A stretch of DNA of 64,000 bases. Origin: Bordetella sp. FB-8 (lineage in GTDB: Bacteria; Pseudomonadota; Gammaproteobacteria; Burkholderiales; Burkholderiaceae_B). Shown one piece after another: positions 1 to 64,000 of this stretch. A model generated the notes under the pieces. The model was not told the DNA's origin and did no database searches. It worked only from the letters and a program-made list of their open reading frames with translations. Position numbers and translations under genes: made by a program. How positions within the stretch are numbered: the first letter of the stretch is position 1; each line of letters opens with the position of its first letter. The stretch spans positions 372,001 through 436,000 of the forward strand of contig NZ_KB907784.1 in the NCBI RefSeq assembly GCF_000382185.1. Reading direction: 5' to 3'.

Positions 1-299
1 CGCGGGTGCCGACGCTGCCCGACCTGCCCACCATGGACGAGTCCGGCTTCAAGGGCTTTCAGGTCGGCATCTGGCACGGCCTGTGGGCGCCCAAAGGCAC
101 GCCCAAGCCCGTGATCGACAAGCTGGTCAAGAGTCTGCAGGCCGCGCTGGCCGACCCCAAGTTCCAGAGCAGTATGCGGCAACTGGGCGCCAATGTGCTG
201 ACCAGCGAGGCCAACCCCGAAGCGCTGCAGGCCAAGGTCAAGCAGCAGGTGCCCCAATGGGCCGAACTGTTCAAAAAGGCCGGGGTGAAGCAGCAGTAA
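1..299 (+). CDS. Bug-family solute-binding protein, C-terminal part
   Basis: The frame is open from the left edge of the window and stops at 299, so only about the last 99 residues are present. They match the C-terminal end of Bug (tripartite tricarboxylate transporter) periplasmic receptors: a tryptophan-rich segment with WHGLWAPKGTPKPVIDKL, then an amphipathic region ending in a Lys-rich tail. These receptors bind carboxylates or related small molecules in the periplasm and are greatly expanded in Bordetella-type genomes. The ligand cannot be told from this end. No transporter membrane genes follow; the next gene is a PLP dehydratase about 490 bases on, so any operon partners lie to the left. 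Confidence 0.85.
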   Translation, partial: RVPTLPDLPTMDESGFKGFQVGIWHGLWAPKGTPKPVIDKLVKSLQAALADPKFQSSMRQLGANVLTSEANPEALQAKVKQQVPQWAELFKKAGVKQQ

Positions 300-791
300 A
301 TCGCCGGACGGCCCGAACTGGAAAAAGCCCCGCTATTGAACTGCCCCCCGCAGGTTGGATCTAGTCCAACTTCTGGGGGTCAGTTCATATGCCAGGCTTT
401 TTTTCCTGGCCGGAAAAATTCCATATCCTGGCCCGCAACCCGCATTGCGCGACGGCATTCGTCGACATCGATCTGGACGCACCGGGGCGCCAGCTAGGGT
501 TCCCGTAGGCCCCCACTCTCCTGACGGCGGCGCGTTCCTGAGTCCACGAGGCCACTTCAAAGTAGCGGGATCGAAGTCGTACCTCATCGCAACGGATCGG
601 GGTGTCTTCAAGGCGTATCATCGGCACGGCGAGCAGGCCCGGGCAAGCCAGCCCGCAGGCCGCATCCACCAGTGCCATGACCGGCGGCTCGCGCCGATCG
701 AACTCGCCCAAGGCGCCAGCGGCGGCGTGGTTGCAAACCCCGTCTGTCGCACTCCCTTTCTTCACCCGAAACGCAGTTGCGGAATACGCGC
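300..791. other. Gap without a supported gene
   Basis: About 490 bases lie between the receptor gene and the dehydratase. The left part holds the palindromic mini-element at 337-387, followed by a short inverted repeat GCCAGG/CCTGGC (391-410) around a run of T. The remaining 400 bases have open frames on both strands, but none gives a protein I recognise or has a convincing start. A minus-strand frame over roughly 590-760 has alanine- and leucine-rich, protein-like composition and could be the remnant of a lost gene. I could not identify it. Confidence 0.5.
337..387. mobile_element. 51-bp palindromic mini-element with IS3-type ends
   Basis: Two 23-bp imperfect inverted repeats lie almost back to back with a 5-base centre. 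The outer ends read TGAACTG and CAGTTCA, each arm has a C-run (a G-run on the right arm), and the inner ends read GTTGGA and TCCAAC. The TG...CA termini with internal CCCCC and GTTGGA resemble the terminal repeats of IS3-family (IS150-like) elements. The trinucleotide TAT flanks it on both sides (334-336 and 388-390) as a direct repeat, as expected for a 3-bp target duplication. No transposase is inside, so it is either a non-autonomous insertion or an internally deleted relic. It may also act as a terminator for the receptor gene. Confidence 0.6.
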
Positions 792-1715
792 ATGACCATC
801 CACATCGAAACCCCCGTGCTGGAATCCCGGGCACTGTCCCTGAGCACCGGCAAACGAGTGCGCCTGAAAATGGAAGCGCTGCAGCCCAGCGGTTCGTTCA
901 AGACGCGCGGCATCGGCCACGCCTGCGAAACATACAAGGCCCGCGGCGCCCGCAGGTTCATCTCATCCTCCGGCGGCAATGCCGGCTACGCGGTGGCCTA
1001 CGCCGGACGCATGCTCGATACGCCGGTGATCGTGGTGGTCCCCGCCACGACGTCTGAGCGCGCCAAGCATTTGATCCGTTCCGAAGGCGCCGAGGTGCTC
1101 GTGCACGGCGCGTCGTGGATGGAGGCCAATGCGCATGCGCTCGAACTCATGACGCCTGCCGATGCCTTCATACATCCGTTCGACGATCCGCTGCTGTGGC
1201 AAGGCCATGCGAGCATGATCGACGAACTGGCCCGGCAAGGCGAGCGGCCGGACTTGGTCATTTGCTCCGTGGGCGGCGGCGGGCTGCTGTGCGGCGTGAT
1301 CCAGGGCCTGCAGCGCAATGGCTGGCGCAGCGTTCCCGTGATCGCCGCCGAAACGGCCGGAGCGGACTCCTACTCCCAGGCCGTGCAAGCCGGGGCGCCG
1401 GTATTGCTACCCGGAATATCGTCGATCGCGACCTCCCTGGGCGCCAGGCAGGTCTGCGATCGCGCTTACGCGCTCACGAATGAACACACCATCGAGAGCA
1501 TCGTCGTTTCGGACGCCGCGGCGGTCGCGGCTTGCGAGCAGGTGCTGCTGGAGCATCGCATCCTGGTCGAGCCGGCGTGCGGCGCTTCGGTGGCGGCGCT
1601 GCATGGCCGGTCGGCGCTTCTGAAAGAGGCCCGTTCTGTCGCGGTCATTCTTTGCGGCGGCGTGGGCATCACCGCGAGCCAACTGGCGCAATGGAGCGCG
1701 CAGTTCGCCGCCTGA
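792..1715 (+). CDS. PLP-dependent serine/threonine dehydratase family protein
   Basis: This is a fold-type II PLP enzyme of 307 residues. The cofactor lysine is K37 in PSGSFKTRG, the phosphate/substrate loop is SSSGGNAG at 58-65, and the glycine-rich PLP-phosphate loop GGGGL is near 161-165. The short length, with no ACT regulatory domain, and the SFKTRG/SSGGNAG pair resemble the catabolic SDS-type L-serine/L-threonine deaminases, which release ammonia and pyruvate or 2-oxobutanoate. Related enzymes in this fold act on other beta-hydroxy amino acids, so the substrate is open. I chose the ATG at 792 over an in-frame TTG at 777. The gene converges on an IclR regulator whose stop lies 4 bases away. 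Confidence 0.8.
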   Translation: MTIHIETPVLESRALSLSTGKRVRLKMEALQPSGSFKTRGIGHACETYKARGARRFISSSGGNAGYAVAYAGRMLDTPVIVVVPATTSERAKHLIRSEGAEVLVHGASWMEANAHALELMTPADAFIHPFDDPLLWQGHASMIDELARQGERPDLVICSVGGGGLLCGVIQGLQRNGWRSVPVIAAETAGADSYSQAVQAGAPVLLPGISSIATSLGARQVCDRAYALTNEHTIESIVVSDAAAVAACEQVLLEHRILVEPACGASVAALHGRSALLKEARSVAVILCGGVGITASQLAQWSAQFAA

Positions 1716-1719
1716 CCCT

Positions 1720-2568
1720 TTAGGGGTGAACGGAGGAAGGTTCGTAGCCCAGGGCTTCGGATATTCCAGCGGCGGTATGGACCAGCAGGTCTATCCATTC
1801 GTCGCGCATGCGCTCGGCCGGCGCCGAGATGGACAGGCCGGCCACCAGCTTGCCGGTATCATCCTGGATGCCTGCGGCGATGCAGCGCACGCCGGGCTCC
1901 AGTTCTTCGTTGTCGCGCGCGTAGCCATGGCGGCGCACCTGGGCCAGTTCGCGCTGCAGCTGGTCGATGTCGGTCAGGCTGTTGCGCGTATGGCCGGCCA
2001 GCCCGGTACGCTGCGCATAAGAGCGCACCTGTTTGGCATCGGCCACGGACAAAAACAGCTTGCCCGTGGACGTCAGATGCAGCGGCGCCCGGCCGCCGAT
2101 GGCGCGCACCACCTGCATGCCCGAGCGCTCGCTCCAGGCACGGTCGATGTAGACGATTTCATCGCCCTGCTGCACCGAAAGATTGACCGTCTGCCCCGTC
2201 TGATGGTGCAGGGTGCGCATGGCCGACTGGGCCGCTTCGCGCACGTTCAGACGCCCCTTGACCAGCGACCCCAGCTCCAGCAGGCGCATGCCTAGCTGGT
2301 ACAGGCCGTTGTCGACCCGTTCCACATAACGCCCGACCACCAGATCGTTGAGGATGCGGTGCGCCGTGGATGCGTGCAGGCCGGTGGTGGCCGACAGTTC
2401 CTTGAGGGTGACCGGGTCGTGGTGGGCGGCCAGGGCATCGAGCAGGCGCATGGCCCGGTCTATGACCTGGATGGCGACCGCGGATGAACGGACGCCGCTT
2501 TTGGACGCGGCATCCGCCTGCGCGGTCGGGATAGAAGTATCGGAACGCGAGGCAGCCATATCCCGCAT
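1720..2568 (-). CDS. IclR-family transcriptional regulator
   Basis: The protein has an N-terminal winged helix-turn-helix (in VTLKELSATTGLHASTAHRI) followed by the IclR effector-binding domain, which includes the conserved stretch STGKLFLS and the segment EELEPGVRCIAAGI near the C-terminus. IclR proteins are one-component regulators that usually control adjacent catabolic or transport genes in response to small organic acids. The longest frame begins with TTG at 2595; I prefer the ATG at 2568, with another ATG at 2559. It is convergent with the dehydratase and may instead control genes outside the window. No effector can be inferred. Confidence 0.9.
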   Translation of the reverse strand: MRDMAASRSDTSIPTAQADAASKSGVRSSAVAIQVIDRAMRLLDALAAHHDPVTLKELSATTGLHASTAHRILNDLVVGRYVERVDNGLYQLGMRLLELGSLVKGRLNVREAAQSAMRTLHHQTGQTVNLSVQQGDEIVYIDRAWSERSGMQVVRAIGGRAPLHLTSTGKLFLSVADAKQVRSYAQRTGLAGHTRNSLTDIDQLQRELAQVRRHGYARDNEELEPGVRCIAAGIQDDTGKLVAGLSISAPAERMRDEWIDLLVHTAAGISEALGYEPSSVHP

Positions 2569-2617
2569 TATGAAATCCAAGACGGGTTTTGGCAATCCGT
2601 CCGCAAAAACCGCGGGC

Positions 2618-3418
2618 CTAAGGCGTCATGCGCCCACCCAGGCGCTCGGCTTCGGCCCGCAGAAAGGCCAGCGCCTCGGCCGAAGGGCCGGGTTCGCCCT
2701 TGACGCCCAGTTCGATGTGTGGACGGCGTCCGTCCTCGCCCACGGAGGGCAGGCTGAAGGCGCGTACACCAGGCCAGCGCTGCTCGACGGCCACCATGGC
2801 CGGAGTGATGCGCGACTCGGGAATGCCGTAGACCAGGAAGGCGTGCTCGGCGCGCTGCTCGATGTGGTGCAGCGCGAGGTAGCGCGTGTCCAGCGTCCAT
2901 TCGAGCATGGGCCAGGCCATCACCGGAAAACCCGGCACGAACGTATGGTCCTGGATGTAGAAACCTGGGATGCGGTTGTAGGGATTGGGCACCACCTCGC
3001 AGCCTCGCGGAAATACGCCCATCTGCAGGCGCTGCTGGTTTTCGGGCGTGTCCATGTCCGGCTCGGGACGGCCTTCCTTGCGCGCCATTTCCAGGGTGCG
3101 CAGGGTGATGGCCTCGCGGGCCTGCGGATGCAGTTCCAGCGGCAGCCCCAACGCCGCGGCCGCGGCCTGGCGCGTATGGTCATCGGGCGTGCCGCCGATG
3201 CCGCCGCAGGAAAAAACAATGTCGCCCGAAGCGAAGCTGCGCTTATAGGCCGCAATCAGCATGTCGCGGTCATCACCCAGGATCTGCGCCCAGGCCAGTT
3301 GCAGGCCGCGCGCGCCCAGCAATTCGACCACTTTCGCAAAATGCTTGTCGTGATGGCGGCCAGACAGAATTTCATCGCCGACAATGATCAGGCCGATGCG
3401 GCGGGAAGAAGTAGTCAT
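2618..3418 (-). CDS. CinA N-terminal-like molybdopterin-binding domain protein
   Basis: A 266-residue protein with the MoCF/MoaB-like fold seen at the N-terminus of CinA: IGLIIVGDEILSGRHHDKH at about 8-26 and a glycine-rich CGGIGGTPDDHT near residue 70. It lacks the C-terminal CinA nicotinamide-nucleotide amidase domain, so it corresponds to the stand-alone family often annotated as competence/damage-inducible protein A. Members may bind or hydrolyse nucleotide-type ligands, but no firm role is known. It starts at the ATG at 3418, 17 bases downstream of the EI24 membrane-protein gene on the same strand, so the two are probably cotranscribed. Confidence 0.85.
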   Translation of the reverse strand: MTTSSRRIGLIIVGDEILSGRHHDKHFAKVVELLGARGLQLAWAQILGDDRDMLIAAYKRSFASGDIVFSCGGIGGTPDDHTRQAAAAALGLPLELHPQAREAITLRTLEMARKEGRPEPDMDTPENQQRLQMGVFPRGCEVVPNPYNRIPGFYIQDHTFVPGFPVMAWPMLEWTLDTRYLALHHIEQRAEHAFLVYGIPESRITPAMVAVEQRWPGVRAFSLPSVGEDGRRPHIELGVKGEPGPSAEALAFLRAEAERLGGRMTP

Positions 3419-3435
3419 GCGCAATATCCTCTGAA

Positions 3436-4221
3436 TCAAACGTCGATCGTACGCTCGTCGCGCAGGCGCGCAAGCGCGTCCAGCCCGTAATGCGCATACA
3501 CAAGGCTGCCGTACACCGGTAACACCACCCAGGCGGGCGGCAGCAGATTGATGAGGGCACAGACGATGCCTATGCCCCACAAGGGCAGATTGTGTCGCGC
3601 GAGCAGCAGGCGCCGCTCGGCCGGGCTGGCATGGTCGACGATGGCGTCCACGCGCAGCATGCGCGAAAAGGCGAAGGCCCACCAGGCGACATGCAGCACG
3701 ATCGCCATGGGCGGCACCAGCCACAGGGGCAGCGTCAACAGCCAGCCTGCGGCAAAAACCAGGCTTACCCAGAAAGCGTTCCAGACGCTGACGGCCAGGG
3801 CATTGCGGCCCTGCCGCGCCAAGCCTGCATAATCGCCGCGCTCCAGGTGGCGCAGCACCAGCGGCATGACGAACACCGCCGCGATGGCCAGTCCCAGGAC
3901 GCCCGAAACCGGCAGCAGGATGGCGGCAGCAATAATGGGCGTGAGATAGACCTTGAGCGAGAACATGCCGACCGTGGCCAGCCAGTCGTCGACGCGCTCC
4001 ATCGCGCCCCAGCGGGCAAGCTCCATGCGCAGCCAGTCGGTGAGCGGCATCCAGAAGAGCCACATCATCAGAACGGCCCCCACCAGTGCGATCAGCAAGG
4101 GCAGCAGCACCGCGAACAGCATGGACGGGTGGCATTGCGACACCAGCGCGCGCTTGAACGCCCTCGCCACGGCGGCATAAGCGTCCGGGGGCGGGGATGC
4201 ACTACGACGAGCGAAAACCAT
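3436..4221 (-). CDS. EI24-domain integral membrane protein
   Basis: A 261-residue inner-membrane protein with several hydrophobic segments, for example around MLFAVLLPLLIALVGAVLMM, then AAAILLPVSGVLGLAIAAVF, WLLTLPLWLVPPMAIVLHVA and a last one near the C-terminus. The overall pattern and the end segment LPVYGSLVYAHYGLDAL match the EI24/CysZ-like family. CysZ itself is a sulfate permease, but Bordetella-type paralogues like this are uncharacterised, so transport of sulfate should not be assumed. I start at the ATG at 4221 (MVFARRS); an upstream ATG at 4272 would run into the promoter region shared with the divergent thioredoxin gene. It probably forms an operon with the CinA-like gene. Confidence 0.8.
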   Translation of the reverse strand: MVFARRSASPPPDAYAAVARAFKRALVSQCHPSMLFAVLLPLLIALVGAVLMMWLFWMPLTDWLRMELARWGAMERVDDWLATVGMFSLKVYLTPIIAAAILLPVSGVLGLAIAAVFVMPLVLRHLERGDYAGLARQGRNALAVSVWNAFWVSLVFAAGWLLTLPLWLVPPMAIVLHVAWWAFAFSRMLRVDAIVDHASPAERRLLLARHNLPLWGIGIVCALINLLPPAWVVLPVYGSLVYAHYGLDALARLRDERTIDV

Positions 4222-4292
4222 GGATGGCAGACACGAAAAGGGTAGAACGCGATGGCGGGTATCATAGGTCAAAGATCCTTCGCTCCGCCTAC

Positions 4293-4679
4293 ATGCCCCT
4301 CTTCGTTCCCGCTACCGATGGCGCGGCACTGCGCCAGGCACTGGCCGCCCCCGACACCTGGCTGGTGGCCTGTTTCTGCGCCGCCTGGTGCAGCACCTGC
4401 ACCGAATACCGCCCCAAGATGCAAGCCTTGTCCGAGGCCCGGCCGCAGCACGTCTACGCCTGGATAGACATCGAGGACGAACCCGACCTGCTGGGCGACG
4501 AAGACGTGGAGAACTTTCCCACCCTGCTCATCCAGGCGGGAGAACGGGTGCTGTTCTACGGCCCGATGTTGCCGCACATTGGGCATCTGGAGCGCCTGCT
4601 GGACAGTCTAAGCGCCGAGGGCCCCGCCGTCGGCACGCAGCTGCCCGACGTAGCGCAGCTGCTCAGGCAGGCCGCTTAG
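4293..4679 (+). CDS. Thioredoxin-family protein
   Basis: A 128-residue cytoplasmic thioredoxin-fold protein. The redox motif is WCSTC (C33 and C36), differing from the canonical WCGPC, and a cis-proline-like NFPTLLI follows in the second half. There is no signal peptide. The unusual CSTC active site suggests a redox potential or partner different from TrxA. It starts at ATG 4293 (MPLFVPATDG), and the gap to the divergent EI24 gene is about 70 bases. Its stop overlaps the stop of rhlE on the other strand by four bases, an arrangement that leaves no room for a separate terminator. Confidence 0.85.
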   Translation: MPLFVPATDGAALRQALAAPDTWLVACFCAAWCSTCTEYRPKMQALSEARPQHVYAWIDIEDEPDLLGDEDVENFPTLLIQAGERVLFYGPMLPHIGHLERLLDSLSAEGPAVGTQLPDVAQLLRQAA

Positions 4680-6118
4680 GAGGCCTTGCGGCCGCCGCCC
4701 AGCAGAGCCGCCAGCGGCCGGTTGCCGACCGCGGGCTTGGCCGATGCCGTCCCAGCGGACCCGGCCGGCTGGCCGGCGCTGTCCTGAGCGGGCTCGTAGG
4801 GCTTGAGGAAGAATTCGTCGATGGGCTCGGCGCGCGGCGCGCGATGTTCGCGCCCGGGACGCTCGCGCCGGTCGCCGCGTTCGCCGCGCTCTTGACGCTC
4901 GCCGCGGCCTTGGCCATGGCTTACGGCGTCGGCCGGCAGATCCAGCTTGCCGCGCGGAACCTGGCGCTTGATGAGGCTTTCGATGTCTTGCAGGTAGCGC
5001 TCTTCTTCGGGGGCGAACAGGGAGATGGCCTCGCCCTTGGCGCCGGCGCGGCCCGTGCGGCCGATGCGGTGCACGTAGTCCTCGGCATTGCGCGGCAGGT
5101 CGTAATTGATGACGCAGGGCACGCCGGCCACGTCCAGGCCGCGCGCGGCCACGTCAGTGGCTACCAGCACTTCGAGTTCGCCGGCCTTGAACGCGTCCAG
5201 CGCCTTCATGCGGTCGAGCTGGCTCTTGTCGCCGTGGATGGACTCGGCCTTGACGCCGTCGCGATCGAGCTGGCGCGCCAGGCGCGCCGTGCCGATCTTG
5301 GTGTTCGAGAAAACGATGACCTGCTTGAGTCCACGCGATTTGACCAGGTGCACCACCGCGGCGCGCTTGGCTTCGCCCGACAGGGGATAAGCGATCTGCG
5401 TGACCGTGTCGGCCGTGGCGTTGCGCGCGGCGACTTCGAGCTCGACCGGCTGGTTCAGGAAGGTGCGGGCAAGCTTGCGGATTTCGTTGCTGAATGTGGC
5501 CGAGAAAAGCAGGCCCTGGCGCTGCACCGGCAGCAGCTTGATGATGCGATCCAAATCGGGCAGAAAGCCCATGTCCAGCATGCGGTCGGCCTCGTCTAGA
5601 ACCAGGATGCCTACCTGGCCGAGGTTGACGTTCTTCTGTTCGACGTGATCCAGCAGGCGGCCCGGAGTGGCCACCAGCACTTCGCAGCCAGCGCGCAGCG
5701 CTTCTCTCTGCGGGCCTATGTCCACCCCGCCGAACACCACGGCCGAGCGCAGGGGCGTGTGCTTGGAATAGCGCTTGACGCTCTCGTAGACCTGGTCCGC
5801 CAACTCGCGCGTGGGCGCCAGGATGAGCGCGCGCACCGGATGGCGGGCAGGTGAGGCGCTGGTGTTGGCCAGCGGCATCAGCCGATGCAGGATGGGCAGC
5901 GTGAAGGCCGCCGTCTTGCCGGTCCCGGTCTGCGCCGCGCCCATGACGTCACGCCCTTCCGATACTACCGGAATCGCCTGCACCTGAATGGGCGTGGGCG
6001 TCAAATAGCCGGTATCGGCAATGGACTTCAACAACTGCGGATGCAGGTCGAAATCCGCGAAGGTAAGTGCAAGTGCTGCATCCGCAGCGGGCGCGTCAGT
6101 AGGGATAGATTGGGTCAT
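4676..6118 (-). CDS. rhlE: DEAD-box ATP-dependent RNA helicase, RhlE type
   Basis: A 480-residue DEAD-box helicase. It shows the Q motif with the upstream phenylalanine (LTFADF), Walker A AQTGTGKT (residues 62-69), Walker B VLDEAD followed by RMLDMGF, the SAT motif FSATF, and the C-terminal HRIGRTGRAG motif. The last 100 residues are a low-complexity tail rich in Arg, Glu and Gly, typical of RhlE proteins, which use it for RNA binding. RhlE enzymes remodel ribosomal RNA intermediates and aid RNA turnover and cold growth. It is a single-gene unit with an AT-richer upstream region at 6119-6200. Confidence 0.92.
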   Translation of the reverse strand: MTQSIPTDAPAADAALALTFADFDLHPQLLKSIADTGYLTPTPIQVQAIPVVSEGRDVMGAAQTGTGKTAAFTLPILHRLMPLANTSASPARHPVRALILAPTRELADQVYESVKRYSKHTPLRSAVVFGGVDIGPQREALRAGCEVLVATPGRLLDHVEQKNVNLGQVGILVLDEADRMLDMGFLPDLDRIIKLLPVQRQGLLFSATFSNEIRKLARTFLNQPVELEVAARNATADTVTQIAYPLSGEAKRAAVVHLVKSRGLKQVIVFSNTKIGTARLARQLDRDGVKAESIHGDKSQLDRMKALDAFKAGELEVLVATDVAARGLDVAGVPCVINYDLPRNAEDYVHRIGRTGRAGAKGEAISLFAPEEERYLQDIESLIKRQVPRGKLDLPADAVSHGQGRGERQERGERGDRRERPGREHRAPRAEPIDEFFLKPYEPAQDSAGQPAGSAGTASAKPAVGNRPLAALLGGGRKAS

Positions 6119-6284
6119 CGAATAGACTCCGGACAGCGCACAAAAAAACGCCCCGGATAGGTGTAGATGAACGATTTTAGCAGTCTAGGGTTATCCCGAG
6201 CCAAAATCTTTTATAGTGGTGGGTTGCGCTTGCCCGCTGCCCAGGTTGCGCTCCCGCAACGGGCGCCCCTATTGCCACCGCTCA

Positions 6285-7784
6285 ATGCCCACCTCCAACC
6301 ACGCCCACCGGCCATTCATCGTGGCCGCCGTCATGACCGCCCAGGTCATGGTGGCCATCGAGGCCACCATCGTCTCGACCGTCATGCCCCAGATCGTGGC
6401 CGACTTGAGCGGCCTGGACCTGTACAGCTGGGTGTTCTCCTCTTTCCTGCTGGCCCAGACCACCATGACCGTGGTGTTCGGCAAGCTGGCCGATGTGATC
6501 GGCCGGCGGCCCATGATGCTGCTGGGCATTGCCATCTTCCTGGTGGGCTCGCTGCTGGCGGGCTTTGCCCCCAGCATGCCCTGGCTTATCGCCTTTCGCC
6601 TGATCCAGGGCATCGGGGCGGCCGCCATCCAGCCCCTGTGCGTGATCATCGTGGCCGACTATTATCCCGCGGCAGAACGCGGCAAGGTGCAGGGCTACCT
6701 GGCCAGCGTGTGGGCCATCGCAGCCGTGCTCGGACCCATGGTGGGCGGCGTCATCATCCATCACCTGTCCTGGTCCTGGATCTTCTGGATCAACCTTCCC
6801 ATAGGCCTGATCGCCGCGGGCATTTTCGTGCGCTATATGCGCCACGACACGCCGCTCCAGCGGCCGTCCGTCGACATGCTCGGCGCCCTGCTCTTTACCG
6901 TCGCCATGGCCTCGCTGATGATGGTGCTCTCCGACGGCGTGGACCTGCCGTCCGGCTGGATATGGAAGCTGCTGGCCCTGTGCGCGGCGTCGGCGATCGG
7001 CTTCGTCTGGCAAGAGCGGCGCGTGGCCGACCCGATGGTGTCGTTCGCACTGTGGGGCGGGCGCGCCATCGCAGCGACCAACACGGCCACGCTGCTGGCA
7101 GGTATGGCGCTGCTCGGCCTGACCACCTTCCTGCCCATGTATGCCCAGGGCGTGCTGCACCAGACTCCCATCGTGGCCGGCATGGTGCTGACCCTGATCA
7201 TGCTGGGCTGGCCTTGCGGCGCCACGGTGGCGGCGCGCAATTTCACCCGGACGGGCCTGCGTCCCGTCATGATCGCCGGCAGCGTCTTCATTCCGCTGGG
7301 CGCGCTTTTCATGGTGTTCCTGCATCCGGGCAGCTCGCCTGTGCAGGCCGGCATCGGCTCGCTGATCATGGGTTTCGGCATGGGCCTGCTGAGCATCGGC
7401 AGCCTGATCCTGATCCCCGAAATCGTCGACCGCTCCCAGCAGGGCAGCGCCATGGCGTCCAACCTGTTCTCGCGCAATCTGGGCAGCACGCTGGGCGCGG
7501 CGCTGTTCGGCGCCGTGCTGAACTACGGCCTGAACAACAACCGCACCGGCTCGGCCATCACCTCGGACCAGATCAAGCATGCGCTGCGGTCCAACGACGC
7601 ACGCAGCGCGGTGGTGAGCGAAGTTCTGCAGCATTCGCTGCACCTGACCTTCATCTCGGTCTTCGGGGTGTCGGCCTGCATCCTGGCCCTGGTGCTGCTC
7701 ATTCCGCGCGCCGCCATCCGGCACTTGTCGAAAGACACGCTGGCGGAAAAGGCCAGGCGCGCGGCCGAACACGCCGCAGGCTAG
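6285..7784 (+). CDS. MFS drug-efflux transporter, DHA2 (14-TM) type
   Basis: A 499-residue major facilitator with about 14 hydrophobic segments. The first loop carries the MFS signature GKLADVIGRRPMMLLG. The segment RLIQGIGAAAIQP and motif C, with AAVLGPMVGG in TM5, identify a DHA2-type proton-coupled exporter. Such pumps export drugs, dyes or toxic metabolites from the inner membrane. I chose the ATG at 6285, next to the first transmembrane helix; an in-frame upstream start at 6216 would add an unlikely Cys/Arg-rich leader. No regulator or periplasmic adaptor gene is adjacent, so specificity is unknown. Confidence 0.88.
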   Translation: MPTSNHAHRPFIVAAVMTAQVMVAIEATIVSTVMPQIVADLSGLDLYSWVFSSFLLAQTTMTVVFGKLADVIGRRPMMLLGIAIFLVGSLLAGFAPSMPWLIAFRLIQGIGAAAIQPLCVIIVADYYPAAERGKVQGYLASVWAIAAVLGPMVGGVIIHHLSWSWIFWINLPIGLIAAGIFVRYMRHDTPLQRPSVDMLGALLFTVAMASLMMVLSDGVDLPSGWIWKLLALCAASAIGFVWQERRVADPMVSFALWGGRAIAATNTATLLAGMALLGLTTFLPMYAQGVLHQTPIVAGMVLTLIMLGWPCGATVAARNFTRTGLRPVMIAGSVFIPLGALFMVFLHPGSSPVQAGIGSLIMGFGMGLLSIGSLILIPEIVDRSQQGSAMASNLFSRNLGSTLGAALFGAVLNYGLNNNRTGSAITSDQIKHALRSNDARSAVVSEVLQHSLHLTFISVFGVSACILALVLLIPRAAIRHLSKDTLAEKARRAAEHAAG

Positions 7785-7820
7785 GGCCCGATGACCCTGA
7801 ACGGGAACCACGCACTGGCC

Positions 7821-8147
7821 TCAGGCGATCCAGCGCAGCAGCCAAAGGACGAGCATCCCCACGACGATCACCAGCGTCGAACTGCGGGTGCGCAGAAAAA
7901 CGAGCGTGGCGGCGACACCGGCTAACAGCTTGTAGTCGAACGCCGGCCCCCCGCCTGCGTGCCAGGGCAGCATGTCCGGCACGATAATGGCCGTCAGCGC
8001 CGCCACCGGCGCATAGCGCAGCGCGTGCCGCACCCCGTCCGGCAGGGGCAGGTTGCCTCCAACGATCATATAGCCGGCGCGCGTGAGAAAAGCGCAGACG
8101 ATCATCACCACGACGGCCCAGAAATAGTAGGACTGGCTCGGCATCAT
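7821..8147 (-). CDS. azlD: AzlD-family branched-chain amino acid transport subunit
   Basis: A 108-residue protein made mostly of four hydrophobic helices, matching the small AzlD partner of AzlC. Its ATG (8147) overlaps the azlC stop in an ATGA junction, so translation of the two is coupled. AzlCD is a two-component inner-membrane exporter of branched-chain amino acids and analogues (BrnFE in Corynebacterium). The conserved segment GYMIVGGNLPLPDGVRHALR is typical. The neighbouring divergent gene is a branched-chain aminotransferase, which supports a branched-chain amino acid context. Confidence 0.85.
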   Translation of the reverse strand: MMPSQSYYFWAVVVMIVCAFLTRAGYMIVGGNLPLPDGVRHALRYAPVAALTAIIVPDMLPWHAGGGPAFDYKLLAGVAATLVFLRTRSSTLVIVVGMLVLWLLRWIA

Positions 8148-8890
8148 GCCCTCATCCTGTGCTGGCGCCGTTCGACCACCATGCCCGCCACGATGCCCAC
8201 CACGACCGCGGCCAACAAGCCCAGCCGCATGGGCAGTAACTGCCCCACCCACGCGACCGCACCCGCCGAAAGCACGGTGGCAACCATGGGCCGCGTCCTG
8301 GCCATAGGCACCACGATGGCCAGGATGGCCAGGGTGGCGGCGAACTCCAGCGACCAAGACTCGGGCACGAACGTGCTCAGGTAGATGCCGACGATGGAAA
8401 AGACTTGCCAGCTGAGCCAGCAAGGGAAAATCATGCCGATGTAGAACCAGCGCTGCGACGGCGTGGCCAATGCGGGGGAGTCCGCGTAGCGCGTCATGTA
8501 CATGGCGAAGGCCGCGTCGGAATTGAAGAAGCCCAGGGCCATGCGCTGCCACACCGTCCGGTCGCGAAAAAACGGATACAGGCCGGCGTTGAAAATCACG
8601 AATCGCGCATTGACCATGAGGCCCGCCGCGAACACCAGCCACAAGGGCGCGCTGGCTGCCAGAAGCGGCAGCACCATCAACTGCATGGTGCCGGAATAGA
8701 CAATGATCGTGATGATCAGGGCCACGAGCACGCTCATGCCCGACTTCACCATGGCCACGCCGGTCACCAGGCCCCATACGCTGTTGGCGATGATCGCCGG
8801 CGCGATCTGGCGCACGCCTTCCCGGAAGGCGTCGCGGCATGCATGCCGCGAAACTGCGTCCAGCGCAAAGTCGGGGGATTCAGAAGCCAC
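8144..8890 (-). CDS. azlC: AzlC-family branched-chain amino acid exporter subunit
   Basis: A 248-residue membrane protein of the AzlC family, with the conserved stretch AFREGVRQIAPAIIANSVWG at the N-terminus, a central SGTMQLMVLPLLAASAPLWL and NARFVIFNAGLYPFF. I place the start at GTG 8890 because a GGAG ribosome-binding sequence lies 8 bases upstream and the resulting length fits the family. The longer open frame to 9061 would cross the divergent promoter and encode a Cys/Pro-rich leader unlike the family. It pairs with azlD by an ATGA overlap. The 100-base gap to ilvE on the other strand should carry both promoters. Confidence 0.85.
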   Translation of the reverse strand: MASESPDFALDAVSRHACRDAFREGVRQIAPAIIANSVWGLVTGVAMVKSGMSVLVALIITIIVYSGTMQLMVLPLLAASAPLWLVFAAGLMVNARFVIFNAGLYPFFRDRTVWQRMALGFFNSDAAFAMYMTRYADSPALATPSQRWFYIGMIFPCWLSWQVFSIVGIYLSTFVPESWSLEFAATLAILAIVVPMARTRPMVATVLSAGAVAWVGQLLPMRLGLLAAVVVGIVAGMVVERRQHRMRA

Positions 8891-8990
8891 TGGCGGGCTC
8901 CATGCGGACGGTGCGATACAGCATGATGGCGCGCATTGTAACTCTCGCGGCTTGATACAATAACGCGACATTCCATGGGAGGGCACCATC

Positions 8991-9911
8991 ATGTCGATGG
9001 CAGACCGAGACGGCTTCATTTGGTATGACGGCAAGCTCGTGCCGTGGCGCGAAGCCACCACGCATGTGCTGACGCACTCCCTGCACTACGGCCTGTCGGT
9101 CTTCGAGGGCGTGCGCGCCTACAAGACCGACCAGGGCACCGCCATCTTCCGCCTGCAGGACCACACCCGGCGCCTGCTCAATTCCGCGCACATCTACCAG
9201 ATGGCGGTACCTTTCGATGCCGCCGCGCTCAACCAGGCGCAGCGCGAGGTGGTCAAGGCCAACAAGCTCGAATCCTGCTATCTGCGTCCCCTGGTCTTCT
9301 ACGGCTCGGAGAAGATGGGCGTCTCCCCCAAGGGTGCCAAGGTGCACGTGGCCATCGCGGCCTGGCCCTGGGGCGCCTATCTGGGCGAGCAGGCTCTGGC
9401 CCAGGGCATCCGCGTGAAGATTTCCTCCTACGCCCGCCAGCATGTCAACGTGACGATGCCGCGCGCCAAGGTGGCTTCCACCTACGCCAACTCCATCCTC
9501 GCCAACAATGAAGCCCTGCAGGACGGCTATGACGAGGCGCTGCTGCTGGACACCGAGGGCTTCGTGGCCGAAGGCTCGGGCGAGAACGTCTTCATCGTCA
9601 AGGACGGCGTGCTCTACGAACCCGAGATCGCATCGGCTCTGACCGGCATCACGCGTTCCACCGTGCATGCCCTGGCCGCCGACCTGGGCGTCAAGGTGAT
9701 CACCCGCCGCCTCACGCGCGACGACCTCTATATCGCCGACGAAGCCTTCTTCACCGGCACCGCCGCCGAAGTCACGCCCATCCGCGAGATCGACAACCGC
9801 CGCATCGGTTCAGGCTCGCGCGGCCCGATCACCGCCCAACTGCAGAACGCCTTTTTCGACCTGGTGGCCGGGCGCAATCCCAAGTATGCGCACTGGCTCA
9901 CGCTGGTCTGA
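8991..9911 (+). CDS. ilvE: Branched-chain amino acid aminotransferase
   Basis: A 306-residue class IV PLP aminotransferase, the usual IlvE length. K160, in RAKVAST, is the Schiff-base lysine, and the phosphate-binding region EGSGENVFIV follows. The N-terminal HYGLSVFEGVRAY is the family's hallmark loop. It exchanges amino groups between Val, Leu or Ile and 2-oxoglutarate in the cytoplasm. A GGAGGG sequence lies 7 bases upstream of the ATG. It is followed 40 bases on by a zinc-ribbon gene, as is common in Burkholderiales, and the azlCD exporter is divergent upstream. Confidence 0.95.
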   Translation: MSMADRDGFIWYDGKLVPWREATTHVLTHSLHYGLSVFEGVRAYKTDQGTAIFRLQDHTRRLLNSAHIYQMAVPFDAAALNQAQREVVKANKLESCYLRPLVFYGSEKMGVSPKGAKVHVAIAAWPWGAYLGEQALAQGIRVKISSYARQHVNVTMPRAKVASTYANSILANNEALQDGYDEALLLDTEGFVAEGSGENVFIVKDGVLYEPEIASALTGITRSTVHALAADLGVKVITRRLTRDDLYIADEAFFTGTAAEVTPIREIDNRRIGSGSRGPITAQLQNAFFDLVAGRNPKYAHWLTLV

Positions 9912-9951
9912 CGTCTTTCAACCTTAAGCACGCATCATTTCAGGAAACACC

Positions 9952-10161
9952 ATGACCGCAGCCGCACCCGCCACCGCCCAGGACGCCATCCTCGTCGGTG
10001 CCGAAGACCTGCCCCTGTTCTGCCCCGGCCCCAAGGCCCATCTCTGGAGCATGCATCCGCGCGTGTTCCTGGACGTGACCGATGCCGGCTCGGTGCGCTG
10101 CCCCTATTGCAGCGCCGAATACCGTCTCAAGCCGGGCACCGTGGTCAAGCACGGCCACTGA
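9952..10161 (+). CDS. Small CHCC zinc-finger protein
   Basis: A 69-residue protein with C24, H35, C50 and C53 (VRCPYCSAEY) arranged as in the zf-CHCC family, which is related to the NDUFS6/complex I zinc subunit. The conserved order is CPGP, then HPRVFLDV, then CPYC with YRL. Bacterial members are commonly encoded downstream of ilvE in betaproteobacteria, but their role is not established. It probably shares the ilvE transcript and lies 73 bases before the hydrolase gene. Confidence 0.85.
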   Translation: MTAAAPATAQDAILVGAEDLPLFCPGPKAHLWSMHPRVFLDVTDAGSVRCPYCSAEYRLKPGTVVKHGH

Positions 10162-10234
10162 TGGCTGTAACGCCGGACCGCTCCCAAGGCGAACACGTCC
10201 TGCTCGGGAGACAGGCGCAGCACAGGAGCCTGTC

Positions 10235-11329
10235 TTGGCTGCGAAGCTAGACACCTCTTCCTGCGACGTTCCTTCCTGGCTGCCTGGAGGACACCTCCAG
10301 ACGATCCACGCTTCGCTCTTGGCGCGGTATCACCGCATCGCTTTCGCGCGCGATCGCGTCGAGACCCCAGACCGGGATTTCGTCGATTTCGACTGGGCCG
10401 GTCCCGGTCTTTTTCCGCACAAGCCCCCCGCCCGCCCGCCCGCCGAAGCGGCGCCGCTGGAAGCGGGCGCCTCGGCCGCCGCGCGCTGGATCACTCCGAC
10501 CGACTGGCAGGCCCTGCCGCAGGAACCCGGCGCGCCGGCTCTGATTCTGTTCCATGGCCTGGAAGGCAGCAGCGGCAGCAACTACGCCCAGACCATCGCG
10601 GCGCATTTCCGTTCGCGCGGATGGGTGGTGGTGGTGGCGCACTTTCGCGGTTGTTCGGGTTCGCCCAACCGCCTTGCGCGCGCCTATCATTCGGGCGACT
10701 CAGCCGATATTGCCTTCATGCTCGACGCGGTGCGCCGGCGCCTGCCGCGCGCGCGCTGGTACGCCGCGGGCGTATCGCTGGGCGGCAACGCGCTGCTCAA
10801 ATACCTCGGCGAACAGGAGCACGAAGCCGGCTGGCTGACAGCCTGCGCCGGCGTCTCGGTGCCGCTGGACCTGGTGGCCGGCGGCGCAGCCCTGGGCCAC
10901 GGTATCGTCGGACGGCAGATCTACACCCGCTACTTCCTGCGCACCATGCGCCGCAAGGTGCTGGAAAAAGCCAGCCGCTATCCGGGCGTGATCGACGTCA
11001 TGCGCATCGTCCAGGCGCATGACCTGCACGATTTCGACGACACCTATACCGCGCCCATGCACGGTTTTCGCAATGCGCTCGACTACTGGAGCAAGGCATC
11101 GAGCAAGCCCTGGCTGGCGTCGGTGCGCGTGCCCACGCTGGTGCTCAACGCGCGCAACGATCCCTTCCTGCCTGCCCGGTCGCTACCCACACCCGAACAA
11201 TGTTCGGACCGCGTGCTCCTGCACCAGCCCGAGTTGGGCGGCCATGCCGGCTTTGCCGTGGGCCGCTTTCCCGCCAACCTGAACTGGCTACCCGAACGCC
11301 TGGGCCGCTTCTTCGAGACGGGCGCCTGA
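10235..11329 (+). CDS. YheT-type alpha/beta hydrolase
   Basis: A 364-residue alpha/beta hydrolase of the YheT/UPF0017 family. The oxyanion region is LFHGLEGSSGSNY, the nucleophile is S181 in GVSLGGNALLKYL, the acid region is LVLNARNDPFLP, and the catalytic His lies in LGGHAGFAVG. These proteins are cytoplasmic esterase/lipase-like enzymes with unclear natural substrates. No ATG fits; a TTG at 10235 has AGGAG 5 bases upstream and gives the expected N-terminus (the segment SWLPGGHLQT is conserved), so I use it. It follows the zinc-finger gene and converges on the M48 protease gene. Confidence 0.85.
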   Translation: MAAKLDTSSCDVPSWLPGGHLQTIHASLLARYHRIAFARDRVETPDRDFVDFDWAGPGLFPHKPPARPPAEAAPLEAGASAAARWITPTDWQALPQEPGAPALILFHGLEGSSGSNYAQTIAAHFRSRGWVVVVAHFRGCSGSPNRLARAYHSGDSADIAFMLDAVRRRLPRARWYAAGVSLGGNALLKYLGEQEHEAGWLTACAGVSVPLDLVAGGAALGHGIVGRQIYTRYFLRTMRRKVLEKASRYPGVIDVMRIVQAHDLHDFDDTYTAPMHGFRNALDYWSKASSKPWLASVRVPTLVLNARNDPFLPARSLPTPEQCSDRVLLHQPELGGHAGFAVGRFPANLNWLPERLGRFFETGA

Positions 11330-11364
11330 AGGCGAGTGCGAAGGCCAAACCGGACTTTCGGCGC

Positions 11365-11387
11365 GGACCTACAACACGAATAGGTCC
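11365..11387. terminator. Possible hairpin between convergent genes
   Basis: A perfect 7-bp inverted repeat GGACCTA/TAGGTCC with a 9-base loop lies between the hydrolase and the M48 protease and touches the latter's stop codon. There is no T-tract on either side, so it may be a weak bidirectional stop or an mRNA-end stabiliser. Confidence 0.3.
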
Positions 11388-12895
11388 TAGCCCTTCGGAA
11401 TGACGCCCTTGAATCGCCGGAGCAGATCGCGCTCGTCCTGCAGACGCTGCCGGACATCGTTTAATTGCGCATCCAGCTCCGACTGCTCGTAGAAATCGGT
11501 GGACAGGCTGCGCGCCTGCTGCAGCTGATAGGCCGCGGCGGCATAGGCCCCCGTCAACAGGTAGTACTGCGCCATATCTCGCCGCGCCGCCACCTTGCTG
11601 CCGCTGCGGTCCTCGCTGCGAGCCAGCATCTGGTATAGATCGGGCTGGTCCTTGCCCCATTCCTTGGCCTTGGCGCGCAGATAGGCCTGCGCGGCGGTCG
11701 TGCGCCCCGCGCTCTGCAGGGCCGTGGCATACGACATAGCCAAGGCCTGCCGGCCGGGCCAGCGCTTGACCGCAGCCTGCGCCTGTGCAAGGGCATCGGG
11801 CACGTCCTTGCGCGCCAGGGCGATGTCGATACCCAATCTGGCCAATTCGGGCGCTCCGTCGGGCCATGCCGCTTTGGCCTGATTCCAATACGCAGCGGCC
11901 TGCGTCAGGTCATCGCGGCGCAGCCAATAGCGCGAAAGTCCATAGAGCGCGGCGGCGCGCCGCACGCCCGCGTCGGATACGACTTCGGAGCGCAACGTTT
12001 CGCGAATGTCGCGCAAGGCCTGAGAATCGCCGCCTTGCAGCACACGCACCTTGGCACGCAGAAACCAGAAATCCGCCGTATTGGTGTAATGCACCGTGGG
12101 CAGATCCCGGATGCGGTTCTGCATGTCGGTCATGCGCTCGATCGATTGCGGATGGGTCCTGGCCCAGGGTCCGCCGCCCGTGCCGTCGTTCAAGCGCGAG
12201 TCCATCATCAGGCGGCCGAATAGGCTGGCCATGCCCTTGGGGTCGTAACCGGCCTTGTAAAGCATGCGCAGGCCGGCGCGATCGGCCTCGCGCTCGGCGT
12301 CGCGCGAGAATTCCAACTGCCGGCTGATCGCGGCGGCCTGACCGAAAGTAGCTATGCCCATGGCCAGATCGCCGGACCTGGCCGCCAGCCCCGCGATCAG
12401 GGCCGCAGCCACACTGGCCAGCGCGATCATGCCGTTCTGCCCACTCTGCGTCATGCCCCGGGCGATATGGCGCTGGGCGACGTGGCCGATCTCGTGCCCG
12501 AGCACGCCGGCCAACTCGGACTCGCTCTCGCAAGCCAGGATCAGGCCGGTGTTCACGCCGATGAAGCCGCCCGGCAATGTAAAGGCATTGATCTCGGGGT
12601 CGAGCACGCCGAACATTTCGATGGGCGGAACCGGGTTGGGCGCGTATGCCGCCAGCTTGCGACCCACGCGCGTGAGATATTGATTGAGTTCGGCATCGTC
12701 GATGTAGGTGGGATCGAGCCGCCCTTGCGACATGATGGCTTCGCCGAGCTGGCGCTCCGCATCCGGGGTTAGCTCATCGGAGGAAGCCGCGCCCATCGAC
12801 GGCAGGCCGATCGGCTGGGCCATCGCCGGCAAGCCCGGCCCAGTCAGCGCCAGGCAGAGTGTTCCGGTCACAATACGCTTTGCATTCAGCAACAT
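11387..12895 (-). CDS. Periplasmic M48 metalloprotease with TPR region (BepA-like)
   Basis: A 502-residue exported protease. A signal peptide covers about residues 1-26, ending AMA. The zinc site HEIGH is at 134-138, and the downstream glutamate lies in the AEREADRAG segment. The C-terminal half contains helical TPR-like repeats. This is the arrangement of BepA (YfgC), a periplasmic chaperone/protease that assists or clears outer-membrane proteins such as LptD and BamA substrates. I prefer the ATG at 12895, preceded by GGGGA at a workable distance, over GTG 12904. It is a single gene, divergent from galU. Confidence 0.87.
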   Translation of the reverse strand: MLLNAKRIVTGTLCLALTGPGLPAMAQPIGLPSMGAASSDELTPDAERQLGEAIMSQGRLDPTYIDDAELNQYLTRVGRKLAAYAPNPVPPIEMFGVLDPEINAFTLPGGFIGVNTGLILACESESELAGVLGHEIGHVAQRHIARGMTQSGQNGMIALASVAAALIAGLAARSGDLAMGIATFGQAAAISRQLEFSRDAEREADRAGLRMLYKAGYDPKGMASLFGRLMMDSRLNDGTGGGPWARTHPQSIERMTDMQNRIRDLPTVHYTNTADFWFLRAKVRVLQGGDSQALRDIRETLRSEVVSDAGVRRAAALYGLSRYWLRRDDLTQAAAYWNQAKAAWPDGAPELARLGIDIALARKDVPDALAQAQAAVKRWPGRQALAMSYATALQSAGRTTAAQAYLRAKAKEWGKDQPDLYQMLARSEDRSGSKVAARRDMAQYYLLTGAYAAAAYQLQQARSLSTDFYEQSELDAQLNDVRQRLQDERDLLRRFKGVIPKG

Positions 12896-13023
12896 CAGTA
12901 GCACGTCCCCTTTGCAATAAGCACTATGATAGTGACCCTATTTCGGATGCTCGCGCGCTCGCGTCTTGAGGCACCCCGAAGGCAAATTTGCAACCCTCTG
13001 TGCTCGAGCAGGAGCCATTTTTC

Positions 13024-13863
13024 ATGATACCCATCCGCAAAGCTGTTTTCCCCGTCGCAGGCCTGGGCACCCGTTTTCTGCCCGCCACCAAGGCCATGCC
13101 AAAGGAAATGCTGCCCGTGGTCGACAAGCCGCTGATCCAGTATGCCGTCGAGGAAGCAGTGGCCGCCGGCATCACACATTTGATTTTCGTGACCGGCCGC
13201 AACAAGCGCGCTATCGAAGACCATTTCGACGCCTCGCCCGAACTCGAGCGCGAGCTCGAGCAAAAAGGCAAGATAGAACTGCTGTCCTTGGCGAGGGACA
13301 TCCTGCCCGATTACGTCAGTTGTCTGTTCATCCGCCAGAAAGCCGCGCTGGGTCTGGGTCACGCCGTGCTCACGGCACAGCCCGCGGTGGGCAGCGAGCC
13401 CTTCGCCGTGCTGCTGGCCGACGATCTGATCGATTCCGATACCTCGGTCACCAAGCAATTGATCGACACGGCGATGAGCAACAACGCCAGCGTGCTGGGC
13501 GTGCAGGACGTGCCGCGCGAGGACACCAGCAAGTACGGCATCGTGGCGGGCCAGCGCCTGAACGCGCGCACCGAACGCGTCACGCACATCGTCGAGAAGC
13601 CCAAGCCCGAGGACGCGCCCTCGACCTTGGCGGTGGTGGGCCGCTATGTGCTCGAATCGGCCATCTTCGATCATCTGCGCAAGACCGAGCGCGGCGCCGG
13701 CAACGAGATCCAGCTCACCGACGCCATCGCTTCGCTGATGCGCGAGCGCGAGGTCTACGCCCATCGCTACGAAGGCACGCGTTATGACTGCGGCAGCAAG
13801 GCCGGCTTGTTCCAGGCCAATATCGCCTTCGGCCGCAAATATCACGGGCTGATTCCCGAGTAA
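13024..13863 (+). CDS. galU: UTP-glucose-1-phosphate uridylyltransferase
   Basis: A 279-residue nucleotidyltransferase with the GalU signature [17 protein letters not shown] near the N-terminus (residues 13-29) and [10 protein letters not shown] in the middle. It makes UDP-glucose from UTP and glucose-1-phosphate in the cytoplasm, feeding lipopolysaccharide core, exopolysaccharide and glycolipid synthesis. The start at ATG 13024 follows an AGGAG ribosome-binding sequence (GCAGGAGCC); the longer frame from 12988 has no such signal. It is monocistronic, and the roughly 275 bases after it hold no gene that I can see. Confidence 0.95.
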
Positions 13864-14139
13864 GCGGCGTTGGGGCTCAGGGCGGCTTAGATTGCGTTCT
13901 TGACACGTCGGGCGGGCCGAGCGCGAACTGGCCCCTGCGGGACATAGACAGCGCGCCCGGAAAGCCCCTACCCTCCCTTCTCAAGCCCTCGGCAGCCTCC
14001 AACAGGCCACAACCCCCAGCCTTTGCGCGGCCCGACCGACTTGCAGCATCTCGCACTGTGTCGATACATCGACCGATCGTTGCTGGGGCACGCGCCGTTA
14101 ATTCTCGCTGTGCGTTAAGAACCCGATCGAAGCCACTGC

Positions 14140-15297
14140 CTATTTGCGCAAGCCCTGCAGAAAATGCCGGGTCAACGGCGCGCGCAGCGAAGCGGAAAGA
14201 TCCAGCGCCAGCAACGCAAGCCCGCAGGCATGCTCGATCGGAGCCATGCCTGTGGCGAAGGCGCGCGGCATGATGTCGGTGATGCCGGCGGTAACGAGCC
14301 GGTCGGGCAAGCGGGTACGGGCGAAATCGGCGAGCAGGGTGACCGGGCTGCCGTCCTGCCCGGCCAGCCAGGGTCCCAGGGCCTGGGCCAGTTGCGCGGC
14401 ATCGCGCAGTCCAAGATTCAGGCCCTGGCCTGCGACGGGGTGCAGGGTCTGGGCGGCGTTGCCTATGGTGGCGAGGCGGCCCTGAGCCTGGGCATGGCGC
14501 GCCTTAAGGTGCAGGGGAAAGACCTGGCGTGCAGCAGTGCTGCGCAGACGGCCCAAACGCGTACCGAAGGTCGCGGTGAGGGCCTTGGAGAATTCGTCGT
14601 CGCCGGCCTGGGCGATGGCGCTTGCATGCGCGGGTTCGCAGCACCAGACCACGGCGTAATCGCCGTTTATCTGCGGATGGGGCAATAGTGCCAGGGGGCC
14701 TTCGCGGGTGAACCGCTCCCAGGCCCAGCCGGGCCGGGCCAGGGTGGCGCTGACCCGGGTGAGAATGGCATGCTGGCCGTAGTCGCGCTGCACGTCCTGG
14801 CCGCCGGCCCCGTCGCAACGCACGGCGATGGCACAACCCAGTTCCGTGCCACCCTGCCGGACCTGGACAAGGTCTGCTTGCTGGCCCTCGACCGCGGCGG
14901 GCGGCCCGGACATCAGGCTGACGCCGCAGGCGGCAGTGCGCTCCAGCAGCCGGGCATGCAGGTCGGCATAGGAAACGGTATTGCCCAGGGCCGGCACCCC
15001 GAAGTCTTCGCGAGCAATGACGGCACGGCCCAGGCGGCCGCGCTGCGAAACGTGGATATGCTCGATGGCCGCCGAGCGGGCCGGCCAGGCCCCCAGGCTT
15101 TCGAGCAGCACGCGGCTGCCGTGGTTGATGGCGATGATGCGCGGGTCGTCGGCCGGGGCGGGCTGGGCCGCGCCGCCGTCACCGGCCAGCAGCGCGATAC
15201 GCGCGGGATCGCGCACCAGGCGCGCCAGCAGAAGCGCCAGCACCTGGCCCACGGGGCCGGCGCCCAGAATGGCGATGTCGAAATCAGCGGTAGGCAT
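14140..15297 (-). CDS. FAD-dependent monooxygenase, UbiH/UbiF/VisC family
   Basis: A 385-residue flavoprotein hydroxylase. The dinucleotide-binding motif DIAILGAGPVGQVLALLLA starts at about residue 7, the DDPRIIAINHGS segment fits the family's second region, and HPVAGQGLNLGLRDAA is the FAD ribityl-binding motif. Enzymes of this family hydroxylate the ubiquinone ring at different carbons. A UbiH assignment is suggested by pepP on the same strand 1.1 kb upstream, since pepP and ubiH are neighbours in many proteobacteria. The exact ring position cannot be told from sequence alone. Confidence 0.85.
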   Translation of the reverse strand: MPTADFDIAILGAGPVGQVLALLLARLVRDPARIALLAGDGGAAQPAPADDPRIIAINHGSRVLLESLGAWPARSAAIEHIHVSQRGRLGRAVIAREDFGVPALGNTVSYADLHARLLERTAACGVSLMSGPPAAVEGQQADLVQVRQGGTELGCAIAVRCDGAGGQDVQRDYGQHAILTRVSATLARPGWAWERFTREGPLALLPHPQINGDYAVVWCCEPAHASAIAQAGDDEFSKALTATFGTRLGRLRSTAARQVFPLHLKARHAQAQGRLATIGNAAQTLHPVAGQGLNLGLRDAAQLAQALGPWLAGQDGSPVTLLADFARTRLPDRLVTAGITDIMPRAFATGMAPIEHACGLALLALDLSASLRAPLTRHFLQGLRK

Positions 15298-15452
15298 AGG
15301 GAGATTTTATAGGTCTGGCCGTGCGGCCGGCGAAGTACGGCCGGCAAGGTGCGGCCAAGCAGGCCGGATCTGCGCAGGTTCGACACGGATACAACATTTT
15401 GACTGCGGTTTCAATGATGCGAGCCGTTTGCAGCGCATTCTCGCTCGACTTT

Positions 15453-15492
15453 GGCTAAGCTTGCGCCTAGCTTAGCCGCAGCTTGCGCAAGC
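15453..15492. repeat. Two adjacent palindromes upstream of the deacetylase
   Basis: A perfect 9-bp inverted repeat GGCTAAGCT/AGCTTAGCC with a 7-base loop (15453-15477) is followed by a perfect 12-bp palindrome GCTTGCGCAAGC (15481-15492). They sit 20-60 bases before the deacetylase start and share AGCTTGCGC-like words. They may be regulator sites or form mRNA hairpins in its leader. Confidence 0.5.
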
Positions 15493-15512
15493 GAACACCA
15501 CCAGAGTCCGAC

Positions 15513-16418
15513 ATGAGTTCCTTCGTACCCGAGGCTCCTTTGCCGCCGGCAGAAGCAGGCATGACGAGCGCTGCGCGCCGCTGGCGGCCCGCCCCCCTTG
15601 TTGCGGGCGCCGCGGCCATGCATGCCGGCGCCGTGGCGGTGATCGCGGCCCATCCGGCTTCGTGGCCGTGGGCCGCAGCCAGTGCCTTTGCATCGCATGC
15701 AGCCGTGGTGGGTTGCGGCCTCTGGCCCCGCAGCAATCTGCTCGGGCCTAATCTGACGATGCTGCCGGCGAGCGCCGGCGATCAGATCGCGCTCACGATC
15801 GACGACGGCCCCGATCCCGAGATCACCCCGCGCGTGCTGGACCTGCTCGAGCGCCACGGCGCCCGTGCCACGTTCTTCTGCATCGGCGAAGCGGCGCGCC
15901 GGCATCCGCACTGGATCGAGGCCATCGCGGCGCGCGGCCACGCAATCGAGAACCACAGCCATCGCCACCGCCTGCTTTTCTCGCTGCGGGGGCCGCGTTG
16001 GCTGCGGCGCGAGATCGAGGCCGCGCAGCAGACGCTGACCGAACTCAGCGGCACGCGCCCATTGTTCTTTCGCGCGCCTGCCGGGCTGCGCAATCCTTTT
16101 CTCGAGCCAGTGCTGTGCGCACTGGGTCTGCACCTGGCCAGCTGGACGCGGCGCGGTTTCGATACCCGCGCCCGCGACACGCACCGGGTCGCCCGGCGCC
16201 TGACAGAAGGGCTGAGCGCGCGCGACATCCTGCTACTGCACGACGGCAACGCAGGACGCGATGCGAATGGCAGGCCGGTGGTACTGGATGTGCTGCCCGT
16301 CGTCCTGCGGGCCGCGCAGCAAGCCGGCCTGCGCTGGACGACGCTGCGCGCGGCGATCCCGGCAGGCCCCGCGGATGCGCACGCCTTTTCGCCGGCCGAC
16401 GCCCTGCGGCCGGAATGA
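15513..16418 (+). CDS. Polysaccharide deacetylase (NodB homology) with membrane anchor
   Basis: A 301-residue protein with two N-terminal hydrophobic stretches (about 28-48 and 50-70) and a NodB-type catalytic domain. The metal site is D98 of TIDDGPDP with H148 and H152 of HSHRH; D97 is the likely base. The end motif LLLHDGN carries the second catalytic His. It would remove N- or O-acetyl groups from a cell-envelope glycan, facing the periplasm. The gene lies on the opposite strand between the ubiH-like gene and pepP, and its stop nearly meets that of pepP. Substrate unknown. Confidence 0.88.
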   Translation: MSSFVPEAPLPPAEAGMTSAARRWRPAPLVAGAAAMHAGAVAVIAAHPASWPWAAASAFASHAAVVGCGLWPRSNLLGPNLTMLPASAGDQIALTIDDGPDPEITPRVLDLLERHGARATFFCIGEAARRHPHWIEAIAARGHAIENHSHRHRLLFSLRGPRWLRREIEAAQQTLTELSGTRPLFFRAPAGLRNPFLEPVLCALGLHLASWTRRGFDTRARDTHRVARRLTEGLSARDILLLHDGNAGRDANGRPVVLDVLPVVLRAAQQAGLRWTTLRAAIPAGPADAHAFSPADALRPE

Positions 16419-16422
16419 GGCT

Positions 16423-17769
16423 TCATTCCCGCATCAGAGCTTCGATTTCACGGGCATCCACCGGCACGCCGCGCGTGATGAGTTCGCAGCCCGTCTCGGT
16501 GACCAGCGCATCGTCCTCGGTGCGTATGCCGATGTTCCAGAACTGGGATGGCACGTCGTCGGCCGCAGTGACGTAGATACCTGGCTCAATGGTGAGCATC
16601 ATGCCGGGAGCGAGCGCGCGCCAAGGACGGGCGTCGTCGGCATAAGGCGCCGCCGGATCGCGGTAATCGCCCACATCGTGCACATCCAGCCCAAGCCAAT
16701 GGCCGGTCTGGTGCATATAGAAGCGGCTGTAGGCGCCCGACTCCAGCACACCGTCCAGCGTACCCTTGAGCAGCTTTTCGTCGAGCATGCCCTGCGCCAG
16801 CACGCGCAGGGCGGCCTGGTGGCCGGCGTTAAAGGGCCGGCCGGGACGAATCGCATCGGCGGCGGCCTGCTGGGCCGCCACGGTCAGGTCGTAAAGCGCG
16901 CGCTGCGGACCGCTGTAGCGGCCGTTCACGGGAAAAGTGCGGGTGATGTCGGAGGCGTAGCTGTCGAGCTCGCAGGCGGCATCGATCAGCACCAGGTCGC
17001 CGTCGCGCAGTTCGGCCTCGCCCGCGGGATAGTGCAGGATGCAGGCATTGGCGCCGCCTGCGACGATGCTGGTGTAGGCCGGAGCCTGAGCGCCGTGGCG
17101 GCGGAATTCGTAGAGCAGTTCGGCCTCCAGCTCGTATTCGCGCATGCCGGGCCGCACGGCGCGCATGGCGCGGGCGTGAGCGCCCGCCGAAATACGCGCG
17201 GCGCGGCGCATGGTGGCAATCTCGACGGCATCTTTGACCAGACGCATCTCGGCCAAAATGGGCGAGATATCCTGCACGCGCCGCGGCAGCCTGCGACCCT
17301 GCCGGGTCTGGCCGCGGGCGGCTTGCAGCCACGCCTGCACGGGTCCGTCCACGATCTCGCCGCGATCGAACGGCGCGTACAGCGTGGGCTGGTCGAGCAG
17401 CAGTTCGGGCAGGATGTCGTCGAGTTCCTCGGTGCTGTAGGCCTCATCCAGGTCGAAGCGTTCGGCTGCGGCCTCGGGACCGACGCGCAAGCCCGTCCAG
17501 GTCTCCATCTTGGGATCGCGCGGCTGGCAGAACAGCAGCGCGTGATCGTCGGCGCCCGCGATCAGCACCAGCCACGCCTCGGGCTCGATGAAGCCGCTCA
17601 GGTAGTAAAAGTCGCTGTCGTGGCGGTAGGGGTATTCGGCGTCGCGGTTGCGCACGGCGTGCGGCGCGGTGGGCAGGACCGCGATGCCGCCGCCCTGGGC
17701 GCGCATGTGCGCAAGCAGCCGACGGCGGCGTTCACGGAAAGGGGCGATATCGGTGGCGGGCAGGCTCAT
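16423..17769 (-). CDS. pepP: Xaa-Pro aminopeptidase
   Basis: A 448-residue metallopeptidase of family M24B. An N-terminal creatinase-like domain precedes the pita-bread domain. Expected metal ligands are visible in LIDAACELDSYASDITRTFP (two Asp), HQTGHWLGLDVHD (His) and TIEPGIY (Glu), plus a final Glu in IRTEDDALVT. It cleaves N-terminal residues preceding proline from peptides in the cytoplasm using two Mn ions. The Mn dependence is notable because the next gene upstream, divergently transcribed, sits behind a Mn riboswitch. The ubiH-like gene on the same strand is separated from it by the deacetylase. Confidence 0.93.
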   Translation of the reverse strand: MSLPATDIAPFRERRRRLLAHMRAQGGGIAVLPTAPHAVRNRDAEYPYRHDSDFYYLSGFIEPEAWLVLIAGADDHALLFCQPRDPKMETWTGLRVGPEAAAERFDLDEAYSTEELDDILPELLLDQPTLYAPFDRGEIVDGPVQAWLQAARGQTRQGRRLPRRVQDISPILAEMRLVKDAVEIATMRRAARISAGAHARAMRAVRPGMREYELEAELLYEFRRHGAQAPAYTSIVAGGANACILHYPAGEAELRDGDLVLIDAACELDSYASDITRTFPVNGRYSGPQRALYDLTVAAQQAAADAIRPGRPFNAGHQAALRVLAQGMLDEKLLKGTLDGVLESGAYSRFYMHQTGHWLGLDVHDVGDYRDPAAPYADDARPWRALAPGMMLTIEPGIYVTAADDVPSQFWNIGIRTEDDALVTETGCELITRGVPVDAREIEALMRE

Positions 17770-17820
17770 GCGCCTACTTTACTCGCCAGGGCCGGCTGCT
17801 ACAATGCGCCCGCCCTTCCG

Positions 17821-17920
17821 TCATTGGGGAGTAGCCATCCCGGTGGAACCGTCCACCAGGGAGCCTGCGTCAACAGACTTGGCGATACCGTACTGCAGGT
17901 ATCCCATGGCGCAGGCAGCC
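17821..17920 (+). promoter_or_regulatory. yybP-ykoY (manganese) riboswitch
   Basis: The segment starts with GGGGAGTAGC and continues to GCCTGCGTCAACAGACTTGG, two conserved blocks of the yybP-ykoY aptamer. The closing stem GCCTGCG (17863-17869) pairs with CGCAGGC (17910-17916), and an internal GATACC/GGTATC stem (17884-17889 and 17899-17904) forms the second helical arm. This family binds Mn2+ and usually turns on Mn exporters. It lies 120 bases before the cation exchanger gene. A GGCGCC...GGCGCC hairpin just after it could be part of the expression platform. Confidence 0.8.
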
Positions 17921-18046
17921 CGCGGCGCCTTCGACCTTCGGCGCCCGCAGCCCGGCGAGACCTTTGGCCACGACGCGTTCACCCTGCCGGGCGAGCCGCG
18001 CCGCTGCGCCATCGTGTTCGCTTGCCCGGCCGCCTATTCATGCTGA
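17906..18046 (+). CDS. Possible 46-residue leader ORF after the riboswitch
   Basis: An ATG at 17906, inside the aptamer's last stem, opens a 46-codon frame that ends with TGA at 18044-18046, just inside the exchanger gene in another frame. The exchanger's ATG (18040) has no obvious ribosome-binding sequence, so translation of this leader could deliver ribosomes to it. The peptide shows no recognisable domain, and it may be only a chance frame. Confidence 0.25.
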   Translation: MAQAARGAFDLRRPQPGETFGHDAFTLPGEPRRCAIVFACPAAYSC

Positions 18047-19041
18047 CCGCCCTATTCCTCTTCCTGTTGTCCGCGGCCCTGATCTATCTGGCCTGCGAGT
18101 ATTTCGTCAATAGCGTCGAATGGGTCGGCCATCGGTTCTCGATGAGCGCGACGGCCACGGGCACGGTGCTGGCCGCATTCGGCACGGCCCTGCCGGAAAG
18201 CGTGGTGACTTTCATGGCGGTGATGTTCGGCCGCACGCCCGCGCAAAAGGACATCGGCGTGGGGGCGGCCATGGGCGGTCCGCTGGTGCTGTCCACGGTG
18301 GCCTACGCCGTGGTCGGTCTGGTGCTGCTGTCCATGGTCCGCAAAGGCGCGGCGCCGCGGATCGAAGAAAAAGCCCAGCGGCGCCTGGCGCGCGACCAGG
18401 CCTGGTTCATGGCCGTGTTCGTAGTCAAGCTGGGATTGGGCTTGCTGACCTTCGCCTGGAAACCCTGGCTGGGCATCCTGTTCGTGGCCGTGTATGCGGT
18501 CTACGTCAAGCGCGAACTGGCCTGCGACGAAGAGCGCATCGACCAGGCGGACCTCGAACCGCTCAAGCTGCGTCCTCGCGCGGCCAATCCCGGCTTGCTC
18601 TGGGCAGGCGGCCAGACGCTGCTGGCCCTGGTGGTGATCACCGCGGCGTCGCGCGTGTTCGTGCAGCAAATCGGCGAACTGGGCGCATTCATGGGCATGT
18701 CGCCGCACGTGGCGGCTTTGCTGTTGGCTCCGGTGGCCACCGAATTGCCGGAAATACTCAACGCGCTGATCTGGGTGCGCCAGGGCAAGGCGCACCTCGC
18801 CCTGGCCAATATATCGGGCGCCATGATGATACAGGCGACGATTCCCAGTGCCCTGGGCATTTTCATGACGCCTTGGCTGTTCGATGCGCCGCTGCTAATG
18901 TCGGGGCTAGTAACGCTGGCGACCATCGTTCTGCTGTGGTTGCGTTTGCGCCAAGGCCGGGTGACGGCGGGCGTGCTGGCCTGGGCGGGCGGCTTCTACT
19001 TGGTGTTCGCCGCCTGGCTGGCGTGGTATTTCGGAAGTTGA
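18040..19041 (+). CDS. CaCA-family cation exchanger, likely Mn2+ or Ca2+ export
   Basis: A 333-residue membrane protein with two alpha-repeat motifs: GTALPESVVTF (residues 48-58) and ATELPEILNALIW (from 233), each with the Pro-Glu pair that binds the cation in CaCA exchangers. About ten hydrophobic helices and a central charged loop (around 95-120 and 150-180) fit the YrbG-type Na+ or H+/Ca2+ antiporters. The upstream yybP-ykoY riboswitch strongly suggests the physiological substrate is Mn2+ rather than Ca2+; this is inference. The start at ATG 18040 begins directly with the first helix. Confidence 0.85.
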   Translation: MLTALFLFLLSAALIYLACEYFVNSVEWVGHRFSMSATATGTVLAAFGTALPESVVTFMAVMFGRTPAQKDIGVGAAMGGPLVLSTVAYAVVGLVLLSMVRKGAAPRIEEKAQRRLARDQAWFMAVFVVKLGLGLLTFAWKPWLGILFVAVYAVYVKRELACDEERIDQADLEPLKLRPRAANPGLLWAGGQTLLALVVITAASRVFVQQIGELGAFMGMSPHVAALLLAPVATELPEILNALIWVRQGKAHLALANISGAMMIQATIPSALGIFMTPWLFDAPLLMSGLVTLATIVLLWLRLRQGRVTAGVLAWAGGFYLVFAAWLAWYFGS

Positions 19042-19160
19042 GTTACCCAGGCGCCCGATGGCTTGAACGAACGGCCGAATTACTGCAATTGGGCTTGAGA
19101 ACTCGAACAAAAAACTCCAGCAGCCCCCCCTCTCCCGAGTTGGTTAAAATCTGCGCAATC

Positions 19161-20168
19161 ATGCAAATCGGCTCATGGACCCTTCCGAACAATGTACTTG
19201 TCGCCCCCATGGCCGGCGTCACCGATCGCCCCTTCCGGCAGCTGTGCAAGCGCCTGGGCGCGGGCTACGCAGTATCTGAGATGGCCGCCAGCAACCCCAG
19301 GCTCTGGGACAGCGTCAAGACCTCGCGCCGCCTGAACCACGATGGCGAAATCGCCCCCGTGTCCGTGCAGATCGCCGGCGCCGACCCCGCCATGATGGCT
19401 GAGGCCGCCGTCTTCAACGCCCAGCGCGGCGCCCGCATCATCGACATCAACATGGGTTGCCCCGCAAAGAAGGTATGCAATCTCGCCAGCGGTTCGGCCC
19501 TGCTGCGCCATGAAGACCTGGTACGTCGCATACTCGATGCCGTGGTCGCGGCCTGCGCTCCGCTGGGCGTGCCGGTGACGCTCAAGACCCGCACCGGCTG
19601 GGACCGCGAGCACAAGAACGCGCTGCGCATCGCCCGCATGGCGCAGGATGCTGGCATCGCCGCGCTGACCCTGCACGGGCGCACCCGCGCCGACCTCTAT
19701 GCCGGCCAGGCCGAGTACGACACTCTGCGCGAAGTCAAGGCGGCGCTCGCCATCCCGGTCGTGGCCAACGGCGATATCGACTCGCCCGAGAAGGCGCGCG
19801 CCGTCCTGGATTACACTGGCGCCGACGCCGTGATGATCGGACGCGCAGCCCAGGGGCGGCCCTGGATATTCCGCGAAATCGATCATTACTTGCGCACCGG
19901 CGACAAGCTCGCCGCGCCCTCGCAAGCCGAGATGCGCGACTTGCTGCTGGAACATCTGGACGATCACTACCGTTTCTACGGCGAGCACACCGGCGTACGC
20001 ACGGCACGCAAGCATATCGGCTGGTACATCGAGGGCCTGCCCGGCGCGGAAGATTTCCGCTCGCGCATGAACCTGATCGACAACACAGCAGGCCAGGCGC
20101 AAGCCGTGGCGCGGTGGTTCGACCAGTTGACGCAAGACGGCGGCCAACCGCAGCGCCTAGCGGCCTGA
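19161..20168 (+). CDS. dusB: tRNA-dihydrouridine synthase B
   Basis: A 335-residue FMN enzyme that reduces uridine to dihydrouridine in the tRNA D-loop. The signatures are APMAGVTDRPFR at about 15-26, the catalytic cysteine C100 in NMGCPAKKV, the FMN-phosphate regions ANGDI and GRAAQGRPW, and the C-terminal helical domain. It starts at ATG 19161. The fis gene follows after 45 bases; dusB-fis is a conserved operon in which dusB carries the promoter. An AT-rich stretch at 19100-19160 probably holds that promoter. Confidence 0.95.
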   Translation: MQIGSWTLPNNVLVAPMAGVTDRPFRQLCKRLGAGYAVSEMAASNPRLWDSVKTSRRLNHDGEIAPVSVQIAGADPAMMAEAAVFNAQRGARIIDINMGCPAKKVCNLASGSALLRHEDLVRRILDAVVAACAPLGVPVTLKTRTGWDREHKNALRIARMAQDAGIAALTLHGRTRADLYAGQAEYDTLREVKAALAIPVVANGDIDSPEKARAVLDYTGADAVMIGRAAQGRPWIFREIDHYLRTGDKLAAPSQAEMRDLLLEHLDDHYRFYGEHTGVRTARKHIGWYIEGLPGAEDFRSRMNLIDNTAGQAQAVARWFDQLTQDGGQPQRLAA

Positions 20169-20213
20169 CATCCACCAGCCATTACCCGATTAAAACGATC
20201 TGCAACCATAACA

Positions 20214-20453
20214 ATGAGCAAGCAAACTGCCCTGGAAGAATGCGTGCGCACCAGCCTGGCGCGCTACTTCGAAGACCTCGACGGCTCCGCCCCCCACGAC
20301 ATGTGGGACATGGTGATGCACTGCGTCGAGCGGCCCGTTCTTGAAGTCGCCATGGAGCGCGCCGGCGGCAACCAGTCGCGCGCTTCCGAAATGCTCGGCA
20401 TCACCCGCAATACGCTGCGCAAGAAATTGCTGGCGCACAACCTGCAGCCCTGA
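20214..20453 (+). CDS. fis: DNA-binding protein Fis
   Basis: A 79-residue protein, shorter than the 98-residue enteric Fis, as is normal in betaproteobacteria. The C-terminal helix-turn-helix is clear in [20 protein letters not shown], ending in [10 protein letters not shown]. Fis is a nucleoid protein that bends DNA and activates rRNA and many other promoters in fast growth. It follows dusB and is followed after 10 bases by purH, so the three genes are probably transcribed together. Confidence 0.95.
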
Positions 20454-20463
20454 CACCCACCCC

Positions 20464-22053
20464 ATGAAAATAGAAACCGCCCTCCTCTCGGTCTCCGACA
20501 AGACCGGCATCGTCGAATTCGCCCAGGCGCTGCACCAGCGCGGCGTGCGCCTGCTGTCCACCGGCGGCACCGCCAAGCTGCTGGCCCAGGCCGGACTGCC
20601 CGTGACCGAGGTGGCCACGCACACCGGCTCGCCCGAGATCCTGGATGGCCGCGTCAAGACCCTGCATCCCAAGATCCATGGCGGCCTGCTGGCCCGCCGC
20701 GACAGCGCCGAACACCTCAAGACTATCGCTGAACACGGCATCGACCGCATCGACCTGCTAGTGGTCAATCTCTATCCCTTCCGCGAAACCATCATCAAGC
20801 CGGACTGCACCTTCGCAGACGCCGTGGAGAACATCGACATCGGCGGCCCGGCCATGCTGCGCGCCGCGGCCAAGAACCACGGTACCGAAGCGGGCGGCGT
20901 TACGGTGGTGATCGACCCCTGCGACTACGCCCGCGTGCTGGACGAGATCGACGAGAACGACGGCACCTCCTACTCGCTGCGCCTGGAGCTGGCCGGCAAG
21001 GTCTACGCCCACACGGCCTCCTACGACGGCGCCATCGCCGCCTATCTGAGCAGCCTGAAAGACTCCACGCCCGAGCAGAACGCCGTCCCGGAACGCGCCG
21101 AATATCCGGGCGTGCTGACCCTGCAGATCCAGCGCGAGCAGACCTTGCGCTACGGCGAAAACCCGCACCAGACCGCGGCCTTCTACGTCGATCCGCAGCG
21201 CCCTGTGGGCCTGCTGGCTGGCTACGCGCAACTGCAGGGCAAGGAACTCTCGTACAACAACATCGCGGACGCCGATGCCGCCTGGGAATGCGTACGCAGC
21301 TTCGCGCTTGCGGCCTGCGTCATCATCAAACATGCCAACCCCTGCGGCGTGGCCGTGGCGGCCGATGCGTTCACCGCCTATCGCCAGGCCTTCAAGACCG
21401 ATCCCACCTCGGCCTTCGGCGGCATCATCGCCTTCAACCGCAAGGTCGACCTGGCCACGGCCGAAGCCGTGAGCAAGCAGTTCATGGAAGTGCTGCTGGC
21501 TCCCGCCTACGACGACGATGCGCTGGCGCTGCTGGCCGCCAAGAAGAACGTGCGCGTGCTGATCGTGCCGCTGGGCGACGGCCAGAACCCCTACGACGTC
21601 AAGCGCGTGGGCGGCGGCTGGCTGGTGCAGACGCCGGATTTCTACGATCCCGCGTTCGAGAACTTCAAGGTCGTCACCTCGCGCAAGCCCACCGAGAACG
21701 AGATGAACAACCTGCTGTTCGCCTGGAAGGTGGCCAAGTTCGTCAAGTCCAACGCCATCGTCTTCGCCGGCAACGGCCTGACGCTGGGCGTGGGCGCGGG
21801 CCAGATGAGCCGCATCGACTCGGCGCGCATCGCCTCGATCAAGGCCGCCAACGCGGGCCTGTCGCTGCAAGGCTCGGCGGCCGCCTCCGACGCCTTCTTT
21901 CCCTTCCGCGACGGCCTGGACGTGATCGTCGATGCTGGCGCGACCTGCGTGATCCAGCCCGGCGGCAGCGTGCGCGACGACGAGGTGATCGCCGCGGCCG
22001 AAGAGCGCGGCATCGCCATGGTGCTCACGGGCACCCGCCATTTCCGCCATTAG
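20464..22053 (+). CDS. purH: Bifunctional AICAR formyltransferase / IMP cyclohydrolase
   Basis: A 529-residue bifunctional enzyme for the last two steps of purine synthesis. The N-terminal MGS-like IMP cyclohydrolase domain shows the [10 protein letters not shown] and STGGTAKLL signatures. The C-terminal AICAR transformylase domain has the catalytic Lys-His in [11 protein letters not shown], and ends with [13 protein letters not shown]. It is full length. The start ATG 20464 lies 10 bases after fis. It is followed by ruvC after 47 bases. Confidence 0.96.
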
Positions 22054-22100
22054 GCGCAAATGGCTACGGACGCTTCGATGCCTCGCGGCCTGACGCGCAC

Positions 22101-22643
22101 ATGAGGGTGCTCGGCATCGATCCCGGCCTGCGCCGCACCGGCTTCGGCGTCATCGATTCCGAAGGTATGCGGCTGCGCTATGTGGCCAGCGGGACCATCG
22201 TGGTCCCGCCCGCGCTGCCGCTGCCCGAGCGGCTCAAGGTGATCCTGGATAACCTGCGCCAGGTCGCCCAGGACACGCAGCCCGACGTGGCCGCGCTCGA
22301 AATCGTCTTTCTCAACACCAATCCGGCCTCGACCCTGTTGCTGGGCCAGGCGCGCGGCGCCGCCTTGTGCGCACTGGCCGACAGCCGGCTCGATGTACAC
22401 GAGTACACCGCCCTGCAGATCAAGAAAGCCGTGGTCGGCACCGGCCGCGCGGCGAAAGAGCAGGTGCAGATGATGGTGCAGCGGCTGCTGTCCCTGAACG
22501 GCACGCCTGCGCCCGACTCGGCCGACGCCCTGGCATGCGCCATCTGCCACGCGCATGTGGGGCCCATGCAGCAGCGGCTGACGCAGGCGCAGGGCTCGCC
22601 CAGTTCGCGCGCGCGGGTGCGGGCCGGGCGGCTGCGCGGCTAG
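22101..22643 (+). CDS. ruvC: Holliday junction resolvase RuvC
   Basis: A 180-residue endonuclease with D7 in [12 protein letters not shown], the catalytic Glu in AALEIVFLN, and the acidic pair in [11 protein letters not shown]. It cuts Holliday junctions as a dimer with RuvAB. The C-terminus carries an Arg/Ser-rich extension of about 20 residues. ruvA follows after 52 bases. Confidence 0.95.
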
Positions 22644-22695
22644 GGGCCGCGACCGCGCAACCGGACGCGGCCCGGGCAGCGTAGAATCTCGCCGC

Positions 22696-23268
22696 ATGAT
22701 CGGACGCATAACCGGAACCCTGCTCGAAAAGACCCCACCCACGATTTGCGTGGACGTGGGCGGCGTGGGCTATGAAATCGACGTGCCCATGAGCACGCTC
22801 TATACCTTGCCCGAGACCGGCGCGAAGGTGACGCTCCATACCCACCTGGTAGTGCGCGAGGACGCGCACCTGCTGTTCGGTTTCGCCAACGCCGGGGAAC
22901 GCAGCGCCTTCCGGCAACTGATCAAGGTCACCGGCATCGGCGCGCGCATCGCGCTGGCGGTGCTCTCGGGCATGTCGGTGTCCGAACTGGCCCAGGCCGT
23001 CACCCTTCAGGAATCCGCACGGCTCACGCGCGTGCCCGGCATCGGCAAGAAGACCGCCGAACGGCTGCTTCTGGAGCTGCGCGGCAAGTTGGGCGCCGAC
23101 GTCGGCGCCGTCATCCACGCCGTACCCGACAACCAGACCGACATTCTCAACGCACTGCTGGCCCTGGGCTATTCGGACAAGGAATCCATGGCCGCGCTCA
23201 AGCAGTTGCCCCAGGGTGTGGGCGTGTCGGAGGGCATCAAGCACGCGCTCAAGGCGCTGGCGCGCTGA
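22696..23268 (+). CDS. ruvA: Holliday junction DNA helicase subunit RuvA
   Basis: A 190-residue protein with the N-terminal OB domain ([12 protein letters not shown]), two helix-hairpin-helix motifs ([16 protein letters not shown] and [16 protein letters not shown]) and the C-terminal RuvB-contacting domain. It binds the four-way junction as a tetramer and loads RuvB. In most relatives ruvB follows directly; here about 700 bases with a decayed gene intervene. Confidence 0.95.
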
Positions 23269-23431
23269 ACGGACGCCTGCGAGCGCGGCTTTCGACCGCG
23301 CCGCAGCCCACAACTGTCCGGCGATCACATCCTCATGATCGTAAGGCGGCATCGGCGTAGGTGGGCAGTGCGGAACACGGCATGGGGAAACCCTAAAGCG
23401 TGGGTCAGCACGATTTTCGAGTGGGTCTAAT

Positions 23432-23882
23432 TTATATGGCGGCTTCGTCGACGATGCCGCCGCGCGCGGTATTGACGAGAATGACGCTATCGCGCATTGC
23501 GGCGATGCGTTGGGGGGATATCAGGCCGCGCGTCTGTTCGTCGAGCAGCAGATGCAGCGAGACTACATGGCTTTGCGCGAGCAGATCGTCCAGTTCGACA
23601 AAGGTCACACCGGGATACGATTTGCTGCTGCGGGTTCATATAGGAACGCGGCCCGGTGCCCAGGAACACCACATGCTTCAGGCGGCGGCAGGTTCTGGCG
23701 ATTTCGGTCGGCAGGCGGGTGTGGTCGATGATGGCGATCTCGGCGCCGCCCAGCGCCGCCGGAACCTGCGCGGGCGTGATGTCGGGCTGACGGTTGATGA
23801 CTCACTCCGGATCATCGGAGCGATGCAGGCGCCCGGCCACGGCCGACAAGACCGGGGTCGCGTCGACGAATACGGCTTTCAT
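23432..23882 (-). pseudogene. Decayed D-isomer-specific 2-hydroxyacid dehydrogenase
   Basis: Reading the minus strand from ATG 23882 gives a dehydrogenase-like N-terminus, then an in-frame stop after about 26 codons. Further pieces in other frames follow: [13 protein letters not shown], then [11 protein letters not shown], and after a frame change [14 protein letters not shown] with [19 protein letters not shown]. The last two are the hallmark NAD-domain segments of D-2-hydroxyacid dehydrogenases. The glycine-rich Rossmann loop and the catalytic C-terminal part are missing, and the frame stops at 23432. The gene is therefore broken by a stop, a frameshift, an internal deletion and a C-terminal truncation. 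It lies between ruvA and ruvB. Confidence 0.75.
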
Positions 23883-23972
23883 GCGCGATTCCTGTTTGGG
23901 GGTGGAAGGTTGCGGCCGCGCACAGCATCGCCGACAAATTCCAACCGCGCAAGGGTGCGGTACGATGCACGC

Positions 23973-25043
23973 ATGGCCATTCAGAACGACTCGCTTTCCT
24001 CCTTACCCGAACCGGCGCGCCTGGTCGCGCCACAAGCTGTTTCGCCCAACGAGGAATCGATCGAGCGCGCCCTGCGCCCGAAGGCGCTGCAGGAATATGT
24101 CGGCCAGGTCCGGGCGCGCGAGCAGCTGGAAATCTTCATCGCCGCGGCCCGCAAGCGCAGCGAGGCGCTCGATCACGTACTGCTCTTCGGACCGCCCGGG
24201 CTGGGCAAGACCACGCTGGCCCACATCATCGCCTACGAAATGGGCGTGCAACTGCGCCAGACCTCGGGTCCCGTGCTGGAGCGCCCCGGCGACCTGGCCG
24301 CGCTACTGACCAACCTGGAGCGCAACGACGTACTCTTCATCGACGAGATCCACCGACTCTCGCCGGTCGTCGAGGAAATCCTCTATCCGGCGCTCGAGGA
24401 TTTTCAGATCGACATCCTCATCGGCGAAGGCCCGTCCGCGCGCAGCGTCAAGCTCGACCTGCAGCCCTTCACCCTGGTGGGCGCCACCACGCGCGCCGGG
24501 ATGCTCACCAATCCGCTGCGCGACCGCTTCGGCATCGTCTCGCGCCTGGAGTTCTACAACGCCGAAGAACTCTCGCGCATCGTCACGCGCAGCGCGGGCC
24601 TGCTCAACGCCACAATCACCCCCGAAGGCGCGCAGGAAGTGGCGCGCCGATCCCGCGGCACGCCGCGCATCGCCAATCGCCTGCTGCGTCGCGTGCGCGA
24701 TTACGCCCAGGTCAAGGCCAGCGGCATCATCGATGCCGACGTGGCGGGCCGGGCGCTCGCCATGCTGGAAGTCGATCCGCAGGGCCTGGATCTGATGGAC
24801 CGCAAGCTGCTTGAAGCTGTGGTGCACAGGTTCGACGGCGGCCCGGTGGGCGTGGACAGCCTGGCCGCGGCCATCGGCGAGGAACGCGACACCATCGAGG
24901 ACGTGATCGAGCCCTATCTGATCCAGCATGGCTATTTGCAGCGCACGCCGCGCGGGCGCATGGCGACCCAGACCACCTGGCGCCACCTGGGCCTTACGCC
25001 GCCGACGGGGCGCTCCGCCAGCGACAGCGGTGGTCTGTTCTGA
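23973..25043 (+). CDS. ruvB: Holliday junction DNA helicase RuvB
   Basis: A 356-residue AAA+ motor. Walker A is [12 protein letters not shown], Walker B is [10 protein letters not shown], sensor 1 is [10 protein letters not shown], and the arginine finger region is [16 protein letters not shown] winged helix forms the C-terminus ([10 protein letters not shown]). It pumps DNA through RuvA-bound junctions. It is cut off from ruvA by the dehydrogenase relic, so it must have its own promoter in the 90 bases upstream or depend on read-through. Confidence 0.96.
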
Positions 25044-25055
25044 TTTTCGGGCGGT

Positions 25056-26459
25056 TCAGATGGCGGCGGGGATAGGCAGCCTGATGCGCACCAGCAGGCC
25101 GCCCCCCTGCGCGTCGCGCAGTTCCAGCTTGCCGTGATGCGCCAAAGCGATGGCCTCGGCCAGCGCCAGGCCCAGACCCACATTGCCCGAGCGCGTACGT
25201 GCGCCGTCCAGCCGCGCGAAGGGGCGCAGGGCTTCCTGGCGGCGTTCGGGTTCGATGCCGGGGCCGTGGTCTGAAACATCCAGCACAGCCACATCGCCCT
25301 CCTGGCGCAGGACCACGTCGATAGGCGTGGCGCCGTGATGCAGGGCATTGCCGACCAGATTGTCCAGCAAGCGCCCCAGGGCCACGGCATCGCCACTGAT
25401 GACCATATTGGCGTCTTCGGGCGCTTTCAGGGTGATGTCGGTGCCCGCGTCGCTCCAGGCATGCACGCGCTCGGCCAGCCACTCGGGCAAGGAAAGCGGC
25501 GCATAGTTGTAGCCGGCCGGATCGGTCCCGCGCGCGAAGCCGATGAACTGATCGACCATGTACTGCATGTCCTGCAGGTCCTTGCGCAGCCCTTCCTTGA
25601 CGGACGAGTCGTCCGCCATTTCAATGCGCAGCCACATGCGGGACAAAGGCCCCTTGAGATCGTGGGGCAGACCGGAAAGCAGGGTGCGCCGCACGGAATC
25701 GGATTCAGCCAGGGCGTCGAGCATGGCGTTAAAGCGCTCGCCCACCACGCGGATTTCCCGCGGGCCGGCCGGCTCGACGCGCTGCGGCTGGCCGGCGGCC
25801 AGTTGGTCGGCGGCCTCGGCCAGGCGGGTCATGGGGCCGGTGATATGCCAGGAGAAGCCCACTGACAGAATCAGCACCAGACCCATGCCGCCCAGCCAGA
25901 TGGCCAGGAGCGAGGTGGAGAACGCGGGCGTCAGGCGCTCGATGGGAATGACCAGCCACTCGTGCAGCTGCGGCATGTCCTCGTAGGTGGGATCGGGCGC
26001 CAGCGAAATGAAGACCTCGGGCCGGGGACCGCGCGACAAGGCCACGCGCGTACCGTCGTTGAGCCGCCGGTTGAGCATGAGCAGCGGACCGCGCATGGCG
26101 TCGCGGATGCCGTCGTATTCGGGGGGCAGCGGCGGGGGTTCGTGATCGCGCCAGCGGCGGTCGGGACGCCGCTGAAGGCGCGCTTCCGGCGGCAGCAGGC
26201 GCGACCACAGATGCCACTGCCCCTGCGAGGCCACGCGCACGAAACTGGCGCGATCTTCGGCAGGAATCTGCGCCAGGGCGGCGCGCAAAGTGCGGATGGT
26301 CGTGGCCACGTACTCGATGGCCACCTTGTCCAGGAACTGGTTGCGCAGATAGGTAACGGTGGCCAGCGTGGCCGCCTGGGCCAGCAGCGCCGAGCCCAGA
26401 ACCAGCAGGATCAGGCGCGCGCGCAGCGATCGCGGCACCAGCAAACGCAAAAAACCCAT
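25056..26459 (-). CDS. EnvZ-like sensor histidine kinase
   Basis: A 467-residue inner-membrane kinase. It has TM1 near residues 14-35, a periplasmic region of about 120 residues rich in Arg and Pro, TM2 near 175-195, then HAMP, the HisKA dimerisation helix with H266 in GLPHDLKGPLSRM, and an HATPase domain (DNLVGNALHHG, DHGPGI, NVGLGLALA). This is the EnvZ plan. Its ATG at 26459 overlaps the regulator's stop (TGATG), so the two genes are coupled. The signal is unknown. Confidence 0.9.
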   Translation of the reverse strand: MGFLRLLVPRSLRARLILLVLGSALLAQAATLATVTYLRNQFLDKVAIEYVATTIRTLRAALAQIPAEDRASFVRVASQGQWHLWSRLLPPEARLQRRPDRRWRDHEPPPLPPEYDGIRDAMRGPLLMLNRRLNDGTRVALSRGPRPEVFISLAPDPTYEDMPQLHEWLVIPIERLTPAFSTSLLAIWLGGMGLVLILSVGFSWHITGPMTRLAEAADQLAAGQPQRVEPAGPREIRVVGERFNAMLDALAESDSVRRTLLSGLPHDLKGPLSRMWLRIEMADDSSVKEGLRKDLQDMQYMVDQFIGFARGTDPAGYNYAPLSLPEWLAERVHAWSDAGTDITLKAPEDANMVISGDAVALGRLLDNLVGNALHHGATPIDVVLRQEGDVAVLDVSDHGPGIEPERRQEALRPFARLDGARTRSGNVGLGLALAEAIALAHHGKLELRDAQGGGLLVRIRLPIPAAI

Positions 26460-27157
26460 CAGGGAGAGAACCGGTAGCCGATGCCCCAGACGGTCTGGAT
26501 CCAACGCGGTTGCTTGGGATCGTCCTCGATGGCGCGCCTCAGGCGCAGGATGGCGATGTCGATGGCGCGATCGTTGCGCTCGCCATCGTCGTCGCGCGCC
26601 AGCGACAGCAGGCGTTCGCGCGACAGGGGTTTGCCGGCGTTCTTGACCAGGGCTTCGAGCAGATTAATTTCGCCACCGGTCAGCTTGACCAGGGCATCGT
26701 CGCGCGTGAGCTGGCGCGTGGCCGGATCGAACACGAAGGGGCCGAAGGCAACCGGGGCATCCTTGGTGAGCGCCGAGGGCCCCCGCTTGCGGCGCAGGAC
26801 GGCCTCGATCCGCGCCAGCAGTTCGCGCGGGTCGAAAGGCTTGCCCAGATAGTCGTCGGCGCCGGCTTCCAGGCCGATGATGCGGTCGACGGCCTCATCG
26901 CGCGCGGTCAGCAGAACGACGGGGATGTCCTCGCCCTGCTCGCGCAGGCGGCGACAGGCCTCGGCGCCGTCACCGCCGGGCAGCATGCGGTCCAGGACCA
27001 GCAGATCGGGCGAATAACGGGCGATGCGGGCCGGCAGATCGCTCGCGTCCGGGGCCAGCAGCGTGTCGTAGCCGTGCCGGTTGAGATAGTCGGCCAGCAG
27101 TTGCCGCAGGGCGGGGTCGTCGTCGACGACAAGCAGTTTGGTGTGGGTTGATTCCAT
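26459..27157 (-). CDS. OmpR-family response regulator
   Basis: A 232-residue regulator with a receiver domain (acidic cluster VDDD at 11-14, phospho-acceptor D56 in VLDRMLPGG, conserved Lys in LGKPFDP) and a C-terminal OmpR-type winged helix ending WGIGYRF. It starts at ATG 27157 and overlaps the kinase gene. The pair resembles OmpR/EnvZ, including the RisAS-type systems of Bordetella, but I cannot assign which one. recQ is divergent, with about 290 bases between them that hold the promoters and nothing else I recognise. Confidence 0.9.
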   Translation of the reverse strand: MESTHTKLLVVDDDPALRQLLADYLNRHGYDTLLAPDASDLPARIARYSPDLLVLDRMLPGGDGAEACRRLREQGEDIPVVLLTARDEAVDRIIGLEAGADDYLGKPFDPRELLARIEAVLRRKRGPSALTKDAPVAFGPFVFDPATRQLTRDDALVKLTGGEINLLEALVKNAGKPLSRERLLSLARDDDGERNDRAIDIAILRLRRAIEDDPKQPRWIQTVWGIGYRFSP

Positions 27158-27447
27158 GGATGGAATAGTCGCGCTTGGGCTTGATGGGCGCAAGGGGGCG
27201 GGTAATGTATTGAAAACACTACCGTCTTTGGAATTGCCCGCAGGTTTGTGCTGTACCGTCGAATTTTTCGGGCTGCCATCGACGCTTCTTAAACCGCCCT
27301 GCGTCCGGCGGGTAGGCTGATGAGGGCAGAAGTAGTGACAGCGCCACAGCTTGAGATGCTTTGCGCCTGCAACCCCGATGCGGCTCAAAAACATGTTTAC
27401 TCCCGATAGTGCGTAAAATTTCGCCATGCCCTTTCTCAGTTTCTCCC

Positions 27448-29259
27448 ATGCCTGACTCGCCAGCTCTCTCCGTCCTGCGGCGCGTCTTCGGTTACGAATC
27501 TTTCCGCGGTGAACAGCAGGCCATCGTCGATCATGTGACCGGCGGCGGCGATGCCCTGGTCCTCATGCCCACGGGCGGCGGCAAGTCCCTCTGCTACCAG
27601 ATCCCGGCGCTGGTGCGCGAAGGCACAGGCGTGGTGGTGTCGCCGCTCATCGCGCTGATGCAGGATCAGGTCGACGCGCTGACCGAACTGGGCGTGCGGG
27701 CGGCTTTTCTCAATTCCACGCAGGACTGGCAGCAGGCAAAGGACGTCGAGCGGGCATTCCTGGCAGGCGAGCTGGACCTGCTCTACGTGGCGCCCGAGCG
27801 GCTGATGACCGACCGCTGCCTGCAACTGCTGGAACGCGGCCGGATCGCGCTCTTTGCCATCGACGAAGCGCATTGCGTGTCGCAGTGGGGGCACGATTTC
27901 CGGCCCGAGTACCTGCAGCTGTCCATGCTGCACGAACGCTGGCCTCAGGTGCCGCGCATCGCCCTGACCGCCACGGCGACAGCCCTGACGCGCGCGGAGA
28001 TCGCGCAGCGGCTGGCGCTGGATGCGGCCCGGCATTTCGTGGCCAGCTTCGACCGGCCCAATATCCGCTATCGCATCGTCGAGAAGAACGACGTGCGCCG
28101 GCAGCTGCTGGACTTGATCCGCGGCGAGCATCCGGGCGATTCGGGCGTGGTGTACGGCCTGTCGCGCAACCGGGTGCAAGAGACCGCGGATTTCCTGTGC
28201 GAGCACGGCATCGACGCTCTGCCTTATCACGCGGGGCTGAGCGCCTCGGTGCGCGCGGCCAACCAGTCGCGCTTTCTGCGCGAAGACGGCGTGGTGATGG
28301 TGGCCACCATCGCCTTCGGAATGGGCATCGACAAGCCGGACGTGCGCTTCGTGGCGCATATCGACCTGCCCAAATCGGTGGAAGGCTATTACCAGGAAAC
28401 CGGTCGAGCCGGCCGCGATGGCCAACCGGCCTCGGCCTGGCTGGCCTATGGCCTGCAGGACGTGGTCCAGCAGCGCCGCATGATCGACGAATCGCCGGGC
28501 GACGACGTGTTTCGCCGCCGCCTGGGGCAGAACCTGGACGCCATGCTGGGCTTGTGCGAGACGGTGGAATGCCGCCGTGTGCGCCTTCTGGCCTATTTCG
28601 GCCAGACGATCACGGCCTGCGGCAACTGCGATGTGTGCCTGACTCCGCCGGAGTCCTGGGACGGCACGGTGGCGGCGCAGAAGGCCCTGTCGGCGGTGTA
28701 CCGCCTGCAGCAACGCGGACAGCGCTACGGCGCGGGGCATTTGATCGACATCCTGCGCGGCAAGAGCACCGACCGCACGCGGCAGCACGACCACGAATCG
28801 CTGAGCGTGTTCGGCGTGGGACAGGACATTTCCGAGCAGACCTGGCGCGGCGTGCTGCGCCAGTTGCTGGCGCAAGACCTCCTGATGGTCGACGGCGAGG
28901 GCTACGGCACCTTCGCCCTGACCGAAGCCAGCCGGGCCGTGCTCAAGGGCGAACGCAAGATCATGCTGCGCCGCGACCTGGAAAAGAGGGAAAAAACACC
29001 GCGCGGGGGCGCGCGCGGCAAGGCCCCGGCGGTGGACCTGCCGGCCGAAGCGCTGCCCTTGTTCGAAACCCTGCGCGCCTGGCGCGGCGAAGTAGCCAAG
29101 AGCCACGGCGTACCGGCCTATGTGATCTTCCACGACGCCACGCTGCGCGAGATCGCCATGGCGCGGCCGGCAACGCTGGACGAACTGGGGCACATCAGCG
29201 GCGTGGGCGCGCGCAAACTCGAAGCCTACGGCGCGGACATCCTCGGTCAGGTGCGCTGA
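27448..29259 (+). CDS. recQ: ATP-dependent DNA helicase RecQ
   Basis: A 603-residue helicase with Walker A MPTGGGKSLCYQ, the DEAH box AIDEAHCVSQWGHDF, motif VI QETGRAGRDG, four zinc cysteines (VECRR, then TACGNCDVC), a winged helix and a C-terminal HRDC domain (LDELGHISGVGARKLEAYG). It unwinds recombination intermediates with 3'-5' polarity. I start at ATG 27448 (MPDSPAL); the longer frame from 27361 is Cys/Arg-rich and unlikely. It converges on cydB with 15 bases between stops. Confidence 0.95.
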   Translation: MPDSPALSVLRRVFGYESFRGEQQAIVDHVTGGGDALVLMPTGGGKSLCYQIPALVREGTGVVVSPLIALMQDQVDALTELGVRAAFLNSTQDWQQAKDVERAFLAGELDLLYVAPERLMTDRCLQLLERGRIALFAIDEAHCVSQWGHDFRPEYLQLSMLHERWPQVPRIALTATATALTRAEIAQRLALDAARHFVASFDRPNIRYRIVEKNDVRRQLLDLIRGEHPGDSGVVYGLSRNRVQETADFLCEHGIDALPYHAGLSASVRAANQSRFLREDGVVMVATIAFGMGIDKPDVRFVAHIDLPKSVEGYYQETGRAGRDGQPASAWLAYGLQDVVQQRRMIDESPGDDVFRRRLGQNLDAMLGLCETVECRRVRLLAYFGQTITACGNCDVCLTPPESWDGTVAAQKALSAVYRLQQRGQRYGAGHLIDILRGKSTDRTRQHDHESLSVFGVGQDISEQTWRGVLRQLLAQDLLMVDGEGYGTFALTEASRAVLKGERKIMLRRDLEKREKTPRGGARGKAPAVDLPAEALPLFETLRAWRGEVAKSHGVPAYVIFHDATLREIAMARPATLDELGHISGVGARKLEAYGADILGQVR

Positions 29260-29274
29260 CAGACACGCAGGGCG

Positions 29275-30303
29275 TCAGCCTCGCGCCTTGCCGAACACCG
29301 TGCGGTAGGTCAACACATTGAACACCAGCACCACCGGCACGCCGACGATCGCGCCGGCCAGGGTCATGCGCATCGAGGCCACCGAGCCCGCGCTGTCCCA
29401 AAGAGTCATGTCGTCCAGCACCAGGTAGGGAAAGAAGCTGTAGGCCAATCCGGCCAGCATCAACAGATAGAGCGCCACGCACAGGGTGAAAGGCAGCCAG
29501 CTGCGCTGCTGGTCGGGCTTGGATGCCAGTCGGGCCAGTGCGATTTCCATGCCGACGAAACACATCAGCATCACGGCCCACATCGTGGCTGCGAAACCCA
29601 AGTGCTGCACGTCGCTCCATTTGGCGAACACGCCCGAGTTGACCAGGCCCAGCGTCACGGCGATTGCCACCATGCCCACCGCCGTCCAGCGCACGGTATG
29701 GCGCGCCCAGACGATCGCGCGGCGCTGCAGCTCGCCCTCGACCCGCATCACCAGCCAGCAGGCGCCCAGCAGCGCATAAGCCGCCACGGCGCACACACCC
29801 ACGAATAACGAAAAACCCAGGTAGCCCGCGTCCGCCTGGTAGCTGGTGACGATTCGACCCAAGGCCGCCCCCTGCCCCAGCGCCGCCAGCAGCGACCCCA
29901 ACCAAAAGCCCAGTATCCAGCGCGGCTTGCGCTCGGTGCTGGCACGCAGGCGGAACTCGAAAGCCACGCTGCGCAGCATCATGCCCAGGGTCATGCAGGC
30001 CAGGGGACCATAAAGATTGCCCAGCACGGGTCCCCAGGCAAAAGGGAAAGCCGCGCAGAACAGGCCCACGCCCAGCAACGGCCAGAATTCATTGGCATCG
30101 CGCCAGGCACTGAGCATGGACAGCATCTGCGGCCGCAATTCCGCCGGCGCCAGCTGCAGCAGCAGCCCCACGCCGATGTCAAAGCCATCGAACACCAGGG
30201 CTGCCGCGATCAGCAGCAGCAAAATGACCATGAAGACCAGGGGCATCCAGAAGGCCGGATCACTGATCGCGAGTCCCTGCGAAGCGGCCAGTTCGGCGAT
30301 CAT
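29275..30303 (-). CDS. Cytochrome bd-like oxidase subunit II (divergent)
   Basis: A 342-residue, nine-helix membrane protein of the CydB/CioB family. The conserved features are VFDGFDIGVGLLL in TM1, WRDANEFWPLLG (standard CydB: WDGNETW), and LRSVAFEFRLRAS. The Trp-Asp-Gly-Asn block is altered (WRDANEFW), so it is a divergent member. It starts at ATG 30303, overlapping the subunit I stop (ATGA), so the two are cotranscribed. In a standard complex CydB pairs with CydA in the inner membrane and contacts quinol; here the partner lacks heme ligands (see next entry), so electron transfer to oxygen is doubtful. Confidence 0.8.
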   Translation of the reverse strand: MIAELAASQGLAISDPAFWMPLVFMVILLLLIAAALVFDGFDIGVGLLLQLAPAELRPQMLSMLSAWRDANEFWPLLGVGLFCAAFPFAWGPVLGNLYGPLACMTLGMMLRSVAFEFRLRASTERKPRWILGFWLGSLLAALGQGAALGRIVTSYQADAGYLGFSLFVGVCAVAAYALLGACWLVMRVEGELQRRAIVWARHTVRWTAVGMVAIAVTLGLVNSGVFAKWSDVQHLGFAATMWAVMLMCFVGMEIALARLASKPDQQRSWLPFTLCVALYLLMLAGLAYSFFPYLVLDDMTLWDSAGSVASMRMTLAGAIVGVPVVLVFNVLTYRTVFGKARG

Positions 30304-31640
30304 GCGGGGGCTCCCGTCGTCTTGCGCACCGGCACCACGCCGTAGCGCACCGCGTGCAACAGCATGCCCACGAAGGCCGAGATCAGCACCCCGTACAACG
30401 CACCATAGCCCGCGATACCGAGCAGCAAGATACCCGAAGCCGTCGGACTGAACACGTCGCTCAGGTTGATGCTGCGGTTGACCGCGAAGGGCAGCAGTCC
30501 CACCAGCGACACGCACCAACCCAGAACCACCAGCGCAGCGCCTGAGAAACTCATGCCCACCAGCATCTTGCGCCAGCGCGCTCCCAGCACCGACAAGTCC
30601 ATGTGCCGCCTCAGGGTGCGAATCAAGGTCAGCACCGACGCCAGGCCCATCAACGTGGCCAGCAGCACCGAGGCGCGCAGCAGCCAGAACGACAGGGCAA
30701 CCGGCGGACGCGGGCCGGTGAACTTGTCCAGCCCGAGATAGCCCTTGCTGTCGCGTCCCAGCCAGCGCCCGCCTGCGCCGTGGATGGCCAGCAGAACGCG
30801 GTTGGTCTGGGTGCGCGCGTCGGGCCAGCCCAACAGGATCAGTTCGGGTTCGTCGCCGCTGTGCCAATAACCCGCCAAAGCAGCGGCCTTGACCGGCTGA
30901 TAGCGGCTGATGACATCGCCCATGCCCGAGGCCGCCAGGGCCTGCAGCAGGGAGGCCAGCACCGCAACGATCAAGGCTGTCTTGAAAGCGCAGCGCTCGC
31001 CGTCGCCGGGCGGGCGGCGCAGGGCCTGCAGCGCGGCAACGCCCATGATCATGAAGGCCGCGGCCAGCGCCGCGCCCAGCACGATCAGCAGCAGGGTCCA
31101 GCCGAAAGAAGGATTGAAGATCACCTGCAGCCAGTCATAGACCTGGTAGCGCCCGTCCACCATGGCGACGCCGTCGGGAGTCTGCATCCAGGAATGCACC
31201 GCCGCCAGCCAGGCCACGGCCAGGAACAGGCCCAGGGCCACCATGAAGACGGATAAGGTATGGACGGTGTCGGATACCCGCCGCTGGCCGAACAACATCA
31301 CGCCCAGGAAGCAAGACTTCAGCACGAACACCGACAGCACGGCATAGCCCAGCAGCGGTCCGGCCACATTGCCGATCTTGTCCATGAGGCCGCCCCAGAG
31401 GCTGCCGAGCTGGGCCAGTACCGGCAGGCAGCCGGCCAGGGCCAGGACAAAGCACAGGGCGAAGATGCGCACCCAGAACCGGTAGGCCGCCGTCCAGCCA
31501 GCGTCGCCGGTCAGCCGGGCACGCAGCTTGAAAAACAGCAGCATCCATGAAAGCGCCAAGGCCAGAGCCATGAACAGCGCCAGAAAACTGAAGCTGGCCA
31601 GAAATTGGATCTCGGCCAGCAGGAGCGGGGTCATATCCAT
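30300..31640 (-). CDS. Cytochrome bd-like subunit I lacking heme ligands
   Basis: A 446-residue, nine-helix protein clearly homologous to CydA/CioA over IGNVAGPLLGY, LGVMLFGQRRV, HSWMQTPDG and YDWLQVIFNPSF. However, positions aligned to the E. coli heme ligands are changed: H19 is L20, H186 is L185 and M393 is S324. The proton-channel/heme glutamates E99 and E107 are A100 and K108. The Q-loop Lys is retained (K251), but its following Glu is Ala, and the C-terminal GRQPW block is absent. The fold is kept but the redox centre seems lost. It is the first gene of a two-gene operon with subunit II and divergent from glnS. Confidence 0.8.
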   Translation of the reverse strand: MDMTPLLLAEIQFLASFSFLALFMALALALSWMLLFFKLRARLTGDAGWTAAYRFWVRIFALCFVLALAGCLPVLAQLGSLWGGLMDKIGNVAGPLLGYAVLSVFVLKSCFLGVMLFGQRRVSDTVHTLSVFMVALGLFLAVAWLAAVHSWMQTPDGVAMVDGRYQVYDWLQVIFNPSFGWTLLLIVLGAALAAAFMIMGVAALQALRRPPGDGERCAFKTALIVAVLASLLQALAASGMGDVISRYQPVKAAALAGYWHSGDEPELILLGWPDARTQTNRVLLAIHGAGGRWLGRDSKGYLGLDKFTGPRPPVALSFWLLRASVLLATLMGLASVLTLIRTLRRHMDLSVLGARWRKMLVGMSFSGAALVVLGWCVSLVGLLPFAVNRSINLSDVFSPTASGILLLGIAGYGALYGVLISAFVGMLLHAVRYGVVPVRKTTGAPA

Positions 31641-31772
31641 GATGGGCGCTAGTGTAGAGCCTGTTATGCAACGCGGATGACCGGGCCGCGCGCGGCCCGC
31701 AACGGTCTCGGGCCGCTCTCGGCGCGCGGACGTGGCAAAATTGACTCTTTGTTGCCGTTTTTCACCGAAAGC

Positions 31773-33581
31773 ATGACCACTCCTGGCAAACTCAGCGACG
31801 CAAAACCGACGCCCGACGTATCCGGCAACGTAGCTGTCAACTACGCGGCCAGCAACTTCCTGCGCCCCATCATCGAGGCCGACCTGGCGGCCGGCCGCTA
31901 TCAGGGCAAGCGCTGGTCCGGCCACCCCGGCCCGGCCACCTCGCAAAACCAGGGCCAGCCCGACCCGGCCAGGATCCGCACCCGCTTCCCGCCCGAGCCC
32001 AACGGCTATCTGCACCTGGGCCACGCCAAGAGCATCTGCGTGAATTTCGGACTGGCCGGCGAGTTCGGCGGCGTCTGCCACCTGCGCTTTGACGACACCA
32101 ACCCCGAGAAGGAAGACCAGGAGTACGTCGACGCCATCGCCGAGGCCGTGCATTGGCTGGGCTTTGACTGGAAGGCCGATGGCAACGACAACCGGTACTA
32201 CGCCAGCGACTACTTCGACTGGATGTACGAATTCGCTGAAGCGCTGATCCAGGCCGGGCATGCCTATGTGGACGCGCAGACCCCCGACCAGATCCGCGCC
32301 AACCGCGGCACCCTGACCGAGCCGGGCGTGAACTCGCCCTGGCGCGAGCGCCCCGCCGCCGAGTCGTTGGCCCTGCTGCGCGAGATGCGCGACGGCCAGC
32401 ACCCGGACGGCAGCCTGGTGCTGCGCGCCAAGATCGACATGGCCTCGCCCAACATCAACCTGCGCGACCCGGTCATCTACCGCGTGCGCCACGCCCATCA
32501 TCATCGCACCGGCGACGCGTGGTGCATCTATCCCATGTACACCTACGCGCATCCCATCGAGGACGCGCTCGAAGGCATCACGCACAGCATCTGCACGCTG
32601 GAATTCGAAGACCAGCGCCCTTTCTACGATTGGCTGCTGGCCCGCCTGGCCGAACTGGGCAAGCTGAACCGGCCGCTGCCGCGCCAGTACGAATTCGCCC
32701 GGCTGAACGTGACCTACGTGGTCACCAGCAAACGCAAGCTGCTGCAACTGGTCAGGGAAGGCCATGTCGACGGCTGGGACGACCCTCGCATGCCCACCCT
32801 TTTCGGCCTGCGCCGGCGCGGCTACACGCCCTCGGCCATACGCCTGTTCTGCGACCGCACGGCCGTGTCCAAGTCCGATTCGCGCATCGAATACAGCCTG
32901 CTGGAGCAGGCCGTGCGCGACGACCTCGACCCTGTCGCGGCGCGCTCGGTCGCCGTGCTGGATCCGATCAAGCTGGTCATCACCAACTACCCAGAAGGCC
33001 AGTCGGAGATGTGCCAGGCCCCATGCAACCCGCATGCGCCCGAGGCCGGCAACCGCGAATTCCCCCTGACGCGCGAACTCTGGATCGAACGCGACGATTT
33101 CCGCGAGGAAGCGCCCAAGAAGTACTTCCGGCTCTTTCCCGGCAACCTGGTGCGCCTGAAGTACGGCTATGTGATCAAATGCACCGGCTGCACCAAAGAT
33201 GCCGCGGGCAATGTCGTCGCGGTGCAGGCCGAATACTTGCCCGAGACCCGCAGCGGCACCCCCGGCGCCGATAGCGTCAAGGTCAAGGGCAACATCACCT
33301 GGGTCAGCGCGGCGCATGCCGTGCCGGCCATCGTGCATCTGTACGATCGCCTCTTCGCCGATCCGATGCCCGATGCCGGCGACAAGGATTTTCTCGCCTG
33401 CCTGAACCCCAACTCGCGCCAGACTGTGCGCGCCTGGCTGGAGCCCGGCACGGTGGCCGCCCCCGGTGCCACCTGGCAGTTCGAGCGCCTGGGCTACTTC
33501 ACGGCCGACCGCATTACCTCCACACCAGAAGCGCCCGTGCTCAACCGCATCGTCACGCTGCGCGATTCGTGGGGGGTTTGA
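31773..33581 (+). CDS. glnS: Glutaminyl-tRNA synthetase
   Basis: A 602-residue class I synthetase. The HIGH motif appears as [12 protein letters not shown], and the KMSKS loop as AVSKSDSR. The N-terminal extension of about 70 residues and the C-terminal anticodon-binding beta-barrels are present. It charges tRNA-Gln in the cytoplasm. I start at ATG 31773 (MTTPGKL); the frame is open to 31677 but that part lacks a start signal. Its stop overlaps the minC start (TGATG), so the min genes are probably read from its transcript. Confidence 0.95.
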
Positions 33582-34330
33582 TGGGCGACGAATTTGCCTT
33601 GGATTTCAAAAGCGCCACGCTCTACACCGTGCGCCTGATGCTGCACAGCGCCGACCCCGCGCGCATCGAGGCGGCGCTGACGCAACGCATGAAGGATGCC
33701 GGCGGATTCTTCGAGAACGAACCCGTCGTCGTCGACGCCAGCCGCATCGAGGACGGCATGGTGGACTGGCCACGCCTGCTGGCCGCCTTGCAGGACCACA
33801 AGCTGCCCGTCATCGGTGTCGTGGCCGAATCAGGCAATCTGCAGGCCGCTCGCGCGGCGGGCCTGGTGCCGGTAGACCTGTCCACCACGGCGCCACGTGC
33901 GGCGATCGCGCAACCGGCCCCGGCCGAGCCTGCCCAAGCGCAACAGCCGCCCGCCGCCGCGCAGGAACTCTCCGCCGAGGCGCCCGCGCCCGCCACCGCG
34001 GCCATGATCGTCAACCGCCCCCTGCGCTCGGGCCAGCGCATCTACGCACGCAACACCGACCTGGTGGTGATAGGCATGGTGAGCCAGGGCGCCGAGGTCA
34101 TCGCCGACGGCAATGTGCATGTGTACGGACCGCTGCGCGGCAAGGCCATGGCCGGCGCGCGCGGCGACACCTCGGCCCGCATCTTCACCACGCAGCTCGA
34201 TCCCGAACTGTTGGCGGTGGCCGGCGTCTACCGGGTGATCGAGGAAAAGCTCGACGCCCAGGTGCACGGCAAGCCGGCGCTGGTCTGGCTGCAAGGCGAA
34301 ACCCTGAAAATCGAAGCGCTGGGCGAATAG
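33581..34330 (+). CDS. minC: Septum-site determining protein MinC
   Basis: A 249-residue division inhibitor. The N-terminal domain ([13 protein letters not shown]) blocks FtsZ polymers. A linker rich in Ala, Pro and Gln (about 105-145) leads to the C-terminal beta-helix domain with [17 protein letters not shown] and [10 protein letters not shown], which binds MinD. It overlaps the glnS stop by one base. About 250 bases with a dispersed repeat separate it from minD, unlike the tighter spacing usual in other groups. Confidence 0.93.
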
Positions 34331-34411
34331 AAGAAAATACCCCCATACTGCGTCTTTCAGGCCTGCCGCCCGCCTCGCGAACCGCGCGCCGCCCGGACTT
34401 GGCCAGGCACA

Positions 34412-34452
34412 GCCCCCCTAAGGGGCGCTTCGGGTTTGGACGGCCCGGCGGC
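34412..34452. repeat. Dispersed GC-rich repeat, intergenic copy
   Basis: Between minC and minD, a C-run/G-run hairpin word (GCCCCCCTAAGGGG) is followed by CGCTTCGGG and closes with CGGCCCGGCGGC. The same order of blocks appears at 54495-54541 and 61642-61687. This copy is in the expected non-coding setting. The family is recognisable by eye, but I have no name for it. Confidence 0.65.
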
Positions 34453-34582
34453 AAAGCGGGATGCACCCGTGAACAGAAGGTATGCCCGCCACACATTTGG
34501 AAAAAAGCCTGCGGTGCTTTTTGCTTTACCATAACTCGGTTTTTTCATCAGTGAATTTCATAATTAAAGGGACCCAACGGTC

Positions 34583-35398
34583 ATGACACGCATCGTGGTG
34601 GTGACTTCCGGCAAGGGCGGCGTGGGCAAGACCACGACCAGCGCCAGCTTCTCTTCCGGCTTGGCCATGCGCGGCCACAAGACCGCCGTGATCGATTTCG
34701 ACGTGGGCCTGCGCAACCTGGACCTCATCATGGGCTGCGAACGCCGCGTGGTGTACGACTTCGTCAACGTCATCCAGGGCGAGGCCTCGCTCAATCAGGC
34801 CCTCATCAAGGACAAGCAGCTCGAAAACCTCTTCGTGCTGCCCGCCTCGCAAACCCGCGACAAGGATGCGCTCACCCAGGAGGGCGTGGGCAAGGTCATG
34901 GACGACCTCAAGGAAATGGGCTTTGACTACATCGTCTGCGACTCGCCCGCCGGCATCGAGACGGGCGCGCTCATGGCCGCCTACTTCGCCGACGACGCGC
35001 TGGTGGTGACCAACCCCGAGGTTTCCTCGGTGCGCGACTCGGACCGCATCCTGGGCATCCTGGCCGCCAAGTCCAAGCGCGCCGTCGACGGCGTCGAGCC
35101 GGTCAAAGAATACCTGCTTCTCACCCGCTACAACCCCAAACGCGTCAGCGAAGGCGAAATGCTCTCGCTCACCGACATCGAGGACATCCTGCGCATCAAG
35201 CTCATCGGCGTGATCCCCGAGTCCGAGTCAGTGCTGCAGGCGTCCAATCAGGGCTTGCCCGCCATTCACCTGAAAGGCACCGACGTGGCCGAGGCCTACC
35301 AGGATGTGGTCGCGCGCTATCTGGGCGAGGAACGTTCCCTGCGCTTTACCGACTACAACAAGCCGGGACTGCTCAAGCGCTTTTTCGGGGGGAAATGA
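34583..35398 (+). CDS. minD: Septum-site determining ATPase MinD
   Basis: A 271-residue ParA-type ATPase with the deviant Walker A GKGGVGKTT (K11 and K16) near the N-terminus, VIDFDVGLRNLD, and the C-terminal amphipathic membrane-targeting sequence KPGLLKRFFGGK. It oscillates with MinE between the poles and recruits MinC. A weak AT-rich promoter region (34500-34580) precedes it, so minDE may have its own promoter. minE follows after 3 bases. Confidence 0.96.
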   Translation: MTRIVVVTSGKGGVGKTTTSASFSSGLAMRGHKTAVIDFDVGLRNLDLIMGCERRVVYDFVNVIQGEASLNQALIKDKQLENLFVLPASQTRDKDALTQEGVGKVMDDLKEMGFDYIVCDSPAGIETGALMAAYFADDALVVTNPEVSSVRDSDRILGILAAKSKRAVDGVEPVKEYLLLTRYNPKRVSEGEMLSLTDIEDILRIKLIGVIPESESVLQASNQGLPAIHLKGTDVAEAYQDVVARYLGEERSLRFTDYNKPGLLKRFFGGK

Positions 35399-35401
35399 CC
35401 C

Positions 35402-35671
35402 ATGGCCTTTCTGTCTCTGTCCAGCCTGTTCGGCCAGAAGAAGAACACCGCGTCGGTCGCCAAGGAACGCCTGCAGATCATCCTGGCGCACGAGCGCTCG
35501 GCGGGCCAGAGCGCCGCGCCCGACTACCTGCCTCAGCTGCAGCAGGAGCTCATCGCGGTGATCTCCAAGTACGTCAAGATCAATCCCGAAGACATCAAGG
35601 TCAACGTCGAGCGGGAGGACAACCTCGAAGTGCTGGAAGTCAAGATCGAGATGCCGCAGGCCGGAGTCTGA
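35402..35671 (+). CDS. minE: Cell division topological specificity factor MinE
   Basis: An 89-residue protein. The N-terminal segment ([10 protein letters not shown]) binds the membrane, the anti-MinCD helix includes [13 protein letters not shown], and the C-terminal domain dimerises. It stimulates MinD ATPase to drive the oscillation that keeps division at midcell. It ends the glnS-minCDE block and converges on the LysR gene 10 bases on. Confidence 0.95.
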
Positions 35672-35680
35672 ACCCTGCCG

Positions 35681-36604
35681 TCAGAGCTGCCGCGCCCCCC
35701 GCGCGGCGGGCGGATAGGCTTGGCCGATCAGCTGCGACAGCCACTGCATGAACACGCGCAGCCGCAAGGGCGCGTGCCGCCGGTCCGCGTAAAGCAGTGT
35801 CACCGGCAGCGGCGCGGCCCGCCAGTGCGGCATCACTTCCCGCAGTGCCCTCGAAGCCAGATGATCCCGCAGGCCATAGGCCGGCGCCTGGATCATGCCC
35901 AGTCCGGCCAGACAGGCTGCCTGATAGGCATCCACCCCGTTGACCGTCAGCACACCGCCCATGGGCACGTGCGCATAGCGCTCGCCGTCGAAATACTGCC
36001 AGCCCGGGTCGCGCGCGCTCGGCGCCGCCGCGTACATGACCAGCCGATGCTGGCGCAGATCGTCCAGCGTGCGCGGCTCGCCGAATTTTTCGAGATAGCG
36101 CGCGCTGGCGCAGTTGACCTGCGGCAGCGCGCCCAAGGGCCGGGCGATCAGCGTCGACTCACGTACCGCACCGACCCGCAGCACGCAGTCGAAACCCTCG
36201 CGCAGCAGGTCCACGGATCGATCGGTGGTCGACAGATCCAACTCCAGGCCGGGATGCTGCTCGAAAAAAAACGGCAAATGAGGAATCACCAGCGCACAGG
36301 CCAGCGAATGCGGCATGTCCACCCGCAGCCGGCCGCTGACGGTCTTGTCCGTGGAAAACAGCGAGTCCAGTTCGCCGATGTCGGCCAGGATGTCCTTGCA
36401 GCGATCCAGGCACATGCGGCCTTCCTGTGTCAGCGCCACACGGCGCGTGGTGCGCGTGAACAGGCGCGCGCCCAGCCGGGCTTCCATCTGCTTGACGGCG
36501 TTGGACACCGAGGCCTTGGGCACGCCCAGGATGTCGGCCGCCTGCGTGAAACTGGCAGTTTCCGCGGCCTGGACAAAAAGCCGCATCGCATCGTAGTGAT
36601 TCAT
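35681..36604 (-). CDS. LysR-family transcriptional regulator
   Basis: A 307-residue regulator with the N-terminal winged HTH (AAETASFTQAADILGVPKAS, then AVKQMEARLGARLFTRTTR) and a periplasmic-binding-like effector domain of the CrgA/AaeR type. It is divergent from a short-chain dehydrogenase gene, with a 140-base AT-rich spacer containing a symmetric site (36635-36655). It probably activates that gene and represses itself. The effector is unknown. Confidence 0.92.
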   Translation of the reverse strand: MNHYDAMRLFVQAAETASFTQAADILGVPKASVSNAVKQMEARLGARLFTRTTRRVALTQEGRMCLDRCKDILADIGELDSLFSTDKTVSGRLRVDMPHSLACALVIPHLPFFFEQHPGLELDLSTTDRSVDLLREGFDCVLRVGAVRESTLIARPLGALPQVNCASARYLEKFGEPRTLDDLRQHRLVMYAAAPSARDPGWQYFDGERYAHVPMGGVLTVNGVDAYQAACLAGLGMIQAPAYGLRDHLASRALREVMPHWRAAPLPVTLLYADRRHAPLRLRVFMQWLSQLIGQAYPPAARGARQL

Positions 36605-36634
36605 GGTCGAGGTGGCGCGATAGGTTTATTGTTA

Positions 36635-36655
36635 TTTTTTCTTGAACAGAAAAAA
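36635..36655. promoter_or_regulatory. Inverted repeat, candidate LysR operator
   Basis: TTTTTTCT and AGAAAAAA form an 8-bp perfect inverted repeat around TGAAC in the LysR/SDR intergenic region. It contains a T-N11-A arrangement typical of LysR sites. It lies 30 bases before the LysR start and 90 before the SDR start. Confidence 0.45.
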
Positions 36656-36745
36656 CATTTTTACCTTATTTATCCATTCAAATCATCCAATTAAGATGCA
36701 CTCCACCGCCCCCGCTTCCAGGGCGCATCCCACCAGGAGTCATCC

Positions 36746-37504
36746 ATGTCCCGCAAGATCCTGCTCATCACCGGCGCCAGCCGCGGTCTGGGCAAAAGCA
36801 CTCTGCTGCATGCCGCCCGCCGCGGCATCGACGCCCTCTTCACCTACAACAGCAACCAGACCGAGGCCGACAAGGTCGTGGCCGAAGCCGCCGCCCTGGG
36901 TGCCCGTGCCGTGGCCTTGCAGCTCAATGTGGAAGAGGTCGGCTCATTGCCCGCCTTCGCCCGCCAGGTCAAGGAAACGCTGGCCCGCCACTGGCAGCGC
37001 GAAAATTTCGACTACCTGGTCAACAACGCCGGCACCGGCGTCAACGCCAGCGTGGCCGAGACCACCGAAGCGCAGTTCGATGCCATGCTGCGCCAGCACC
37101 TGAAGGGTCCGTTCTTCCTCGTCCAGGCACTGCTGCCGCTCATTGCCGACGGCGGGCGTATCGTCAATCTGTCCAGCGGCCTGACCCGCTTCTCGCTGCC
37201 AAGCTTTGCCGCCTATGCGTGCATGAAGGGCGGCGTGGAAGTGCTGACGCGCTATTTGGCCCAGGAACTGGGGCCGCGCGGCATCGCGGTCAATACCGTG
37301 GCCCCGGGGGCTATCGAGACCGACTTCGGCGGCGGCGCGGTGCGCGACAACACCCAGATGAATGCAGCCATCGCGCGGCAGACACCCCTGGGCCGCGTCG
37401 GCCTGCCGGACGACATCGGCGGCGCCATCTCGATGCTGCTGGCCGACGAAAACCGCTGGATCAACGCGCAGCGGATCGAGGTATCGGGCGGCATCCACTA
37501 CTGA
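36746..37504 (+). CDS. Short-chain dehydrogenase/reductase
   Basis: A 252-residue classical SDR: cofactor loop TGASRGLGKS at about 9-18, the NNAG motif, the catalytic Ser in VNLSSGLTRF, and YxxxK as YACMK. The ending SGGIHY fits 3-oxoacyl-reductase-like members. An Arg after the glycine loop rather than an acidic residue hints at NADPH. The substrate is unknown. It is divergent from the LysR gene and probably under its control. Confidence 0.88.
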   Translation: MSRKILLITGASRGLGKSTLLHAARRGIDALFTYNSNQTEADKVVAEAAALGARAVALQLNVEEVGSLPAFARQVKETLARHWQRENFDYLVNNAGTGVNASVAETTEAQFDAMLRQHLKGPFFLVQALLPLIADGGRIVNLSSGLTRFSLPSFAAYACMKGGVEVLTRYLAQELGPRGIAVNTVAPGAIETDFGGGAVRDNTQMNAAIARQTPLGRVGLPDDIGGAISMLLADENRWINAQRIEVSGGIHY

Positions 37505-37522
37505 TCCGCCTGCGCCCCCTGA

Positions 37523-37556
37523 AAGTAAAAACGCCCGAGACCTGAGCCTCGGGCGT
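37523..37556 (-). terminator. Rho-independent terminator for the lipoprotein gene
   Basis: On the minus strand a 9-bp stem (ACGCCCGAG paired with CTCGGGCGT, 8-base loop) is followed by TTTTTAC. It lies 20 bases after the stop of the lipoprotein gene. On the plus strand no T-run follows, so it serves mainly the minus-strand gene. Confidence 0.75.
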
Positions 37557-37576
37557 CGTGGCTTGGGTGCGACAGA

Positions 37577-37795
37577 TTAGTGGGTGAGCAGATCGCCGAT
37601 GAGACCGCCGGCCGCCGCACTCCCCACGGTGGCGACCGCGCCGCCGAAGATGACGGCGCCGGCAACGGCGCCGATGGCGGCGCCACCTATCGTGGCCCGG
37701 GCATTGGGACTCATGCTGTCCCAGGTGGCGCAGCCCGACAGGGATGCCGCCAGCAGAACGACGAGACTCAGCCGGGAAAAAGTACGGACGGACAT
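37577..37795 (-). CDS. Small glycine-zipper lipoprotein
   Basis: A 72-residue exported lipoprotein: a signal peptide with lipobox LSGC (Cys near residue 22), then a mature part with repeated small residues (IGGAAIGAVAGAVIFGGAVA), a glycine-zipper pattern found in OsmB-like outer-membrane proteins. The function is unknown; such proteins are often stress-induced. It ends in a clear terminator and lies about 100 bases upstream of ettA's 3' end, as an independent unit. Confidence 0.8.
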   Translation of the reverse strand: MSVRTFSRLSLVVLLAASLSGCATWDSMSPNARATIGGAAIGAVAGAVIFGGAVATVGSAAAGGLIGDLLTH

Positions 37796-37900
37796 GGTGG
37801 GTGCTCCCGCTTCACTTTGATACTTAAAGTATTACATTAAGTTCGTTCGCAAGCCAAATGTCGGACCGGCAATTTGTATCCAACTCTGTATTTTTAACAA

Positions 37901-39574
37901 TTATTTCAAGGCCTTGTAGCGCAACCGCCGGGGTTTGGCACCCTCTTCGCCCAGGCGCTTCTTCTTGTCGGCCTCGTATTCCTGATAGTTGCCGTCGAAA
38001 AACACGACCTGCGAATCCCCCTCGAAGGCCAGAATGTGCGTGGCGATGCGGTCCAGGAACCAGCGGTCGTGGCTGATGACCATGATGCTGCCGGGAAACT
38101 CGAGCAGGCCGTCTTCCAGCGCACGCAGGGTTTCCACGTCCAGGTCGTTGGAGGGTTCGTCCAGCAGCAGCACGTTGCCGCCGGCGATCAGTGTCTTGGC
38201 CATGTGCAGGCGGCCGCGTTCGCCGCCGGACAGTTGGCCCACCACCTTGCTCTGGTCGCTACCTTTGAAGTTGAAGCGGCCCAGGTAGGCGCGCGAGGAC
38301 ATCTCGAACTTGCCCACGGTGAGCAGATCGGCGCCGTCGGCGATCGCGTTGAACACCGTCTTCTTGTCTTCCAGTTCGTCGCGCGACTGGTCGACGTAGG
38401 CCAGTTTGACCGTCTGACCGATCTTGACCTCGCCCGAATCGGGCTGCTCGCGGCCGGCGATCATGCGAAACAGCGTGGACTTGCCCGCGCCGTTGGGGCC
38501 GATGATGCCGACGATGGCGCCGGGCGGCACCTTGAAGCTGAGGTTGTCGATCAGCAGGCGGTCGCCGTAGGCCTTGCTCACGCCGTCGAACTCGATGACC
38601 TCGTTGCCCAGGCGCTCGCCCACGGGGATGAAGATTTCCTGGGTCTCGTTGCGCTTTTGGTATTCGTAGGACGACAGCTCTTCGAAGCGGGCAATGCGCG
38701 CCTTGGCCTTGGCCTGGCGGCCCTTGGGGTTCTGGCGCACCCATTCCAGCTCTTTCTTGATCGTCTTCTGGCGGGCCGATTCGCTGGCCTCTTCCTGCTT
38801 CAGGCGCGCGTCCTTCTGCTCCAGCCAGGAACTGTAGTTGCCCTTCCAGGGAATGCCGTGGCCGCGGTCCAGCTCCAGGATCCATTCGGCGGCATTGTCC
38901 AGGAAGTAGCGGTCGTGGGTCACGCCCACCACGGTGCCGGGGAACTTGTGCAGAAACTGCTCGAGCCATTCCACGCTTTCCGCGTCCAGGTGGTTGGTGG
39001 GTTCGTCCAGCAGCAGCATGTCGGGCTTGGACAGCAGCAGACGGCACAGTGCCACGCGGCGTTTTTCGCCGCCAGACAGCACGCCGACATTGGCGTCCCA
39101 GGGCGGCAGGCGCAGCGCGTCGGCGGCAATTTCCATCTGGTGTTCGATGTCGTCGGCGCCGCTGGAGGCGGCCGCCGCGATGACGGCTTCCAACTCGGCC
39201 TGCTCGGCGGCCAGCTTGTCGAAATCGGCATCGGGTTCGGCGTAAGCGGCGTAGACCTCGTCCAGGCGCTTTTTGGCGGCCATCGCCGCGCCCAGCCCCT
39301 CTTCCACCGCCTGGCGCACGGTGTGCTCGGGATTGAGTTGCGGCTCCTGCGGCAGGTAGCCGATGTTCAGGCCCGGCAGAGGAATGGCTTCGCCTTCGAT
39401 TTCCTTGTCCACGCCGGCCATGATCTTGAGCAGGGTGGACTTGCCCGAGCCGTTCAGGCCCAGCACGCCGATCTTGGCGCCAGGGAAAAAGGACAGAGAA
39501 ATGTCGCGCAGGATCTGGCGCTTGGGCGGCACGATCTTGCCGACGCGATTCATGGTGTAGACGTATTGGGCCAT
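37901..39574 (-). CDS. ettA: Energy-dependent translational throttle ABC-F protein
   Basis: A 557-residue soluble ABC-F ATPase with two nucleotide-binding domains and no membrane segments: Walker A LNGSGKST and PNGAGKST, signatures LSGGEKRR and LSGGERGR, and Walker [12 protein letters not shown] and [11 protein letters not shown]. The charged linker between them, with [20 protein letters not shown], is typical of EttA. It binds the ribosomal E site and gates early elongation by ATP level. The start is ATG 39574 (MAQYVYTM), matching the family N-terminus. Confidence 0.94.
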
Positions 39575-39686
39575 CGCGGATCGGTAGGAAAATTGCGGAG
39601 AAGGCCGCATTTTAGGCTGTCCGCCCGGACGGCATGAATCACGCAGGATCGGCTGACCGCCGGATCGCCCTCAAAGGCCACACAAG

Positions 39687-39709
39687 GAAATGATATAATA
39701 TTCCAAAAT
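39687..39709. promoter_or_regulatory. Zur-like box before the metal ABC operon
   Basis: The segment GAAATGATATAATATTCCA, 35-60 bases upstream of the receptor gene, is the only strongly AT-rich stretch here. It closely resembles the Zur operator known upstream of znuA and znuC in enterics (core GAAATGTTATAATAT). This suggests repression when zinc is plentiful. Confidence 0.6.
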
Positions 39710-39744
39710 AATCTTTTCCAACCCCGCCTCCTACGCCCAACGCC

Positions 39745-40611
39745 ATGTTCCGACTACGTCTTGCCGCCTGGCTCGCCGCCGGCCTGTCTTTGCTGCCCGC
39801 CTGCGCTGGGGCCGCCCCCGTCGCCATCGTCGCCGCCGAGAACTTCTACGGCGATCTCGCTCAGCAGATCGGCGGGCGCGACGTGACCGTCACCAGCATC
39901 CTGCAATCGCCCGACCAGGACCCGCATCTATTCGAAGCATCGCCCTCGACGGCGCGCAGCATCGCCACCGCGCAGATCGTCGTGCAAAGCGGCATAGGCT
40001 ACGACGACTGGATGGCCAAGCTGGCTCAGGCATCCCGTGCCGGCGCGCCGAAATTGCTCGTGGTCGCGCCCCTTGCCGCACGCCGGGACGGCGACAACCC
40101 GCACATCTGGTACGACCCGCAGACCATGCTCACCTACGCAGCCGTGCTGACTGAAAGACTGGCCGCGGCCGACCCTGCGCACGCGGCCGATTTCCGCAAG
40201 CGGCTGGCCGGCTTTCAAGCCTCCATGCACCCCGTGCTGGAGAAGATCGCGGCCTTGCGCACGCAATATTCCGGCACGCCGGTCACGGCCACCGAGCCCG
40301 TGTTCGGCTATTTGATGGACGCAGTAGGCCTGCGCAACCGCAATGCCGCGTTCCAGGTCGCGGTGATGAACGACACCGAACCCAGCGCCTCGGACTTGGC
40401 CGCCTTCGAACAAAGCCTGCAGACGCGCGCCGTTAAACTGCTGGTCTACAACAGTCAGGCCACCGATCCCCTGGCCGACCGCATGAAGACCGTTGCCCAG
40501 CATTCCGGCGTTTCCGTACTTGCCGTCACCGAGACCGAACCGCAAGGCATGACCTACCAGTCCTGGATGCTGGACGTACTGAACAAACTGCAGCAGGCCC
40601 TGGCGAAATAA
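39745..40611 (+). CDS. Metal ABC transporter periplasmic receptor (cluster A-I)
   Basis: A 288-residue exported protein with a signal peptide (about 1-23). It lacks the His-rich loop of ZnuA. Likely ligands are the His in DQDPHLFEASP, the His in DNPHIWYDP, a Glu in TEPVFGYLMDAVG where ZnuA usually has His, and the Asp in SQATDPLADRMK. H-H-E-D is the set typical of Mn receptors (PsaA/MntC) rather than the three-His set of ZnuA. It is the first gene of a receptor-ATPase-permease operon behind a Zur-like box, so zinc or manganese uptake are both possible. Confidence 0.85.
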   Translation: MFRLRLAAWLAAGLSLLPACAGAAPVAIVAAENFYGDLAQQIGGRDVTVTSILQSPDQDPHLFEASPSTARSIATAQIVVQSGIGYDDWMAKLAQASRAGAPKLLVVAPLAARRDGDNPHIWYDPQTMLTYAAVLTERLAAADPAHAADFRKRLAGFQASMHPVLEKIAALRTQYSGTPVTATEPVFGYLMDAVGLRNRNAAFQVAVMNDTEPSASDLAAFEQSLQTRAVKLLVYNSQATDPLADRMKTVAQHSGVSVLAVTETEPQGMTYQSWMLDVLNKLQQALAK

Positions 40612-41433
40612 ATGCCGACCAACGCCATCGAACTGGAACACCTGCGCCTGGTCCTGGGAGGCCGGCTCGTGCTGGACGATGTGAGCCTGGAAATCGGCGC
40701 GCGTGAATTCGTCGGCGTGCTGGGCGCCAACGGCGCCGGCAAGACCACCCTCATGCGCGCGCTGCTGGGCCTGATCGAACCGGCAAGCGGAAGCATCCGT
40801 GTACTGGGCGAAGCCGCGCGGCGCGGCAACCCGGCCATCGGCTATCTGCCGCAGACGCGCAGCGCCCTGCCCGGCGTGCGTCTGAGCGGCTGGCACATGG
40901 TGGCCTGCGCACTGGACGGACATCGCCCGGGCCTGGCCCGGCATGACAGGCAGGCGCGCCGCGAGATCGACCGGGTGCTGGATCTGGCCGGCGCCCGCGA
41001 ACTGGCCGACCGCCCCATCGCCGAGCTCTCGGGCGGCGAGCGCCAGCGCTTGCTGCTGGCGCAGGCGCTGCTGGGCCAGCCCCGCCTGCTGCTGCTGGAC
41101 GAACCCCTCATCAGCCTGGACCCGCGCCGCCAGCAGGACTTGATCCGACAAGTGAAATCCCTGCAGACCGCGCTGGGCATCACCGTGTTGTTCAGCACGC
41201 ACGAGCTCAACCCGCTGCTGGGCGCGCTGGACCGCGTCCTGTACCTGGGCCAGCGCCATGCCGCCCTGGGAACGGTGCAGGAAGTGATCACCGGCCCCGT
41301 GCTCTCGCGCCTGTACGGCACGCCCATTGAGGTCGTGCATGCAGCAGGCCACATCTTCATCACGGCCGAAGGCATGGATGCCGACGGCGGCGCGCACCGG
41401 CACGACGACCACGAAGACCATCACCACCCCTGA
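40612..41433 (+). CDS. Metal ABC transporter ATPase
   Basis: A 273-residue ABC ATPase with Walker A GANGAGKTTLM, signature ELSGGERQRL, and Walker B LLLLDEPLISLD. It belongs to the ZnuC/MntB group and drives the permease encoded next. The C-terminus is an unusual His/Asp-rich tail ending HRHDDHEDHHHP, which could bind metal and sense cytoplasmic zinc. It starts directly after the receptor stop (TAAATG) and is followed by the permease gene after 37 bases. Confidence 0.9.
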   Translation: MPTNAIELEHLRLVLGGRLVLDDVSLEIGAREFVGVLGANGAGKTTLMRALLGLIEPASGSIRVLGEAARRGNPAIGYLPQTRSALPGVRLSGWHMVACALDGHRPGLARHDRQARREIDRVLDLAGARELADRPIAELSGGERQRLLLAQALLGQPRLLLLDEPLISLDPRRQQDLIRQVKSLQTALGITVLFSTHELNPLLGALDRVLYLGQRHAALGTVQEVITGPVLSRLYGTPIEVVHAAGHIFITAEGMDADGGAHRHDDHEDHHHP

Positions 41434-41470
41434 GGCGCGCGACCGCCCCACACTGGATCAAGGACTCATC

Positions 41471-42262
41471 GTGTTCGCCTACGAATTCATGCGCAACGCC
41501 TACGCGGCCGCCGGCATCGTCGCCGTCGTGGCGGCCATGGTCGGTTACTTCCTGGTCCTGCGCGGCCAGACCTTCGCCGGCCACGCCCTGTCGCATGTGG
41601 GCTTTTCCGGCGCCGCCGGCGCCGCGCTGATCGGCCTGGCGCCACTGCAGGGCATGCTGGCCGCAGCCCTGGCCGGCGGCGTCTGCATCGGTCTGCTGGG
41701 CGAGAAGCTGGCGCAGCGCGACGTGGCCATCGGCATCGCCCTGTCGTTCTCGCTGGGCCTGGGCCTGCTGTTCCTGCATTTCTATACCTCGAACGCCACG
41801 CAGACCACGGCCCTGCTGTTCGGCAATGTGCTGGCCGTCTCCGCGCACAGGGTGCACGTGCTGCTGTGGCTGGGACTGGCCTGCCTGGCCGGGCTGGCGC
41901 TGATCTCCCGGCCCTTGCTGTTCGCCAGCCTGCAGCCCGAACTGGCCCAGGCCAAGGGCGTATCGCTGCGCCTATACGCCTCGCTTTTCATGGCTGTCGC
42001 TGCGCTGGCCACGGTCCTGAGCACCCAGGTTGTGGGCGTGCTGCTGGTCTTCTCGTTGATGGTCGGTCCTCCCGCCGCCGCGCAGCGCCTGACGCACCGC
42101 GTGGGCAGCGGCCTGGCGCTGTCGGCGGCGCTGGCCCTGGCCTCGGCCTGGCTGGGCATCGCCCTGGCCTACTGGACCGACTGGCCGTGCAGCTTCTGGA
42201 TCACGACGCTCAGCTGCGTGGCCTACCTGGCCGCCACGGTGCGGCGCCGGCCCGCCCCCTAG
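41471..42262 (+). CDS. Metal ABC transporter permease
   Basis: A 263-residue membrane protein of the ZnuB/MntB family (ABC-3) with about eight helices. Typical segments are QTFAGHALSHVGFSGAAGA and STQVVGVLLVFSLMVGPPAA. I start at GTG 41471, which has an AAGGA eight bases upstream; an internal ATG at 41489 is the alternative. It completes the receptor-ATPase-permease operon. Its 3' end overlaps the stop of the GntR gene on the other strand by four bases. Confidence 0.88.
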   Translation: MFAYEFMRNAYAAAGIVAVVAAMVGYFLVLRGQTFAGHALSHVGFSGAAGAALIGLAPLQGMLAAALAGGVCIGLLGEKLAQRDVAIGIALSFSLGLGLLFLHFYTSNATQTTALLFGNVLAVSAHRVHVLLWLGLACLAGLALISRPLLFASLQPELAQAKGVSLRLYASLFMAVAALATVLSTQVVGVLLVFSLMVGPPAAAQRLTHRVGSGLALSAALALASAWLGIALAYWTDWPCSFWITTLSCVAYLAATVRRRPAP

Positions 42263-42987
42263 GGACTGTCGACGCCCGGGCCGGTGCGCTGCCCGCCGGC
42301 GATGACCCGCTCCAGCGAGTGGCGCAGGTGGCGCTGCATGGCCGCCTGGGCCTGAATCGGGTCGTGGTCTTCCAGCGCTTGCAGTATGGCCCGATGCTCG
42401 TCGTGCGTCGTGCGCCAGGTGCTTTCGTCCTCGAAGTGACCGCGCAGCTTCTCCGACAAGGGACTGTGCCGGGCATCGAAGAGTGAAGCCACCGTGCGCA
42501 CCAGCACCTCGTTGCCGGACATCTGCGCAATCGCGAGATGGAAGGCCCGATCGGGGGCGACCGGGATTCTTCCCGCCCTGACCTCGCGCACCATTTCGCT
42601 GTAGATGCCGCGCAGGGCCTTCAAGTCCTTGGGTTTGCAGAACGGCGCGACGCTGCCGGCGATCGCGCCCTCGATCACGCAACGCGCGCCCATGATGTCC
42701 AGCAGGCTCTCGCCCAGTTCGGCCTGGGAAAAGGCCGCCGCGCCCGGCTCGGGCGGCGTCGGGCACACATAGACCCCCGAACCCATCCGAATCTCGACCA
42801 GGCCCTCCAGTTCGAGCGCCACCAGGGCTTCGCGCACCGAGGGCCGCGACACGCCCAGCGTCTCGGCCAGCGCGCGCTCGGGCGGCAGGCGGCCGTTCGG
42901 CACGAACTCCGGCTGGGTGATCAGGTCGCGCAATGTGTCGGCGATCTGAAGATAGAGGCGGCGGGGATCGGAGGGTTTGGCTGTCAT
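42259..42987 (-). CDS. GntR-family regulator, FadR/FCD type
   Basis: A 242-residue regulator: N-terminal winged HTH (LPPERALAETLGVSRPSVRE) and a C-terminal all-helical FCD domain with metal-binding-type His residues (DRAFHLAIAQ, DEHRAILQA). This subgroup includes UxuR, ExuR and LldR, which respond to sugar acids or lactate. It is divergent from the sugar-acid cluster that begins at 43103, with TTGG/CCAA sites between, so it most likely represses that cluster until an aldonate or uronate is present. Confidence 0.9.
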   Translation of the reverse strand: MTAKPSDPRRLYLQIADTLRDLITQPEFVPNGRLPPERALAETLGVSRPSVREALVALELEGLVEIRMGSGVYVCPTPPEPGAAAFSQAELGESLLDIMGARCVIEGAIAGSVAPFCKPKDLKALRGIYSEMVREVRAGRIPVAPDRAFHLAIAQMSGNEVLVRTVASLFDARHSPLSEKLRGHFEDESTWRTTHDEHRAILQALEDHDPIQAQAAMQRHLRHSLERVIAGGQRTGPGVDSP

Positions 42988-43014
42988 GTCCGGAATTTCC
43001 CGAGGTTTAGAGTA

Positions 43015-43029
43015 ATTGGCTTGACCAAT
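43015..43029. promoter_or_regulatory. GntR operator candidate
   Basis: ATTGG and CCAAT form an inverted repeat with a 5-base centre, 28 bases from the regulator's start. Two further TTGGTAA half-sites occur at about 43057 and 43088, before the dehydrogenase gene. FadR-type regulators of sugar-acid genes bind TTGG...CCAA sites, so this region is a plausible shared operator. Confidence 0.55.
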
Positions 43030-43102
43030 ATGCCGGTTAATTTTAAATTTTTCAAATTGGTAAGGCCGGAAATTTGATAAATCAAGTTTGGTAAATCATT
43101 CA

Positions 43103-44125
43103 ATGAAGACTGTTATCTGCGAACAACCCGGCCAGTTGGCCATGGCCGAACGCCCCGTACCGACCGCCGGCCCCGACGACGTACTGATCCGCATCCGGCG
43201 GGTCGGCGTCTGCGGCACCGATCTGCATATTTTCACCGGCAACCAGCCTTATCTCGCCTATCCGCGCGTCATGGGACACGAACTGGCCGGCATCGTCGAG
43301 TCGGCCCCTGCCGGCGCGCGCGTCGCGGCGGGAGACCCAGTCTACGTGATGCCTTATCTGTCGTGCGGGCGCTGCATCGCATGCCGCGCAGGCAAGGGCA
43401 ACTGCTGTGTCAACATCAAGGTGCTGGGCGTGCACACAGACGGCGGCATGGCCGAATACCTGGCGGTGCCGCAGGCCTTCGTCTTCAAGGCCGACGGCGT
43501 CACGCTCGACCAGGCCGCGATGATCGAGTTCCTCGCCATCGGCGCCCACGCCGTCTCGCGCGCCGACCCCAGGCCCGGACAGCGCGTGCTGGTCGTGGGC
43601 GCCGGCCCCATCGGCATGGCGGTGGCGATCTTCGCCAAGCTGGCCGGCGCGCAGGTCAGCGTGCTCGACGGCCGGCAAGACCGGCTCGCGGTCTGCGCCG
43701 GCCCCCTGAAGGCAGATCACACCGTACTGCTGGACAGCACCGAGGCGGCGACCGACGCGGCCGAACTAGCCAGGATCACCGATGGCGAGTTCTTCGACGC
43801 GGTGTTCGACGCGACCGGCAACATCAAAGCCATGGAGCGCGGCCTGCAATTCGTCGCGCACGGCGGCAAGTACGTGCTGGTTTCCATCGTCAGCGACCGC
43901 ATTTCGTTTGCCGACCCGGAATTGCACAAGCGCGAAACCACCCTGCTTGCCAGCCGCAACGCCACAGTCGCCGACTTCGAGAAAGTGCTCGATGCCATGC
44001 GCGCCGGCAAGATTGCGACCGCGGCGCTCAATACGCACACGCTCGAACTGGACACCCTGCCCGCCGAATTTCCCAAGCTGCTGGATCCGAAAGCCGGCGT
44101 CATCAAGGCGCTGGTAGCCTGCTGA
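43103..44125 (+). CDS. lgoD: L-galactonate 5-dehydrogenase-like zinc enzyme
   Basis: A 340-residue zinc-dependent medium-chain dehydrogenase. Catalytic zinc ligands are C37 (CGTD), H59 and E60 (GHE). Structural zinc cysteines are C88, C91, C94 and C102. The NAD loop is VVGAGPIGMA. Segments such as GNQPYLAYPRVMGHELAG, LGVHTDGGMAEYL and DPELHKRETTLLASRNAT resemble E. coli LgoD (YjjN), which oxidises L-galactonate to D-tagaturonate. I start at ATG 43103; a TTG at 43088 is an alternative. It is the first gene of the cluster, followed after 15 bases by the reductase. Confidence 0.8.
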   Translation: MKTVICEQPGQLAMAERPVPTAGPDDVLIRIRRVGVCGTDLHIFTGNQPYLAYPRVMGHELAGIVESAPAGARVAAGDPVYVMPYLSCGRCIACRAGKGNCCVNIKVLGVHTDGGMAEYLAVPQAFVFKADGVTLDQAAMIEFLAIGAHAVSRADPRPGQRVLVVGAGPIGMAVAIFAKLAGAQVSVLDGRQDRLAVCAGPLKADHTVLLDSTEAATDAAELARITDGEFFDAVFDATGNIKAMERGLQFVAHGGKYVLVSIVSDRISFADPELHKRETTLLASRNATVADFEKVLDAMRAGKIATAALNTHTLELDTLPAEFPKLLDPKAGVIKALVAC

Positions 44126-44140
44126 GCCGGCAACCCGACG

Positions 44141-45265
44141 ATGGGCAATCCGATCCTTCAATTCGGCACGAGCCGGTTCCTGCAGGCGCACGCCGACCTC
44201 TTCGTCTCCGAGGCGCTGGAGGCCGGCCGCGCGCTGGGGCACGTGACGGTCGTGCAGACGACCTCCAACCCCGAAAGCCGCGCCCGCGTCGATGCCTTGC
44301 GCGCGCGCAAGCGCTACGACGTGCGCATCCAGGGCATACGGCACGAAACGGTGATCGACACCACGGTAACGTGCCGCGCCATCGACGAGGCGCTCAACGC
44401 CGATGCCCACTGGCCCGGGGTGATCGAGCGCTTCGCACGCGACGCGCGGGTCGTCATCTCAAACACGGGCGACAGCGGCTATGCCTGCGATGCCGAAGAC
44501 ACCGCCGACCTGCTCAGCGACGGCGCGCGCGTTCCCCGCGGATTCGCGGCCAAGCTCGCAGTGCTGCTCTATGCGCGGTTCCGGGCGGGGGCCGAGCCGC
44601 TGACGCTGCTGCCCTGCGAACTCGTATCGAGCAACGGCGACACCTTGCGCGGCATCGTCGCCGATATCGCCCGCGCGTGGCACTGCGATCCCGCGTTCAT
44701 CCGCTACATCGAGCAGGGCTGCGTCTGGGTCAATTCGCTGGTGGACCGTATCGTCTCCGAGCCGATCAGGCCTGTGGGCGCCTACGCCGAACCCTACGCC
44801 TTATGGGCAATAGAACGGCGCGCCGGCATGGTGCTGCCTTGCGGACACGAAGCAATAGTGGTCACCGACGACCTGCCGCGCTACGAGCGCCTGAAGCTGC
44901 TGCTACTCAACCTGGGCCACACCTGGCTGGCCGAGCGCTGGCAGGCCGACGGTCGCGACGCCGACGAAAACGTGCTGCATGCCATGCACGATCCGGTCCT
45001 GCGCGCCAGCCTCGAATCGCTTTGGCGGGACGAGGTGCTGCCGGTATTCGATGCGCTCGGCCAAGGCGAGCAGGCCCGCATCTACCTGCAGGAGGTGCGC
45101 GAGCGTTTCGAGAACCCCTTCCTCGATCATCGCCTGGCCGACATCCATCGCAACCAAGGGCAAAAAAAACTGCGCCGATTCAAGCCGGCGGTCGACCTGG
45201 CGCACGAGCTCGGCCTGCAAATCGGGCAGCCGCGCTTGAACCAGGCTCTGGAGCAATGCGCATGA
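44141..45265 (+). CDS. Tagaturonate reductase-like (mannitol dehydrogenase family)
   Basis: A 374-residue NAD-dependent long-chain dehydrogenase of the UxaB/UxuB/mannitol dehydrogenase family. It has an N-terminal Rossmann entry IQFGTSRFLQAH-like segment (here LQFGTSRFLQAHADLF), ISNTGDSGY, LPCELVSSNGDTL and the catalytic region NLGHTWLAE. It is about 100 residues shorter than E. coli UxaB. Between a galactonate dehydrogenase and altronate dehydratase, reduction of D-tagaturonate to D-altronate is the fitting role. The C-terminus is complete, so the shorter length appears to be natural. Confidence 0.8.
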   Translation: MGNPILQFGTSRFLQAHADLFVSEALEAGRALGHVTVVQTTSNPESRARVDALRARKRYDVRIQGIRHETVIDTTVTCRAIDEALNADAHWPGVIERFARDARVVISNTGDSGYACDAEDTADLLSDGARVPRGFAAKLAVLLYARFRAGAEPLTLLPCELVSSNGDTLRGIVADIARAWHCDPAFIRYIEQGCVWVNSLVDRIVSEPIRPVGAYAEPYALWAIERRAGMVLPCGHEAIVVTDDLPRYERLKLLLLNLGHTWLAERWQADGRDADENVLHAMHDPVLRASLESLWRDEVLPVFDALGQGEQARIYLQEVRERFENPFLDHRLADIHRNQGQKKLRRFKPAVDLAHELGLQIGQPRLNQALEQCA

Positions 45266-45336
45266 CACGGTAAATCGCCTGCAGGCATCGAGGCGGGACT
45301 TTCAACAATACAGATGCCGAAAAGAGGAGACATTTC

Positions 45337-46590
45337 ATGAGAAAAATGCGTTGGATGGTGATATTTCTTTGCTTTCTCGCCATCGCCATCAACTACATCG
45401 ACCGGGCGAACCTGGCGGTTGCCGCGCCGTCGATCGAGAAAGAACTGGGCATCGGCCCTGCCCAGATGGGCTTGATCCTGAGCGGGTTCTTCTGGACCTA
45501 CGCGTTCATGCAGATACCGTTCGGCTGGTTCGCCGACCGTGTCGGCGCCCGCATCGCGCTGCCCATCGCGGTGGGCTGGTGGTCGATCTTCACGGCGGCC
45601 ACCGCCGCGGTGTCGAGCGCCGCGGGCATGTTCGGCTGCCGGCTCCTGCTGGGCATCGGCGAAGCCGGCGCCTACCCCTCGTGCGCCAAACTCGTGAGCC
45701 AGTGGTTCAAGCCGCAGGAACGCGCCATCGCCACCAGCATCTTCGACAGTGGCTCGCGCGTCGGCTCGGCGCTGTCGATCCCGATCGTGGCGCTGATCAT
45801 CAGCCAGCTCGGCTGGAAGGCGGCCTTCGTCATCACCGGCCTGCTCGGCGTGGTGTGGGTCATCGGCTGGTTCGCCATCTATCGCGGCCCGGCGCACGGC
45901 GATATGACCGGCGAGCACGACGTCGTGCCCACCGCCCCCAGGACGGCAGTCAAGGTGCCGCTGGGCTCGCTGTTTCGCCACCGCACGCTGTGGGGCATGA
46001 TGCTCGGCTTCTTCTGCCTGAACTTCGTGATCTATTTCTTCATCACCTGGTTCCCGAGCTACCTGGTGCAGGCGCGCGGTTTCTCGCTGACCTCGCTCGG
46101 CACGCTGGGCATGATCCCGGCGCTGATGGCCATACCCAGCGGCTGGCTCGGTGGCTGGGTGTCCGATGCGCTGTACCGCCGTGGTTGGAGCCTGACCGCC
46201 GCGCGCAAGACCTGCATGGTCGGCGGCATGCTGATGTCCTCGATCATCACGCTGTCGGCCTTCACCACCAACACGTATCTGATGCTGGCGTTCTTCGGCA
46301 TCGCCTACGGCAGCCTGGCCTTCGCGGCGGCCAGCATCTGGTCGTTGCCCAGCGACGTCGCGCCGACTCCGGACTATGTCGCTTCGATCGGCGGCATCCA
46401 GAACTTCGCCTCGAACCTGGCCGGCATCGTGATCACCACGTTCACGGGCATCATGCTCGCGATGACCAAGGGGTCCTTCACCATTCCGCTCGTCGTGGCA
46501 GGAGGATTCTGCTTCCTCGGCGCGTTCAGCTATCTCGTCCTCGTGGGCCGCGTCGAACCGCTGTCCATCGACGCGGCAAGCGACCGCTAG
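45337..46590 (+). CDS. MFS sugar-acid transporter (ACS family)
   Basis: A 417-residue, 12-helix major facilitator of the anion:cation symporter family. The N-terminus reads RWMVIFLCFLAIAINYIDRA, with the family's NYIDRANL signature, followed by GWFADRVGAR and GIGEAGAYPSCAKL. Relatives such as ExuT, GudP and LgoT import hexuronates and aldonates by proton symport. It lies inside the sugar-acid operon with a good GAGGAG ribosome-binding site, so L-galactonate or a related acid is the likely cargo. Confidence 0.88.
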   Translation: MRKMRWMVIFLCFLAIAINYIDRANLAVAAPSIEKELGIGPAQMGLILSGFFWTYAFMQIPFGWFADRVGARIALPIAVGWWSIFTAATAAVSSAAGMFGCRLLLGIGEAGAYPSCAKLVSQWFKPQERAIATSIFDSGSRVGSALSIPIVALIISQLGWKAAFVITGLLGVVWVIGWFAIYRGPAHGDMTGEHDVVPTAPRTAVKVPLGSLFRHRTLWGMMLGFFCLNFVIYFFITWFPSYLVQARGFSLTSLGTLGMIPALMAIPSGWLGGWVSDALYRRGWSLTAARKTCMVGGMLMSSIITLSAFTTNTYLMLAFFGIAYGSLAFAAASIWSLPSDVAPTPDYVASIGGIQNFASNLAGIVITTFTGIMLAMTKGSFTIPLVVAGGFCFLGAFSYLVLVGRVEPLSIDAASDR

Positions 46591-46647
46591 ACCAAGACCG
46601 CGGGAGCCCGTCGCCGGCTCCCGCCTCTGCTGCTTTCGAGAACTTTC

Positions 46648-48195
46648 ATGTCGACTCAAGCTTCTGCCAAACATGCGGCCATCCGCCTGCACCCCAACGA
46701 CGACGTCGTCATCGCCACGCGCCAACTCATGTCGGGCACGCGCATCGATACGGAAGACCTGACCGTCTCGGGCCTGATTCCGCCCGGGCACAAGATCGCG
46801 ACGCGCGCGATCAAGGCAGGCGAACCGGTCAAGCGCTACAGCCAGATCATCGGCGTGGCGAGCCAGGACATTGCGCGCGGGCAGCATGTGCACACGCACA
46901 ACCTGGGCATGTCCGAATTCGAGCGCGATCACGCCTTCGGCATCGACACGCACCCGACGGTCTATGTGGACGAACCTGCCCATTTCATGGGCATACGCCG
47001 CGCGGACGGACGGATCGCGACCCGCAACTACATCGGCATCCTGACGAGCGTGAACTGCTCGGCGACGGTCGCCCGCGCCATCGCCGATCACTTCCGGCGC
47101 GACGTGAACCCGCAGGCGCTCATGGACTACCCGAACGTAGACGGCGTGATCGCGCTGACCCACGGACTGGGCTGCGGCATCGACATGCAGGGCGAAGGCA
47201 TCGGCATACTGCGCCGCACGCTGGCCGGCTACGCGGTGCATCCGAACTTCGCGGCGGCGCTCTTTGTCGGCCTGGGCTGCGAAACCAACCAGATCGAAGG
47301 CGTGCTCGAATCCGGCGGACTGGGCGACAGCAGCCTCAGGCAGCGCAGCTTCACCATCCAGGACACCGGCGGCACGCGCAAGACCATCGCGCGCGGCATC
47401 GCCATGGTCAAGGAAATGCTCGAGCAAGCGAACCGCGTGCGGCGCGAACCGGTGCCCGCGTCGCACCTGTGCGTCGGCCTGCAGTGCGGCGGCTCGGACG
47501 GCTATTCGGGCATCTCCGCCAATCCCGCGCTGGGCGCGGCGGTCGACCGGCTCGTGCGGCATGGCGGCACCGCCATCCTCTCCGAGACCCCCGAGGTCTA
47601 CGGCGCGGAACACCTGCTGACGCGCCGCGCGGTGAGCCCGGCCGTCGGCGAGAAACTGCTCAAGCGCATCGCCTGGTGGCAGGACTACTGCGCGCGCAAC
47701 GGCGGCGAACTCAACAACAACCCGTCGGCGGGCAACAAGGCCGGCGGCTTGACGACCATCCTGGAAAAATCGCTCGGCGCGGTAGCCAAGGGCGGCACCA
47801 CCGACCTGGTCGAGGTCTACGAATACGCGCAGCCGATCCGCGCCAAGGGCTTCGTGTTCATGGACTCGCCCGGCTACGATCCCGTTTCGGCCACGGGCCA
47901 GGTCGCCTCGGGCGCCAACCTGATCTGCTTCACCACCGGGCGCGGTTCCGCCTATGGCTGCGCCCCGTCGCCCTCGCTCAAGCTCGCGACCAACACGGCG
48001 CTGTGGATGCGCCAGGAAGAGGACATGGACATCAACTGCGGCGGCATTGTCGACGGCACGGCCGGCATCGATGAACTCGGGCAAGCCATCTTTCAGATGA
48101 TGCTGGCCTGCGCCTCCGGCCAGCGCTCCAAGAGCGAGCTGCACGGTTACGGACAGAGCGAATTCATCCCCTGGCAAGTAGGCGTGGTGACCTGA
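46648..48195 (+). CDS. uxaA: Altronate dehydratase
   Basis: A 515-residue enzyme with an N-terminal SAF-like domain (about 1-90) and a large C-terminal UxaA/GarD catalytic domain. Conserved stretches include RADGRIATRNYIGILTSVNC, HGLGCGIDMQGEG, GLGCETNQIEG, LQCGGSDGYSG and GNKAGGLTTI; several Cys and His probably hold an Fe2+ centre. It converts D-altronate to 2-keto-3-deoxy-D-gluconate. The same family includes galactarate dehydratase, but context with a tagaturonate reductase favours altronate. The enzymes for 2-keto-3-deoxygluconate itself are not in the window. Confidence 0.88.
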   Translation: MSTQASAKHAAIRLHPNDDVVIATRQLMSGTRIDTEDLTVSGLIPPGHKIATRAIKAGEPVKRYSQIIGVASQDIARGQHVHTHNLGMSEFERDHAFGIDTHPTVYVDEPAHFMGIRRADGRIATRNYIGILTSVNCSATVARAIADHFRRDVNPQALMDYPNVDGVIALTHGLGCGIDMQGEGIGILRRTLAGYAVHPNFAAALFVGLGCETNQIEGVLESGGLGDSSLRQRSFTIQDTGGTRKTIARGIAMVKEMLEQANRVRREPVPASHLCVGLQCGGSDGYSGISANPALGAAVDRLVRHGGTAILSETPEVYGAEHLLTRRAVSPAVGEKLLKRIAWWQDYCARNGGELNNNPSAGNKAGGLTTILEKSLGAVAKGGTTDLVEVYEYAQPIRAKGFVFMDSPGYDPVSATGQVASGANLICFTTGRGSAYGCAPSPSLKLATNTALWMRQEEDMDINCGGIVDGTAGIDELGQAIFQMMLACASGQRSKSELHGYGQSEFIPWQVGVVT

Positions 48196-48245
48196 ACGGG
48201 CCGGGCGATGCCGCATCGGGCACCGGGAACACGAGGAGCTGGCAA

Positions 48246-49478
48246 TTGAAACGCCGTTTTTATTCGGGGCGCGATGTCGATCGCGCCCACGGCATCGACG
48301 ACCTGCGGGAAATGGCGCGCGGCCGGCTGCCGAATTTCTGTTTTGAATACATCGAGGGCGGCAGCGACGACGAAGCCACCCTGCGGCGCAACCGCGACGT
48401 CTTCGACGAAATCGCCTTTGTGCCGCGCACGCTGGTCAACGTCGCGCGGCGCAGCACGAGCTCGGAACTGTTCGGCAAGCGCATCGAAGCCCCCTTTATG
48501 ATAGGCCCGACCGGCTACAGCGGCATGATGTTCCGCGAAGGCGACGTCAAGATGGCCAGCGCCGCCGCCGCCGCAGGGGTGCCTTTCGTGCTGAGCAATG
48601 TGTCGACCGTCGCGCTGGAAGAGGTGGTGCGGCGCGCGGGCGGACGCATCTGGATGCAGGTCTATCTGTACCGCTCGCGCGACGCCGTCGCCAAACTTGC
48701 CGCGCGCGCGCAGGCCGCGGGCGTCGAAGCGCTGGTGGTGACCACCGACAGCGCCGTCTTCGGCAAGCGCGAATGGGACCTGCGCAACTACGCCAGACCC
48801 TTGCAACTGACCCTGCGCAACAAGCTCGACGTACTGTGCCACCCGCGCTGGATGGCCAATGTGCTGTGGCCCAGCGGGATGCCGCGGTTCGCCAATCTGG
48901 GCGACCTGCTGCCGCCGGGCCAGAACAGCGTCAAGGGAGCCACGGTCACCCTGGGCCGGCAGTTGGACCCGTCCCTGTCCTGGGACGACATCGCATGGCT
49001 GCGCGGCCTCTGGCCCGGTAAGCTGCTGGTCAAAGGCGTGATGTGCGCGCCGGATGCGCAGAAAGCCGTGCAAGCCGGCCTGGACGGCATCGTTCTGTCC
49101 AACCATGGCGGCAGGCAGCTCGACGGCGCGGTATCCGCGATGGACGTGCTGCCCGAGGTCGTGCGCCAGGTCGACGGCAGGCTGGCCGTGATGCTGGACG
49201 GAGGATTCCGCCGTGGCTCGGACATACTCAAGGCCATGGCCCTGGGCGCGGACGCGGTACTGGTCGGCCGGGCCACGACCTGGGGCCTGGCGGCCGCCGG
49301 CCAGCCGGGCGTCGAGCGCGCCCTGCACATCCTGAAGACGGAAATCGACCGCACGCTCGGCTTGCTGGGCTGCTGCAGCGTGGCCGGCCTGGACGGCAGC
49401 TATCTGCGCTGGGTGGGGCATGGCCGAATGCTGAGCGGACAGGAAGGAGCCGCGCCGTCCATGCGCGGACGGGACTGA
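48246..49478 (+). CDS. FMN-dependent L-2-hydroxyacid dehydrogenase
   Basis: A 410-residue FMN enzyme of the glycolate oxidase/lactate dehydrogenase (LldD/mandelate dehydrogenase) family. The active-site base His and Arg are in LSNHGGRQLDGA, the FMN phosphate loop in LDGGFRRGSDILKA and VGRATTWGLA, and the N-terminal FEYIEGGSDDEATL is typical. It oxidises an (S)-2-hydroxyacid to the 2-oxoacid. The start is TTG 48246 with GAGGAG 8 bases before. It ends the sugar-acid block and may act on lactate or a side product. No membrane-binding loop is obvious. Confidence 0.85.
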   Translation: MKRRFYSGRDVDRAHGIDDLREMARGRLPNFCFEYIEGGSDDEATLRRNRDVFDEIAFVPRTLVNVARRSTSSELFGKRIEAPFMIGPTGYSGMMFREGDVKMASAAAAAGVPFVLSNVSTVALEEVVRRAGGRIWMQVYLYRSRDAVAKLAARAQAAGVEALVVTTDSAVFGKREWDLRNYARPLQLTLRNKLDVLCHPRWMANVLWPSGMPRFANLGDLLPPGQNSVKGATVTLGRQLDPSLSWDDIAWLRGLWPGKLLVKGVMCAPDAQKAVQAGLDGIVLSNHGGRQLDGAVSAMDVLPEVVRQVDGRLAVMLDGGFRRGSDILKAMALGADAVLVGRATTWGLAAAGQPGVERALHILKTEIDRTLGLLGCCSVAGLDGSYLRWVGHGRMLSGQEGAAPSMRGRD

Positions 49479-49500
49479 AAGGCAAGCCGATGGACCGGCC

Positions 49501-50118
49501 CTAACGCACCGACAGCAAATAAAGTCGCACGAGCTCGCGGATCTCGCCCGTGAGCGAGGCCTGCACGGCCGGCTCCTCGTCGCGCACCAGGGACACCCCC
49601 TTGAGCAGATGCAACAGCACGGGCGCCATGGCCCGGGCCCGGGCCGGCGTCAGCGTATCCGAAACCTTGCGCAGGATGGCGGCCAGGCCCGCCCGTATCG
49701 CGCGCCGGAACTGCGTGCGGCGATCACCGCTGCCGCCGCGCGCATCCAGCAGCACCAGGGCGTAGCGGCGCTGCGTCTGCAAGGCCACCATGAAATCGAC
49801 CAGCAACCCGGCCACACTCTGGACCGACAGGCCGGGCACCTGACGCTTGATTTCTTCCAGCCCCTGCTCCGCGTGCTGGGTATAACGCAGCAGCAAGGCA
49901 TCGGCCAGCGCCTCCTTGGAAGAGAAAAACCGATACAACGAGCCGACGGCGGTGTCGGACCGCACCGCGATCTCGGTCATCGTCGCGGCATCGAAACCCT
50001 TCTCGGCGAACACCTCCATGGCGGCCGACATAATGGCCTGAACGCGCTGGCGGCCGCGCTCGCGCTTGGGCGCCAGCGTACCGGCGGCTACGGGGTCGGA
50101 GCTTGCTGCAATGGCCAT
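49501..50118 (-). CDS. TetR-family transcriptional regulator
   Basis: A 205-residue regulator with the N-terminal HTH (AMEVFAEKGFDAATMTEIAV, then TAVGSLYRFFSSKEAL) and a helical ligand domain. It is divergent from the isochorismatase-like gene. The 209-base spacer is unusually AT-rich and carries a mirrored 9-base word near each gene (50179 and 50266), consistent with control of both directions. Such regulators often govern efflux pumps, and an EntS-like exporter is two genes away. Confidence 0.9.
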   Translation of the reverse strand: MAIAASSDPVAAGTLAPKRERGRQRVQAIMSAAMEVFAEKGFDAATMTEIAVRSDTAVGSLYRFFSSKEALADALLLRYTQHAEQGLEEIKRQVPGLSVQSVAGLLVDFMVALQTQRRYALVLLDARGGSGDRRTQFRRAIRAGLAAILRKVSDTLTPARARAMAPVLLHLLKGVSLVRDEEPAVQASLTGEIRELVRLYLLSVR

Positions 50119-50178
50119 GGTCGATCGGGCGGGGAGACGCGAATCCAGAGGACGAGAATTTGAGAAATATTCAATTTA

Positions 50179-50274
50179 TCCTCGCATTTTATCAAGAATG
50201 AAAAATCCTATAAAAATAACAAAAAAAACAAATTGAAATCAATGCGTGCGGCCTGGATTTGAAATATGCGAGGA
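50179..50274. promoter_or_regulatory. Mirrored sites in the TetR/hydrolase spacer
   Basis: TCCTCGCAT (50179-50187) and ATGCGAGGA (50266-50274) are exact reverse complements. Each is preceded, in its own transcription direction, by a TTGA-rich stretch, so the two promoters share the word ATGCGAGGA. This is what an operator duplicated at a divergent promoter looks like. Confidence 0.5.
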
Positions 50275-50327
50275 CATTCTCTACTATTTTGGAACCTACC
50301 TAAACGAACCGAATATCCATACCTTCC

Positions 50328-50894
50328 ATGCCGCTCACCACGCTCGACCCCAAGACCGCTCTGGTCGTCATCGATCTGCAAAAGGGTGTCGTCGCCCTGC
50401 CCACCCTGCCGCATCCGGCCGCGCCGGTCATCGAACGCTGCGCCGAACTGGCCGAGGCATTCCGCAGGCACGACTTGCCCGTGGTGCTGGTCAATGTGGC
50501 GGGCGGCGCGCCGGGCCGCACCGAACAGGCAAGGCGCGCCGGCACGCTGCCGCCCGACTGGGCCGACCTTATCCCCGAGATCGCGCGGCAGCCGCAGGAC
50601 CGCCTCGTCACCAAGCGCACCTGGGGCGCCTTCATGCACACCGACCTCGATGCCCAGCTCAGGAGCCTGGACATCACCCAGATCGTGCTGTGCGGCATCG
50701 CCACCAGCATCGGCGTCGAATCGACCGCGCGCCAGGCCTACGAGCTGGGCTACAACGTGACGCTGGCCGTGGACGCCATGACCGACCTGAACACCGACGC
50801 CCACCAGAACAGCCTGACGCGCATCTTCCCCCGCCTGGGCGAAACCGGTTCCACCCGCGAAGTCCTGGACCTGCTTGAACGCACCCGAACATGA
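50328..50894 (+). CDS. Isochorismatase-fold hydrolase
   Basis: A 188-residue protein of the isochorismatase/cysteine hydrolase superfamily. The catalytic Asp is in VVIDLQKG near residue 17 and the Lys in TKRTWGAF. The position that holds the nucleophilic Cys in nicotinamidases and related amidases is Gly in GIATSIGVEST. Gly here is also found in true isochorismatases (EntB), which use no nucleophile. It is therefore a vinyl-ether-type hydrolase candidate rather than a cysteine amidase. Its stop overlaps the MFS gene (ATGA). Confidence 0.85.
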   Translation: MPLTTLDPKTALVVIDLQKGVVALPTLPHPAAPVIERCAELAEAFRRHDLPVVLVNVAGGAPGRTEQARRAGTLPPDWADLIPEIARQPQDRLVTKRTWGAFMHTDLDAQLRSLDITQIVLCGIATSIGVESTARQAYELGYNVTLAVDAMTDLNTDAHQNSLTRIFPRLGETGSTREVLDLLERTRT

Positions 50895-52123
50895 AACCCA
50901 TGTTCCGCTCGCTGCGCGTGCGCAATTACCGCCTCTGGGCCGGCTGCGCGCTGATTTCGAACATCGGCTCCTGGATGCAGCGCACCGCCCAGGACTGGCT
51001 GGTCCTGACCGAGCTGACGCACCACGACGCCGCTGCCGTCGGCATCACCATGTCCCTGCAGTTCGGTCCCCAGGTGCTGCTGATCGGGCTGACCGGCTAT
51101 GCCGCCGACCACTTCGACCGCCGCAAGCTGCTGCTCTGCACCCAGGGCCTCATGGGCCTGCTCGCGCTGGGCCTGGGCCTGCTCGTGCTGAGTGGCGCGG
51201 CGCAGCTCTGGCAGGTCTACGGCTTCGCGCTCGCGCTGGGCTGCACCACCGCCTTCGACACGCCGGCGCGGCAGACCTTCGTGGCCGATCTCGTGGGTGA
51301 GCAGGATCTGTCCAATGCCGTGGCCCTGAATTCCACCTCGTTCAACATGGCCCGCATGGTGGGGCCCGCGTTGGCGGGCACGGTCATTGCAGCGGCGGGC
51401 ACGGGCTGGGCCTTCGTCCTGAACGCCGCCTCCTTCGTCGCGGTCCTCGTCGCCCTGCGGCGGCTTGACCTCTCGCAGCTGTATCCCCGCAAGGAGCGCG
51501 CCCAGGGCAGGCACGGCAGCCTGGCCGCGGGCCTGCGCTATGTCTGGCAGCGCGACGACCTGCGCGCCCTTCTGCTCACGATCTTCCTGGTCGGCGCGTT
51601 CGGCCTGAACTTCCCCATCTTCATTTCCACCATGGCGGTCACGGCCTTTCATGCCAACGCCAGCGGCTACGGCCTGCTCACTACCATGATGGCCGTGGGC
51701 TCGGTCTGCGGCGCGCTGATGGCCGCGGGACGTGAAAGACCCAGGCTGCGCTGGATCTACGCCGGCGCCATCCTGTTCGGCCTGGGATGCACGGCCGCGG
51801 CGCTCATGCCGACCTACTGGCTCTTCGGCGCCACGCTCGTCGTGCTGGGCATCGCGGCCCAGACCATCACGGTCTCGACCAACAGCCTGGTGCAGATGTC
51901 CACCGAACCCGCCATGCGCGGTCGTGTCATCGCCATCCTGATGGCCGTGCTGATGGGCAGCACGCCCATCGGCGCACCCTTTGTCGGCTGGGTCGCCAAT
52001 CAATTCGGGCCGCGCTGGGCCCTGGGCGTGGCCGCGCTCTCCGGATTCGGCGCGGCGCTGGCGGGATACCGGCTCTGGAAGAGCCTGCGCCGCACTACAA
52101 TGCAGGCCCCGGTTTCCACCTAG
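50891..52123 (+). CDS. EntS-like MFS transporter
   Basis: A 410-residue, 12-helix MFS protein of the MFS_3/EntS type: N-terminus FRSLRVRNYRLWAGCALISN, then GYAADHFDRRKLLL, and TAFDTPARQTFVADLVG, a conserved family block. EntS exports enterobactin; others export drugs. It is translationally coupled to the isochorismatase-fold gene (ATGA overlap), so export of a product or toxic substrate of that enzyme is possible. No siderophore synthesis genes are nearby, so a siderophore role is not supported. Confidence 0.87.
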   Translation: MKPMFRSLRVRNYRLWAGCALISNIGSWMQRTAQDWLVLTELTHHDAAAVGITMSLQFGPQVLLIGLTGYAADHFDRRKLLLCTQGLMGLLALGLGLLVLSGAAQLWQVYGFALALGCTTAFDTPARQTFVADLVGEQDLSNAVALNSTSFNMARMVGPALAGTVIAAAGTGWAFVLNAASFVAVLVALRRLDLSQLYPRKERAQGRHGSLAAGLRYVWQRDDLRALLLTIFLVGAFGLNFPIFISTMAVTAFHANASGYGLLTTMMAVGSVCGALMAAGRERPRLRWIYAGAILFGLGCTAAALMPTYWLFGATLVVLGIAAQTITVSTNSLVQMSTEPAMRGRVIAILMAVLMGSTPIGAPFVGWVANQFGPRWALGVAALSGFGAALAGYRLWKSLRRTTMQAPVST

Positions 52124-52129
52124 CGCGCC

Positions 52130-52603
52130 ATGACCGTAAAGTCTTCCTCTCCCGCCGCCCCGCTGCGCTTCACGCAAGCCGAGCTGGACATGCTCGCCAA
52201 GACGGCCGACGCCTTGACGGCGTACCTGGGCCGTCCGGTGCTGGCCGAAGTGGACACGGACGAAGACGGCGCCGAATGGGTCACCTTCGGCTCGACGCTG
52301 GACGAAAAGGACAAATCCGCCGCGGACGAAGACCGCCTGCATGTGCATCTGGGCGGCAAGGAAGCGCGTCTCCTGGGCCAGAGCGGCGGCCTGCCCGAAA
52401 GCGCCGACGCCTACGACTGCCTCTATCTGCTGGCCATCCAACTCTCTGCCAACGAAGGCGAACGCTTCGTCAAGATCGACAGGGACGGCGAAGAAAGCGC
52501 GTGGTCGGACGTACTGGCCGAAGTACTGCCCTTCTCGCTTGAAGAGGAAGAACTGCCGCCGCTGGAAGACGACGAGGACGAGGACGAGGACGACCAAGCC
52601 TGA
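52130..52603 (+). CDS. Acidic hypothetical protein
   Basis: A 157-residue soluble protein that I do not recognise. The N-terminal half predicts a mixed alpha/beta domain (FTQAELDMLAKTADALTAYL), and the last 20 residues are almost all Asp and Glu. It begins 7 bases after the exporter stop and so is probably in that operon. Its stop converges on the MarR gene. It has no signal peptide, Cys pair or known motif. Confidence 0.7.
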   Translation: MTVKSSSPAAPLRFTQAELDMLAKTADALTAYLGRPVLAEVDTDEDGAEWVTFGSTLDEKDKSAADEDRLHVHLGGKEARLLGQSGGLPESADAYDCLYLLAIQLSANEGERFVKIDRDGEESAWSDVLAEVLPFSLEEEELPPLEDDEDEDEDDQA

Positions 52604-52622
52604 CCTGGCTTGGGGTCCGATC

Positions 52623-53096
52623 TCATTCGGGCGGCAGCGCGTGCGACATCATCAAGGTCCGCAGCATCTGCATCAATTCCGCGGCGCGCGCCTCGCCCAG
52701 GGGCTGCAGCACCGCCCTCTGATGCTGCATCGCCTGCCGGCATAAGACCTCGACCAGTCGGCCTCCCTTGGCCGTCAAGGAAACGCGCGTCTGGCGCCGA
52801 TCCGCACGCACATCGGTGCGCGCCACCAGGCCGTCGACCGCCATGCGCTGCACCACCTTGCTCAGCGTGGGCTGCTTGGTGACGGTATGAAAGGCCAGCT
52901 CGCCTATCGTCATGCCGCCGCCGCTGCTGCACAGGCTGCTCAGCACGCGCCATTGCGTCACCGATAGACCGGCCTCGTGGGCCTGGACATGGAATTCAGC
53001 CGAGATGCTGTGGCTCACCTGCGCCAGCAGATAGGGCAGATAGCCGTCAATGAACGAAGGCATCGGATTCACGTCCTGCTGCGCACCGTGTTCCAT
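52623..53096 (-). CDS. MarR-family transcriptional regulator
   Basis: A 157-residue winged-helix dimeric regulator: GLSVTQWRVLSSL (recognition of the family's helix 2), GELAFHTVTKQPTLSKVVQR (HTH) and the wing RADRRQTRVSLT. MarR repressors are released by phenolic or aromatic acids. It is divergent from the oxidoreductase/dioxygenase operon, with a 190-base AT-rich spacer holding a 14-bp palindrome, so it probably represses that operon until its aromatic substrate appears. ATG 53063 is an alternative start. Confidence 0.9.
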   Translation of the reverse strand: MEHGAQQDVNPMPSFIDGYLPYLLAQVSHSISAEFHVQAHEAGLSVTQWRVLSSLCSSGGGMTIGELAFHTVTKQPTLSKVVQRMAVDGLVARTDVRADRRQTRVSLTAKGGRLVEVLCRQAMQHQRAVLQPLGEARAAELMQMLRTLMMSHALPPE

Positions 53097-53209
53097 CCGT
53101 GTTTACCCTTACGAATCACGAAAAAGTGCACGGAAAGAACAAGAGCGGTGCATCATTTCTCGCATGGATAACGAGTATATACACCCTTGTTTTACCGAGA
53201 TAATTTTTT

Positions 53210-53223
53210 ATTTTCATGAAAAT
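53210..53223. promoter_or_regulatory. Perfect 14-bp palindrome, candidate MarR operator
   Basis: ATTTTCATGAAAAT is a perfect palindrome that sits 12 bases before the presumed -35 element of the catabolic operon. MarR dimers bind symmetric AT-rich sites of about this size. Confidence 0.5.
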
Positions 53224-53235
53224 TCATCTTTTTAA

Positions 53236-53264
53236 TTGACATCTAAAAAGTTGACTCCTAAAGT
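53236..53264 (+). promoter_or_regulatory. Likely sigma-70 promoter of the catabolic operon
   Basis: TTGACA (53236-53241) and TAAAGT (53259-53264) are spaced by 17 bases, a close fit to the housekeeping promoter. A GGGAG ribosome-binding sequence and the ATG at 53287 follow, so the leader would be short. Confidence 0.55.
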
Positions 53265-53286
53265 AGTTTTCCGGGAGAAAAAAATC

Positions 53287-55578
53287 ATGGCTGAGCGATC
53301 GTTCAAGAAAGAAGTCGAGCAACTGCGCATCGGCGCCGGCGAGGAGTTCCGCGGCGAAGGCATTCTTGCCATCACCAAAGCGCTGCTGCAATCGGGCGTC
53401 GCCTATGTGGGCGGCTACCAGGGCTCGCCCATCTCGCACCTGATCGACGTGCTCTCGGATGCCAACGACATCCTCGAAGAGCTCGGCGTGCACCTGGAAA
53501 CCAGCGCATCCGAGGCCACGGCGGCGGCCACGCTGGCCGCCTCGGTCATGTATCCCATCCGCGGCGCGGTGGCGTGGAAGTCCACCGTGGGCACCAATGT
53601 GGCTTCCGACGCGCTGGCCAACCTGGCCTCCGGCGGCGTCACGGGCGGGGCGGTGGTGATCGTGGGCGAGGACTACGGCGAAGGCTCCTCCATCATGCAG
53701 GAGCGCACTCACGCCTTCGCCATGAAGTCGCAGATGTGGCTGCTCGATCCGCGCCCCAACCTGGAAACCATGGTCAAGTCGGTCGAGGACGCCTTCGAGC
53801 TTTCCGAGGCCAGCAACACCCCTGTGATGATGCAGGTGCGCGTGCGCGCCTGCCATGTGCACGGCCGCTTTATCGCCAAGGACAACAAGCGCCCCGCCTA
53901 CACCCTGGCCCAGGCCATGGAATCGCCCCGGCGCGACCTCAGCCGCATCGTGCTGCCGCCGGCCGCCTATGCGCACGAGCACGAAAAGGTCAAGACCCGC
54001 TGGCCCGCCGCGATCGAGTTCATCAAGGCGCGCAAGCTCAACGAGTTCTTCGACGGCGACATGCGGGACATCGGCCTGATCGTGCAGGGCGGCGTCTACA
54101 ACAACGCCATCCGCGCGCTGCAGCTGCTGGGCCTGGCCGACCACTTCGGCAACAGCCGCGTCCCGCTGTACGTGATGAACGTGGTCTATCCCGTCATTGA
54201 CAGCGAAATCGTCGCGTTCTGCCGCGACAAGAAAGCCGTGCTGCTGCTCGAAGAAGGCCAGCCCGACTACCTCGAACAGAACATCCACGCCATCTTGCGC
54301 AAGGCGGACATTGCCACGCCCCTGTGGGGCAAGAATGTCCTGCCCATGGCCGGCGAATACACCACCACCGTGCTGCGCAGCGGCGTCGAGGCTTTCCTGA
54401 AGCAATGGAAGCCCGAAGCCCTGCACGCGCACCGTGCCGTGGCCGCCGACGCGCAAGCAGCTGACAAAGGCCCGCACGCCGCGCCTGGCGGCTTGCTGCC
54501 CCCCGAGGGGACCGCTTCCGCCTTGGGGCAGCCCGGCGGCGAAAATCAAGCCGAGATCACCGAGGTCTCGCGCCCGCGCCCTGCCGAGCAGCCCATCACG
54601 CTGCACAAACGCATCGCCGATCTGGCCAGGGTTGTGCCGCAGCGGCCTGCAGGCCTGTGCACGGGCTGCCCGGAACGGCCCATCTTCTCGGCCATCACGC
54701 TGGCGCAGGAAAAACTGGGCGAACACCACATCAGCTGCGACATCGGCTGCCACCTGTTCTCCATCCTGCCGCCCTTCAACCTGGGCGCCACCACGATGGG
54801 CTACGGCCTGGGCGCGGCTAGCAATTCGGCCTTCAACATCAAGGGCGCCAAGCGCGCCATCTCCATCATGGGCGACGGCGGCTTCTGGCACAACGGCCTG
54901 ACTTCCGGCATCGGCAACGCGGTGTTCAACAAGTACGACGGCGTCATCGTCATCGTCGACAACTACTATTCCTCGGCCACCGGCGGCCAGGACATCCTGT
55001 CCTCGCGCGCACAGAACGCGACGCGCGTCACCAACAACCCCATCGAGGCCGCGGTGCGCGGCGTGGGCGTGGCATGGCTGCGGGTCATCGACCACACCTA
55101 CGATGTGACCCGCGCGCGCGCCATCCTCGAAGAGGCGCTCACCACCGACGCCGCCGGCCCCAAGGTCATCATTGCGCAGTCCGAATGCATGCTGAACAAG
55201 CAGCGCCGCGTCAAGCCGGCCTTCAACAAGGCGGTCAAGGAAGGCAAGCGCAGGGTCAAGGAGCGCTTCGGCGTGGACGCCGACGTGTGCTCGGGCGACC
55301 ACGCCTGCATCCGCCTTTCCGGCTGCCCCTCGCTGTCGCTCAAGGACAGCGGCGATCCGCTCAAGGTCGACCCCGTGGCCTCGGTGGACAGCAGCTGCGT
55401 GGGCTGCGGCAATTGCGGCGAAGTCGCGGACGCCGCCGTGCTCTGCCCATCGTTCTACCGCGCCGATGTCGTGCACAACCCCACCAAATGGGACCGCTAC
55501 GCCGCGCGCGCGCGCGGCGCGGTCATCGGCTTTCTGCAGCGCCGCCGCGCGGCCCGGCTGGCCCGCTACGCGCTGTAA
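53287..55578 (+). CDS. Indolepyruvate:ferredoxin oxidoreductase-like alpha subunit
   Basis: A 763-residue 2-oxoacid:acceptor oxidoreductase alpha subunit. The N-terminal pyrimidine-type domain (EGILAITKALLQSGVAYVGG) is followed by a transketolase-C-like domain. The TPP-binding part is GDGGFWHNGLTSGIGNAVFN with DNYYSSATGGQD, and the C-terminal ferredoxin-like Cys set includes CSGDHAC and CVGCGNC...CP. Such enzymes decarboxylate aryl 2-oxoacids to acyl-CoA. The joint between halves (residues 395-420) is an insertion encoded by a dispersed DNA repeat. It is the first gene of the operon, and no dedicated ferredoxin gene is nearby. The substrate could be an aryl-glyoxylate. Confidence 0.85.
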   Translation: MAERSFKKEVEQLRIGAGEEFRGEGILAITKALLQSGVAYVGGYQGSPISHLIDVLSDANDILEELGVHLETSASEATAAATLAASVMYPIRGAVAWKSTVGTNVASDALANLASGGVTGGAVVIVGEDYGEGSSIMQERTHAFAMKSQMWLLDPRPNLETMVKSVEDAFELSEASNTPVMMQVRVRACHVHGRFIAKDNKRPAYTLAQAMESPRRDLSRIVLPPAAYAHEHEKVKTRWPAAIEFIKARKLNEFFDGDMRDIGLIVQGGVYNNAIRALQLLGLADHFGNSRVPLYVMNVVYPVIDSEIVAFCRDKKAVLLLEEGQPDYLEQNIHAILRKADIATPLWGKNVLPMAGEYTTTVLRSGVEAFLKQWKPEALHAHRAVAADAQAADKGPHAAPGGLLPPEGTASALGQPGGENQAEITEVSRPRPAEQPITLHKRIADLARVVPQRPAGLCTGCPERPIFSAITLAQEKLGEHHISCDIGCHLFSILPPFNLGATTMGYGLGAASNSAFNIKGAKRAISIMGDGGFWHNGLTSGIGNAVFNKYDGVIVIVDNYYSSATGGQDILSSRAQNATRVTNNPIEAAVRGVGVAWLRVIDHTYDVTRARAILEEALTTDAAGPKVIIAQSECMLNKQRRVKPAFNKAVKEGKRRVKERFGVDADVCSGDHACIRLSGCPSLSLKDSGDPLKVDPVASVDSSCVGCGNCGEVADAAVLCPSFYRADVVHNPTKWDRYAARARGAVIGFLQRRRAARLARYAL
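54468..54541. repeat. Dispersed GC-rich repeat inside the alpha-subunit gene
   Basis: The copy runs from CCCGCACGCCGC through GCTGCCCCCCGAGGGG to GCCCGGCGGCG and is read in frame as the peptide PHAAPGGLLPPEG and following residues. It has the same block order as the copies at 34412 and 61615. Here the repeat adds a Pro/Gly/Ala linker between the two halves of the protein. Confidence 0.75.
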
Positions 55579-55598
55579 GCAAGGATCTGGACCTCATC

Positions 55599-57164
55599 AT
55601 GGATTCCACGGCAAACCTGATTCCCTCCAACCCGATCAAGATCGCCGTGCTGGCCATGGGCGGCCAGGGCGGCGGCGTGCTGGCCGACTGGATCGTCGAC
55701 ATGGCCGAGCATGCCGGTTGGTGGGCGCAGACCACCTCGGTGCCCGGCGTGGCGCAGCGCACCGGCGCCACCATCTATTACCTGGAAATCGTGCCAGCCG
55801 AGGACATCGCGCGCGCCGGCCACGGCCCGACGCTGGCGCTCATGCCCACGCCCGGCGACGTCGACCTGATCGTCGCAGCCGAGCTGATGGAAGCCGGCCG
55901 CGCCATGCAGCGCGGCCTGGTCACGCCCGACCGCAGCGTGCTCATCAGCTCCTCGCACCGCAGCTACGCCATCGACGAGAAGACCGCGCCCGGCAACGGC
56001 ATCGCCGATCCCAACAAGGTAATAGAGGTCGCCCGCGATGCCGCCAAGCGCTTCATCTGCTTCGACCTGCAAGCCACCGCGGAGAAAGCCGGCAGCGTGA
56101 TCAGCGCCAGCCTGTTCGGCGCCATCGCCGGCAGCAAGGCCCTGCCCTTCACGCGGGACGAATTCGAAGCCACCATCCGCCGCGCCGGCGTCGGCGTCGA
56201 GGCCAGCCTGCGCGCCTTTTCGCTCGGCTTGGACGGCGCCGCCAATGCGCCGGCCAGCGCCCCCTCCATCGATCTCACCCACCCCGAGCCCGACGTCCCC
56301 ATGGCGGCCTCGAACAAGCGCGTGCAGGCGCTGCTGGACCGCGTGCACACCGGCTTTGCAGCGCAGGCCCGCCCCATGCTGGTGGCCGGCCTGCGCCGCC
56401 TGATCGACTACCAGGACCTGGCCTACGCCCATGAATACCTCGAACACATGGCCACCATCCACCAGCTCGATGCGCAGTACGGCGGCGAGACAGCGGACTG
56501 GGCGCTGACCCGCTCGGCCGCGCGCTACGTGGCCGTGGCCATGAGCTACGACGACGTCATCCGCGTAGCCGACCTCAAGACCCGCGGCGCACGCTTTGCG
56601 CGCGTGGGACAGGAAGCCGGCGTCAAGGAAGGGCAGCAGCTCTACATCGTCGACTTCATGCATCCGCGCCTGGAAGAAATCTGCGGCACCCTGCCCACGA
56701 AAATGGGCCGCTGGCTGGAAAACGCGCCGCTGGGCAAGTTCATCGAACGCCGCCTGGTCCGAGGCAAGCGCCTGCAAAGCGGCAAACTCCTGGGCTTTCT
56801 CTCGCTCTATTGCATGGCTGGCATGCGCCGCTGGCGCCGCGGCACGCTGCGCCATCAATCCGAAGCGGCCAGCCTTGCGCAATGGCTGGCCCTGGTCGCC
56901 CGGATCGCGCCGCGCGACTATGCGCTCGCCGTCGAAGTGGTGGAGTGTCGCCGCCTGGTCAAGGGCTATAGCGACACCCATGTGCGCGGCGGCGGCAAGT
57001 ACCGCACCCTGATCCAGACCGCCGAAGCAATGCTGGGCCGCCCCGACGCCGCGCAGGCCGTGCGCGAACTGCGCGCCACGGCACTGGCCGAGGTCCAGTG
57101 CGCCCCGCTGGAACGCCAGGCCGCCGAAAAACTGCACCCCCCCTCGGCCGCCAGGACGGCCTGA
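55599..57164 (+). CDS. Indolepyruvate:ferredoxin oxidoreductase-like beta subunit
   Basis: A 521-residue protein. The N-terminal 200 residues are the gamma/beta domain of 2-oxoacid oxidoreductases (VLAMGGQGGGVLADWIVDMA, QRTGATIYYLEI). The C-terminal 300 residues form the helical DUF6537-type extension seen in aerobic bacterial IorB. The start at ATG 55599 lies 20 bases after the alpha subunit. Together the two would make a heterodimer handling an aromatic 2-oxoacid. Confidence 0.8.
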   Translation: MDSTANLIPSNPIKIAVLAMGGQGGGVLADWIVDMAEHAGWWAQTTSVPGVAQRTGATIYYLEIVPAEDIARAGHGPTLALMPTPGDVDLIVAAELMEAGRAMQRGLVTPDRSVLISSSHRSYAIDEKTAPGNGIADPNKVIEVARDAAKRFICFDLQATAEKAGSVISASLFGAIAGSKALPFTRDEFEATIRRAGVGVEASLRAFSLGLDGAANAPASAPSIDLTHPEPDVPMAASNKRVQALLDRVHTGFAAQARPMLVAGLRRLIDYQDLAYAHEYLEHMATIHQLDAQYGGETADWALTRSAARYVAVAMSYDDVIRVADLKTRGARFARVGQEAGVKEGQQLYIVDFMHPRLEEICGTLPTKMGRWLENAPLGKFIERRLVRGKRLQSGKLLGFLSLYCMAGMRRWRRGTLRHQSEAASLAQWLALVARIAPRDYALAVEVVECRRLVKGYSDTHVRGGGKYRTLIQTAEAMLGRPDAAQAVRELRATALAEVQCAPLERQAAEKLHPPSAARTA

Positions 57165-57186
57165 TCGTCCTCACGAAAGCCACGCC

Positions 57187-58149
57187 ATGCATACCCTCAA
57201 GCTCATCGTCCGCGAAGTCCGCCAGGAATCCCCCCTGATCCGCTCCTTCCGGCTGGAAAGCGCCGACGGCGGTGTCCTGCCGGCCTACAGCCCCGGCGCG
57301 CACATCAAGGTCCAGGTACCCGGCCTGCACGATCCGCGCAACTACTCGCTGATCAATACCGGCAGCGAACCCTTCGGCGCCCCCGCGCAGTACCGCCTGG
57401 GCGTGCGCCTCGAAGAAAACAGCCAGGGCGGCTCGCGCTACATGCACGCGCTCAAAGTAGGTGAGGTCATCACCGCACAAGGCCCGGCCAATGAATTCCC
57501 CCTGGCGGACCATCCCGGCAGCACCGTGCTGATCGCCGGCGGCATCGGCATCACGCCCATCGCCAGCATGGCGGCCTCGCTCGCCAGCAAGGGCAGCCAC
57601 TACACCCTGCACTACAGCGGCCGCAGCCGGAGCCAGCTGGCCTTCGTCGACGCGTTGCGGGCGCTGGCCGGCGACAGGCTGGTCATCCACGCCGACGACG
57701 ACCCTGACTCGGCCTTCCATCTCGATGCCCTGCTCGACGCCGCCCCAGCCGGCGAACACGTCTACGTGTGCGGCCCCAAAGGGTTGATCGACGCGGTCAT
57801 CGCCGGCGCGAAAGCGCGCGACTGGGACAGCAGACGCGTGCATTTCGAACTCTTCACCGCTGCCGTGCCGCAGGCCGGCGACGGCGCCTTCGAGGTCGAT
57901 CTCAAGCAATCCGGCAAGGTGTTCACCATCCCCGCCGACAAGACCATTCTTGAAGTGCTCGAAGAAGCCGGCTGCGATCCCATGTACGACTGCAAGCGCG
58001 GCGAATGCGGGGTCTGCCAGGCCACCGTGCTCGAAGGCACGCCCGACCACCGCGACTACTACCTGTCCGAGGCCGAAAAAGCCAAGGGCAATGTCATCCA
58101 GATCTGCGTCTCGCGCGCCAAGTCGGGCCGCCTGGTGCTGGATCTGTAA
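57187..58149 (+). CDS. Flavin/[2Fe-2S] oxygenase reductase
   Basis: A 320-residue reductase of the phthalate dioxygenase reductase type. An N-terminal flavin domain with RNYSLINTG, an NAD domain with AGGIGITP and VYVCGPKG, and a C-terminal plant-type [2Fe-2S] domain (CKRGECGVC, then a fourth Cys in IQICVS). It passes electrons from NADH to the Rieske oxygenase encoded next, so no separate ferredoxin is needed for that enzyme. Confidence 0.92.
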   Translation: MHTLKLIVREVRQESPLIRSFRLESADGGVLPAYSPGAHIKVQVPGLHDPRNYSLINTGSEPFGAPAQYRLGVRLEENSQGGSRYMHALKVGEVITAQGPANEFPLADHPGSTVLIAGGIGITPIASMAASLASKGSHYTLHYSGRSRSQLAFVDALRALAGDRLVIHADDDPDSAFHLDALLDAAPAGEHVYVCGPKGLIDAVIAGAKARDWDSRRVHFELFTAAVPQAGDGAFEVDLKQSGKVFTIPADKTILEVLEEAGCDPMYDCKRGECGVCQATVLEGTPDHRDYYLSEAEKAKGNVIQICVSRAKSGRLVLDL

Positions 58150-58170
58150 GACGTATCGAGGAGCCATCCC

Positions 58171-59496
58171 ATGCCTGAGCCCACCTACCGCGGCAATCCC
58201 CAGGCCATCCGCGACCTGGTGCAGGACACGCAGGTCCACAAGGACCTGTTCATCAGCCAGGAGCTCTACCAGATCGAGATGGAGCGCCTGTTCGCCGTGA
58301 CCTGGGTCTACGTGGGCCACGAAAGCCAGGTACCCAAGCCCGGCGACTTCTACACCACCACCGTGGGCGACCAGTCGGTGATCATGGTGCGTCACGGCGA
58401 CCAGAGCATTCGCGTGCTGTACAACCGCTGCGCCCACAAGGGCGTGCAGGTCGCGCCCGAGGGCCACGGCAACACCGGCAAGTTCTTCCGCTGCCCTTAT
58501 CACGCCTGGACCTTCAAGACCGACGGCAGCCTGCTGTCGGTGCCGATCAAGAAAGGCTACGAAAATACCGGATTCGATGACATGGAAGCCAGCCGGGGCC
58601 TGGAGGCGGTAGCTGCTGTGCGCAACTACCGCGGCTTTGTCTTCTGCCGCCTGAGCGCGACCGGCGAATCCTTCGAGGACTTCTTCGGCGAATCGCTCAG
58701 CACCCTCGACAATATGGTCGACCGCTCGCCCGAGGGAAAGCTGGAGGTAGCCGGCGGCGTGCTGCGCTACATGCACCGCTGCAACTGGAAGATGCTGGTC
58801 GACAACCAGACCGACACCTGCCACCCCATGGTGGCGCATGAATCCTCGGCGGGCACCGCGGTGCGCGTCTGGCAGGAGGCGCCCGAAGGCACGCCCAAGC
58901 CCATGGCCGTGGAACTTTTCGCGCCCTTCATTTCGCCCTATGAGTTCTACGAGAACACCGGCATCCGCGTCTGGAAGAACGGACACGGCCATACCGGCGT
59001 GTCGGGGTCGATCCACTCCAACTATTCGCACATTCCCGGCTATTGGGATTCGATGGTCGCCGCCTACGGCGAAGAGCGCGCACAACAGATCCTGGGCGAA
59101 ACGCGGCACAACACCATTTTGTTCCCGCACATTATGGTCAAGGGCCCCATCCAGATCCTGCGCATCTTCAGGCCGCTGGCGGCCGACCGCACGCTGGTGG
59201 AATCGTGGACCTTCCGTCTGGTGGGCGCTCCCGACATGCTGCTCGAGCGCACCACCATGTATAACCGCCTCATCAACGCGCCGACCTCCATGGTCGGACA
59301 CGACGACCTCGAAATGTACGAACGCGCCCAGCAGGGCCTCTCGCACGCGCGCACCCGCGATTGGGTCAACGTGGCTCGCCTGCTCGAACCCGGCGAGACC
59401 GGGCGCGAGAACGAAGTCGTCAACGGCACCAGCGAAGGGCAGATGCGCAACCAGTACCGCGCCTGGGCCCGCTATATGACGGAGGGCGCGAAATGA
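58171..59496 (+). CDS. Rieske aromatic-ring dioxygenase, large subunit
   Basis: A 441-residue oxygenase alpha subunit. The Rieske ligands are C87, H89, C108 and H111. The mononuclear iron is bound by H218 and H223 with bridging D215, in NQTDTCHPMVAH; a further Asp ligand lies in the C-terminal half. The presence of a beta subunit and a PDR-type reductase places it with benzoate/anthranilate-like or indole-acid dioxygenases. It overlaps the beta subunit gene by ATGA. The substrate is not determined. Confidence 0.93.
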   Translation: MPEPTYRGNPQAIRDLVQDTQVHKDLFISQELYQIEMERLFAVTWVYVGHESQVPKPGDFYTTTVGDQSVIMVRHGDQSIRVLYNRCAHKGVQVAPEGHGNTGKFFRCPYHAWTFKTDGSLLSVPIKKGYENTGFDDMEASRGLEAVAAVRNYRGFVFCRLSATGESFEDFFGESLSTLDNMVDRSPEGKLEVAGGVLRYMHRCNWKMLVDNQTDTCHPMVAHESSAGTAVRVWQEAPEGTPKPMAVELFAPFISPYEFYENTGIRVWKNGHGHTGVSGSIHSNYSHIPGYWDSMVAAYGEERAQQILGETRHNTILFPHIMVKGPIQILRIFRPLAADRTLVESWTFRLVGAPDMLLERTTMYNRLINAPTSMVGHDDLEMYERAQQGLSHARTRDWVNVARLLEPGETGRENEVVNGTSEGQMRNQYRAWARYMTEGAK

Positions 59497-59984
59497 GCCG
59501 CACCGACCAACAACTCGTCGCCTTCGTCTATCGCGAAGCGCGTCTGATCGACGAGCAAAAATTCGACGATTGGCTCGATCTCTACAGCGATGACGCCTGG
59601 TACTGGATGCCGCTCACGCACGGCCAGCCCGACGCGCGCCTGCACACCTCGCTGATGCACGAGAACAAGCTGCTTTTGCGCGTGCGCGTCGAACGCCTGG
59701 CCGGGCAGCGCACGTTCTCGCAGCAGCCCAGGAGCCGCTGCCATCATCTGCTGCAGATGCCGTCCATCGAAACCGGCCACGCCGAGCACCGGCCCGAGCA
59801 AGGCTGCTATGTCACGCGCACGGCGTTCCATTACGTAGAGACGCGCGGCGACGAGCAGGTACTGTATGCCGGCTGGGCCACGCACCACCTGGCCGAGGAA
59901 GACGGCCAGCTGAAAATCCGCTTCAAACAGGTCGACCTGGTGAACTGCGAAGCGGCCTTCGGCAATATCCAGCTTTTGATGTAA
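59493..59984 (+). CDS. Aromatic-ring dioxygenase, small subunit
   Basis: A 163-residue beta subunit of the SnoaL-like/ring-hydroxylating fold: EARLIDEQKFDDWLDLYSDD at the N-terminus is the family hallmark. It supports the alpha3beta3 assembly and has no redox centre. ATG 59493 overlaps the alpha-subunit stop. The acyl-CoA ligase gene follows after 16 bases. Confidence 0.9.
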   Translation: MSRTDQQLVAFVYREARLIDEQKFDDWLDLYSDDAWYWMPLTHGQPDARLHTSLMHENKLLLRVRVERLAGQRTFSQQPRSRCHHLLQMPSIETGHAEHRPEQGCYVTRTAFHYVETRGDEQVLYAGWATHHLAEEDGQLKIRFKQVDLVNCEAAFGNIQLLM

Positions 59985-60000
59985 GACGGTATCCAAGGGA

Positions 60001-61713
60001 ATGTCTGTGAGCGCCAAAACGGTTTACGAGGTTTTTTGCGGCACCGCTGCCAAGTGGGGCAAGAATCCTTTCCTGTGTGTCCTGCCCGAAACCGCCGAGG
60101 CCTACGGCATCTTGGCCGGCGAACTGAGCTACGCCGACGCGCTGGTTCGCATCGATCGCCTGCGCCAGGCCTACGCCGCCGCGGGCTACGGCCACGGCCA
60201 TCGCGTAGGCCTGCTGCTGGAGAATCGCCCGGCCTTTTTCCTGCACTGGTTCGCGCTGAACGCGCTGGGCGTGTCCGTCGTGCCCATCAATGCCGATCTG
60301 CGCGCCGCCGAACTGGAATACCTGATCGGCCATTCCGAACTGATCCTGGCCGTAGCCCTGCCCGAGCGGCATGCCGGCCTGAAACAGGCCGCGCAGCGCG
60401 CCGGCCGGCCGCTGCAGGCCGTCGGCGCGGACGACGCGCCCCCGCCCGCGCTGACGCCCGCGCCGCTGGCCGGCCAGCCCCTAGGCACCGCCACCGAGTG
60501 CGGCCTGCTCTATACCTCGGGCACCACCGGCCGTCCCAAGGGCTGCATCCTCACCAACGAGTACTACCTGCAATGCGGCAACTGGTACGCCACGATCGGC
60601 GGCCTGTGCACATTGCGCGATGGCCAAGAGCGCATGATCACGCCCCTGCCCATGGTGCACATGAACGCCAAAGCCGTCTCGACCCTGGCCATGATCACCA
60701 CCGGCGGCTGCCTCATCGTGCTCGACCGCTTCCATCCCAAGACCTGGTGGGACAGCGTGCGCCGCTCGCGCGCCACCGTGGTCCATTACCTGGGCGTAAT
60801 GCCGGCCATTCTCATGAAGGCGGCCCCCAGCCCCGACGACCGCAGACACGAGGTGCGCTTCGGCTTTGGCGCCGGCGTCGAGCGCTCGCTGCATGCCGCC
60901 TTCGAAGAACGCTTCGGCTTTGCGCTGATCGAGGCCTGGGCCATGACCGAGACCGGCAACGGCGCAGTCATCGGCGCCACCCGGGAACCGCGCTTCGTGG
61001 GCAGCAGCAGCATCGGCACGCAGGAGCCCGATGTCGAGGTGCGCATCGTGGCCGAGGACGGCCAGGATGCCGCCGTCGGCGCACCCGGCGAACTGCTGGT
61101 GCGCCACGCGGGCGACAACCCGCGCTTCGGTTTCTTTGCCGGTTATCTCAAAGATCCGCAGGCCACCGACGAAGCCTGGGCGGGCGGCTGGTTCCACACC
61201 GGCGACCTGGTGCGCCGCGACGCCGACGGCATGATCCGCTTCGTCGACCGCAAGAAGAACGTCATCCGCCGCAGCGGCGAGAACATCTCGGCGGTGGAAG
61301 TGGAAACCCTCCTGCTCAACCACCCCCTGGTCAAGACCGTGGCGGTGGCCGCCGTGCCGGACGCCCTGCGCGGCGACGAGGTGCTGGCCTGCATCGTTCC
61401 CGAGTCCATGCCCGGCGATCTGACGGCGGCCGCGCGCGACCTGGTGCAATGGAGCCTGGGAGAACTGGCCTATTACAAAGTGCCCGGCTACGTGGTCTTC
61501 GTCGACGCCCTGCCGCTCACCACCACCAACAAAATCCAGCGCGGCGAGATGAAAAAGCTCGCGCCCACCTACCTGGGCCAGTCCAACTGCGTCGACACCA
61601 CCGCGCTCAAGAAACGCCCCCACGCCGCATCCGATGGACTCGCTGCCCCCCAAGGGGACCTTTCCGCTTCGGCGCGGCCCGGCGGCGCAAAGCGCCAGGA
61701 AGGGGCGCACTAA
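60001..61713 (+). CDS. AMP-dependent acyl-CoA ligase
   Basis: A 570-residue ANL-superfamily ligase: YTSGTTGRPKG (A3 motif, about 171-181), AWAMTETGNG (A5), FHTGDLVRRDADG (A7), RSGENISAVEVE (A8) and the catalytic Lys in TTNKIQRGEMKK (A10). It activates a carboxylic acid as its CoA thioester. The last 33 residues are a low-complexity tail encoded by the dispersed repeat, beyond the normal ligase end. The stop overlaps the next gene (TAATG). Confidence 0.9.
   Translation: MSVSAKTVYEVFCGTAAKWGKNPFLCVLPETAEAYGILAGELSYADALVRIDRLRQAYAAAGYGHGHRVGLLLENRPAFFLHWFALNALGVSVVPINADLRAAELEYLIGHSELILAVALPERHAGLKQAAQRAGRPLQAVGADDAPPPALTPAPLAGQPLGTATECGLLYTSGTTGRPKGCILTNEYYLQCGNWYATIGGLCTLRDGQERMITPLPMVHMNAKAVSTLAMITTGGCLIVLDRFHPKTWWDSVRRSRATVVHYLGVMPAILMKAAPSPDDRRHEVRFGFGAGVERSLHAAFEERFGFALIEAWAMTETGNGAVIGATREPRFVGSSSIGTQEPDVEVRIVAEDGQDAAVGAPGELLVRHAGDNPRFGFFAGYLKDPQATDEAWAGGWFHTGDLVRRDADGMIRFVDRKKNVIRRSGENISAVEVETLLLNHPLVKTVAVAAVPDALRGDEVLACIVPESMPGDLTAAARDLVQWSLGELAYYKVPGYVVFVDALPLTTTNKIQRGEMKKLAPTYLGQSNCVDTTALKKRPHAASDGLAAPQGDLSASARPGGAKRQEGAH
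61615..61687. repeat. Dispersed GC-rich repeat in the ligase tail
   Basis: The copy starts CCCCCACGCCGC, passes through GCTGCCCCCCAAGGGG and closes with GGCCCGGCGGCG. It is read as RPHAASDGLAAPQG at the ligase C-terminus. Relative to the copy at 54468 the middle is shifted by one base and read in another frame before returning to the same frame, which shows the relation is at DNA level. Confidence 0.75.
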
Positions 61714-62879
61714 TGGCGCGCCAGAGCTATGACGGCGTTGTTGCGGCCCTGCCCGTTACCATCCCCTACCAGCGCTATTCGACGCACGCGGCCCACGGGT
61801 GGCTGGGCCGCGCTTTGGGCGCGCTGGTGCGCCAGTCCGGCCTGCCCAAGGACGCCGTCGACGGGGTCTGCGTATCGAGCTTCACCCTCGCCCCCGACAC
61901 CGCCGTGGGCCTGATGCAGCATCTGGGCATGAGCCCGCGCTGGCTCGATCACATCCCCACCGGCGGCGCCAGCGGCGTGGTGGGCTTGCGCCGCGCGGCC
62001 CGCGCCGTGCAGGCGGGCGACGCCGACGTGGTCGCATGCATCGCGGGCGACACGAATCACGTCGACTCCTTCCGCAACACGGTCAGCCAGTTCTCGCGCT
62101 TCGCGCAGGACGGCGTGTATCCCTACGGCGCGGGCGGCCCCAACGCCAGCTTCGCGCTGCTCACGGCGCACTACATGCGCGCCTACGGCGCCACGCGCGA
62201 GGACTTCGGCAAGCTCTGCGTGGCCCAGCGCGAGAATGCAATGCGCTACCCGCACGCGCTCATGAAAAAGCCGCTGACGCTCGATCAATATCTGCAAGCA
62301 CGCGTCATCACCGATCCCATTCACCTGTTCGACTGCGTGATGCCCTGCGCCGGCGCCGAGGGGTTCCTGGTCATGGAAGAAAGGCGCGCCCGGGACCTGG
62401 GCCTGCCCTATGCCCGCATCCTGGGCACCATCGAACGCCACAATGCCTGGCACGAAGACCCCATCCAGACGCGCGGCGGCTGGACCATGGATGTGGACGA
62501 GCTGTATGCCCAGGCCGGCGCCGCGCCCGCCGACATCGACTTCATGCAGGCCTACGACGACTACCCCGTCATCAACTTCATGCAGATCGAAGATCTCGGT
62601 TTATGCGCCAAGGGCGAGGCGCCCGACTACGTGCGCCGCAACACCTTCACCGTGGACGGCACTCTGCCCTTGAACACCAGCGGCGGCCAGCTATCGGTCG
62701 GCCAGGCCGGCGCCGCCGGCGGCTACCTGGGCATGGTCGAAGCGCTGCGCCAGCTCAGCAACACGGCGGGTGGAACACAAGTGGCCGGCGCCCGCATCGG
62801 CCTGGTGAGCGGCTTCGGCATGATCAACTACGACCGCGGGCTGTGCACCGCGGCGGCTATTCTGGGGATTGCAAAATGA
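61713..62879 (+). CDS. Thiolase-fold protein lacking Cys/His, likely retro-aldolase
   Basis: A 388-residue protein of the SCP2-type thiolase family. The region that carries the nucleophilic Cys reads IPTGGASGVVGL with A86, and the GHP motif near the end reads SVGQAG with Gln331. With both catalytic residues gone, normal thiolysis is unlikely. Thiolase-fold proteins paired with DUF35 proteins, such as Ltp2, are retro-aldolases that cleave CoA-bound beta-hydroxyacyl side chains. The next gene begins with DUF35 and overlaps by ATGA, which supports that role. Confidence 0.85.
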   Translation: MARQSYDGVVAALPVTIPYQRYSTHAAHGWLGRALGALVRQSGLPKDAVDGVCVSSFTLAPDTAVGLMQHLGMSPRWLDHIPTGGASGVVGLRRAARAVQAGDADVVACIAGDTNHVDSFRNTVSQFSRFAQDGVYPYGAGGPNASFALLTAHYMRAYGATREDFGKLCVAQRENAMRYPHALMKKPLTLDQYLQARVITDPIHLFDCVMPCAGAEGFLVMEERRARDLGLPYARILGTIERHNAWHEDPIQTRGGWTMDVDELYAQAGAAPADIDFMQAYDDYPVINFMQIEDLGLCAKGEAPDYVRRNTFTVDGTLPLNTSGGQLSVGQAGAAGGYLGMVEALRQLSNTAGGTQVAGARIGLVSGFGMINYDRGLCTAAAILGIAK

Positions 62880-64000
62880 CGCAGGCCTTGCGCAATCCCC
62901 CCAAGAAAGACCCCGTCGCCCGCAGCCGCCAACCCACGCGCCCGCCGGGCGCGCGCAGCCGCAGCGCATTGGGCCTGACGGCCGCCGCGGCCGAGGGCCG
63001 CTTCGAATTGCAGCAATGCGCCGAGTGCGGCACCGTGCAGTATCCGCCGCGCGAAGTCTGCGTGCACTGCCTGTCCGAGCACTTGCCCTGGAAGCCCGTA
63101 TCGCCCCTGGGCAGCCTGCTGGTGAGCACGACCCTGCATCACAGCAACGACCTGTATTTCCGCGAACGCCTGCCCTGGCGCGTCGGCACCGTGCGCATGC
63201 AGGCCGGCCCGTCCGTGGTGGCCCACGTGCACGGCGACCTGGCCGACGGCGACGACGTCCGGCTGGTCTTGAAACTGGACCGCGCCGGCCAGGCCGTCAT
63301 GCTGGCCCTGCCAACCGAGAGCACCCCCAATATGGAAGACGACAAGATCCTGCGCGAAACCGCCTGCGACCCGAAGTTGCGCCGCGCGCTGGTCACCGAC
63401 GGCAAGTCGGCCGTGGGCATGGCCGTGACGCAAGCCCTGCTCGATGCGGGCGCCACCGAAGTCATCCTGGGTGACCCCCAGCTCTGGCGCAAGGTGCCGG
63501 CCTTCGAGAAGCTGGCGGCCGACCCGCGCATCAAAGTGGTCCCGCTGGATGTCACCGACACCGACTCGCTCGAGCGCGCCGCCGGCGAGTACGGCGGCAA
63601 GGTCGAGATCCTGGTCAACACCGCCGACATGGAACGCGAGGGTGGCCTGCTGCACGCCCGGGACGTCAACACCGCGCGCAATCTGTTCGACATCAATGTG
63701 CTGGGCATGATGCGGCTGGCCCATGCCTTCGGCCCGGCCCTGTGCGCCCGCGCCGCCGACGGCACGCGCAACGCCGTGGCCTGGGTCAACGTGTTGTCCA
63801 TCTATGCGCAGATGAACCTGCCGGCGCGCGCCGTCTGGTCGGCCTCCAAGGCGGCCGCGCTGTCGCTGGCGCAGGGGCTGCGCGCCGAGATGCGGCCTTC
63901 GGGCGTGCGCGTGCTCAATGTCTTTCCCGGCCCGCTCGACCACGAGTGGGAGCAACTGACGCCGCCGCCGCGCGTGGCGCCCAAGGCGGTGGCCCAGGCC
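62876..64000 (+). CDS. DUF35 zinc-ribbon/OB domain fused to an SDR domain (partial)
   Basis: The frame runs off the right edge (375 codons present). Residues 44-150 are a DUF35 unit: a zinc ribbon with C48, C51, C62 and C65 (CAEC, CVHC) followed by an OB-type barrel. From about residue 168 an SDR fold begins, but the cofactor loop reads VTDGKSAVGMA instead of TGxxxGxG, and the catalytic Tyr of YxxxK is Trp (W321 in WSASK). DUF35 proteins stabilise or activate thiolase-fold partners, here the preceding gene. The SDR domain may be a pseudo-enzyme or may have altered chemistry. Confidence 0.85.
   Translation, partial: MTQALRNPPKKDPVARSRQPTRPPGARSRSALGLTAAAAEGRFELQQCAECGTVQYPPREVCVHCLSEHLPWKPVSPLGSLLVSTTLHHSNDLYFRERLPWRVGTVRMQAGPSVVAHVHGDLADGDDVRLVLKLDRAGQAVMLALPTESTPNMEDDKILRETACDPKLRRALVTDGKSAVGMAVTQALLDAGATEVILGDPQLWRKVPAFEKLAADPRIKVVPLDVTDTDSLERAAGEYGGKVEILVNTADMEREGGLLHARDVNTARNLFDINVLGMMRLAHAFGPALCARAADGTRNAVAWVNVLSIYAQMNLPARAVWSASKAAALSLAQGLRAEMRPSGVRVLNVFPGPLDHEWEQLTPPPRVAPKAVAQA

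Follow-up and report, generated by a model that had tools for sequence, protein, structure and literature searches.

Locus architecture and identity

The window, a stretch of 64,000 nucleotides from Bordetella sp. FB-8, carries towards its end a MarR gene divergent from iadABCDEFGH (Table 1). Gene models and Pfam/NCBIfam domains, in the window and the extended contig, confirm this layout and the enzyme types named in a preliminary description of the DNA. The operon had been called gapless there, a fair term for spacings of 20, 22, 21, -4, 16, -1 and -4 bases from iadA to iadH (a span of -4 to +22). The extent given to the operon holds for the genes inside the window and falls short at its end: 1125 of the 1242 bases of iadH lie inside, and the operon continues with the isatin hydrolase gene iadI, a Liv-type binding-protein gene and transporter genes. 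Among others, iad loci from Achromobacter, Bordetella and Azoarcus share this gene order, so the arrangement is not due to chance.

The genes iadA and iadB have been used as exclusive markers of iad-like operons (PMC9613470). Domain searches place both markers (COG4231/COG1014) at 53287-57164 of the window. In a comparison of iad loci that kept the best 80 of 399, iadA or iadB was matched in 75 of the 78 evaluable loci. By its sequence, the region belongs to the iad-like loci for degradation of indole-3-acetate (IAA), a kind already published.

Table 1. Features of the iad-like locus (window positions; extended positions beyond base 64000)
Feature	Position	Strand	Product or proposed role	Basis or remark
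iadR	52623..53096	-	MarR-family repressor	best solved relatives 7kki, 7kfo
candidate IadR operator	53210..53254	.		palindrome by eye and computed inverted repeat
sigma-70-like promoter	53236..53264	+	TTGACA-N17-TAAAGT	overlaps inverted repeat
iadA	53287..55578	+	IorA-like alpha (TPP and ferredoxin-type domains), proposed isatinate oxidoreductase alpha	
iadB	55599..57164	+	IorB-like beta with DUF6537, proposed isatinate oxidoreductase beta	
iadC	57187..58149	+	reductase with C-terminal 2Fe-2S domain, putative electron donor to IadDE	domain search
iadD	58171..59496	+	Rieske alpha subunit, putative IAA oxygenase	9o71, 7yls matches
iadE	59493..59984	+	Rieske beta subunit	PF00866 (Pfam match alone)
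iadF	60001..61713	+	acyl-CoA ligase, proposed dioxindole-3-acetate activation	PF00501/PF13193
iadG	61713..62879	+	thiolase-fold protein, proposed retro-aldolase	YDDY motif, residues 281-284
iadH	62876-64117 (window part 62876..64000)	+	ChsH2/DUF35 and degenerate SDR fusion	PF12172, PF01796, PF00106
iadI	64227-65015 (extended)		isatin hydrolase	after iadH
Liv-type binding-protein gene	65088-66236 (extended)			after iadI

Regulator, oxygenase and isatin hydrolase

Among solved structures, the top matches of IadR are 7kki (118 bits) and 7kfo (117 bits), the latter being MarR_73 (PMC9613470). In an alignment read by hand, using the residues given in that paper, five of the seven MarR_73 ligand-pocket residues are identical; the carboxylate binders Ser28, His32 and Arg46 are retained as S32, H36 and R50, and the changes are Ala18 to Y22 and Val65 to His. 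These comparisons show IadR to be closest to an IAA-binding MarR. In the divergent gap, the candidate operator comprises a perfect palindrome, ATTTTCATGAAAAT, seen by eye at 53210-53223, and an imperfect inverted repeat at 53224-53254; palindromes were listed for this gap and 12 other intergenic gaps. The Variovorax MarR binding site sits in the corresponding gap (PMC9613470). The sigma-70-like promoter agrees with the consensus at 10 of 12 bases, and shuffled sequence gave a mean of 0.4 comparable sites.

IadD matches 9o71 with 613 bits and 7yls with 610 bits, against 165 bits for the best other Rieske enzyme. It is identical to Variovorax IadD at 243 of 407 aligned residues (60%), including all Fe and FeS ligands and eight of nine IAA-pocket residues, the single change being Leu211 to Gln213. 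Alignment thus shows IadD to be closest to an IAA-binding Rieske subunit. The comparisons proposed with the original suggestion of an IAA locus led, for both the Rieske alpha subunit and the MarR protein, to the Variovorax IAA locus and not to enzymes acting on an unrelated substrate. For the neighbouring genes, the structure of Variovorax IadC is PDR-like (PMC10374108), and the role of iadF also draws on the mutant phenotype of the Variovorax gene (PMC12633357).

IadI scores 382 bits to the isatin hydrolase 5nna and 31.7 bits to the best kynurenine formamidase, and the latter assignment was rejected on these scores; IadI is shown by sequence match to be closest to characterised isatin hydrolases. 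The dehydrogenase gene iadJ is absent from the locus, where 72 bases separate iadI from the binding-protein gene, and it was unmatched in the sister locus L148. Of the 64 loci that extend 8.5 kb downstream, among the best 80 of 399, 62 had a match to it. In a genome-wide search for IadJ, the best match was a 50% homologue (C1:2374216-2374917) whose neighbours are uninformative. In Variovorax, iadJ is required (PMC12633357).

IadG and IadH

The best matches of IadG by sequence and by fold are 9myr (Sal) and 6ok1 (Ltp2); in the fold comparison, the DUF35 aldolases Sal-Shy and Ltp2-ChsH2 rank highest. The nucleophile position, located through CtSal (which has Gly there), reads G84-G85-A86-S87 in all 70 rows, with no nucleophilic Cys. 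The YDDY motif is likewise invariant (70/70): Y281 aligns with CtSal Tyr302, Q326/Q331 with Gln347/Gln352, and the position of CtSal Cys304 is taken by Asp283, also invariant in 70/70, so that the third motif residue is neither the Cys of Sal nor the His of Ltp2. A thiolase role was rejected, since the thiolase cysteines are absent and the fold matches are retro-aldolases. The sequence of IadG fits cleavage of dioxindole-3-acetyl-CoA to isatin and acetyl-CoA. Both elements singled out as new in the preliminary description, the retro-aldol step and the IorAB step, are borne out at the level of sequence.

The SDR catalytic Tyr and the Gly-rich TGxxxGxG were taken here as reference motifs for the second half of IadH. 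Over 58 rows, the Tyr is replaced by W or F in 55 and kept as Y in three; TGxxxGxG reads TDGKSAVG in the window sequence, and the half still scores above the Pfam cut-off (PF00106). A working dehydrogenase was rejected because of the replaced Tyr and the degenerate cofactor motif, and the SDR half appears dead. The zinc ribbon C48-x2-C51-x10-C62-x2-C65 is invariant in 58/58 rows. The DUF35-SDR fusion of the preliminary description is present, with a degenerate active site in its SDR half.

IadG shares with the Sal and Ltp2 retro-aldolases (PMC12329534) a thiolase fold without nucleophilic Cys and with a catalytic Tyr, and with CtSal the paired Gln; IadH, like the partners Shy and ChsH2, has a zinc ribbon and an OB domain. 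The iad proteins differ in three respects: the motif is YDDY rather than YDCY (CtSal) or YDHF (TcLtp2), the DUF35 protein is fused to a degenerate SDR, and the proposed substrate is indole-derived rather than a steroid side chain.

IadAB and its genomic linkage

IadA scores 269 bits against the IOR_alpha model TIGR03336, under the cut-off of 651, and IadB scores 691 bits against NF006179, over the cut-off of 348, with POR and DUF6537 domains. The TPP motif GDG...DN of IadA is invariant in 52 ingroup rows, and the residues Thr503, Met504, Asp569 and Asn577 are characteristic of the clade. Against solved structures, the IadA sequence gave no match and its profile seven weak ones; the predicted IadA structure has a mean pLDDT of 64 and a pTM of 0.55. 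IadAB and indolepyruvate ferredoxin oxidoreductase (IOR) have in common the two-subunit layout, the TPP motif and ferredoxin-type cysteines; IadAB differs in the IadA score, the DUF6537 tail of IadB and genome contexts that suggest isatinate. A plain indolepyruvate oxidoreductase was rejected, given the IadA score and contexts with isatin hydrolase or AbmA, an aryl-CoA monooxygenase. Phenylglyoxylate:acceptor oxidoreductase of anaerobic aromatic degraders converts aryl-glyoxylate and CoA to aryl-CoA and CO2. The reaction proposed for IadAB is of the same kind; it differs in the ortho-amino substrate and the proposed aerobic setting.

IadA homologues at E <= 1e-100 occurred in 10, 29 and 48 genomes among 229, 398 and 399 searched (overlapping samples). 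Linkage was scored in 89 loci, leaving aside the window's own locus and the fragment G981:C251, on the best IadA copy of each, with identity over matched parts alone; the incomplete L239 and L237 were counted as unlinked. With a cut at 59.5% identity, chosen after seeing the data, the stretch includes isatin hydrolase, AbmA or both in 19 of the 36 closer non-iad loci (eight of these 19 come from one genus) and in 0 of 40 remoter loci; the other 17 closer loci show neither marker, several of their stretches being short. The order A-B-I or I-A-B is contiguous in L164, L172, L176 and L152 (an iad genome), and AbmA-B-A in L185. In a tree of 53 of the 89 loci and 12 iad rows, iad and linked IadA rows are intermixed in one branch. 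The use of an IorAB-like enzyme on an aryl-glyoxylate (isatinate), as first suggested, gains support from this linkage outside iad loci.

AbmA is present in 44/44 iad-positive and 25/77 iad-negative genomes of a 121-genome family sample, and abm (2-aminobenzoyl-CoA type) genes lie 1.6 Mb from the locus in Bordetella sp. FB-8. A CoA ligase occurs in all 19 abm loci that lack IadAB and are long enough to judge; this control comprises the own-genome locus (the query source) and 18 of 69 AbmA-positive genomes, hand-picked to cover a spread of genera and leave out cases of AbmA next to iad. L075, with 107 bases 3' of AbmA, was left out of the ligase count. The ligase occurs in 0/16 abm loci with IadA or IadB and at least 4.5 kb 3' of AbmA, a rule that 16 of 20 loci satisfy; 10 of the 16 are of Alcaligenes/Paenalcaligenes type. 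IadA or IadB beside a CoA-thioester monooxygenase, with the ligase absent, calls for a CoA product. L173 and L184, which hold IadAB and a ligase-like gene within one stretch, count against this. Bordetella sp. FB-8 also has an abm-type CoA ligase (L102), so free anthranilate could be used as well. AbmA exceeds a curated model named salicylyl-CoA 5-hydroxylase, so a 2-hydroxy substrate is possible in abm-only contexts.

Proposed route and alternatives

In the route proposed, IadCDE would oxygenate IAA, and a second oxidation, by IadJ in Variovorax and by some other enzyme in Bordetella sp. FB-8, would give dioxindole-3-acetate, which IadF would convert to the CoA thioester. Bound to the DUF35 half of IadH, IadG would split this tertiary beta-hydroxyacyl-CoA by a retro-aldol reaction that yields isatin and acetyl-CoA; Tyr281 would act as the base, and Asp283 would stand in for the Sal cysteine. 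IadI would open isatin to isatinate (2-aminophenylglyoxylate), and IadAB (TPP and iron-sulphur) would decarboxylate isatinate oxidatively with CoA to anthraniloyl-CoA, which would enter an abm-type pathway; anthranilate in cultures would be a side product or overflow. This whole route, from IadCDE, IadF, IadG-IadH and IadI to IadAB and anthraniloyl-CoA, is probable at a moderate level of confidence. The oxindole-3-acetate of the preliminary description is at odds with a preprint that finds a different first intermediate in Variovorax (PMC12633357). In the literature searched, with most subscription journals and bioRxiv itself outside its coverage, no retro-aldol step for IAA degradation, no IadAB function and no CoA-acylating isatinate enzyme was found, and the iad papers, in the parts available, gave no role for iadA or iadB.

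By calculation, the formulas C8H7NO3 and C7H7NO correspond to isatinate and 2-aminobenzaldehyde, and they were counted in favour of the proposed route. In the published data, the compound that precedes IadI is C8H7NO2, with the formula of dioxindole, rather than isatin; this counts against the route.

The published scheme may instead stand, with IadG as ketothiolase, IadH as alcohol dehydrogenase, the IadI product leading to anthranilate, and IadAB dispensable or upstream (e.g. from indolepyruvate to indole-3-acetyl-CoA). The two enzyme roles were assigned from annotation (PMC12633357), IadAB itself bears indolepyruvate oxidoreductase annotations, and Variovorax cells deleted for HS33 regain full anthranilate with iadC-K2, without iadAB (PMC12633357), so IadAB is dispensable for anthranilate there. 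The upstream indolepyruvate role is a suggestion of the present analysis. This scheme is unlikely: IadG lacks the thiolase cysteines, IadH has lost the SDR Tyr in 55/58 rows, IadA falls far below the IOR cut-off (269 against 651 bits), and an indolepyruvate enzyme would not be expected beside isatin hydrolase and AbmA where neither IadD nor IadG is present.

Alternatively, IadAB could turn isatinate straight into 2-aminobenzaldehyde or anthranilate, with no CoA involved. In favour of this are the ability of POR/IOR-type enzymes to release aldehydes and the C7H7NO detected in Variovorax, but C8H7NO3 and C7H7NO accumulate strongly only in iadC-K2 overexpressers (PMC12633357), which should lack iadAB, and the CoA-thioester monooxygenase without ligase beside IadA or IadB in 16/16 loci with enough sequence also speaks against it; such a reaction is less probable still. 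Least credible is a locus mainly for another indole or aryl acetate (e.g. a substituted auxin), with IAA as a side substrate: the 60% identity of IadD, its one pocket change and the two of seven altered IadR residues would allow it, but eight of nine IadD pocket residues and all three IadR carboxylate binders are retained, and isatin hydrolase is next in the same gene run.

Comparison with Variovorax and significance

The iad locus of Variovorax paradoxus CL14/CL014 (PMC9613470, PMC10374108, PMC12633357) and the window locus both have a divergent MarR gene, iadAB, iadCDE, iadF, iadG, iadH, iadI and a binding-protein gene; unlike Variovorax, the window locus has no iadJ between the last two. 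Sequence comparison with Variovorax covered IadD and IadR, both close by sequence and pocket. The roles proposed for IadG, IadH and IadAB differ from or extend the published scheme, and the retro-aldolase reading would correct the annotation-based assignment of IadG.

Taken together, it is somewhat more plausible than its contrary that the IadAB clade is a CoA-acylating isatinate oxidoreductase and a portable module, that anthraniloyl-CoA is the iad end product, that YDDY marks a retro-aldolase, that IadH carries a pseudo-dehydrogenase half, and that the Alcaligenes gentisate branch is thereby explained. A gentisate branch of indole degradation was put forward in 1983 and is called unresolved in PMC6221969; the Alcaligenes IadAB/abm cluster, which also has thioesterase-like and gentisate-dioxygenase-like genes, would explain this branch. 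If IadAB does form anthraniloyl-CoA, leakage of isatinate, 2-aminobenzaldehyde and anthranilate is to be expected from cassettes that lack iadAB, such as those of PMC12633357. If the reading is true, IadAB would yield anthraniloyl-CoA directly from isatin, sparing an ATP-dependent aryl-CoA ligase; the pathway would have another end product and energy yield and a different connection to the 2-aminobenzoyl-CoA pathway; and the IadAB module would be common to auxin and other isatin-forming pathways.

Locus layout and identity

The iadA–iadH genes encode IorA-like and IorB-like proteins (IadAB), a reductase, Rieske alpha and beta subunits, an acyl-CoA ligase, a thiolase-fold protein and a DUF35–SDR fusion. 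They lie in the 4.08 Mb genome of strain FB-8 (window at G000:C1:372001-436000). In the iadR–iadA gap, a perfect 14-base palindrome adjoins the imperfect inverted repeat, and by sequence the two form a plausible candidate operator. The small protein next to iadR gave zero matches in a Pfam search.

Features of the iad locus and related loci (window numbering, continued on the extended contig, unless another locus is named)
Feature	Position	Strand	Remark
iadR, MarR family	52623-53096	minus	divergent from iadA-iadH
iadA to iadH	53287-64117	plus	intergenic spacings 20, 22, 21, -4, 16, -1, -4 bases
iadA	53287-55578		
iadI, isatin hydrolase	64227-65015 (extended contig)		starts 109 bases past iadH
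Liv-type binding-protein gene	starts 65088 (extended contig)		72 bases past iadI; transporter genes next
TTGACA-N17-TAAAGT, promoter-like	53236-53264		overlaps imperfect inverted repeat
Small protein, very acidic tail	52130-52603		convergent with iadR, 19 bases apart
Second IadDE-like Rieske pair	L105:4464-6272 (own genome); alpha subunit C1:1575983-1577272		alpha 45% to IadD
Best own-genome IadJ homologue	L103:10201-10953		50% identical; away from locus
FAD oxidoreductases	L171:4217-8572		amine-oxidase domain by Pfam

The preliminary description had proposed comparing the Rieske alpha and MarR proteins with characterised indole-3-acetate (IAA) proteins; Variovorax IadD and MarR_73 proved closest. 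Among solved Rieske alpha chains, IadD scores 613 bits to 9o71, which is Variovorax IadD (PMC12633357), and 610 to 7yls; any other Rieske enzyme reaches at most 165. Identity to Variovorax IadD covers 243 of 407 aligned residues. Every iron and iron–sulphur ligand is conserved, as are eight of the nine IAA-pocket residues named in PMC10374108 (Leu211 becomes Gln213). IadR is closest to 7kki and 7kfo (MarR_73) among solved structures and retains five of seven pocket residues, the three carboxylate-binding ones among them. IadI scores 382 bits to isatin hydrolase 5nna vs 31.7 to a kynurenine formamidase. Because of these best matches and conserved pocket residues, the locus is almost certainly an iad-like IAA locus, as far as sequence can tell. 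Such loci are already published (PMC9613470, PMC10374108, PMC11630574 and the preprint PMC12633357).

The nearest named IadD among the best 80 of 399 loci (92%) belongs to a Bordetella metagenome assembly, and a close IadD occurs in 6 of 15 genomes of the genus, own genome counted. By eye, the genes beside the second Rieske pair resemble a peptide-type ABC transporter.

Of 64 other loci with sufficient downstream sequence, 62 contain a match to IadJ, a dehydrogenase of the Variovorax locus. Here no iadJ was matched in the gap from the end of iadI at 65015 to the binding-protein gene, and sister contig L148 gave no match either. Deletion of Variovorax iadJ lowered anthranilate and stalled the second oxidation (PMC12633357). 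The best own-genome homologue is, by sequence, a candidate replacement.

IadG, IadH and a probable retro-aldol step

IadG and IadH were assigned as ketothiolase and alcohol dehydrogenase in PMC12633357, where these roles were inferred from annotation. Sequence speaks against both. The top matches of IadG, by sequence and by predicted fold (mean pLDDT 83.7), are the Sal–Shy(DUF35) and Ltp2–ChsH2(DUF35) aldolases, with thiolases and SCP2-thiolase-like proteins close behind in the fold list. All 70 iad IadG rows, window included, carry G-G-A-S at the nucleophile position and Y-D-D-Y as the second motif. Aligned with CtSal, for which residue functions were taken from PMC12329534, Tyr281 corresponds to Tyr302, Asp283 to Cys304, and Gln326/Gln331 to Gln347/Gln352. 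The base is therefore present and both thiolase catalytic cysteines are absent; the third motif residue is Asp in IadG, in contrast to Cys in Sal and His in Ltp2. All 58 IadH rows keep the C4 zinc ribbon. The SDR half, by contrast, retains little of the glycine motif and lacks the catalytic Tyr in 55 of the 58. Five loci (L037, L038, L048, L054, L057) match IadH by the DUF35 part alone. A sixth, L086, was kept apart since IadH runs off the stretch. The iadG–iadJ gap of Alcaligenes L055 (~400 bases) has space for DUF35 only.

IadG is thus probably a retro-aldolase, and the release of acetyl-CoA by retro-aldol cleavage put forward in the preliminary description is borne out at sequence level. 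The substrate would be dioxindole-3-acetyl-CoA, a tertiary beta-hydroxyacyl-CoA, giving isatin and acetyl-CoA. Without IadI, a compound with the formula of dioxindole (C8H7NO2) has been reported to build up, which speaks for a reduced product instead; the compound may come from isatin reduced by other enzymes. In L184 and L196, IadG-H-I occurs together with IadAB in a stretch that lacks a close IadD (a 42% Rieske is present in L196). The portion covering the retro-aldol and isatin steps may thus be a module in its own right.

Genome contexts and features of IadAB

IadA was searched in samples of 229, 398 and 399 genomes, and 89 loci were fetched. Above 59.5% IadA identity lie 49 loci, of which 13 also carry iadD or iadG and 36 carry neither. 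Linkage was scored when the stretch contained an isatin hydrolase (≥45%), an AbmA-type monooxygenase (≥44%) or both. This holds for 19 of the 36 (isatin hydrolase alone in 11, AbmA alone in 3, both in 5), spread by label over 12 genera, vs 0 of the 40 remoter loci, which supports the suggested action of the IorAB-like pair on an aryl-glyoxylate. Fisher p = 2e-8 for linkage above versus below the cut is overstated, because 59.5% was chosen afterwards and 8 of 19 linked loci share one genus. Contiguous orders are A-B-I (L164, L172), I-A-B (L176 and iad genome L152) and AbmA-B-A (L185). One isatin hydrolase checked from the ~50% range scores 423 bits to isatin hydrolase B.

A quick-method tree was built from 53 of the 89 loci plus 12 iad rows, 65 IadA rows in all. 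It places 24/24 iad and 16/16 linked rows inside a single 52-row branch (SH-aLRT 96). The two kinds are intermixed, with at least eight label changes forced by well-supported branches. The TPP motif is conserved in the 52 ingroup rows; Asp558 varies among the 13 remoter ones. Ferredoxin-type cysteines are conserved in 65/65 rows, and residue 671 is Asp in all 65. In the first ferredoxin motif a second Cys would be expected at the place of Asp671; the cluster may have Asp as a ligand or contain three iron atoms.

Of the 19 linked non-iad loci, 12 (L169, L170, L171, L173, L177, L181, L182, L183, L185, L224, L225, L226) have FAD oxidoreductases, one or two each, next to isatin hydrolase and IadAB; eight of the 12 belong to one genus. 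These enzymes may be a new source of isatin. Remoter IorA-like genes (56–58%) in L197, L198 and L202 lie near other Rieske genes 35–38% identical to IadD, which suggests a parallel system acting on a different substrate.

A proposed product of IadAB

The simplest account is that IadAB would convert isatinate, an aryl-glyoxylate, to anthraniloyl-CoA, a product towards which we lean somewhat. In the iad literature, iadA and iadB do not occur in the main text of PMC12633357 and are not named in the available sections of PMC10374108. They serve as locus markers and mark the repressor site in PMC9613470, and the available text of PMC11630574 mentions iadA solely when naming the locus and describing where the repressor binds.

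The own genome holds, 1.6 Mb from the iad locus, AbmA, hydratase, dehydrogenase and benzoate-CoA-ligase-like genes, a cluster here called abm, after the 2-aminobenzoyl-CoA pathway. That pathway is named in PMC6221969. AbmA exceeds the cut-off of NF006101 (salicylyl-CoA 5-hydroxylase/oxidoreductase), and the ligase-like gene, at 355 bits, falls just below the cut-off of 375. In a 121-genome family sample of related, non-independent genomes, AbmA (E ≤ 1e-150) occurs in 44/44 IadD-positive (E ≤ 1e-120) vs 25/77 IadD-negative genomes. A CoA ligase is found in 0 of 20 stretches holding AbmA with iadA or iadB; 16 have at least 4.5 kb 3' of AbmA, the usual ligase side, and 10 of these 16 are of Alcaligenes/Paenalcaligenes type. 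Without iadA/iadB the count is 19 of 20, the remaining stretch stopping 107 bases past AbmA. L173 and L184 are counter-cases, with IadAB and a ligase-like gene (52 and 57%) together.

In Variovorax, C8H7NO3 and C7H7NO accumulate strongly only in strains overexpressing iadC-K2, a gene set without iadAB (PMC12633357); the formulas match isatinate and 2-aminobenzaldehyde. These strains were made in the HS33 deletion, which spans genes 77-53, and should lack iadAB because iadA is gene 72. The build-up agrees with IadAB acting on isatinate, but the comparison is confounded by overexpression. The proposal is weakened by the full restoration of anthranilate in HS33 given iadC-K2 (PMC12633357).

In Alcaligenes L043 and in L258 and L259, the genes run A, B, MarR, thioesterase-like, AbmA, gentisate-dioxygenase-like and nitrilase-like, then I, C and D, continuing as far as J; gene order and identities led us to infer that L258 and L259 are Alcaligenes. 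This run fits the indole–isatin–anthranilate–gentisate route of Alcaligenes In3, the last part of which remained to be elucidated (PMC6221969). For the whole account, in which an IAA locus would combine a retro-aldolase with anthraniloyl-CoA formation by IadAB, the chances are put at slightly better than even.
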